Assembly (NCBI GenBank): GCA_947311505.1
Contig: CAMZLL010000196.1
Coordinates: forward strand, 1 to 32,373
DNA length: 32,373 nt
Direction of reading: 5' to 3'
Origin: an uncultured Cryomorphaceae bacterium
Lineage (GTDB): Bacteria; Bacteroidota; Bacteroidia; Flavobacteriales_D; Parvicellaceae
A program made the position numbers and the translations under genes. Positions 1-32,373 of this stretch are shown here, piece by piece (the first letter of the stretch is position 1; every line of letters starts with the position of its first letter). The notes under the pieces were generated by a model that was given only the letters and a program-made list of their open reading frames with translations, did no database searches and was not told the origin of the DNA.

Positions 1-119
1 GGTATAGTCTTAAATCATTTTCAGACAATTTATCATTCCAATAAAGTGCTGTCACTAACATATGATAAACTTTGTATTAAAACCAAGGTTAAATTATTTA
101 GTTAATGTTATTTCGAAAA

Positions 120-171
120 CTTGTGCATTAATAAAAGAGGAGAATAATAATAATAATAATAATAATTTCAT
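120..171 (-). CDS. Secreted protein, 5' end only (signal peptide)
   Basis: On the minus strand an ATG at 171 begins MKLLLLLLLFSSFINAQ, a convincing signal peptide: Lys, a seven-leucine core, then a polar stretch ending in Asn-Ala-Gln, as is common before the cleavage site in Flavobacteriia. The frame is truncated at base 120, where the fold-back copy starts; the residues that follow in the raw sequence (VFEITLTK, then a stop) come from the artefact. The seven leucines are seven identical TTA codons. The frame stays open upstream of 171, but that part is lysine/aromatic-rich and partly in the repeat arm, so 171 is preferred. The gene lies downstream of the thiolase on the same strand. The mature protein cannot be identified. 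Confidence 0.6.
143..166. repeat. Trinucleotide microsatellite (AAT)8
   Basis: Eight perfect AAT units. On the minus strand they read as seven TTA leucine codons forming the hydrophobic core of the signal peptide that starts at 171. Loss or gain of a unit keeps the reading frame and would change only the length of the core. Confidence 0.9.
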
Positions 172-412
172 TTTTTTCTTGATTTTTATATTAGAGTTGT
201 TGTGAAATAGAGTTGTTTTTCCTAAGTACTCGAGAGCAAGCGAATTAACAAAAAAAAATGTAATTGCTTGAAAATAATAAAGATATGTTTTATGCTTTTT
301 TTTTCGAAATAACATTAACTAAATAATTTAACCTTGGTTTTAATACAAAGTTTATCATATGTTAGTGACAGCACTTTATTGGAATGATAAATTGTCTGAA
401 AATGATTTAAGA

Positions 413-1588
413 CTATACCAATTCCACAATCATAGCAGAAGCACCGCCACCACCGTTGCAAATTCCAGCACCTCCACGTTTGCCTCCGTTTTGCTTGAGT
501 ACATTTAGTAAAGTTACAATGATACGAGAGCCACTATTTCCTAAAGGGTGTCCTAATGAAACAGCTCCTCCGTTGACATCTACTTTGCTAGCATCCAATC
601 CTAATTTTTGAGTATTTACAATTCCTACTACAGAAAATGCTTCGTTTAATTCCCAAAAATCAATATCTCCAACTCCTAAATTAGCTTTCTTCAAAGCTTT
701 GTTGATTGCGGGAGTTGGTGCAGTAGTAAACCATTCGGGGTCCTGAGCAGCATCTGCGTACCCAACAATTTTAGCAATGGGTTTCAAACCTAACTCTTCC
801 ATTTTTTCTTTAGAAACTAAAATCAAAGCAGAAGCTCCATCATTGAGGGTAGATGCGTTTGCTGCCGTTACAGTCCCGTCTTTTTTGAATACGGTTCTTA
901 GATTTGGAATTTTGTCTAATTTTACATTACTAAATTCTTCATCTTTATCTACTACGATAGCGTCTCCTCTTCGTTGAGGTACTTCTACAGGTACGATTTC
1001 ATCGTTGAATTTACCTGCTTCCCAAGCTGCAGCTGATTTTTTGTAAGAATCTATCGCAAAGTTATCTTGGTCTGCTCTTGTTATTTTATATTCTTCAGCA
1101 CATTTCTCTGCGCAAACTCCCATATGTACTTGATTGTAAACATCTGTAAGCCCATCGTTGACCATTCCGTCTATCATGGTCACATTCCCAAGTTTTACAG
1201 CGTTTCTAGCCACCATATAATGCGGTACTGAAGACATGTTTTCCATCCCTCCTGCTATTACAATGTCTGCATCACCACATTGAATTGATTGTGCTGCCAA
1301 ACTTAATGCTTTCATTCCTGAGGCGCATACTTTGTTAACGGTAGTACATGGAACATGATCTGAAAGACCTGCAAATATTGCTGCTTGTCTTGCTGGCGCT
1401 TGACCAAGATTGGCTTGTAATACATTTCCCATAAAAACTTCATCCACCAATTTGGGGTCCAGGTTGATTTTTCCTAAAGCTCCTTTTATAGCTGCTGCTC
1501 CTAACTTAGGCGCAGGAACTTTTGATAAACTTCCTCCAAAACTTCCAATTGGAGTTCTTACTGCTGATACAATATATACTTCTTTCAT
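413..1588 (-). CDS. Acetyl-CoA C-acetyltransferase (thiolase)
   Basis: This 391-residue protein has the usual length of a biosynthetic-type thiolase that condenses two acetyl-CoA molecules to acetoacetyl-CoA, or runs the reverse cleavage at the end of fatty-acid breakdown. The catalytic set is complete: nucleophile Cys88 in KVCASGMKA, the NEAF loop near residue 314, His347 in GHPLGNSG and Cys377 in CNGGGGASA. The protein is cytoplasmic. The start at 1588 follows a good promoter (TTG, 20 bases, TACGTTTG) by about 30 bases, and that promoter contains a perfect palindrome that may be an operator. No beta-oxidation partners lie nearby, so direction and substrate range (atoB/phaA/thlA type or a broader degradative enzyme) cannot be settled from context. 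The stop (413-415) lies in the inner arm of the left fold-back but the frame is intact. Confidence 0.95.
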   Translation of the reverse strand: MKEVYIVSAVRTPIGSFGGSLSKVPAPKLGAAAIKGALGKINLDPKLVDEVFMGNVLQANLGQAPARQAAIFAGLSDHVPCTTVNKVCASGMKALSLAAQSIQCGDADIVIAGGMENMSSVPHYMVARNAVKLGNVTMIDGMVNDGLTDVYNQVHMGVCAEKCAEEYKITRADQDNFAIDSYKKSAAAWEAGKFNDEIVPVEVPQRRGDAIVVDKDEEFSNVKLDKIPNLRTVFKKDGTVTAANASTLNDGASALILVSKEKMEELGLKPIAKIVGYADAAQDPEWFTTAPTPAINKALKKANLGVGDIDFWELNEAFSVVGIVNTQKLGLDASKVDVNGGAVSLGHPLGNSGSRIIVTLLNVLKQNGGKRGGAGICNGGGGASAMIVELV

Positions 1589-1619
1589 GTGTTGATATTT
1601 TCTGTGTTTAATAGTGTAG

Positions 1620-1650
1620 CAAACGTACTGATAATTTGGCTAATTATCAA
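1620..1650 (-). promoter_or_regulatory. Thiolase promoter (TTG-N20-TACGTTTG)
   Basis: On the minus strand TTG (1650-1648) is followed after 20 bases by TACGTTTG (1627-1620). This fits the Bacteroidota sigma-ABfr pattern of TTG, 17-23 bases and TAnnTTTG. The predicted transcription start is near 1613, giving a leader of about 25 bases before the thiolase ATG. Confidence 0.7.
1629..1649. promoter_or_regulatory. Candidate operator palindrome in thiolase promoter
   Basis: TGATAATT (1629-1636) and AATTATCA (1642-1649) form a perfect 8-bp inverted repeat around a 5-base centre. It fills the spacer between the -33 and -7 elements, where a bound dimeric repressor would block RNA polymerase. The size and symmetry suit a TetR- or MarR-type dimer site. 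No regulator gene is adjacent, so the binding protein is unknown. AT-rich palindromes can also arise by chance. Confidence 0.45.
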
Positions 1651-1798
1651 GTTTTTGAAAGGATAATTGTTTAAAGCTTTTAGAAGTGGTATATTGTTGC
1701 CTTTATATATAGACTGAATTATTCACACATTTTCGAGTATAAAACCAAGCTACCTGATATAGGGCACCTATAATAGAAATCGTAAATCAATAATTAAC

Positions 1799-1885
1799 TG
1801 CGTGAGGGATAGAAACGGCATCCTCCGAAAGCTTTTATGAGCTTTCGGAGATATAGTGAATAGCCCGACCCGTAGGGACACGCCC
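1799..1885 (+). ncRNA. Structured intergenic RNA candidate (flavobacterial type)
   Basis: This GC-richer island in an AT-rich gap folds into a compact structure. An outer stem pairs GCGTG (1800-1804) with CACGC (1879-1883), and GGG (1806-1808) can pair with CCC (1864-1866). A perfect 11-bp hairpin forms from 1823-1833 and 1840-1850, and a small CCC-GTA-GGG hairpin sits at 1869-1877. The words GTGAGGGATAG and AGCCCGACCC resemble a dispersed conserved RNA motif I recall from flavobacterial intergenic regions, possibly Rfam Flavo-1, but this was not checked. Function is unknown. No rho-independent terminator follows directly, so it could be an independent RNA or a leader of the downstream lipoprotein gene. 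Confidence 0.6.
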
Positions 1886-1954
1886 AAATTAGACGCTTAT
1901 TATCTGTTTTTTACCTTTTAAATAAAAAAAAGTAAACTTCTAATCTTAAATTTT

Positions 1955-1962
1955 TATATTTG
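1955..1962 (+). promoter_or_regulatory. -7 promoter element TATATTTG
   Basis: TATATTTG matches TAnnTTTG and lies 23 bases before the lipoprotein ATG at 1986. No clear TTG is found at the expected upstream distance. Confidence 0.5.
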
Positions 1963-1985
1963 TTGCTTAAACTTACATTACATTT

Positions 1986-3593
1986 ATGAAAACAACTTGG
2001 ATACGTTCATCTTTCAAATTACTATCTTTATCTTTTGCTCTTGCCCTTACATCGTGTGGCGAGGAAGTTGCGGATGCTAAAGTCCTTAAGCACAGTCCCG
2101 AATTTAATATGATTAGCGGTATAGATAATCTGGCGATTGTCTATACGGTAGATATAGTCAACATTATAGAAAAAACGGCCTTTGATAAAAATGCAGACAT
2201 GCCTGCTATAGTGAAAATGGGTTGGGCTACGCAGGTACAACCAAAATTAAAACCAGAAAACTCAGGAGTGATTTTAGCAGGAAACAATCCTATAGCCATG
2301 TCTATGGGAGAAGATGGAGAACCTGCATATATTATGACAACTTTAAAGGTAGTGGATGCTAGCAAAGTGGGAAGTATGCTAGATGAATTGGGGGTGCTTA
2401 ATGCAAATATAAAAAGTACTGGTTCTGGTGATGATATTTTATATACGGTAGAAGATGATGAAGTCGCTTTGGTGTGGGATTCTGAAAATTTAGTAGGAGT
2501 ATATAGTACAAAGGAGTCTTCAATGAAGATAGCAAAAGAACTACTAGATATTAGATACGTAGATGGTGCCGATAACGAAGGGCTAGAAGGTTATTTGAAT
2601 CAAGAGGACGATTGGAATGTGTATTATGATTTTAAAACTTTGCAAAAATTCACAAGTCATAAAAACTATACCGGTGGAGAGCTTTCAGAAGAAATGCTAG
2701 CAAAAATGGAGGGAGCTTACACGATAACTAAAGGAAATTTTGAAGCAGGAGAAATCAAGTTTGAAGTGGATGTACATGCGCCTCAAATGATTGAATCTGA
2801 ATATAATGTTTTGTCTCAAAAAACTATATCTGAAGAGTTTTTAAACTATTTAACACCTGATAAATTGCTTTCTTTTGGAACACTTTCATTAAACATGGAC
2901 AATCTATTTACAGTTATAGAAATGAGTAGCCAAGAAGAATATACAGATGAAAATGTAAAAAGAGAAACAGGCCTAAGTAAAAAAGAAATTGAATCGATAT
3001 TCTCAGGAGAATTTGCTTTTTCATTGATAGATGTTATTCAAGAAAAGGTGGTAATCAATGCTTCTGATGACGACTTTTTTGAAGAAGAGTTTACATATCA
3101 AACGGAGAAACCATCTGTTGTAGTGACGCTAGGCTTGAACGACAGTACAATGCTGGGAGCGCTTCTGAGAAGTAATGAAGATAAATTTGAGTATCATAAT
3201 GGATATTATAAATTAGATGATGAGGCTTTTTTAGTGTTGACAGAGAATAAAGCAATCATTACGATAGATACTACAATGGCTGCGTTTTTTAAATCTGGAG
3301 ATCGTTTCGCTTTATATAAAATAAAGAATGGAAAACAAATCAAGACACCAATGTATGGCTTTGTTAATACTGATGTGGATAATTATCCTGAAGGTGTTTT
3401 AAAATTAATTAATGATTCTGGAGTAGAAGCACAAAAGATCAAAGATTTTATCCGATTATTTGACGATGTTTCTTTCGAAGGAGATTTTGTGCATTCAGAA
3501 TTTGTAGTGAAAATGAAAAACAAACAAGACAATGCCTTAAAGGTAATAATGGACTTTTTAGTTAATGAATTCAAAGATGAACCTTTCTTTTAA
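1986..3593 (+). CDS. Large lipoprotein, DUF4836-like
   Basis: A 535-residue protein with a lipoprotein signal peptide: positive N-terminus, hydrophobic stretch and lipobox LTSC with Cys24, so it should be lipidated and membrane-attached outside the cytoplasm. The body is acidic, mixed alpha/beta and has no transmembrane segment. Its length and the opening after the Cys (an SGIDNLAIVY-type segment, then a long N-terminal domain) resemble DUF4836 lipoproteins of Bacteroidota, whose function is unknown; this family call is by resemblance only. An acidic patch near residues 360-368 (ASDDDFFEEE) is notable. The gene has its own promoter element and its own terminator, so it is probably monocistronic. 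Confidence 0.75.
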   Translation: MKTTWIRSSFKLLSLSFALALTSCGEEVADAKVLKHSPEFNMISGIDNLAIVYTVDIVNIIEKTAFDKNADMPAIVKMGWATQVQPKLKPENSGVILAGNNPIAMSMGEDGEPAYIMTTLKVVDASKVGSMLDELGVLNANIKSTGSGDDILYTVEDDEVALVWDSENLVGVYSTKESSMKIAKELLDIRYVDGADNEGLEGYLNQEDDWNVYYDFKTLQKFTSHKNYTGGELSEEMLAKMEGAYTITKGNFEAGEIKFEVDVHAPQMIESEYNVLSQKTISEEFLNYLTPDKLLSFGTLSLNMDNLFTVIEMSSQEEYTDENVKRETGLSKKEIESIFSGEFAFSLIDVIQEKVVINASDDDFFEEEFTYQTEKPSVVVTLGLNDSTMLGALLRSNEDKFEYHNGYYKLDDEAFLVLTENKAIITIDTTMAAFFKSGDRFALYKIKNGKQIKTPMYGFVNTDVDNYPEGVLKLINDSGVEAQKIKDFIRLFDDVSFEGDFVHSEFVVKMKNKQDNALKVIMDFLVNEFKDEPFF

Positions 3594-3615
3594 AAATTAG
3601 ACAACCATTAATAAG

Positions 3616-3647
3616 AAGCCTTCTATTTTGTATAGAAGGCTTTTTTT
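3616..3647 (+). terminator. Rho-independent terminator after lipoprotein gene
   Basis: A perfect 11-bp stem (3616-3626 with 3632-3642), a 5-base loop and a run of Ts to 3647. It lies 23 bases after the stop codon. Confidence 0.9.
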
Positions 3648-3673
3648 ATGAAAAAAAATCATTCTTTATTTGA

Positions 3674-3700
3674 TTGATTATAAGTAATTAACTATCTTCG
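3674..3700 (+). promoter_or_regulatory. Promoter of the pspA operon
   Basis: TTG (3674-3676), 16 bases, then TATCTTCG (3693-3700), a one-base variant of TAnnTTTG. It lies 28 bases before the pspA ATG and directly after the preceding terminator. Confidence 0.5.
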
Positions 3701-3728
3701 AACACACAAAAATAAAAACAGTAAAACA

Positions 3729-4391
3729 ATGGGATTTTTTAAACGAATTACAGACATTTTCAGGTCAAATGTAAATGATGCATTAGACTCAGCAGAGAAC
3801 CCTGAAAAGATGATTAAACTAATGGTGGTAGATATGAAAGAGTCTATTACTAAATCAACAGCAGCTTTAGCAAAGGCAATGGCGCATACCAAACAAATGG
3901 AAAAGAAAAAGAATTTCCATAAAGCACAATCTGAAGCTTGGCAACAAAAAGCAATGTCTGCGTTGAAAGCCGGAAATGAAGGATTGGCAAAAAAAGCGTT
4001 GAGCAAAAAGAATGTAGAAGATCAAAACTTCTCTTCTTATAACAACATGTTTGAACAAGCCGATGCTACTACTACAAAACTGAAGGGGCAATTGGCTAAA
4101 TTAAAACAAAAGTATGACGAAGCTAAGGCTAAAGAGTCTATGCTCATCGCAAGAAGTAAAAACGCAGAAGCACAATCTGATATTGCTAAAAATATAGGCG
4201 GATTCAACGAAAATGCATTTGCTAATTTTGACAAGTTTGAAGAGAAAATATTAGAAAAAGAAGCGGAAGCAGAAGCTTTTACTGAATTAGCTGGTGAAGA
4301 TATTTCATTAGATGATGAATTTGATGCTTTGGAAACAGATACTGCTGTAGATGCTGAATTAGCGAAACTTAAAGAAATGATGAACCAATAA
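3729..4391 (+). CDS. pspA: PspA/IM30 family membrane-stress protein
   Basis: A 220-residue PspA/IM30 protein. The family consists of ESCRT-III-like coiled-coil proteins that assemble on the inner face of the cytoplasmic membrane and help it withstand damage. The N-terminus (MGFFKRITDIFRSNVND) is the amphipathic membrane-binding helix, followed by the typical NPEKMIKLMV segment. Most of residues 25-180 is a charged, Ala/Lys/Glu-rich coiled coil. The C-terminus ends in an acidic tail. This is the first gene of a three-gene unit with promoter and terminator. No pspF, pspB or pspC is present, so control must differ from the enterobacterial system. The symbol is assigned at family level. Confidence 0.92.
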   Translation: MGFFKRITDIFRSNVNDALDSAENPEKMIKLMVVDMKESITKSTAALAKAMAHTKQMEKKKNFHKAQSEAWQQKAMSALKAGNEGLAKKALSKKNVEDQNFSSYNNMFEQADATTTKLKGQLAKLKQKYDEAKAKESMLIARSKNAEAQSDIAKNIGGFNENAFANFDKFEEKILEKEAEAEAFTELAGEDISLDDEFDALETDTAVDAELAKLKEMMNQ

Positions 4392-4461
4392 TAGTATAAG
4401 GTCTCGTCAATTATAAATTAACTAATAATCAGGTTTTTGATCTGAATAAAAAAATAGTAAA

Positions 4462-4905
4462 ATGCCAAAATTTAATGTATTAAATACTGGAGATAATCAA
4501 GCTTTGATAAACGAAACCTATGCAAAGATTGATGGATTTGTAGAAGAGTTATTTCACGAAGATGAAGTAATTAAAATAGATGACATGTACTCGTTTTCTT
4601 TCGGTACAGTAACCATAAACATGTTGGTGCGCCCTTGGCACAGTGAAGATGTTTTAGTCGATGTGTTTTCATATCTAGCTGAGGATGTGGATTTATCCAA
4701 AGAACAATTAGATGAGTTATTGCGTTTGAATGCAACCATACCTTTTGGAAGTTTCGGACTTTCTTTAGAAAATTCTATTAAATTTCAATATACACTAGCT
4801 GGTAAAAACATTGATCTTAATGAGTTTTCTGCCGCAGTTCAAAACATAGCAGCCATAGCCGATCAATATGATGAGCAGTTTGAAATTATAGCTCAGAAAG
4901 CATAA
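4462..4905 (+). CDS. DUF2170-like (YjfI-type) protein
   Basis: A soluble acidic protein of 147 residues without signal peptide or membrane segment. Features include a central strand segment (MYSFSFGTVTINMLVRPW, about residues 43-60), a FGSFGLSLEN turn near 99-108 and a C-terminal helix with AAVQNIAAIADQ. Size, layout and position directly after pspA fit DUF2170, the family of E. coli YjfI, which also neighbours a PspA paralogue. The fold may be that of small secretion-chaperone-like proteins. It lies 70 bases after pspA and 13 bases before the next gene, so the three are probably co-transcribed. A role as partner or adaptor of PspA is inferred from context only. Confidence 0.6.
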   Translation: MPKFNVLNTGDNQALINETYAKIDGFVEELFHEDEVIKIDDMYSFSFGTVTINMLVRPWHSEDVLVDVFSYLAEDVDLSKEQLDELLRLNATIPFGSFGLSLENSIKFQYTLAGKNIDLNEFSAAVQNIAAIADQYDEQFEIIAQKA

Positions 4906-4918
4906 GAAAAGTTATAGG

Positions 4919-5707
4919 ATGTTGGTATTCGGAATCATACTTATAGCTATCGCAATCTTTCTGTATTTTAGAAAAAAGAAACTGGAAGATAAATTATTAA
5001 ACATTAAATACTTTGATAAGGTAGATATTAAGTCTGCTGTTGAAAATTGTATTTCTGTTTCTACGGAACTGGGTTCTGGGTATTATTCTCAGATGGTCAA
5101 AGTAGTAGCTGTAGCCAAAATGGATGAACCCATCCTTGGGGAGTTTAGTAATAAGGAGTGTGTGTATTATGAGGTATCTGCCGAACATCGATTTGAAAGA
5201 AAGCAAGAAACAAGAGATCAAAACGGTAGAGTAAGAACCAACTGGGTGGCCGGAACGAGTTCAATAGGAACGGCTAGAGTTGGAGGAGAGTTTTGGTTGG
5301 TTGACAAAAGTGGAGAAAAATTAGATATCGATATTGAAGGAGCCGATATGACGCTCGTAGATGCTGTAAGTGATTTTAAATCTACTAGACGATCAGTTGA
5401 TTTTTCATTTGGGTCTTATAATCCAGAGTCCTCTCGAAATGTTAGATCAAAAGGCTATAGCATTACTGAAAGTAATATTCCCGTAGGCAAACAACTGTTT
5501 GTTATAGGAGAATTACACGATAGAGATGGAGCGCCTAAGATTTCAAAGCCACAAGATGACGAAGCGGATAATCCTTTCATTGTATCTACAGTCTCAGAAG
5601 ATAAAGTAATAGGCAAGATAGAAGGTAAAGCTAAAATGATGATATTCGGTGCTATTGCTTGTTTAATTGGTGGTTTAATTCTAATCGGAATGGAGCTTTT
5701 TAAGTAA
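4919..5707 (+). CDS. GIDE/BAM-like double-anchored membrane protein
   Basis: A 262-residue protein with a transmembrane helix at each end: residues 1-17 (followed by RKKK) and about 240-259. Between them lies a beta-rich domain with the pattern of the GIDE/BAM region of MUL1/MULAN-type proteins: a conserved CVYYEVSAEH segment (81-90), a short linker with Trp109, GGEFWLVDKSGEKLDI (122-137) and a late GKQLFVIGELHD strand (190-201). The RING finger found in the eukaryotic relatives is absent. With both ends membrane-anchored, the domain should sit against the membrane. As last gene of the pspA unit it is a plausible membrane partner or recruitment factor for PspA, which is inference from synteny. 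The family call is by motif resemblance. Confidence 0.65.
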   Translation: MLVFGIILIAIAIFLYFRKKKLEDKLLNIKYFDKVDIKSAVENCISVSTELGSGYYSQMVKVVAVAKMDEPILGEFSNKECVYYEVSAEHRFERKQETRDQNGRVRTNWVAGTSSIGTARVGGEFWLVDKSGEKLDIDIEGADMTLVDAVSDFKSTRRSVDFSFGSYNPESSRNVRSKGYSITESNIPVGKQLFVIGELHDRDGAPKISKPQDDEADNPFIVSTVSEDKVIGKIEGKAKMMIFGAIACLIGGLILIGMELFK

Positions 5708-5724
5708 ATTTTATTAAAAACAAT

Positions 5725-5758
5725 AAAAAAGGGAAGTCAATAAGACTTCCCTTTTTTT
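5725..5758 (+). terminator. Terminator of the pspA operon
   Basis: An 8-bp core stem GGGAAGTC/GACTTCCC (5731-5738 with 5744-5751), loop of 5, flanked by six As and seven Ts that extend the stem. It ends the three-gene unit. Confidence 0.9.
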
Positions 5759-5776
5759 ATTTGTCTTAAATACTAA

Positions 5777-5805
5777 TTGAAACTAAAAGCATTTCCTTAT
5801 ATTTG
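5777..5805 (+). promoter_or_regulatory. Promoter of efp (TTG-N18-TATATTTG)
   Basis: TTG (5777-5779), 18 bases, then TATATTTG (5798-5805), a full match to the Bacteroidota consensus. The predicted transcription start near 5812 lies downstream of an upstream in-frame ATG at 5803, so that ATG cannot be the start codon. Confidence 0.8.
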
Positions 5806-5829
5806 TGGCTTATACATATAAAAATAAGA

Positions 5830-6396
5830 ATGGCGAATACATCAGATATAAAAAAAGGAGTATGTCTTAATCAAGACGGAAAATTAGTGCAGGTAATAGA
5901 GTTTCAACACGTAAAACCTGGAAAAGGACCTGCCTTTGTGCGTACTAAGTTAAAAAACATTGAAACAGGTAGAGTCGTAGAAAAAACATTTTCTGCGGGG
6001 CATAAAATTGATATCATAAGAATAGAAAATAGAGAATATCAATTTTTATATAAAGATGGAGAGCAGTATGTATTTATGAATACTTCAAATTATGAGCAAG
6101 TAAATATTAGCCCTAATTTGATTGATAAAAAGGAATTTCTAAAAGAAGAAGTTATCGTAACTATTATATTTCACGCAGAAGAGGAGCAGCCTTTGGTTGT
6201 CGAATTGCCGCAGTTTATAAATACAGAAGTTACCTATACCGAACCTGGAATAAAAGGAGACACAGCGACCAATACAATGAAACCCGCAACCATTGATACG
6301 GGAGCAGAAATTAGAGTTCCATTATTTATAGGGATTGGCGATAAAATAAAAGTGGATACAATCAAAGGACAATACTCAGAACGAATTAAAGATTAA
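5830..6396 (+). CDS. efp: Translation elongation factor P
   Basis: EF-P binds ribosomes stalled on proline runs and promotes peptide-bond formation. This is a 188-residue protein of normal length with the three-domain layout: an N-terminal KOW-like domain (about 1-64), then two OB domains. The exposed loop is PGKGPAF with Lys32 at the tip, corresponding to E. coli Lys34, the site of modification; no modification enzyme is encoded nearby. The C-terminal part has the usual IDTGAEIRVPLFIGIGDKIK pattern. The start is placed at 5830 because the alternative ATG at 5803 lies within the promoter -7 element and would add nine non-family residues. It is followed 16 bases later by a VOC gene on the same strand. 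Confidence 0.97.
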   Translation: MANTSDIKKGVCLNQDGKLVQVIEFQHVKPGKGPAFVRTKLKNIETGRVVEKTFSAGHKIDIIRIENREYQFLYKDGEQYVFMNTSNYEQVNISPNLIDKKEFLKEEVIVTIIFHAEEEQPLVVELPQFINTEVTYTEPGIKGDTATNTMKPATIDTGAEIRVPLFIGIGDKIKVDTIKGQYSERIKD

Positions 6397-6412
6397 ATTA
6401 CAATTATCATCT

Positions 6413-7474
6413 ATGTACACAATCCACGGAATACAGCATCTGGGAGTAGGAGTAGCATCTCATGAGGATGCTTGGAAATGGTATCGAAAGTTTTTTGGCT
6501 TAAACGTACCTTTTTTCAATGATGAAGCTCCAGCTCCTTTAATGGATATTTACACAAAAGGGAAAACGATTACCAAACGTGCCGCTATGGTGATGAACCT
6601 CAAAGGAGGTTGCGCAATGGAAGTTGTTTGTCCTACATCATTTCAGGCCAAGCCATCAGAAAAGATATTACAATTAGGCGATTTAGGTATATTTATCGGA
6701 ATGATAAAAGCACCCGATGTGAAAGTTGCTTTCGAATTCTTCAAAAAAAATGGAGCAAAGATTTGTAGTACCGTTAAGCAAATGCCCAATGGCTGGGATA
6801 CCTTTTATGTATATGATTTAGATGGAAACTTATTTCAAGTTGTGCCAGCTTCTGATTGGTACACAGATTATGACCATGTTACTGGTGGAGTAGCAGGATG
6901 TACAATTGGAGTAAGTGACATAGAAAAAGCAAAAACTTTATATGCCGATATATTGGGATATGATGAGGTTGTATATGATGAAACGGATGTTTTTAAAGAT
7001 TGGAAATTTGTCCCTGGAGGAGAGGCAACATATAGAAGGGTATTATTATCACAAAGTCAACCTTCTGGAGGAGGTTTTACCAAATTGTCTGGTAAAAGTT
7101 ATATAGAATTGGTTCAAGACCTGTCTGAAAGAAGTGTAACTAAGATATACGAAGGAAGACTATGGGGAGACGTAGGTTTTGTACACCTAGGATTCGATGT
7201 TAGAGAAATGGCAGAGCTTGGAATCGAGTTAGAGAAAAAAGGTTTTGGTTTTACTTGCGACACTAAAGATGCGCTAAGCATGGGAGAAGCTACAAAAGTA
7301 CACTGTACCTATATAGAAGATCCTGACGGAACGTTAATTGAATTAATAGAAGTTCATAAAATTCCAATTATTGAAAAATTAGGTATCAACCTCAATGTAG
7401 CAAAACGACCAGCCAATAAACCATTACCCGATTTGATGTTGAAGGCATTGAAGTTTTCAAGGATTAAAGATTGA
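6413..7474 (+). CDS. Tandem VOC (glyoxalase/dioxygenase-fold) protein
   Basis: A 353-residue cytoplasmic protein built from two vicinal-oxygen-chelate modules, about residues 1-150 and 155-335. Such proteins are metal enzymes (glyoxalases, extradiol dioxygenases, HPPD relatives). Module 1 has His9 (GIQHLGVGV) and Glu70, but Gln142 stands where the closing Glu is expected. Module 2 has Glu232, His258 (GFVHLGFDV) and Glu310 (TLIELIEVH), but Thr164 replaces the usual first His. The complete ligand set is thus not seen in either module, though module 2 retains three candidates. The substrate is unknown. It starts 16 bases after efp and is probably co-transcribed; a functional link with EF-P is not evident. 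Confidence 0.8.
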   Translation: MYTIHGIQHLGVGVASHEDAWKWYRKFFGLNVPFFNDEAPAPLMDIYTKGKTITKRAAMVMNLKGGCAMEVVCPTSFQAKPSEKILQLGDLGIFIGMIKAPDVKVAFEFFKKNGAKICSTVKQMPNGWDTFYVYDLDGNLFQVVPASDWYTDYDHVTGGVAGCTIGVSDIEKAKTLYADILGYDEVVYDETDVFKDWKFVPGGEATYRRVLLSQSQPSGGGFTKLSGKSYIELVQDLSERSVTKIYEGRLWGDVGFVHLGFDVREMAELGIELEKKGFGFTCDTKDALSMGEATKVHCTYIEDPDGTLIELIEVHKIPIIEKLGINLNVAKRPANKPLPDLMLKALKFSRIKD

Positions 7475-7515
7475 TTTAATGTTTGATTAAAAAAAGAGAC
7501 TATCCTAAAATACTA

Positions 7516-8418
7516 TTAATTTGGTGCTATCACTATCTTTTTGAAATGTTTCCCCTCTTTGCTGTCAAATATACAGACTAAATAGATACCCTGAGGAAGT
7601 GAATTGTTTTTATTCATAGCGTATTTTTTAGTGTTCATTGTTTCCTTTTGAACTAATTGACCATTAATATCATAAAGCTCTATTTGTTTCATAATAAAGC
7701 TCGTTTCAATATTGATTGAACCATAAGTAGGTAATGGGTAAATGTTTATATCAGATTTTATATTATAGTCAATGTTGCCTAATGCCTGTACAGGTGTACA
7801 GTCGCCAATACTATCAAGTTGAGTATAGTGAGAGATACCGTTTTTGTAGAAGCAGCTCAAATGCCCTGCATCATTTATATCGTTTAGCCCACCTGGAGCA
7901 TTTATCAAAGATAAACTACCAACCCCCTCTATCCATACAGCGGACGAAACGGCCGTAGATGGATTTAGAGCCGATAAATAGAAATGCTTATAATCAATAC
8001 CATCTACGAGTGGGCGCATGAGTATAGAATCGACAACAAAATAGCCCAGTGTAGCAGGAAATGGACTTACCGGATTTTGAATATCGATAGAATCTCCAAC
8101 GTTTAGAGAGAAATCATATAATAAGTATGTATCCAATTTATTGCTATTCACAAATCCCATTGTAACCGTTCTAGCATTCGTATCTTCTCTCAATAAGAAG
8201 GTTCGAGAGATGTAATGAAAACCATCCAGAATTTTATACGTTGTGCCATTCACTATAGTGTCTCCATCCGTGTAATATACGTCTGTAAGACAACCAGAAT
8301 AACAAGTAGTAAAATGCCATTCGTTAAAATTATCTAACAAAGGCTTGTAGCTTTGGGTAAAAGCTGAGGAGCTAACAAAAACTAGATATGTAATTAGTAG
8401 TTTACTGAGTAATTTCAT
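7516..8418 (-). CDS. Secreted protein with T9SS C-terminal sorting domain
   Basis: A 300-residue protein with an N-terminal signal peptide (about residues 1-22, hydrophobic core then SSSAFTQ). The C-terminal 78 residues (about 223-300) form a type A sorting domain of the type IX secretion system: INIYPLP, then a QIELYDINGQLV strand, LPQGIYLV and FKKIVIAPN. The protein should cross the outer membrane by T9SS and be released or attached after cleavage of that domain. The middle part (23-220) is beta-rich and carries several cysteines (39, 43, 189, 207) that could form disulfides; no enzymatic motif is recognised. The start codon lies only 12 bases after the T-run of the rho terminator, so its promoter must overlap that hairpin or expression depends on read-through. 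Confidence 0.85.
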   Translation of the reverse strand: MKLLSKLLITYLVFVSSSAFTQSYKPLLDNFNEWHFTTCYSGCLTDVYYTDGDTIVNGTTYKILDGFHYISRTFLLREDTNARTVTMGFVNSNKLDTYLLYDFSLNVGDSIDIQNPVSPFPATLGYFVVDSILMRPLVDGIDYKHFYLSALNPSTAVSSAVWIEGVGSLSLINAPGGLNDINDAGHLSCFYKNGISHYTQLDSIGDCTPVQALGNIDYNIKSDINIYPLPTYGSINIETSFIMKQIELYDINGQLVQKETMNTKKYAMNKNNSLPQGIYLVCIFDSKEGKHFKKIVIAPN

Positions 8419-8430
8419 AATTGTGTATTA

Positions 8431-8477
8431 AAAAAAAAGGCACTCAGTATTCCATTTGAAGAATACTGAGTGCCTTT
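8431..8477 (-). terminator. Terminator after rho
   Basis: A perfect 14-bp stem (8439-8452 with 8461-8474) with an 8-base loop; on the minus strand it is followed by eight Ts. It lies 23 bases after the rho stop codon and 12 bases before the start of the next gene on the same strand. Confidence 0.9.
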
Positions 8478-8499
8478 AGCTTATTGTATTAAAATCGTT

Positions 8500-10284
8500 T
8501 TAGCCATTCATCGAAATCAAAAATTCATCATTTGATTTTGTTCCTTTCATTCTATCTTTCATAAACTCCATTGCTTCTATTGGATTCATATCGGCAAGGT
8601 ATTTACGTAATAACCATATTCTTTGAAGCATTTCTTTGTGCATCAATAAATCTTCTCTTCTGGTTCCTGAAGCAAGAATATCTATAGCTGGATAGATTCT
8701 TCTGCTTGAGATTTTACGATCCAATTGCAGCTCCATATTTCCAGTTCCTTTAAATTCTTCAAAGATAACTTCATCCATCTTAGATCCTGTTTCGGTTAGC
8801 GCTGTAGCTAGTATAGTAAGCGAACCTCCATTTTCTATTTTTCGAGCAGCACCAAAGAATCGTTTTGGACGTTGTAGCGCATTGGCGTCCACACCTCCAG
8901 TTAATACTTTTCCAGATGCTGGCATAACGGTGTTGTATGCTCTTGCTAATCTCGTAATACTATCTAATAAAATACAAACATCATGTCCGCATTCAACCAT
9001 TCTTTTTGCTTTTTCAAGCACAATGTTAGCTACTTTTACATGTCTATCTGCTGGCTCATCAAATGTAGAAGCTACCACTTCTGCTTTAACAGAACGTTTC
9101 ATATCTGTAACCTCTTCTGGTCGTTCATCGATTAATAAAACAATCAAATAAATCTCAGGATGATTCTCAGATATAGCATTTGCAACTTCTTTTAATAAAA
9201 CCGTTTTACCTGTTTTTGGTTGCGCTACTATCATTCCTCTTTGCCCTTTTCCTATTGGTGCAAACATGTCCATAAGTCTAGTGCTCATCGTTTCTTTTGC
9301 ATGTCCAGTAAGATGAATTTTTTCATCTGGAAACAACGGTGTTAAGTACTTAAAAGGAACACGATCTCTAATCCATTCTGGATCTCGTCCGTTTACACTT
9401 ACTACTTTTATTAATGGAAAATAACGTTCACCTTCTCTCGGAGGACGAATCATAGCTTTGATTGTATCTCCTGTTTTTAAACCATAAGTTTTTACTTGCC
9501 CTTGTGGTACATAGACATCATCTGGAGAGGATAAATAGTTGTAATCAGAAGATCTCAAAAACCCATATCCTTCTTGCATCAATTCTAATACACCTTCCAT
9601 ATAAACCAAACCGTCAAAATTGTAACCATGCTCTATAGCAGGATCCACCTTCTTTTGTTGTTGATTTCTATTGTTGTTTTTATTCTGATGATTTTTATTT
9701 TGATGATTTCTATTGCCATCACGTTGATTCTCATTCTGACTTCCTTTTTGGCTATCGTTTTGATTATCCGTTTTTTGAGTAGGATTTTGACTTCCTTTTT
9801 GATGATCAGACCTTTTGTTCCTCTGATTGTCATTTTGGTTGTCATTTCTACTAGTCCTTTGATTCTTATGTTGTGGACGCTTAGTAGTTCCTTTTTGATT
9901 TTGAGAATTAGAAGTTACGTTTTTGGCATCTTTGTTATTCTCGTTTTCAACCTCAGAAAATAAATCTTTTTCTTGTTTAGCATTAGATGTGCCCGCTTTT
10001 TTTGGAGCTTTTGGCTTGCGTTCTCTTTTTTGTTTTGCTTCAGATGCTGAAGAAGTCGTTTCTTTGTTGGGCGTAGTTTTTTTTGGTGCCGATTTTTTCT
10101 GAACGGGCTTTCTTCTAGGCTTTTCTTTTGGAGCTGACTTAGCTTCGTTAACCGCTTGTTGATCTAATATTTTATAGATTAAATCTTGTTTTTTTAATTT
10201 GTCAAACTTTGTAAGATTTAACTCTTTGGCTACTTCTTTTAATTCAACAATTTTTTTACTTGTTAATTGTTTTATATCGTACAT
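8500..10284 (-). CDS. rho: Transcription termination factor Rho
   Basis: Rho is the hexameric RNA helicase that ends transcription of untranslated RNA. This 594-residue protein is much longer than E. coli Rho (419). In order: a SAP-like Rho N domain (1-43); a low-complexity insert (44-212), first Lys/Pro/Ala-rich, then strongly Asn/Gln/Lys-rich from about 121; the cold-shock-like RNA-binding domain (about 222-300); and the RecA-type ATPase. The ATPase is intact: Walker A AQPKTGKT (354-361), Walker B ending in Asp441, the GGVDANAL Q-loop segment (463-470) and the DRKISSRR R-loop region (522-529). Long disordered inserts are known in Bacteroidota Rho and in Bacteroides have been linked to condensate formation. 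The gene has a -7 promoter element upstream and a strong terminator downstream. Confidence 0.97.
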
Positions 10285-10335
10285 ATATGATATGTGAAAT
10301 TAGGTATTAAGATTATATTTTCTTTGAATAATGTT

Positions 10336-10351
10336 AAACTCGATTGAGTTT
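10336..10351 (-). promoter_or_regulatory. Small hairpin in rho 5' leader
   Basis: AAACTC-GATT-GAGTTT forms a perfect 6-bp stem with a 4-base loop. It lies about 50-65 bases before the rho ATG, just inside the leader expected from the -7 element at 10371-10378. Rho is usually autoregulated through its leader; whether this hairpin takes part is not known. Confidence 0.3.
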
Positions 10352-10370
10352 CCCTGTTTTGAATAGATTA

Positions 10371-10378
10371 CAAATATA
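10371..10378 (-). promoter_or_regulatory. rho promoter -7 element TATATTTG
   Basis: TATATTTG on the minus strand matches TAnnTTTG. It predicts a leader of about 80 nt before the rho ATG at 10284. No clear TTG is present at the -33 position. Confidence 0.55.
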
Positions 10379-10522
10379 TAAAATAATTTTGAAATTAAAG
10401 CTGCTTATAATAATAAAAAAAGTAGAAGTGTTATTTTAATTGACTATTGGTATTAGAAAACACCTACTTAAAAAAACACATTTATAACAGCCTTTGCTTT
10501 TAAGGACTTACTTCCTACCTGA

Positions 10523-11272
10523 CTACTTATTAATTGTCATATATTCACTCAAGGCTTCTTGCACTACTTTTAGGTCGGCATCATGATTTCTTATAATTTT
10601 ATTTTCACTATCCAATTGAAAAAGATAATATTCGATTTCTAAATAATTCACTTCTTCTTTTGCTAAGACATCGACCTTTCTTTGGTTGTATATTTTTCGT
10701 TGTTCTGCTCGGGTTACTCCACTGACGGTTATTTCAGATTCACGCTCAGAAGTGTCTTGGTACACCTTTCCTCTAAGCTCAATCACTAGATTTAATTTAG
10801 GATAATACAAATCTAAAATTAGCATTGTCCTTGTCAACCCATCTTTATGGTAATCTCCTAATAGAAATTCAAATGTGTGCTGTCTTGCCCCTTTCATATC
10901 CAAAGCTTCATCACATAAATCAAGGATATATTTGCTATCGCTTTCTTCTTCTCGTTTTTTTGCCAACTGTCGTTTGGTAGGTTGCTTTTCTTGCGAAAAG
11001 ATAGCGTGATCAATGCCTGGTTTGATAAAATACCAGTAGGTTGCCTCTTCATTTCGGTCTGCATATACTGTAGGTACGGTTGCTAAGGCATCCTCACGAT
11101 CCAATTCCTTGAGGACATTACGAATAGGCAAACCTTTTCTTTTGTCTTTGTCAAAAATTCCAGCTTTAATAAATGAAGGCATCAATTTCTTGACAGGTAC
11201 TTTTTCTATTTCTGTGTTATGATTAAAGTAATCTTTTATAACCTCGTTTATTTGTTTAATATCTACCCTCAT
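10523..11272 (-). CDS. Uncharacterised protein with PD-(D/E)XK nuclease-like pattern
   Basis: A 249-residue soluble basic/acidic protein not matched to a named family. The C-terminal half looks like a restriction-endonuclease-type fold: LILDLYYPKLNLVIELRGK (151-169) gives Asp154 and Glu165-x-Arg167, where Asp...ExK is expected, preceded by a helix with Glu135 and followed by a helix EQRKIYNQRK (190-199) and a closing strand VNYLEIEY (208-215). This order matches Vsr/DUF559-like nucleases, with Arg in place of the catalytic Lys. The N-terminal part (about 10-85) could be a winged-helix-like domain (GLPIRNVLKELDRE, then YWYF). A charged linker at 94-113 joins the two. It starts 1 nt after the upstream small gene stops, so both are made from one transcript. 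Nuclease activity is inference. Confidence 0.6.
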   Translation of the reverse strand: MRVDIKQINEVIKDYFNHNTEIEKVPVKKLMPSFIKAGIFDKDKRKGLPIRNVLKELDREDALATVPTVYADRNEEATYWYFIKPGIDHAIFSQEKQPTKRQLAKKREEESDSKYILDLCDEALDMKGARQHTFEFLLGDYHKDGLTRTMLILDLYYPKLNLVIELRGKVYQDTSERESEITVSGVTRAEQRKIYNQRKVDVLAKEEVNYLEIEYYLFQLDSENKIIRNHDADLKVVQEALSEYMTINK

Positions 11273-11273
11273 T

Positions 11274-11603
11274 TTAAATTTCTTTAGTTATTCCTAATTG
11301 TTCGCTTCTCTGATAGAAAGCTATCGTAGCATCCTCATGTCCGAGAAACATGTATTGTTTAATTAAATTAATCCCTTTTTCAGATTCATTATTTAAAATC
11401 AAAATATCAATCTTTTTTGCTTCTTCGCTTGTTAAATCTTCAAACGAAAGTCGCATTCTTTTGGATATCGTTACCGCCAATTTATTGGCTTTTTTCAAAT
11501 CCATATCAGAATGATCCATTATGTATTTAATGGCTTTAAATTGATTGCCTCCTCTTAAGATCTTAAGAATATCTTGTAATTGTTTTTCTGAAAAGTTTTT
11601 CAT
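11274..11603 (-). CDS. Small protein with two L7/L12-like helical repeats
   Basis: A 109-residue cytoplasmic protein with no signal peptide. Two segments resemble the helix-turn-helix of the ribosomal protein L7/L12 C-terminal domain (AIKxxxxxxxxxLKxAxxL): residues 14-46 (FKAIKYIM, then DLKKANKLAV) and about 66-100 (GINLIKQYM, then GHEDATIAF). In L7/L12 this face binds translation factors; small proteins carrying it elsewhere have mostly unknown roles. A -7 element sits only about 10 bases before the ATG. The stop is one base from the start of the nuclease-like gene, a tight coupling that suggests a shared task. Confidence 0.6.
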   Translation of the reverse strand: MKNFSEKQLQDILKILRGGNQFKAIKYIMDHSDMDLKKANKLAVTISKRMRLSFEDLTSEEAKKIDILILNNESEKGINLIKQYMFLGHEDATIAFYQRSEQLGITKEI

Positions 11604-11613
11604 AATTAAAATA

Positions 11614-11621
11614 CAAAGGTA
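11614..11621 (-). promoter_or_regulatory. -7 promoter element TACCTTTG
   Basis: A TAnnTTTG match on the minus strand, 10 bases before the ATG at 11603. If used, the transcript would be almost leaderless (about 5 nt). No TTG is seen at -33. Confidence 0.4.
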
Positions 11622-11689
11622 ATTTATTGGTAGGAATTTTGCCCTTTGTTAATTATAAATTACTTTTATACTTGATAATCTTTACTTTT

Positions 11690-13411
11690 ATGACTAAATA
11701 TATAGTTATACTACTCTTTTTCGCATCCAATATTGGTATTGGACAGACTAATTTCACTAAGAAAGTAATCAATCAATATGTGGATTATCTAAATCAATGC
11801 AATGCATATATTTCTGCGAGTCATTATTCTGTAAAGGATTTTAATATTGAACTAAACATGGAGTTAGCGTCATCTTCTAAGCCCAAATCTGGACCTGAAT
11901 TTGAGCTGAAATGCCTGCACTCTTCGTCTAAATGCAACTTAAAAATAAATCCAGCCAGCCGACAGTTGGCTCAAATCAAGCTTTCTAAAAACATTGAAAA
12001 ACTCGAAAACGAAGCTAAGATAGAGCTCAAACTGGAGTTGCTTACTTTTCAAAACCATTTTGATGAATTATATAACATTATTCAGTATTTTGAAGGATTA
12101 ACGTTAGATGCGGGCTTTTACAAGAAGGAAGAAAACATTATTGCATTGTTTGACAACTTAAGTCAATACCAAAAATTAATTACTACCCTAAAAGCAGATA
12201 TTCGTACTGCCTCTTCATTGAGTGCAGAATTATTTAACGAGTCGCATTTACCATTCGACATTCTACGCTCCAAACGGATTGTGCTAGCGTCCAAAGCATT
12301 AATTCAAGCATCAGATTCTGATAATCCTACCAAAATAAATGCAGCAATAGAGCATTATAAAAAGGCCAAAGATGCGTTTTTCAACTTTGAAAACGAAGCA
12401 GAAACTAGAGAAGACGATATGGCTATGTATGGTTATCAGGATTATTTCGGTCATCAAGTAGCTACAAAGATGCTCAATTCTGAAAAGATAGCTACAACAC
12501 TGATATTCAACAAGGTAATTAACTATCAAAATCCATCAGAAAATGATTTACAATCTCCAAATTATGGAGTTCGGAATATCTTTAATTACGGTAAAGATTT
12601 AGCAAATAAAGAAAAACACGTGCACATTAGCGAAATGGAAGATCTTATAGAATCGTTTAACGACCTAGACATTGGTCTAGTTTATGATTATAATGAGTTT
12701 GTTTCTCGCTCAAGATTTCCGGTTTTAAAGATATTAACTGAAGTGATACCCTATGAGGTTGTCAAAAAAATAAAGACGACTGAAGAACCTCAGATTAAAG
12801 AAGTAGTCGAAGAGGAAGTAAAAGAAAACTTTGTGCAAGATGACATCAACACTTTGGAAGGAGCAAAGACCAACAACATTGTGTTATTATTAGATATTTC
12901 TGGTTCTATGCGTAAGAACGGTAAGTTAAAACGCCTACAATCTTCTATCAACCATTTTATAGACATTCTCCGAGATGAAGATCATATAACTGTGATAACG
13001 TACTCCGGTAGTCCGAAAGTTATTTTTGAATCCTATGGCAGCAAGAATAAAGACAAATTAAAAGCTAAAATTAATCAAATTCAAACCAAAGCTGGGACAG
13101 ATTTTGAAAAAGGGCTAACAAAAGCCTACGATGCTTGCGACAAACACTGGGAGAATGAGGGGAACAACAGAATTGTAATTGCTACTGATGGAGCTTTTAA
13201 ACTTAAAGAAGTGGAACGAGAGTTGATAAAGAACAATGTTGCCAAAGGGGTAAATGTAAGTACATTTCATTACTTGGTCAATACCAACAATAAAGAGGAG
13301 AAGGAGATTCTACTTGAAATATCTGATTTAGGAAAAGGAGGGTATTTCCCTATATTAAAAGATGAAGATGCTGTTAAAGCATTAATTTTAGAAGCCAAGA
13401 AAGAAAAATAG
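11690..13411 (+). CDS. Secreted von Willebrand factor A domain protein
   Basis: With the start at 11690 the protein has 573 residues and opens with a good signal peptide (MTKYIVILLFFASNIGIGQ); an upstream in-frame ATG at 11627 would only add 21 residues before it. Residues about 25-390 are mostly helical and charged, of unknown function. The C-terminal VWA domain (about 395-573) has a complete metal-ion-dependent adhesion site: DISGS starting at Asp402, Thr470 in AGTD and Asp500 in ATDGAF. VWA domains bind protein partners through this metal. The precursor is exported and, having no lipobox or anchor, probably resides in the periplasm or beyond. It is divergent from the small L7/L12-like gene and convergent with the barrel protein gene. 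No MoxR ATPase is adjacent. Confidence 0.85.
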   Translation: MTKYIVILLFFASNIGIGQTNFTKKVINQYVDYLNQCNAYISASHYSVKDFNIELNMELASSSKPKSGPEFELKCLHSSSKCNLKINPASRQLAQIKLSKNIEKLENEAKIELKLELLTFQNHFDELYNIIQYFEGLTLDAGFYKKEENIIALFDNLSQYQKLITTLKADIRTASSLSAELFNESHLPFDILRSKRIVLASKALIQASDSDNPTKINAAIEHYKKAKDAFFNFENEAETREDDMAMYGYQDYFGHQVATKMLNSEKIATTLIFNKVINYQNPSENDLQSPNYGVRNIFNYGKDLANKEKHVHISEMEDLIESFNDLDIGLVYDYNEFVSRSRFPVLKILTEVIPYEVVKKIKTTEEPQIKEVVEEEVKENFVQDDINTLEGAKTNNIVLLLDISGSMRKNGKLKRLQSSINHFIDILRDEDHITVITYSGSPKVIFESYGSKNKDKLKAKINQIQTKAGTDFEKGLTKAYDACDKHWENEGNNRIVIATDGAFKLKEVERELIKNNVAKGVNVSTFHYLVNTNNKEEKEILLEISDLGKGGYFPILKDEDAVKALILEAKKEK

Positions 13412-13457
13412 GCTTTTTATTTTCTGATACTAATCCAAAAAATCTTTCTATCTATTC

Positions 13458-14987
13458 CTAATACATTGGATTCAATTCATTTCTATATGGGTAATACGTG
13501 ATTCCTGCTTTAAATTGAGAGTACTTTAGTTTTTTAGATACGATGTATTCATCATTAGTAATAGCATCAACAGATTTCACAAAAGAGTATCCGCCCATAA
13601 GGTCAAATTTAGAAGTCAAACGGACTCTAGCTTCAGCACTTCCAATAAACGACAAATAATTAGTGCGAATCATTTGATTTTCTTCTTGCAACGCTTTTAC
13701 TTGTAGCTCATTCCAAAAATAAAACTTTTCTCTAGCATTTATAGCTCTGTCGGTCAAACCGATACCTTTAACACTTGTCAACTGACTGTATTGCATTCCT
13801 ACTTGAGCAGAAAATGACACATATTTAAAATCTAATTCGCCTCCTATTTTTAGAGGTAGGTTCAAATAAGAGTACCTATTATATTCTGCTTTCATTTCAG
13901 AATCAAATACTTCGGTATGCTTGGCATACATACAAAAAATACATGAATCTTCTCCATAAGCATTAACCCAAGATACATCCTCTAAATTAAGGAATTCTAG
14001 CATTTTTGGGTCTGTTATTTCATAATGTTTATAGACTGCTTTTGCATCTCTAATCGTAGTATTATTAATGCCTGTTGTCATTTTAAAACGAATCAAGTCA
14101 GTCCCTACACTATAGTTGATATTCAACCCCATAGCGTTTTGCATTGCAATAGCGTCTGTTTCTTTATAAAAATCCCCAGGATAAGGACTATACCTATCGT
14201 TTTCTATACTATTGTCGATTTCTGAATGTCCATAAAAAGAACCATATGCATCAATTGAAAACTGTTTCACGATAGTTTTTATAGTTTTAGTTTCTGGCAA
14301 CTGAACCATAATGGGGGTTGTTCCTAATTGATTTGATGTTCGTAAATTTGCTTCACGCACCGCTAAGATACAGACTTTTTCTTCTTCATATTCCTGTTTT
14401 GTAGTTTCAGTTACAAGCAATTCTTGATTTAATTCTCTTTCAAAATCAGAATCGATTTTATTGTCTTTTTTATGCGTCCTATTGAAGACGCTACCCTTCT
14501 TACTTATGATTTTAGAAGTAGAATGATTTATTCGTGAAACTTTACTCAGTTGTTGGTTTCTTTTGTTTTGTTTAAGTACTGCTTCTACAGGCTTTGAATG
14601 AAGCTCTTCTGTTTTTTTGTTACCCTTTTTTACACTATTCACTCCTGCAACTGTTACCATATCAGTAGATATGCCACCGTTTTTTTGATCTATATGAGAC
14701 TTAGCAGCATTTATGTTATCATTAATTTCGATTGGAGTATCAATCATATTTTGTTCTTCTACTTGGGTAATATTGTTGTCAATCGTTTCTAAACGAGCAC
14801 TAGAATACCAAGCAACAGTACCGATAGCAGTAACTGTTCCAATCAAAAAGAATGCTTTCAGTTTATGAAATACTTTTACATTTTGCAAAAACAATTTTAA
14901 GCCCATAGTTTTAGTTAAACCTACAGAAGGGGTTACTTTTACTTGCGAGAGTTGTGATTTAATTATGTTGTCAAATTCGGTATTCAT
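13458..14987 (-). CDS. Sigma-linked protein: cytoplasmic tail, one TM helix, C-terminal beta-barrel
   Basis: A 509-residue protein with no signal peptide. Residues 1-44 are a short, probably cytoplasmic segment; residues 45-62 form one transmembrane helix; 63-240 are polar and Lys/Asn/Thr-rich without predicted structure. Residues about 242-509 show alternating amphipathic strands ending in FKAGITYYPYR, as in outer-membrane beta-barrels. The ATG shares one base with the stop of the upstream ECF sigma factor (TAATG), so translation is coupled. This order suggests that the N-terminal tail holds the sigma factor while the barrel senses the outer membrane, a single-protein trans-envelope anti-sigma device. 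That role is inferred; no known anti-sigma domain is recognised in the tail. Confidence 0.7.
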   Translation of the reverse strand: MNTEFDNIIKSQLSQVKVTPSVGLTKTMGLKLFLQNVKVFHKLKAFFLIGTVTAIGTVAWYSSARLETIDNNITQVEEQNMIDTPIEINDNINAAKSHIDQKNGGISTDMVTVAGVNSVKKGNKKTEELHSKPVEAVLKQNKRNQQLSKVSRINHSTSKIISKKGSVFNRTHKKDNKIDSDFERELNQELLVTETTKQEYEEEKVCILAVREANLRTSNQLGTTPIMVQLPETKTIKTIVKQFSIDAYGSFYGHSEIDNSIENDRYSPYPGDFYKETDAIAMQNAMGLNINYSVGTDLIRFKMTTGINNTTIRDAKAVYKHYEITDPKMLEFLNLEDVSWVNAYGEDSCIFCMYAKHTEVFDSEMKAEYNRYSYLNLPLKIGGELDFKYVSFSAQVGMQYSQLTSVKGIGLTDRAINAREKFYFWNELQVKALQEENQMIRTNYLSFIGSAEARVRLTSKFDLMGGYSFVKSVDAITNDEYIVSKKLKYSQFKAGITYYPYRNELNPMY

Positions 14988-15619
14988 TATTTATTGTATC
15001 CTAATACGTTTTTTAAATGTTTTCTAGCTTTAGAAAGCTGAGATTTGGATGTATTTTCTGATATATCAAGAATTTCAGAAATTTCACCATGCGTATAGCC
15101 TTCCATTATATATAAGTTAAATACAGTCCTATAGCCAGTTGGCAAACTTTGAACAGCGCTTAATATTTGTTGTTGTCTTACTTTTTGATCTTGATCATCG
15201 CTCATAAAAAACACTACGGCATTCTCATCTGCTATTCTGTAATCATCAACATCCTCGGTATAGTTGTGTTTTTTATTTTTTCTATTTAGCGAAAGCGAAG
15301 TATTCACTACTATGGTCTTGATCCAAGCTGTTAATGAACCTTCACGTTGCCCTTCAAACTTTGGAATGTTTTTAAAAATCTTTAAAAAAGCTTCTTGCAA
15401 GGCATCTTCTGCCTCTGTTTTGTTGCTACAATAACGCATCGCTACTCCTAACATAGCTCCGCTGTATTGATTATAGAGTTTATCTTGATACTTTCTCTTG
15501 CCTTTTTTGCAACCCGCTATAATTTCAGCTTCTGCAGTATTGTGATATACTTCAAAAGTTGCAGACTTATTAGTTTTAGTCTTTGCAGCACCGATATTTA
15601 ATTTAGCAATTACACTCAA
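14987..15619 (-). CDS. ECF-type RNA polymerase sigma factor
   Basis: A 210-residue extracytoplasmic-function sigma-70 factor with regions 2 and 4 only. Region 2 spans about 45-110 (YNQYSGAMLGVAMRYC, then AEDALQEAFLKIFKNI), which binds core polymerase and the -10 element. Region 4 spans about 150-205 (LPTGYRTVFNLYIMEGYTHGEISEILDISENTS read in pieces), with the helix-turn-helix that recognises the -35 element. The first 25 residues are unusual for the family and lack an alternative ATG, so a non-ATG start nearer residue 28 is possible. Its stop overlaps the start of the barrel protein by one base. No anti-sigma of the FecR/zinc type is nearby, which points to the barrel protein as its regulator. 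Confidence 0.93.
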   Translation of the reverse strand: MSVIAKLNIGAAKTKTNKSATFEVYHNTAEAEIIAGCKKGKRKYQDKLYNQYSGAMLGVAMRYCSNKTEAEDALQEAFLKIFKNIPKFEGQREGSLTAWIKTIVVNTSLSLNRKNKKHNYTEDVDDYRIADENAVVFFMSDDQDQKVRQQQILSAVQSLPTGYRTVFNLYIMEGYTHGEISEILDISENTSKSQLSKARKHLKNVLGYNK

Positions 15620-15741
15620 TTTGTTGACCTTATATGCTATAAACTTACAAAATAATTAATAGTTGCCCAAGAGCTTTGAAAAGTTTTTTCTGTTATTAAA
15701 TAAATTTTTATTAATTTTAGAGCACCTAAACACAATACAAC

Positions 15742-16383
15742 ATGCGTAAATTAACTTTTTTAGTACTCGGAATAGCTTTTATCACTTTAGGGTGTAACAA
15801 AGAAAAAAAAATAGCTCAACTTCATGGAAATAATGTTGACTTTGAAGAAACTCAATTTGAAATTGAACAAGATATTTTTTTAGAAATACCCAACGACCAA
15901 TTTAGCTGGATTCCAAATTGGGCTACTTGTGCTAACATACCTGGCACTACCATAGATTACCAAGCTTTCATACCTACTGAAAACCCCAATCCTTTTGCTC
16001 ATTTAGCTGAGGAAATGCACATCAAGGACTTGACTATGGTATTGACAAACATACCGGATTGTAGTTTTGAAATGATTGAATCTGTAGAGGTCTATTTATG
16101 TGACTTAAGTGTTTCTGATGAAGCTGACTTTGTTTTATACAACCCAAACAATCCTTCTGCAAATTACAATGCCGTAAAAATAGGAGAAGCTTTAAACATT
16201 GCTCCTCAGCCAGGAAGTACGTTAAGTTTAGATCCAAACAAGGATGCAATCATAGATCAATTTATACACGCAGGAAACTTTAACACCTATGCTAAAATGG
16301 TTTTTGACAAAGCATTTACAGAGCCTTCTGCTATCATCAAAACAACAATGACGCTAGATGTTAGGTTGAAGAATGAAGAATAA
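15742..16383 (+). CDS. Lipoprotein of unknown function
   Basis: A 213-residue protein with a lipoprotein signal peptide and lipobox ITLGC (Cys18). The mature part is acidic and probably beta-rich, with cysteines at 56, 96 and 113 in addition to the lipidated one. No domain is recognised. It is divergent from the ECF sigma operon with a 122-base gap, so it is a candidate target of that sigma factor, which is inference. Its last 23 bases overlap the 3' end of the convergent Smr gene. A TAATTTTA box at 15712-15719 is a weak -7 candidate. Confidence 0.7.
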   Translation: MRKLTFLVLGIAFITLGCNKEKKIAQLHGNNVDFEETQFEIEQDIFLEIPNDQFSWIPNWATCANIPGTTIDYQAFIPTENPNPFAHLAEEMHIKDLTMVLTNIPDCSFEMIESVEVYLCDLSVSDEADFVLYNPNNPSANYNAVKIGEALNIAPQPGSTLSLDPNKDAIIDQFIHAGNFNTYAKMVFDKAFTEPSAIIKTTMTLDVRLKNEE

Positions 16384-16939
16384 TTTCAGTAGCTCCATAA
16401 CCATATAATTGATAAGACGCATCGTGATATTCGCAGTTTGGATAATGGCGATAGAGCTCAGATCGTATTTCGGCTTTCAAAGTCCCCTCTCCTACTCCAT
16501 GTATAACTATTAGTTTATGTGCTTTCCTATATATAGCCGAGTTGATTTCTCGAATAAAATTAGCCATTTGCACTTGTAGTATTTGCGCATTGCCCATACC
16601 ATGGTGACTGTCAATAAGATTTTCGATATGTAAATCCACTTCTACTACTCCATTTCTATTTGACATTTTATCCACATGATTGAATTTCTGGTCAAATTTT
16701 TTGTGTTTTTTCTGCTTGTTTTCAAGTTCTATTTTTTCCTTCACAGCAATGACATGCTCCAATCCTTCGAGCTTATAATCGGCCTCAGAACGTGCCAATA
16801 TCAATTCAGACTTTTTATACTTCACATCAAAACCATCTTCGGTTTCTATGAGTACCGTATAGTCGCTCAATTCTTCTAAAACAATGCCTGTGCCAACATC
16901 ATTGAGGAAGCTCACCTTATCGCCCTTATTAAATCTCAT
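16361..16939 (-). CDS. Smr-domain protein (DUF2027-like N-terminus)
   Basis: A 192-residue cytoplasmic protein. Residues 1-48 form a small SH3-like beta domain (RFNKGDKVSFLNDVGTGIV), residues 55-95 a charged helix, and about 98-190 an Smr domain, the small MutS-related domain that nicks or binds branched nucleic acids or RNA. Smr hallmarks are present: VDLH (101-104) and IHGVGEGTLK (146-155). The layout matches the Bacteroidota group annotated as DUF2027 plus Smr. Its ATG shares one base with the lon stop (TAATG), so it is translationally coupled to Lon. Whether it acts in DNA repair or in ribosome quality control cannot be read from the sequence. Confidence 0.88.
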   Translation of the reverse strand: MRFNKGDKVSFLNDVGTGIVLEELSDYTVLIETEDGFDVKYKKSELILARSEADYKLEGLEHVIAVKEKIELENKQKKHKKFDQKFNHVDKMSNRNGVVEVDLHIENLIDSHHGMGNAQILQVQMANFIREINSAIYRKAHKLIVIHGVGEGTLKAEIRSELYRHYPNCEYHDASYQLYGYGATEIILHSST

Positions 16940-19362
16940 TATTTTTTTAATAAAGCAAGATCCAAAACCTCACGCATTTCTTTTACATAATGAAAGGTCA
17001 TCCCTTCTAGATATTTTGCATTGATATCTTTAATGTCCTTTTCATTTTTTGCACACAAAATTATTTCTTTTATATTGGCTCTTTTTGCTGCTAATATTTT
17101 CTCTTTAATTCCTCCTACTGGCAATACTTGACCTCTAAGCGTAATTTCCCCAGTCATAGCTAAGTATTTTTTCACTTTTCTATCGGTGAGCAACGAAGCT
17201 ATGGCGGTAATCATGGTAATCCCCGCAGAAGGTCCATCTTTGGGAGTAGCACCTTCGGGTACGTGAATATGTATATCGGTACTATCAAAATCTTCTTGTT
17301 TTAAACCTATATAATCTGCATGAGCTTTTAAAAATTCCTTTGCGATAATAGCCGACTCTTTCATTACGTCTCCTAAGTTACCTGTTAAAGTTAATTTTCC
17401 TTTTCCTTTGGTTTTAGAACTTTCTATAAACAAAATATCTCCTCCAGTTCGAGTCCAAGCCAAACCAGTAACGACTCCAGTCACATCATTGGTTTCGTAT
17501 TTATTTCGTTCGTAAGAAGGTCCGTAAATTTCTTCTAAATGAGTAATTTTTATTGCTTTTTCAAACGTTTCTTCTAAAGCTATTTGCTTAGCTCTGTATC
17601 GAACTACTTTTGCTATTCTTTTTTCCAAACCACGCACTCCGCTTTCATTGGTATATTCTTCTACTATTTTTTCTAGTACTTTAGGAGAAATAGAAAATAC
17701 ATCAGATTTAATCCCGTGATCTTTTAATTGTTTGGGGAGCAAATGTTTTTTGGCTATCTCTACTTTTTCTTCTACCGTATATCCATTTACTTCAATGATT
17801 TCCATTCGGTCTCTAAGCGCAGGCTGTATGGTTGATAAATCATTAGCTGTAGCGATAAACATAACTTTAGACAAATCATAATCTAGCTCAACATAATTGT
17901 CATTAAATGCAGCATTTTGCTCAGGGTCTAACACTTCTAACAATGCAGACGATGGATCTCCTGCATGACTTTTTCCGACTTTATCTATTTCATCTAACAC
18001 AAAAACTGGATTATCGGATGCCGCTTTTTTGATATTTTTTATAATTCTTCCAGGCATTGCTCCAATATAGGTCTTACGATGCCCTCTAATCTCAGACTCA
18101 TCATGCAAGCCTCCTAAAGATACTCGCACATACTTACGTCCAATGGATTCTGCTATGGATTTACCTAGCGAAGTTTTACCTACACCAGGAGGTCCGTATA
18201 AACACAATATCGGAGATTTCATATCTCCTTTTAATTTCAATACAGCTAGATATTCAATGATTCTTTCTTTTACTTTTTCTAATCCAAAGTGATCTCGATC
18301 CAATATCTTTTGCGCTCTTTTTAAGTCAAATTTATCTACTGTGTATTCTCCCCATGGCAAATCAATAAGCACTTGCAAGTAATTTAATTGTACTCCATAC
18401 TCTGCCCCTTGAGGATTCATGCGGCTCAGTTTATCCAATTCTTTATTAAATGTATCAGCAACTTTAGTTTTCCACTTTTTCTTTTTGGCTTTCTTACGCA
18501 TTTCTGCTACCTCTTGCTGACCGGGATTTTCTCCCAATTCATTTTGGATTTCTTTCATTTGCTGCTGCAAAAAATAATCTCTTTGTTGCTTATCCAAATC
18601 CACTTTCACCTTGGATTGGATATCGTTTTTAAGCTCCAACATTTGCCACTCTTTGGTCAAGTGCTTCAGTAAATGTTCAGCTCGAGTTGCTAAATCTTTT
18701 ACCTCAAGCAAAGATTGTTTATCCTTAACAGCAGCTTGCATATGAGACGAAACGAAATTCACCATAAAATTAGGACTTTCTATATTCTTAATTGCAAAAG
18801 AAGACTCCGAAGGAATGTTTGGTGAATGCTTGATTATTTTTAGTGCCAAATCTTTTATTGACTCAAATAAAGCGTGCATTCTATTGTCCATTTCTAGTTT
18901 TCTTTCATCTTGAAATGTTTCTACTTTAGCTACAATGTATGGATCTTCAGAAATACATGAAAGTAACTTGCATCTTTTTTTGCCTTGTATAATAGCAGTA
19001 GAAGTACCATCGGGCATTTTTAACAATCGAAGCACTTGTGCTACGGTACCAATATTGTTTAACTGATTGTATAAAGGCTCTTCGATAGAAGAATCTGTTT
19101 GCGATACAACCGCTATCATTTTTTTGTTATTGTAGGCATCTTGCACCAATTTGATAGATTTATCCCTTCCTAACGTTATAGGCATCACTACACCAGGAAA
19201 TAAAACATTATTTCTCAAAGGCAAAATAGCCAATTCTTTTGGTACAATTTCATTCTCCATTTTTTCTTCATCCTCTGGAGAAAGCAGTGGAATAAATTCG
19301 GTATTGTCGTCTATTACTTCAGTGAAAACTACATTATCACTTTCTGAAAAAAAGTCACTCAT
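16939..19362 (-). CDS. lon: ATP-dependent protease La (Lon)
   Basis: Lon degrades damaged and regulatory proteins in the cytoplasm. The 807-residue protein has the normal LonA order: N-terminal substrate-binding domain (about 40-240), coiled region with a basic patch (to 300), AAA+ module with Walker A GPPGVGKT (390-397) and Walker B ending in DEID (457-460), and the C-terminal protease with the catalytic dyad Ser712 (PKDGPSAG) and Lys755 (GGIKEK). All key residues are present. The first 35 residues are acidic and variable. The gene is followed with a 1-base overlap by the Smr gene. Confidence 0.98.
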
Positions 19363-19634
19363 TATTTTATATTTAGGTCAAAATGTCATTAAATGAATTC
19401 TAAAAAATTTAGTCACTCAATAATCAATACTACTTTTACGCTGATATACAATGAATTAATATATAATACACCTAAGTAGTATTGTTCAATTTTCAAATCT
19501 TATGCCAATAGGTTGTTTTGACAATTTGCGTATATCTGCAAAATAAAGTTTAAATCGTCAAAATATGGTTAACTTAGTTGTTGCACACAAATTTTAAACA
19601 AACCAATACCATTAATAACCCAAATATTAATACA

Positions 19635-20063
19635 ATGCTAAACAAAATGCTAACAACATTTATCGCTTTACTTACGCTATATTCTTGTAAAAAAGATATA
19701 CCGATTCCAAAAGAAGGTTTAAACAATTTATTTGGAGAGTGGGTCTGGGTATCGTCCAATGGAGGGTTGACCAATCAAACTACATCTCCAAATACAGAGA
19801 ACTATATAATCGAAATCGAATACAAAAAAAATGGAATATTCAAAAAACATAGAGATGGTAAAAGGGTTAACAAAATGAAATTCAAATTTGAAAAAGGACA
19901 AACCATATTTTCATCTGAGGATGAATACTTGATAAAATACACTATTGGAAAATTTAGCAAAGTTGGTACGACACCACATTATTTTGAATTTATAGGAGCA
20001 GATACACTTATTCTAAAAGAAGAATGTTTTGATTGTTTTACGCATATTTATGTTCGAAAATAG
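19635..20063 (+). CDS. Small lipoprotein, lipocalin-like candidate
   Basis: With the start at 19635 the protein has 142 residues: MLNKMLTTFIALLTLYSC is a lipoprotein signal with Cys18. An upstream in-frame ATG at 19578 would place 19 polar residues before it and is rejected. After the Cys comes KKDIPIPKEG, then LFGEWVWVSSNGG, a GxW segment typical of small lipocalin-like beta-barrels in Bacteroidota lipoproteins, followed by several beta strands and a Cys-x-x-Cys pair near the end (EECFDCF). Function and ligand are unknown. The gene appears monocistronic. Confidence 0.7.
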   Translation: MLNKMLTTFIALLTLYSCKKDIPIPKEGLNNLFGEWVWVSSNGGLTNQTTSPNTENYIIEIEYKKNGIFKKHRDGKRVNKMKFKFEKGQTIFSSEDEYLIKYTIGKFSKVGTTPHYFEFIGADTLILKEECFDCFTHIYVRK

Positions 20064-20166
20064 ATAGCCGATTTGCCTTCGATAGACAAATTAATAAAGA
20101 ATATAGATTATTTAGCCCTGCCCCAAAAAAAGTTTTATTTGGTCTTCTTATAAATCCATCAAAAAT

Positions 20167-20200
20167 TTGATCAAGTTATGATTGGTGTTCTGTACATTTG
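20167..20200 (+). promoter_or_regulatory. Promoter of the VIT transporter gene
   Basis: TTG (20167-20169), 23 bases, then TACATTTG (20193-20200). The predicted transcription start near 20207 supports the ATG at 20228 as the start. Confidence 0.6.
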
Positions 20201-20227
20201 TATTTCCATATATAAATTTAATTTTAA

Positions 20228-20926
20228 ATGAGCGAATCAGATTACCTAGAAAATCACTACATTCACAAGAGCAATTGGCTGAGAGCTGCTGTTTTAGGAG
20301 CAAACGATGGCATATTATCTACTGCAAGTATTGCGATAGGTGTAGCAAGTGCGAGCTCAACTGTAGCCCCAGTAATACTTGCCACCGTAGCAGGCTTAGT
20401 TGCTGGTGCGTTATCTATGGCAGCTGGTGAATATGTATCTGTAAGTTCGCAAACAGATGTAGAGAAAGCAGACATTGAACGAGAACGATTAGAACTAGAA
20501 GAAATGCCTGAGTTAGAGCTGAAAATGCTGGCTAAAATTTATGAAAATAGAGGCTTAAAAAAAGAAACAGCACTAATTGTAGCTAAAGAACTAACTGAGT
20601 TTGATGCATTGGGGACTCATGTTCGGGACGAACTAGGTATAAACGACATCAATGAAGCTAATTCCCTTCAAGCTGCTTTTTCTTCTGGGATAGCATTTAC
20701 TATTGGCGGTGCACTACCTTTGATAGTCGTTATGTTAATGCCTCTTCACAACCTCGTATATTCACTATATGGTTTTTCTATCGTATTTCTTATTGTTCTA
20801 GGAATAATATCGGCTAAAACGGGAGGATCAAGTGTTTCAAAAGCTGTTCTTCGAATTACCTTTTGGGGCACAATAGCTATGGGATTAACCTCTCTTATCG
20901 GTTACTTTTTTGGTGTGAATGTTTAA
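20228..20926 (+). CDS. VIT1/CCC1 family metal transporter
   Basis: A 232-residue inner-membrane protein of the VIT1/CCC1 family, which moves Fe2+ or Mn2+ out of the cytoplasm in exchange for protons. The N-terminus has the family signature WLRAAVLGANDGILSTAS, which opens the first helix. About five hydrophobic segments follow, two near residues 17-70 and three in the last 85 residues. The loop between them (about 78-115) is rich in Glu (VEKADIERERLELEEMPE), corresponding to the cytoplasmic metal-binding helices of the family, and is followed by a helical linker. The second half retains GGALPLIVVM. It stands alone with its own promoter. The metal carried cannot be read from the sequence. Confidence 0.93.
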   Translation: MSESDYLENHYIHKSNWLRAAVLGANDGILSTASIAIGVASASSTVAPVILATVAGLVAGALSMAAGEYVSVSSQTDVEKADIERERLELEEMPELELKMLAKIYENRGLKKETALIVAKELTEFDALGTHVRDELGINDINEANSLQAAFSSGIAFTIGGALPLIVVMLMPLHNLVYSLYGFSIVFLIVLGIISAKTGGSSVSKAVLRITFWGTIAMGLTSLIGYFFGVNV

Positions 20927-21010
20927 TAGCATTGACCGATATAAAATAGTCCAATAAATCATTTTGTTTTCATAATTTTTGCGTTAATTTTTATAACACA
21001 TTGTAAAAAC

Positions 21011-21044
21011 GAAAATCCTCAAACACAAGTGCTTAAGGATTTTC
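21011..21044 (-). terminator. Possible terminator after tRNA-Leu
   Basis: A perfect 9-bp stem, GAAAATCCT (21011-21019) with AGGATTTTC (21036-21044), and a 16-base loop. On the minus strand it is followed by GTTTTTAC. It lies 50 bases after the tRNA 3' end; it could also terminate the VIT transcript from the other side. Confidence 0.5.
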
Positions 21045-21095
21045 TTCAAGCTCGAGGTGGAAGCCCACAAGCAAGCATTTTTATATTCATAAAAG

Positions 21096-21177
21096 TACCC
21101 AGGATGAGAGTCGAACTCACACGTCTTGCGACACACGCCCCTCAAGCGTGCGCGTCTACCAATTCCGCCACCTGGGT
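21096..21177 (-). tRNA. tRNA-Leu (anticodon GAG)
   Basis: An 82-nt class II tRNA on the minus strand. The acceptor stem is ACCCAGG/CCTGGGT with discriminator A, the D-arm has GGCGGAATTGGTAGACGC typical of tRNA-Leu, and the anticodon arm is CACGC-TTGAGGG-GCGTG, giving anticodon GAG. A short extra arm and a TTCGACT T-loop follow. The 3' CCA is not encoded. It reads CUU/CUC leucine codons. Confidence 0.95.
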
Positions 21178-21251
21178 ATCATCAAAACTTCCATTTTGAT
21201 TTGGGATTGCAAATGTAAAATAATTGTTTTAATACATCGACAATTTTATCC

Positions 21252-22346
21252 TTATTTTAAATACCTAAAATCTTGTCCGCTTTTAAGATTCAACAACATA
21301 TTATAAATCAATCGAATAACATTTTCTATATCTTCTTTACTACACGTCTCAACAGTAGTGTGCATATACCTTAGCGGCATTGAAATAAGCATTGAAGCGA
21401 CTCCTTTATTACTATATGCAAAAGCATCAGTATCTGTACCGGTGGCTCTACTTGCTGCTAACCTTTGAAAGGGAATTCCTTCTTTTTTAGCTACATCTAT
21501 TCCAAATTTCAATAAATTATTCTGCACAGCTGGACCATAACTCAATACAGGACCTTTCCCAATAGACAAATCTCCTTGATCAATTTTGCTAATCATAGGT
21601 GTATTGGTGTCATGACAAACATCTGTAATAATAGCAACATCGGGCTGAATTCTTTCGGCTATCATTTGAGCTCCTCTTAATCCTATTTCCTCTTGTACAG
21701 CATTGGTAATATATAATCCAAATGGTAATTTCACTTTATTCTTTTTCAATAAACGAGCTACTTCAGCAATAACAAAACCTCCCATTCTATTGTCCAATGC
21801 ACGACCTACATAATTTCTTTTATTCAAAATCATAAATTCATCATCATACGTAACCACGCACCCTACGTGTATACCAAGCTCTTCAACTTCTTTAGCTGAT
21901 TCACAACCACAGTCTAAAAAGATATTATCCATCTTTGGTGGCTTTTCAGTTTTCCCTCCTCTGGTATGAATAGCCGGCCATCCAAAAACAGCTTTTACCA
22001 TTCCTTTATCTGTATGAATATTAACTCGCTTAGAGGGAGCAATCTGATGATCCGAACCTCCATTTCTACGCAAATAAATAAATCCTTCTTTAGTAATATA
22101 ATGTACAAAATAACTGATTTCATCAGCATGAGCCTCAATTACAACTTTGTATTTTGCCTTTGGATTGATTACCCCTACAACAGTTCCGTAGGTATCCACA
22201 ATATGTTCATCTATATACGGGGTTATATATTTTAGCCACATTTTTTGTCCTTCTGCTTCAAAACCTGTGGGAGAAGCATTGTTTAAATATTTTTCTAAAA
22301 ACTTTTCTGATTTCGCTGTTATAACGCTTGGTTTCTTCTTTGACAT
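21252..22346 (-). CDS. M42 family metallo-aminopeptidase
   Basis: A 364-residue cytoplasmic member of peptidase family M42, large self-compartmentalised aminopeptidases with two metals per active site. The expected ligands and catalytic residues are in place: His73 (EAHADEI), Asp185 (RALDNRMGG), Glu219-Glu220 (VQEEIG), Asp242 (TDVCHD) and His329 (YMHTTVE). The GTDTDAF segment near 303-309 is also typical. The call as glutamyl/general aminopeptidase is at family level; older annotations name such proteins endoglucanase M. A TAATTTTG element lies 31 bases upstream of the ATG. It is a single gene divergent from the desaturase. Confidence 0.92.
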   Translation of the reverse strand: MSKKKPSVITAKSEKFLEKYLNNASPTGFEAEGQKMWLKYITPYIDEHIVDTYGTVVGVINPKAKYKVVIEAHADEISYFVHYITKEGFIYLRRNGGSDHQIAPSKRVNIHTDKGMVKAVFGWPAIHTRGGKTEKPPKMDNIFLDCGCESAKEVEELGIHVGCVVTYDDEFMILNKRNYVGRALDNRMGGFVIAEVARLLKKNKVKLPFGLYITNAVQEEIGLRGAQMIAERIQPDVAIITDVCHDTNTPMISKIDQGDLSIGKGPVLSYGPAVQNNLLKFGIDVAKKEGIPFQRLAASRATGTDTDAFAYSNKGVASMLISMPLRYMHTTVETCSKEDIENVIRLIYNMLLNLKSGQDFRYLK

Positions 22347-22377
22347 TGCAATAATTTTGTTTTATTAATTTGATTCT

Positions 22378-22385
22378 CAAAATTA
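22378..22385 (-). promoter_or_regulatory. -7 promoter element TAATTTTG (M42 gene)
   Basis: A TAnnTTTG match on the minus strand, 31 bases before the ATG at 22346. No TTG at the expected -33 distance. Confidence 0.5.
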
Positions 22386-22540
22386 CTATTTATTTAAATA
22401 GTGTTCGATTATTAATAAACTTTATTTAAGGCATTTCTGCAAGAACTTTATTTACTCTTATGAAGCCTTCTTCTAATTCATTTCGTTGAATAAAAATGAT
22501 AAATAGCAACATTTTAGGTTCTATTTCAAAAAATAGGATG

Positions 22541-22548
22541 TAATTTCG
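22541..22548 (+). promoter_or_regulatory. -7 promoter element TAATTTCG (desaturase gene)
   Basis: A one-base variant of TAnnTTTG, 23 bases before the ATG at 22572. The same TTCG ending is seen at the pspA promoter. Confidence 0.4.
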
Positions 22549-22571
22549 TTTAAAATTTACACACACATAAA

Positions 22572-23570
22572 ATGTCCGATAAATCTACTACAATCAAAAA
22601 CATCAGATTTGAAGTGATGCAAACTTTAGAAAAACAAATTGATCAATTTATGGTCAAATTTCTAATTAAACCAGAGAATATTTGGCAACCTTCAGACTTT
22701 CTACCCAATTCTCAGAAAGATTCATTTATTGAAGAAATCAAAGAGATTCAAGAGCTATCTAAAGATCTCGATGATGACTTTTGGGCTGTTTTAGTTGGGG
22801 ATACTATAACAGAAGAAGCTTTACCAACTTATGAATCTTGGTTAATCAATATTGATGGAATTTCTCAATCTCCCGATAATGGTTGGGCAAAATGGATTAG
22901 AGCATGGACTTCGGAGGAAAAAAACCATGGTAATGTACTGAACAGATATCTTTATTTGTCGGGGCGAGTAAATATGCGTGAAGTGGATATCTCTACCCAA
23001 CACCTCATCGCAGATGGCTTTGACCTTGGCACTGCTAGAGATCCGTATAAAAACTTTGTTTACACCTCATTTCAGGAATTGGCTACTTACATTTCTCATC
23101 TAAATGTTTCAAAACTAGCTAAAAAGAATGGGCACAAAGCATTAGCAAAAATGACTCAAACTATTGCTGGTGATGAAATGCGACACCACATCGCCTACAC
23201 GCATTTCGTTAAAGAAATTTTCAAACTAGACCCCAGTGAAATGATGATAGCCTATCGAGATATGTTAAAGTACAAGATTGTAATGCCTGCGATGCACCTA
23301 CGAGAATCTCAGGGAAAACAAGGTGATTTATTTGACAAATTTGCAACCGCTGCTCAACGGCTTGGAGTTTATACAAATTTTGATTACATTGAAATAATTA
23401 AGAAATTAAACACCATTTGGGAGGTTGACAAAATTAGAGGACTTACAGATGAAGCGCAAAAAGCACGAGATTATCTATTAAGAATGCCCAAGATAATGCT
23501 TCGCATAGCAGAACGAATAGAAATACCCTCTACTAAATATAACTTTAAATGGATGATTCCGGCTGTTTAA
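22572..23570 (+). CDS. Acyl-[acyl-carrier-protein] desaturase
   Basis: A soluble diiron desaturase of the plant stearoyl-ACP type, which introduces a cis double bond into ACP-bound fatty acids and so controls membrane fluidity. All six iron ligands known from the castor enzyme can be placed: Glu81 (TEEALPTY), Glu116 and His119 (EEKNHG), Glu169 (FQELAT), and Glu202 and His205 (DEMRHH). The surrounding segments are strongly conserved (LYLSGRVNMR, YTSFQELATYISH). The length of 332 residues is normal for bacterial members, without a transit peptide. Position of the double bond and chain length cannot be read from the sequence. It is monocistronic and convergent with the ABC-F gene. Confidence 0.93.
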   Translation: MSDKSTTIKNIRFEVMQTLEKQIDQFMVKFLIKPENIWQPSDFLPNSQKDSFIEEIKEIQELSKDLDDDFWAVLVGDTITEEALPTYESWLINIDGISQSPDNGWAKWIRAWTSEEKNHGNVLNRYLYLSGRVNMREVDISTQHLIADGFDLGTARDPYKNFVYTSFQELATYISHLNVSKLAKKNGHKALAKMTQTIAGDEMRHHIAYTHFVKEIFKLDPSEMMIAYRDMLKYKIVMPAMHLRESQGKQGDLFDKFATAAQRLGVYTNFDYIEIIKKLNTIWEVDKIRGLTDEAQKARDYLLRMPKIMLRIAERIEIPSTKYNFKWMIPAV

Positions 23571-23595
23571 TTTCTGTGCGTATTTATCCTCATTT

Positions 23596-25470
23596 CTAAG
23601 CAAACTCTGCCAACTCCATCCAACGCTCGGTCTTTTTATCCAGTTCTGCAACTAATTTAGTCAACTCTGCCGACACTTTTTTTACTTCTTCATACGCTAC
23701 ACCAGAAGCATTTAATTTAGCCGATAGCTCATTTTTCTTGGTTTCTAATTCTGGGATTTCTTTATCCAATGCAGTAAACTCATATTGCTCATTGTACGAA
23801 AGTTTCTTCTTAATTTTCACTTTAGTATCTTTTGATGAAGAAGCTAAAACTTTATTTTTCACTTTCGATTCTTTTCTTTTGGCAGCTTCTCTTTCTTTTT
23901 TAAATTCTCTGTATTTTTGATAATTACCAATCACATCATCAATACCTCCTTCGCCATCTAATACGAATAAATGATCTACGATTTTATTCATAAAATACCT
24001 ATCATGTGTAACCACAATCAAGCAACCTTGAAAACTAACTAAATAATCTTCTAATACTTGCAGTGTAAAAATATCTAAATCATTAGTCGGCTCATCTAGG
24101 ATTAAAAAATTGGGGTTTTTCATCAAAATGGTTAACAAATAAAGTCGTTTTCGCTCGCCTCCACTTAGTTTAGATACATTAAGGTAGTGAGTTTTAGGTG
24201 GGAACAAAAATTTATCTAACAACTGGGTTGCTGTCAATTTCTTACCTCCTGCCATTGGTAAATATTCTGCAATATCTTTAATTACATCTACTACTCTTTT
24301 GTCTTCTTTTAATTGCAATCCAGATTGGTGATAATATCCATACACAATAGTTTCTCCCGTTACAATCTTACCAGTATCAGGTTTCATGTTTTCTGTTATC
24401 AAATTAAGCAACGTAGATTTCCCTGCACCATTAGCACCAACAAGCCCTACACGTTCTTTTCGCTTAAATGTATATGAGAATTTATCGAGGATTACTTTGT
24501 CATCAAATGACTTGGACACATTATGAAGTTCTAAAATCTTTCCTCCCAAACGTTCCATTTTTACATTAATAGAGACTTCTTTTTCATCAATGTTTTGGTG
24601 AGCTACTTTTTTCACATCATAAAATGCTTCTTGTCTAGCTTTAGACTTTGTACCTCTTGCTTTGGGTTGTCTTCGCATCCAATCCAATTCTTTTTTGAAT
24701 AAATTTTTTGCTTTATCTATTACTTGTTGTTCGTTGGCGTATCGTTCCTCTCTCTTTTCGAGATAATAGGAATAACTTCCTCTATATTTATATAGGTTTC
24801 CATTATCTAATTCAAATATTTCATCGCAGACACGTTCTAAAAAATAACGATCGTGAGTAACCATAAATAGGGTAATTGAAGATTGAGATATGTATCCTTC
24901 TAACCATTCTATCATATCCAAATCAAGGTGATTGGTAGGTTCATCCAAAACCAACACATCTGGGTGCTCAATCAGTACTTTTGCTAGTGCCAATCTCCGT
25001 TTTTGACCACCAGATAGTAGTTTAACTTTTTGTCGCATATCATGCAACTCAAGTTTGGCAAGGATTTCTCTGATTTCATTTTCGGTATTCCAAGCATCTA
25101 GGTCACTAATTTCTTCGAATATTTCCATACTACGCTCTTGTTTATCGGGGTCGTTTAAACAAAGTTCGTATTCTTTTATAAGATTTAATACTTTATTGTT
25201 GGTTTCAAAAACGGTATCTAAGATGGATAATTCGCCATCAAAGTTTTCTTCTTGTTTTAGATAACCTACTTTTATTTCTTTTCTAAAAACGATGTTACCA
25301 GAATCTGGAACATCAAACCCCAATAGACAATTAAGCAAACTCGTTTTTCCACTTCCATTTCTTGCTACCAAAGCTATTTTTTGTCCTTGATCTATTCCAA
25401 ATGAAATGGAGTCAAAAAGCACTTTGTCGGCATAGTTTTTAGAGATATTCTCTACTGATAAATAATTCAT
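23596..25470 (-). CDS. ABC-F family ATPase (Uup-like)
   Basis: A 624-residue soluble ABC-F protein with two ATP-binding cassettes and no membrane segments; such proteins act on ribosomes or in DNA transactions. Cassette 1 has Walker A RNGSGKTS (37-44), signature LSGGQ (152-156) and Walker B LVLDEP (172-177). The linker (about 230-310) is charged and includes WMRRQPKARGTKSKARQ. Cassette 2 has GANGAGKS, LSGGERKRLYLL and LILDEPTNDLD, both halves complete. The C-terminus (about 545-624) is a charged two-helix coiled coil, the arrangement of Uup. The family contains EttA, Uup, YbiT, YheS and resistance types; the C-terminal coiled coil favours Uup, with medium certainty. Confidence 0.92.
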   Translation of the reverse strand: MNYLSVENISKNYADKVLFDSISFGIDQGQKIALVARNGSGKTSLLNCLLGFDVPDSGNIVFRKEIKVGYLKQEENFDGELSILDTVFETNNKVLNLIKEYELCLNDPDKQERSMEIFEEISDLDAWNTENEIREILAKLELHDMRQKVKLLSGGQKRRLALAKVLIEHPDVLVLDEPTNHLDLDMIEWLEGYISQSSITLFMVTHDRYFLERVCDEIFELDNGNLYKYRGSYSYYLEKREERYANEQQVIDKAKNLFKKELDWMRRQPKARGTKSKARQEAFYDVKKVAHQNIDEKEVSINVKMERLGGKILELHNVSKSFDDKVILDKFSYTFKRKERVGLVGANGAGKSTLLNLITENMKPDTGKIVTGETIVYGYYHQSGLQLKEDKRVVDVIKDIAEYLPMAGGKKLTATQLLDKFLFPPKTHYLNVSKLSGGERKRLYLLTILMKNPNFLILDEPTNDLDIFTLQVLEDYLVSFQGCLIVVTHDRYFMNKIVDHLFVLDGEGGIDDVIGNYQKYREFKKEREAAKRKESKVKNKVLASSSKDTKVKIKKKLSYNEQYEFTALDKEIPELETKKNELSAKLNASGVAYEEVKKVSAELTKLVAELDKKTERWMELAEFA

Positions 25471-25484
25471 TCGTTAGATTTTCT

Positions 25485-25492
25485 CAAATGTA
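25485..25492 (-). promoter_or_regulatory. -7 promoter element TACATTTG (ABC-F gene)
   Basis: A TAnnTTTG match on the minus strand, 14 bases before the ATG at 25470, implying a very short leader. Confidence 0.45.
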
Positions 25493-25527
25493 CGAGTATT
25501 TAAGGTGTAAACCCTAATTTTGATTTC

Positions 25528-25561
25528 AAAAAAAATGCTACTCTATTTGAGTAGCATTTTT
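25528..25561 (-). terminator. Terminator after sucD
   Basis: A perfect stem of up to 13 bp (25531-25543 with 25549-25561), loop of 5, giving a T-run on the minus strand. It lies 25 bases after the sucD stop. Confidence 0.9.
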
Positions 25562-25585
25562 AAATTTTATTAAACTGAACTAATA

Positions 25586-26464
25586 TTAAGCCGTAACTCC
25601 TAATACTTCTGCCATTTTTATTCCTATTTCTGCTGGAGAATCTACCACGTGTACACCGCATTCTCTTAGAATAGCTTTCTTAGCTGCTGCAGTATCATCG
25701 TGACCACCAACTATAGCACCTGCGTGCCCCATTGTTCTTCCTGCCGGTGCAGTTTCACCTGCAATAAAGGCTACTACGGGTTTAGTTCCGTGTGCTTTTA
25801 TCCATTTTCCAGCTTCTGCTTCTAAGTTTCCTCCTATTTCTCCAATCATAATGATTCCATCCGTATCTGGATCTTCCATTAATAATTTCACTGCATCTTT
25901 TGTCGTAGTTCCGATGATAGGATCTCCTCCAATACCGATAGCAGTAGATTGACCTAAACCAACTTTGGTAATTTGATCAACAGCTTCGTAGGTTAAAGTT
26001 CCTGATTTAGAAACGATACCAATTCTTCCAGGATTGAAAATAAATCCTGGCATAATACCAACTTTAGCTTCTCCAGCGGTCATAACACCAGGACAGTTAG
26101 GTCCAATAAGTGTACAATCTTTATCTGTAAGGTATTCTTTAACAAGAATCATATCTTTTACAGGTATTCCTTCTGTAATACAAACGATCGTTTTGATTCC
26201 TCCTTCTGCAGCTTCCATTATAGCATCTGCAGCAAATGCTGGTGGTACAAACAAAATAGAAACATCGGCTCCTGCTTTTTCTACGGCTTCTGCTACGGTA
26301 TTAAAAACGGGTCTATCTAGGTGTGTTTGCCCTCCTTTTCCAGGAGTTACACCACCTACTACATTCGTTCCATATTCAATCATTTGACCTGCATGGAAAG
26401 TACCTTCTCCACCTGTGAATCCTTGTACGATTACTTTTGAATCTTTATTTACTAAAACGCTCAT
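25586..26464 (-). CDS. sucD: Succinate-CoA ligase, alpha subunit
   Basis: SucD with SucC interconverts succinyl-CoA and succinate in the citric acid cycle, making ATP or GTP. The 292-residue protein has the N-terminal CoA-binding domain ([19 protein letters not shown], then GVTPGKGG) and the C-terminal flavodoxin-like domain with the phosphorylated His247 in [18 protein letters not shown] at 121-127 is also typical. The partner sucC is not in this window, so the two subunits are encoded apart, as is common in Bacteroidota. The gene is followed directly by a strong terminator. Confidence 0.97.
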
Positions 26465-26617
26465 TATATATAATTTTTATTCTTTTATTTTTTTAAGTGT
26501 TGTAAAATTAATAAATGTATTGACGTGAACGTGCTTTGTGGCTAAAAAACTTTCTAACAATTTTAATCATGATGTTTAAGGATGATTGATAAAACTAGAA
26601 CGCTCTAAAAATGAGCA

Positions 26618-26758
26618 ATGAAAACAATAAACCAATTTCATTCATTATGGACTATTTTATATCTTACAATGGTAGTATTCATTTGGATTCTTATTCACAA
26701 AAAAAAGTCGTTATTCTGTAAACAGGACAACGACTTAAGTATTGTAAATAAGCGCTAA
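26618..26758 (+). CDS. Possible 46-residue single-helix membrane protein
   Basis: A short frame starting at ATG 26618 encodes MKTINQFHSL, then one strongly hydrophobic helix (about residues 11-26, WTILYLTMVVFIWILI), then HKKK and a polar tail. The layout is that of a small inner-membrane protein with positive-inside anchoring. Its stop (26756-26758) abuts the stop of the convergent 86-residue gene, and the terminator of that gene lies inside this frame. No promoter or ribosome binding site is clear. It could be chance in AT-rich DNA. Confidence 0.3.
   Translation: MKTINQFHSLWTILYLTMVVFIWILIHKKKSLFCKQDNDLSIVNKR
26699..26736 (-). terminator. Terminator after the 86-residue gene
   Basis: Stem AAGTCGTT (26705-26712) with AACGACTT (26729-26736), with further pairing inside the loop (CTGT/ACAG). 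On the minus strand it is followed by a T-run from the As at 26699-26706. It lies 22 bases after the stop at 26759. Confidence 0.75.
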
Positions 26759-27019
26759 TTATTTAGTAGCTGCCCATTTTCTGATTTCTGATCTAAACCA
26801 CTCATCTGCAGCGTCAGTCCATTTATAGTTTTCTCTAATGTACTTAACTGTTCCTTTTTCTATATCAGTATAAGAATTACCATCTTTAACAGCTTCTAAA
26901 ATCTCAGCAGCATCTGCTTTAGAAAGTCTCCCATCTCCAGCTCCAGAAGTTAACTTTTCTGCTAATTCTAATAATTCTCCATCGTATTTTACTCCGTCAA
27001 TTGTTTTGTAATAACCCAT
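26759..27019 (-). CDS. Conserved small protein with EF-hand-like loop
   Basis: An 86-residue soluble protein, rich in Lys, Glu, Asp and Trp/Tyr, with no signal peptide. The segment GAGDGRLSKADAAEIL (about 27-42) reads like an EF-hand-type loop followed by a helix. The second half contains SYTDIEKGTVKYIRENY and ends WTDAADEWFRSEIRKW. I recall similar small proteins in marine bacteria of several phyla, without known function; this was not searched. It has its own -7 element (TACATTTG) and terminator, so it is a single-gene unit. Confidence 0.75.
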   Translation of the reverse strand: MGYYKTIDGVKYDGELLELAEKLTSGAGDGRLSKADAAEILEAVKDGNSYTDIEKGTVKYIRENYKWTDAADEWFRSEIRKWAATK

Positions 27020-27058
27020 TTTAATTTAGTTTTAATTGCTTATAAATTATCTTATTTA

Positions 27059-27066
27059 CAAATGTA
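27059..27066 (-). promoter_or_regulatory. -7 promoter element TACATTTG (86-residue gene)
   Basis: A TAnnTTTG match on the minus strand, 39 bases before the ATG at 27019. Confidence 0.5.
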
Positions 27067-27160
27067 ATAAATCTGTTTTAATAATTTTAATATTGTTAAT
27101 AAACTATAAAGGCATCTCTAAAATGCATTTGCTTAAGATTTATCTATTTCCGACCAAACA

Positions 27161-28240
27161 TCATATACGAATGGTTTTATTTAGCAAATAAAAATCTAAT
27201 ATAACCATTGCAGACATAGCATCCACTATTGGCACTGCTCTTGGCAAAACACAAGGGTCGTGTCTTCCTCTTCCTTTCAATACAATTGGATTTCCATCAG
27301 CATCGACAGTATTTTGATCCTTCATTATTGTAGCTACAGGTTTAAAAGCTACATTAAAGAATATATCTTCCCCGTTGCTAATACCTCCTTGCACCCCCCC
27401 ACTATTATTAGAACGTGTTTTCATTCCATTCTTAGTTGCTATAAACACATCATTATGAGATGATCCTTTCATCTTAGCTCCGTCAAATCCTGATCCAATT
27501 TCAAATCCTTTTACAGCATTGATACTCAACATAGCTTTGCCCAAAGCTGCATGCAATTTATCAAAAACGGGCTCTCCTAATCCGACTGGGCACCCTTCGA
27601 TAACACATTGAATAACTCCGCCTACGGTGTCTCCTTCTTTTCTAATAGAATCAATATAACTTATCATTTTTTTTGCGACATCTATATCGGGACATCTAAC
27701 AATAGTACGGTCTATTTCTAGCAAATCTAATTCTTGATAGGATTTGTCCACAGATATATTTCCTACAGATTTGACAAAGGAATTCACTGTTATATTTAGC
27801 TGATTGAGAATCTGCAACGCTATTGCTCCTCCCACGACTCTACAAGCTGTTTCTCGGGCACTGCTTCTCCCACCTCCTCTATAATCTCTATGCCCAAATT
27901 TTTCTTGATAGGTATAGTCTGCATGAGAAGGTCTGTAAGTATCTTTTAAATGCGAATAGTCCTTTGACTTTTGATTGGTATTTCTAATTAAGAAACCTAT
28001 AGAAGTTCCTGTTGTCTTTCCTTCAAAAATACCCGAAAGAAACTCTACCTGATCTTCTTCTTTTCGTTGAGTGACGATTTTACTTTGACCGGGCTTTCGC
28101 CTCTGCAGCTGTTCATTTATCGCATCTAAATCCAATTCTATTCCAGCAGGGCAACCGTCAATTACTCCTCCGAGTGCTGCACCATGTGACTCTCCAAAAG
28201 TAGTTAATGTAAATATTGTTCCAAAAGAATTAGCCGCCAT
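27161..28240 (-). CDS. aroC: Chorismate synthase
   Basis: AroC makes chorismate from 5-enolpyruvylshikimate-3-phosphate, the last step of the shikimate pathway, using reduced flavin. The 359-residue length is normal. Signature segments are present: [19 protein letters not shown] near residues 15-33, [11 protein letters not shown] near 120-130, and a late GRHDPC motif. The gene follows a 150-residue gene of unknown function with a gap of 5 bases, so the two are co-transcribed from a promoter near 28724. No other aro genes lie nearby. Confidence 0.97.
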
Positions 28241-28245
28241 ATTAT

Positions 28246-28698
28246 CTAGGGAAAAATTGGTGCATCTTCATCACTCCACAATGGACCCCATTGAATTTCA
28301 CTTGCTTGATTTTTATCAAACCAAATGTTCAACGATTTTTCTTCTATCTTAATTACTTTTCCTTCATCATCGACTTCGTCAATATCAAAATTGGTCAGCT
28401 TCAACTCTTCTAAGATGGCTACAACTTCTTCAAAAGTTTTACCTAAAATATAGTTATCATTTAGTGTATGATTATCGTTGCTATCTGCTATCATTATCAT
28501 TTTCCAATCGTCTGCATCATCAAAGGAAAGAGAAAATTCTAATTCATCATAATGCCAAACCTCTGTCAAGTCGTCCTCGGTTTCTGAGTACGAATACAGT
28601 TCTACATCTGATGGCTTTCCTAATATTGCTTCTACCTCTTTTCGGTGCATACCAAATTTAATATCTTCCAATCCTATTCCTAAAAGTATTTCACTCAT
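28246..28698 (-). CDS. Uncharacterised acidic protein upstream of aroC
   Basis: A 150-residue, strongly acidic cytoplasmic protein. The first part, [26 protein letters not shown] (read in pieces from residue 8), has the pattern of SmpA/BLIP-like small domains in which a GM..xEV..ilGkP helix is conserved. The same pattern recurs around residues 85-100 ([16 protein letters not shown]), suggesting two such repeats. The C-terminus has an [14 protein letters not shown] strand pair. Comparable proteins are found among immunity or SMI1-like groups, but the match is weak. It lies 5 bases upstream of aroC, with promoter TAACTTTG. Confidence 0.65.
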
Positions 28699-28723
28699 TG
28701 TTTTTGTTCTTTATATTTGGTTA

Positions 28724-28731
28724 CAAAGTTA
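28724..28731 (-). promoter_or_regulatory. -7 promoter element TAACTTTG (aroC operon)
   Basis: A TAnnTTTG match on the minus strand, 25 bases before the ATG at 28698. Confidence 0.5.
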
Positions 28732-28842
28732 AATAAATACTTCAACTCTTTGAAATTATTTTAGCATAGACACACAAAACGCCAACAAAATGAATTGCTG
28801 ACGTTTTACGCATATTAAATTCTTAAGGGTTTACTCTCAGTT

Positions 28843-29796
28843 CTAATGTCCTTTAGCTGCTAAATATCGTTCTGCATCGAGTGCTGCCATGCACCCTGTT
28901 CCTGCCGCTGTTATTGCTTGTCTATATCGCTTATCTGCTGCATCACCAGAAACAAAAACTCCCGCTACATTTGTCAATGAAGTACCAGGTTGAGCATATT
29001 TGATATACCCTGTATCATCCAAATCAATGTAATCTTTGAAAATATCTGTATTGGGCTTATGACCAATGGCTACAAAAAATCCTGTTGCAGCTATATCTGT
29101 AATCTCGCCAGTTTTGTTGTTTTTTACTTTTGCTCCTGTTACTCCTTGTCCGTCTCCTAACACCTCAACAGTTTCCGTATTAAACATTATTTCTATATTC
29201 TCGGTAGCGATTACTCTTTCTGCCATAATTTTAGAAGCTCTAAAGGTATCTTTTCTAACCAACATGGTTACTTTTTTACAAAGTTTAGATAAATAATGAG
29301 CCTCTTCGCAAGCTGAATCTCCTGCACCAACAATAATAGTTTCATGACCTCTATAAAAGAAACCGTCACAAACTGCACATGCAGAAACTCCACCACCAAT
29401 TTTAAGATAATGTTGTTCTGATTCTAATCCTAAATATTTGGCTGATGCTCCCGTAGAAATAATAACAGTGTCGCAGTGTATTTCCTTACCTCCTTCTACC
29501 CAAACTTTATGTACGTCTCCAGAAAAATCTACTTTATCAATGAAGCCTGTTCTAACATCCGCTTCAAAACGCTCGGCTTGTTTTTGCAATTCGACCATCA
29601 TATCTGGCCCGGTAATTCCTTCGGGGTAACCTGGGAAATTTTCTACTTCATTGGTTGTTGTTAATTGTCCCCCTGGCTGCATCCCTTGATACAATACGGG
29701 TGACATATTAGCTCTAGCTGCGTAGATTGCTGCTGTATATCCTGCGGGTCCTGACCCAATAATAAGGCACTTTACTTTTTCAATTGCTTCTGACAT
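28843..29796 (-). CDS. trxB: Thioredoxin-disulfide reductase
   Basis: TrxB transfers electrons from NADPH through FAD to thioredoxin. The 317-residue protein has the FAD site GSGPAGYTAA (14-23), the redox-active pair Cys140 and Cys143 in CAVCDG, the NADPH site GAGDSACEEA (157-166) and the C-terminal FAD segment VFVSGDAAD. All expected parts are present, so it is the low-molecular-weight type. It has a full promoter match 26 bases upstream. Confidence 0.97.
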   Translation of the reverse strand: MSEAIEKVKCLIIGSGPAGYTAAIYAARANMSPVLYQGMQPGGQLTTTNEVENFPGYPEGITGPDMMVELQKQAERFEADVRTGFIDKVDFSGDVHKVWVEGGKEIHCDTVIISTGASAKYLGLESEQHYLKIGGGVSACAVCDGFFYRGHETIIVGAGDSACEEAHYLSKLCKKVTMLVRKDTFRASKIMAERVIATENIEIMFNTETVEVLGDGQGVTGAKVKNNKTGEITDIAATGFFVAIGHKPNTDIFKDYIDLDDTGYIKYAQPGTSLTNVAGVFVSGDAADKRYRQAITAAGTGCMAALDAERYLAAKGH

Positions 29797-29821
29797 TTCT
29801 TCGTGTTTTATAATTTGAATA

Positions 29822-29849
29822 CAAAATTACCATTTTTTAGAATGCACAA
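29822..29849 (-). promoter_or_regulatory. trxB promoter (TTG-N17-TAATTTTG)
   Basis: On the minus strand TTG (29849-29847), 17 bases and TAATTTTG (29829-29822). This is a full match to the Bacteroidota consensus, with a start predicted near 29815. Confidence 0.75.
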
Positions 29850-29913
29850 GTAGTATCTAGCTTTCTATTTTCATAGATTCTTTCAATTCTAATATAGAAA
29901 GGTTTAATACAAC

Positions 29914-29943
29914 AAAAAAAAGAGGTCAAACCGACCTCTTTTT
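29914..29943 (-). terminator. Terminator after the M16 gene pair
   Basis: A 7-bp core stem AGAGGTC/GACCTCT (29921-29927 with 29933-29939), extended by A/T pairs, with a T-run on the minus strand. It lies 29 bases after the M16 stop codon. Confidence 0.88.
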
Positions 29944-29971
29944 GTAAAATGTTCACGATATTTTATACTCA

Positions 29972-32077
29972 TTATTTCGCGTCAAATTCAAAATCTTTTT
30001 TATTGATTTTATCGTTTATTATGATTTCTTTCACTTCCATATCCATTGCTTGAGGTCCAAACATTTGATTCAATCGATGCGGAAGTAATATACCTCCTTC
30101 TTCCTTGTAATCTCCATATTCTGTAGTGATTTGCATTACTCCTTGTGGCGTTTCTTGTGTAGAAGTCGAATACACTTTCAACTTAGAATCCACATCAAAA
30201 TATACATTTTCAACATTACCAGCTGGGTCAATAACCTCCACAAGATACGCTTCTTTTCCATTCACGTCTTCAATAGATTTTAATTGTGTTTTAAAACCCA
30301 ATTCCTTGTATTTGGATTCTGAATGCAACACTGAAGACACTTTATGTTCGGCTATTTCCTCTTCGGTAAAGGCTTTTTTACCCTCCATTCCTGATGTTCC
30401 ACCTGTCTCTCCATTAAATACAGTTTTTTGCATTACCATTCCATTCATACTCATTTCTTGAGACAGCATATTAGGGGCTACTCTTTTTGTAGAAATGATT
30501 ATTTTCATTCCTTGAATTTCAGTTTCGCTTTTCATTGAAATGGATTTGATTTTACTCAATTTTTTATTGGCATCCTTCAACGAGCTTGTTTTGGTATATG
30601 CCATCACATAATCATCTACGATTTTTTTAGCTGTCAACCCTTTAGGAAGTTCTTTTTTCTTTCCAGAAACCGGATCTCCATTTTTATCATAAAACTCTAT
30701 TTTCCCATCAGTATCAAACTGTTTCAATCCGTGTACCACCTCTGGATTACCCACTACTAATATGATACAATCATTTGGTTTTAGGTATTTCTTAGCCGCA
30801 GCATTTACATCTTCCAATGTTACTTTTTGCAAACGTGCTAAATAATTTTGATAATAATCAGCTGGCAAATTATAACGTTCGATATTTAATGCAAATCTTG
30901 CAATAGTTTGATCTTTTTCCAGTCCCAAAGCAAATTTACCATTATTGAAATTAACATTACGATCTAGCTCTTCTTGAGTAATGTTTTCTGCAATCATTTT
31001 ATTCATTTCATAAAGAATCTGAGTTACTGTACTGTCTGTAACTTCATTTCTTACCGATGCTCCTGCCGAAAAACTACCTATATATTTATCAGACCGTACA
31101 GTTCCTCTTGCTCCGTAAGTATATGCTTTATCTTCTCTAAGATTCATGTTTAATCGAGAGGAGAACGCCCCTCCAAACACACCTTGCATAACGGTTACTG
31201 CAGCAGCATCTTCACTTCCTTTTGGAAATTCTATTGGGTAAATTACTTTTACAACAGATTGAACCGCTCCAGGTTTTTCGACAAAAGCTACTCGTACTCC
31301 TTTTGGAAAAGTTGGATTATCAAACTTCTTGAACGGAACTTCTTGTCGCTCCCATTTACCAAAGTATTTATTCGCCATTTCTTTGGCTTTTACTGGTGTA
31401 ATATCCCCTACCATAACCAAATATGAAATATTAGGTCTAAAATACGTTTTGTAATAGTTTTTACAATCTTCTATTGTTATATTCTTAACATGTTCGACCA
31501 TTTGTACTTCACCATACGGATGGTCTTTTCCAAAATTTAATACTTTGATTACTCTTCCTGCAATAGCATCTGCATTAGAACCTAAAGATTTCAACCCTGA
31601 AAGCGTTCTTTTCTTTTTCTTTTCTAATTCTTCTTCAGGAAAAGCTGGCGACAACATAACCTCACTCATCAAACTCATTACCTTGTCTGCATGTTTTGAC
31701 AAAGAAGACGTGTAAATACCGTTAGAAGTAGTCGTCAAATTTGCTCCAATAAAATCTATTTCTTCATCTATTTCTGCTTTAGACTTACTAATAGTTCCTG
31801 CACTCAACATCTCGCCTGCAATATCAGACAACCCCACTTTATCTCCTTCGGTCATAGGCTGTATATTCACCGACAATTGAAAAGAAACTTTTGGTAATTT
31901 ATGATTCTCAACTACAAAAACTTTCAATCCATTATCCAATATAAAACTTGTAGGAGTACCAATATTGATAATCGGAGCTTTCCCTGCTTTAGGCGCATTA
32001 CTCCTATCAATCTTATGCTGTCCAACACAACTCACTATAGTTAGCATTGCAACGAAACTTATATATATTTTTTTCAT
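29972..32077 (-). CDS. M16-like lipoprotein lacking the zinc motif
   Basis: A 701-residue protein with a lipoprotein signal (TIVSC, Cys17). Residues about 40-460 are the two halves of an M16 (insulinase/processing peptidase) unit, but the HxxEH zinc motif is gone: the aligned stretch GLSDIAGEML has Asp85, Gly88 and Glu89 in place of His, Glu and His. The segment MNLREDKAYTYGARG keeps the Arg/Tyr substrate-binding residues of the M16 partner half. Residues about 475-701 add a beta-rich domain of LolA/outer-membrane-lipoprotein-sorting type. This matches the inactive partner of paired M16 proteins, with the active subunit expected in the adjacent gene. Terminator downstream; the upstream gene lies 37 bases away. 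Confidence 0.88.
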   Translation of the reverse strand: MKKIYISFVAMLTIVSCVGQHKIDRSNAPKAGKAPIINIGTPTSFILDNGLKVFVVENHKLPKVSFQLSVNIQPMTEGDKVGLSDIAGEMLSAGTISKSKAEIDEEIDFIGANLTTTSNGIYTSSLSKHADKVMSLMSEVMLSPAFPEEELEKKKKRTLSGLKSLGSNADAIAGRVIKVLNFGKDHPYGEVQMVEHVKNITIEDCKNYYKTYFRPNISYLVMVGDITPVKAKEMANKYFGKWERQEVPFKKFDNPTFPKGVRVAFVEKPGAVQSVVKVIYPIEFPKGSEDAAAVTVMQGVFGGAFSSRLNMNLREDKAYTYGARGTVRSDKYIGSFSAGASVRNEVTDSTVTQILYEMNKMIAENITQEELDRNVNFNNGKFALGLEKDQTIARFALNIERYNLPADYYQNYLARLQKVTLEDVNAAAKKYLKPNDCIILVVGNPEVVHGLKQFDTDGKIEFYDKNGDPVSGKKKELPKGLTAKKIVDDYVMAYTKTSSLKDANKKLSKIKSISMKSETEIQGMKIIISTKRVAPNMLSQEMSMNGMVMQKTVFNGETGGTSGMEGKKAFTEEEIAEHKVSSVLHSESKYKELGFKTQLKSIEDVNGKEAYLVEVIDPAGNVENVYFDVDSKLKVYSTSTQETPQGVMQITTEYGDYKEEGGILLPHRLNQMFGPQAMDMEVKEIIINDKINKKDFEFDAK

Positions 32078-32114
32078 TTTTATTTTCTTAATATTTTGAT
32101 TTCAAACACTTCTT

Positions 32115-32292
32115 TTACTCTCCTTCTTTGGGTAAGTAATAAAGTACCACTCTATTATCCTTTACCATATATTCATTTGCCACTCTTTTGATATCCTCAC
32201 GAGTAACTGCCATATAGTTTTCTAACTCAGTATTAATGAGATTTGCATCACCAAAATACATATGATAGTTAGCCAAATTTTCGGCTATACCA
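32115..32292 (-). CDS. M16 peptidase, C-terminal end only (truncated)
   Basis: The last 59 or so codons of a gene on the minus strand, ending ANEYMVKDNRVVLYYLPKEGE. The MxVTREDIKRVANEYM pattern is the conserved C-terminal helix and strand of M16 peptidases, and the same pattern (LQKVTLEDVNAAAKKYL) is found in the neighbour at 29972. The open frame seems to start at an ATG at 32297, but that codon is part of the fold-back copy that begins at 32293, so the true gene continues beyond the sequence. It is probably the catalytic HxxEH partner of the zinc-less lipoprotein downstream, which cannot be confirmed as that region is missing. Confidence 0.8.
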
Positions 32293-32373
32293 ATCATATG
32301 TATTTTGGTGATGCAAATCTCATTAATACTGAGTTAGAAAACTATATGGCAGTTACTCGTGAGGATATCAAAA
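32186..32373. repeat. Right-end fold-back inverted repeat (81-bp arms)
   Basis: Bases 32293-32373 are the exact reverse complement of 32186-32266, with a 26-base loop at 32267-32292. The inner arm is coding sequence of the M16 peptidase; the outer arm is its duplicate copy running to the sequence end. It is the same kind of structure as at the left end and is taken as a fold-back artefact. Confidence 0.95.

What the first reader, a model, noticed from the sequence alone, without database searches (positions are those of the whole stretch)
3674..5758. Compact pspA / DUF2170-like / GIDE-BAM-like operon
Three genes lie between a clear promoter and a clear terminator. PspA deforms and protects membranes; the last gene encodes a protein anchored at both ends with a domain resembling the membrane-side domain of eukaryotic MUL1/MULAN but without the RING finger. 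This gives a self-contained membrane-stress module lacking PspB, PspC and PspF, and links a MULAN-like domain to an ESCRT-III-like protein.
Basis: partly seen in the sequence, partly recalled or inferred. Interest (0 to 1): 0.65.

Follow-up and report, generated by a model that had tools for sequence, protein, structure and literature searches.

The report
PspA–chaperone–GIDE membrane operon in bacteria
Three side-by-side bacterial genes encode a membrane-shaping protein (PspA, a relative of eukaryotic ESCRT-III), a small chaperone, and a membrane-anchored protein carrying the GIDE domain of the human mitochondrial ligase MUL1; the same gene set recurs in another bacterial phylum, so the link is real and makes the original job of the GIDE domain testable.

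Summary
Observation confirmed. Window 3729-4391 is PspA, 4462-4905 a CesT/YbjN-type chaperone (Pfam TY-Chap1; not DUF2170, though the same fold superfamily), 4919-5707 a two-TM protein with a GIDE/BAM domain and no RING. GIDE is an add-on to a published unit, the CesT/Tir–PspA dyad (Ravi 2024): 16 Bacteroidota dyads of the same pspA-first type lack it. Elsewhere in the order GIDE sits beside fabI with pspA at a distance (14 of 15 genomes), and two other Bacteroidota GIDE genes pair with LemA, so the partnership is not exclusive. Charge bias puts the GIDE domain in the cytoplasm, facing PspA and opposite to MUL1. Best mechanism (inferred): the chaperone controls PspA polymerisation and GIDE is its membrane docking/sensor protein, in place of PspB/PspC. 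I found no paper linking GIDE to PspA in the open-access library searched, but could not read the Ravi/Popp supplements. New variant of a known kind.

The parts
3616..3650 (+). terminator of the upstream gene (hairpin 3616-3642 followed by T run)
   Evidence: sequence; the hairpin is listed on the - strand
3669..3700 (+). candidate Bacteroidota-type promoter TTTG-N20-TATCTTCG
   Evidence: 6 matches in the window against 2.8 expected, so weak
3729..4391 (+). pspA (220 aa), PspA/IM30, ESCRT-III-like; below the NCBIfam cut-off for canonical PspA (161 against 243 bits)
   Evidence: Pfam PF04012 4e-48; TIGR02977 161.4 bits
4462..4905 (+). TY-Chap1 / YbjN / CesT-Tir-type chaperone (147 aa)
   Evidence: PF22551 1.9e-11; AlphaFold model pLDDT 89; Foldseek best match 2plg 2.5e-7, then T3SS chaperones and BacA
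4919..5707 (+). GIDE/BAM-domain membrane protein (262 aa), no RING
   Evidence: PF12483 1e-20; model pLDDT 91.7
4919..4972 (+). TM helix 1 of the GIDE protein (residues 1-18), followed by RKKK
5207..5680 (+). region matched by the Pfam GIDE model (residues 97-254); the preceding beta strands complete a barrel that most resembles OB folds
5639..5692 (+). TM helix 2 of the GIDE protein (residues 241-258)
5725..5757 (+). operon terminator (14-bp stem, 5-nt loop, T run)

Best explanation
The locus is one operon for a PspA-type membrane maintenance module. Shown: PspA, a CesT/YbjN-fold chaperone and a two-TM GIDE protein are encoded together, in this order, in two phyla. Inferred: the chaperone binds PspA, keeps it from premature polymerisation and releases it at the membrane. 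The GIDE protein has its OB-like domain on the cytoplasmic side and serves as membrane receptor/sensor that docks the PspA-chaperone complex where the membrane is damaged, the job done by PspB/PspC in E. coli. The chaperone's constant partner is PspA, because dyads without GIDE are common. GIDE is the optional, specialising third part.
For: Families and folds. Same gene order and strand in g1 (3 species) and in all 15 Synergistota copies with enough upstream contig. In Synergistota all 13 genomes with a strong PspA match (E<1e-39) also have GIDE; those with weaker PspA matches have none (Fisher 6e-12, not corrected for relatedness). The g1 chaperone groups with the Synergistota ones and not with chaperones of GIDE-less dyads (100/100). 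In one other genus of the family (G031) GIDE lies two genes from a different, type II CesT_Tir_1-PspA dyad. 14 of 15 order-level genomes with GIDE beside fabI carry a pspA elsewhere. Cytoplasmic topology: 0 K/R before TM1 and 3-5 K/R in the 15 residues after it in all operon copies. A BacA-BacB (chaperone-PspA) interaction is mentioned as unpublished data in PMC10948618.
Against: No direct evidence of interaction among the three proteins. GIDE also lives without a pspA neighbour (beside fabI; beside LemA in two genomes without a pspA match), so its function need not depend on PspA. Many pspA-chaperone dyads lack GIDE. The frequency of pspA among GIDE-less members of family f2 was not measured, so 14 of 15 has no background. 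The GIDE tree does not settle whether g1 GIDE is kin to Synergistota GIDE (AU p 0.135) or to order-level GIDE (p 0.35).
Confidence: 0.55

Rival explanations
1. GIDE is a general membrane or lipid-homeostasis protein that shares a regulon with PspA but does not touch it; co-transcription only ensures that both are made together.
For: GIDE next to fabI in 15 of 15 family f2 genomes without pspA in the locus; next to LemA in two genomes; dyads without GIDE are common.
Against: Fixed order and adjacency in two phyla, with pspA and chaperone genes overlapping in Synergistota; the 15 f2 genomes still have pspA in 14 cases.
Confidence: 0.27
2. The chaperone's main client is the GIDE protein: it escorts or gates GIDE, and PspA is a downstream effector.
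For: Chaperones of GIDE-containing operons form their own clade with an extra conserved N-terminus (M-KF--L--G-N) that most of the dyad chaperones lack (alignment, tree).
Against: The clade contrast is a single evolutionary event; the chaperone persists beside pspA in 16 loci without GIDE.
Confidence: 0.13
3. Chance or hitch-hiking neighbours without functional relation.
For: None beyond the rarity of the operon in Bacteroidota.
Against: Same order and strand across two phyla.
Confidence: 0.03

Closest known systems
CesT/Tir-PspA dyad operons (Ravi et al. 2024, PMC11237479)
   Same: PspA encoded next to a CesT/Tir-superfamily chaperone, as a standalone pair or within larger operons.
   Different: The extra genes they describe are band-7/flotillin, AAA+, YuaF, spermidine synthase, DUF350 and others; a search of the main text finds no GIDE. 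Here the third gene is GIDE, the chaperone is TY-Chap1 rather than CesT_Tir_1 or DUF2170, and pspA comes first.
P. aeruginosa bac operon / E. coli yjfIJ (DUF2170-PspA)
   Same: Chaperone-fold protein beside a PspA; BacA structure 8q8o matches the window chaperone model at E 7e-4.
   Different: DUF2170 family, chaperone gene upstream of pspA, other partner genes.
Prokaryotic BAM/GIDE proteins and eukaryotic MAPL/MUL1 (PMC4457424)
   Same: GIDE domain between two TM helices; prokaryotic members lack the RING.
   Different: Predicted cytoplasmic domain, against intermembrane space in MUL1; no RING; operon partner PspA.
PspABC(F) system of E. coli
   Same: PspA at the membrane.
   Different: No PspB, PspC or PspF in the locus; GIDE proposed in the docking role.

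Membership tests
PspA/IM30 (PF04012) | full-length match over the curated cut-off | tested here: met
   164.3 bits against 33.9, residues 3-216
Canonical proteobacterial PspA (TIGR02977) | score over the equivalog cut-off | tested here: not met
   161.4 against 242.95 bits
TY-Chap1 / YbjN superfamily | curated cut-off and chaperone fold | tested here: met
   44.1 against 27 bits; fold match 2plg 2.5e-7, ExsC 7.9e-5
DUF2170 (PF09938) | match to the family model | tested here: not met
   no match for the window protein up to E 1; 1 of 29 relatives at 0.033
GIDE/BAM domain (PF12483) | curated cut-off | tested here: met
   74.3 against 23.6 bits, profile 3-158 of 160
GIDE/BAM domain (PF12483) | domain bounded by two TM segments | tested here: met
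   TM1 1-18, TM2 241-258; helices 2-31 and 227-261 in the model
MUL1/MAPL E3 ligase | C-terminal RING finger | tested here: not met
   protein ends 4 residues after TM2
MUL1/MAPL E3 ligase | GIDE domain on the far side of the membrane from the cytosol | tested here: inconclusive
   charge bias points to the cytoplasm; a prediction, not a measurement
CesT/Tir-PspA dyad | chaperone-fold gene adjacent to pspA on the same strand | tested here: met
PspABC(F) system | PspB, PspC or PspF encoded with PspA | tested here: not met
   flanking ORFs 1986-3593 and EF-P are neither; PspC-domain gene elsewhere in G027 and G028
OB fold (GIDE protein model) | clear structural match | tested here: inconclusive
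   VIA Z 9.2, 87 aligned, rmsd 2.8, mostly OB-fold chains at the top; Foldseek not significant

The most novel reading that the evidence does not exclude
The ancestral job of the GIDE/BAM domain was to work with ESCRT-III-like or other helical membrane-remodelling proteins (PspA, LemA) at stressed membranes, and the mitochondrial MUL1/MAPL, itself involved in mitochondrial fission and vesicle formation, inherited that job and added a RING.
Probability: 0.12. Interest if true: 0.85.

Novelty: new variant of a known kind. Interest (0 to 1): 0.58.

Why it matters
The conserved function of the MAPL/MUL1 BAM domain is called an open question (PMC4457424). A fixed bacterial operon that puts this domain beside an ESCRT-III-like protein and its chaperone gives a small, tractable system in which to ask what the domain binds. 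It also supplies a candidate membrane receptor for PspA in bacteria whose psp loci lack PspB and PspC.

Tried and rejected
DUF2170 for the second gene: no Pfam match. Defence-system reading: no PADLOC match. Bacteroidota-wide conservation: GIDE in only 5 of 395 phylum genomes and unlinked to pspA outside the host genome; the chaperone in 3 of 249 order genomes. Plasmid carriage: no tblastn match for chaperone or GIDE. Viral carriage: no match for the chaperone in IMG/VR. The single genome-contig scan gave only two loci because the chosen peptide patterns were narrow, so other phyla may carry the operon unseen. Origin of g1 GIDE: tree and AU tests do not decide. No known GIDE structure by sequence in the PDB. 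Literature: no paper found linking GIDE with PspA or LemA in bacteria; the supplements of Ravi 2024 and Popp 2022 could not be read.

Full report
What is there. The window is contig C196 of an incomplete (75%) bin of a Flavobacteriales-type genome; the near relative G026 is a MAG titled 'Flavobacteriales bacterium'. Pfam names PspA_IM30 (4e-48), TY-Chap1 (1.9e-11, with YbjN and CesT_Tir_1 behind) and GIDE (1e-20). The block ends at a strong hairpin terminator (5725-5757), begins after the terminator of the upstream gene, and has one plausible Bacteroidota-type promoter (3669-3700), a motif that is not rare in the window. Downstream is EF-P.

The second gene. The window protein does not match DUF2170; all 29 relatives match TY-Chap1 and YbjN. 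The AlphaFold model (pLDDT 89) matches Tll0839/2plg, ExsC, SycT and also BacA, the DUF2170 protein of the P. aeruginosa PspA operon. It is therefore the same fold superfamily but another family.

The third gene. GIDE domain, two TM helices, no RING. The model is confident (pLDDT 91.7) and shows a beta barrel between the helices; structural comparison favours OB folds (Z 9.2, only just above the usual background), with no significant Foldseek match. In all operon copies there is no K/R before TM1 and 3-5 in the 15 residues after it, which by the positive-inside rule places the domain in the cytoplasm. In MUL1 it is in the intermembrane space (PMC4457424).

Linkage. In the host family 4 of 39 genomes have GIDE and all four have pspA; of the 35 without GIDE five have pspA (Fisher 0.0015, uncorrected for kinship). 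Three are congeners with the operon. The fourth, G031, has GIDE behind an XRE-type regulator that is divergent from a different CesT_Tir_1-PspA dyad; its relative G030 has the same synteny without GIDE. A scan of GTDB contigs with the chaperone found a Synergistaceae MAG with pspA-chaperone-GIDE in the same order. Among 188 Synergistota genomes 15 carry GIDE, in 17 copies. In 15 copies pspA and the chaperone precede it; the other two are cut by contig ends, one with the chaperone fragment still visible. Thirteen genomes have a strong PspA match (E<1e-39) and all have GIDE; eleven others over the cut-off have only weaker PspA matches and no GIDE.

Limits of the linkage. In the phylum at large GIDE is rare (5 of 395) and not next to pspA outside the host genome. 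Sixteen Bacteroidota loci have the pspA-first dyad with a TY-Chap1-like chaperone and no GIDE. Seventeen have the other PspA type, most with the chaperone gene upstream of pspA; the two checked, L049 and L053, are CesT_Tir_1. In family f2 of the same order GIDE sits beside fabI in 15 of 15 genomes; 14 of these have a pspA elsewhere, in a type II dyad in all nine checked. Two further GIDE genes pair with LemA in genomes with no pspA match.

History. The PspA tree keeps g1 apart from the PspA of its own family, so the operon is not the vertical heirloom of that family; horizontal gain is likely but the donor is unknown. The chaperone tree joins g1 and Synergistota against GIDE-less dyads at 100/100 (unrooted). 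The GIDE tree leans the same way (92/98, with one other Bacteroidota row inside) but AU tests leave it open.

Mechanism. Shown: gene content, order, conservation. Predicted: folds and topology. Inferred: the chaperone's client is PspA, since it is the constant partner; GIDE is the membrane docking or sensing partner, standing where PspB/PspC stand in E. coli; together they place PspA polymers on damaged membrane. The complete congener genome G028 also encodes a PspC-domain protein elsewhere, so GIDE need not replace PspC in the whole cell.

Known or new. The CesT/Tir-PspA dyad was published by Ravi et al. 2024. Their main text does not mention GIDE, nor does that of Popp et al. 2022, and no paper linking GIDE with PspA was found. 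The supplements were not readable, so novelty is likely rather than proven. Verdict: new variant of a known kind.

Noticed in passing
L009:7474-8250 (G026): The GIDE gene of this congener is split over two frames that later return to register, by two indels or by sequencing error in the MAG.
   Followed up: partly
L071-L085 (family f2 genomes): GIDE gene next to fabI in all 15 genomes of one sister family, a stable context without pspA; suggests a link to fatty acid or membrane synthesis.
   Followed up: partly
L007:891-2544, L008:828-2352: GIDE protein paired with a LemA protein (PF04011 about 1e-48) in two Bacteroidota genomes that have no pspA match.
   Followed up: partly
L103:2114-14871 (G744), L102 (G666): Two copies of the pspA-chaperone-GIDE operon in one Synergistota genome, about 10 kb apart in G744.
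   Followed up: no
window 1986-3593: 535-aa protein directly upstream of the operon with no significant Pfam or NCBIfam match.
   Followed up: no
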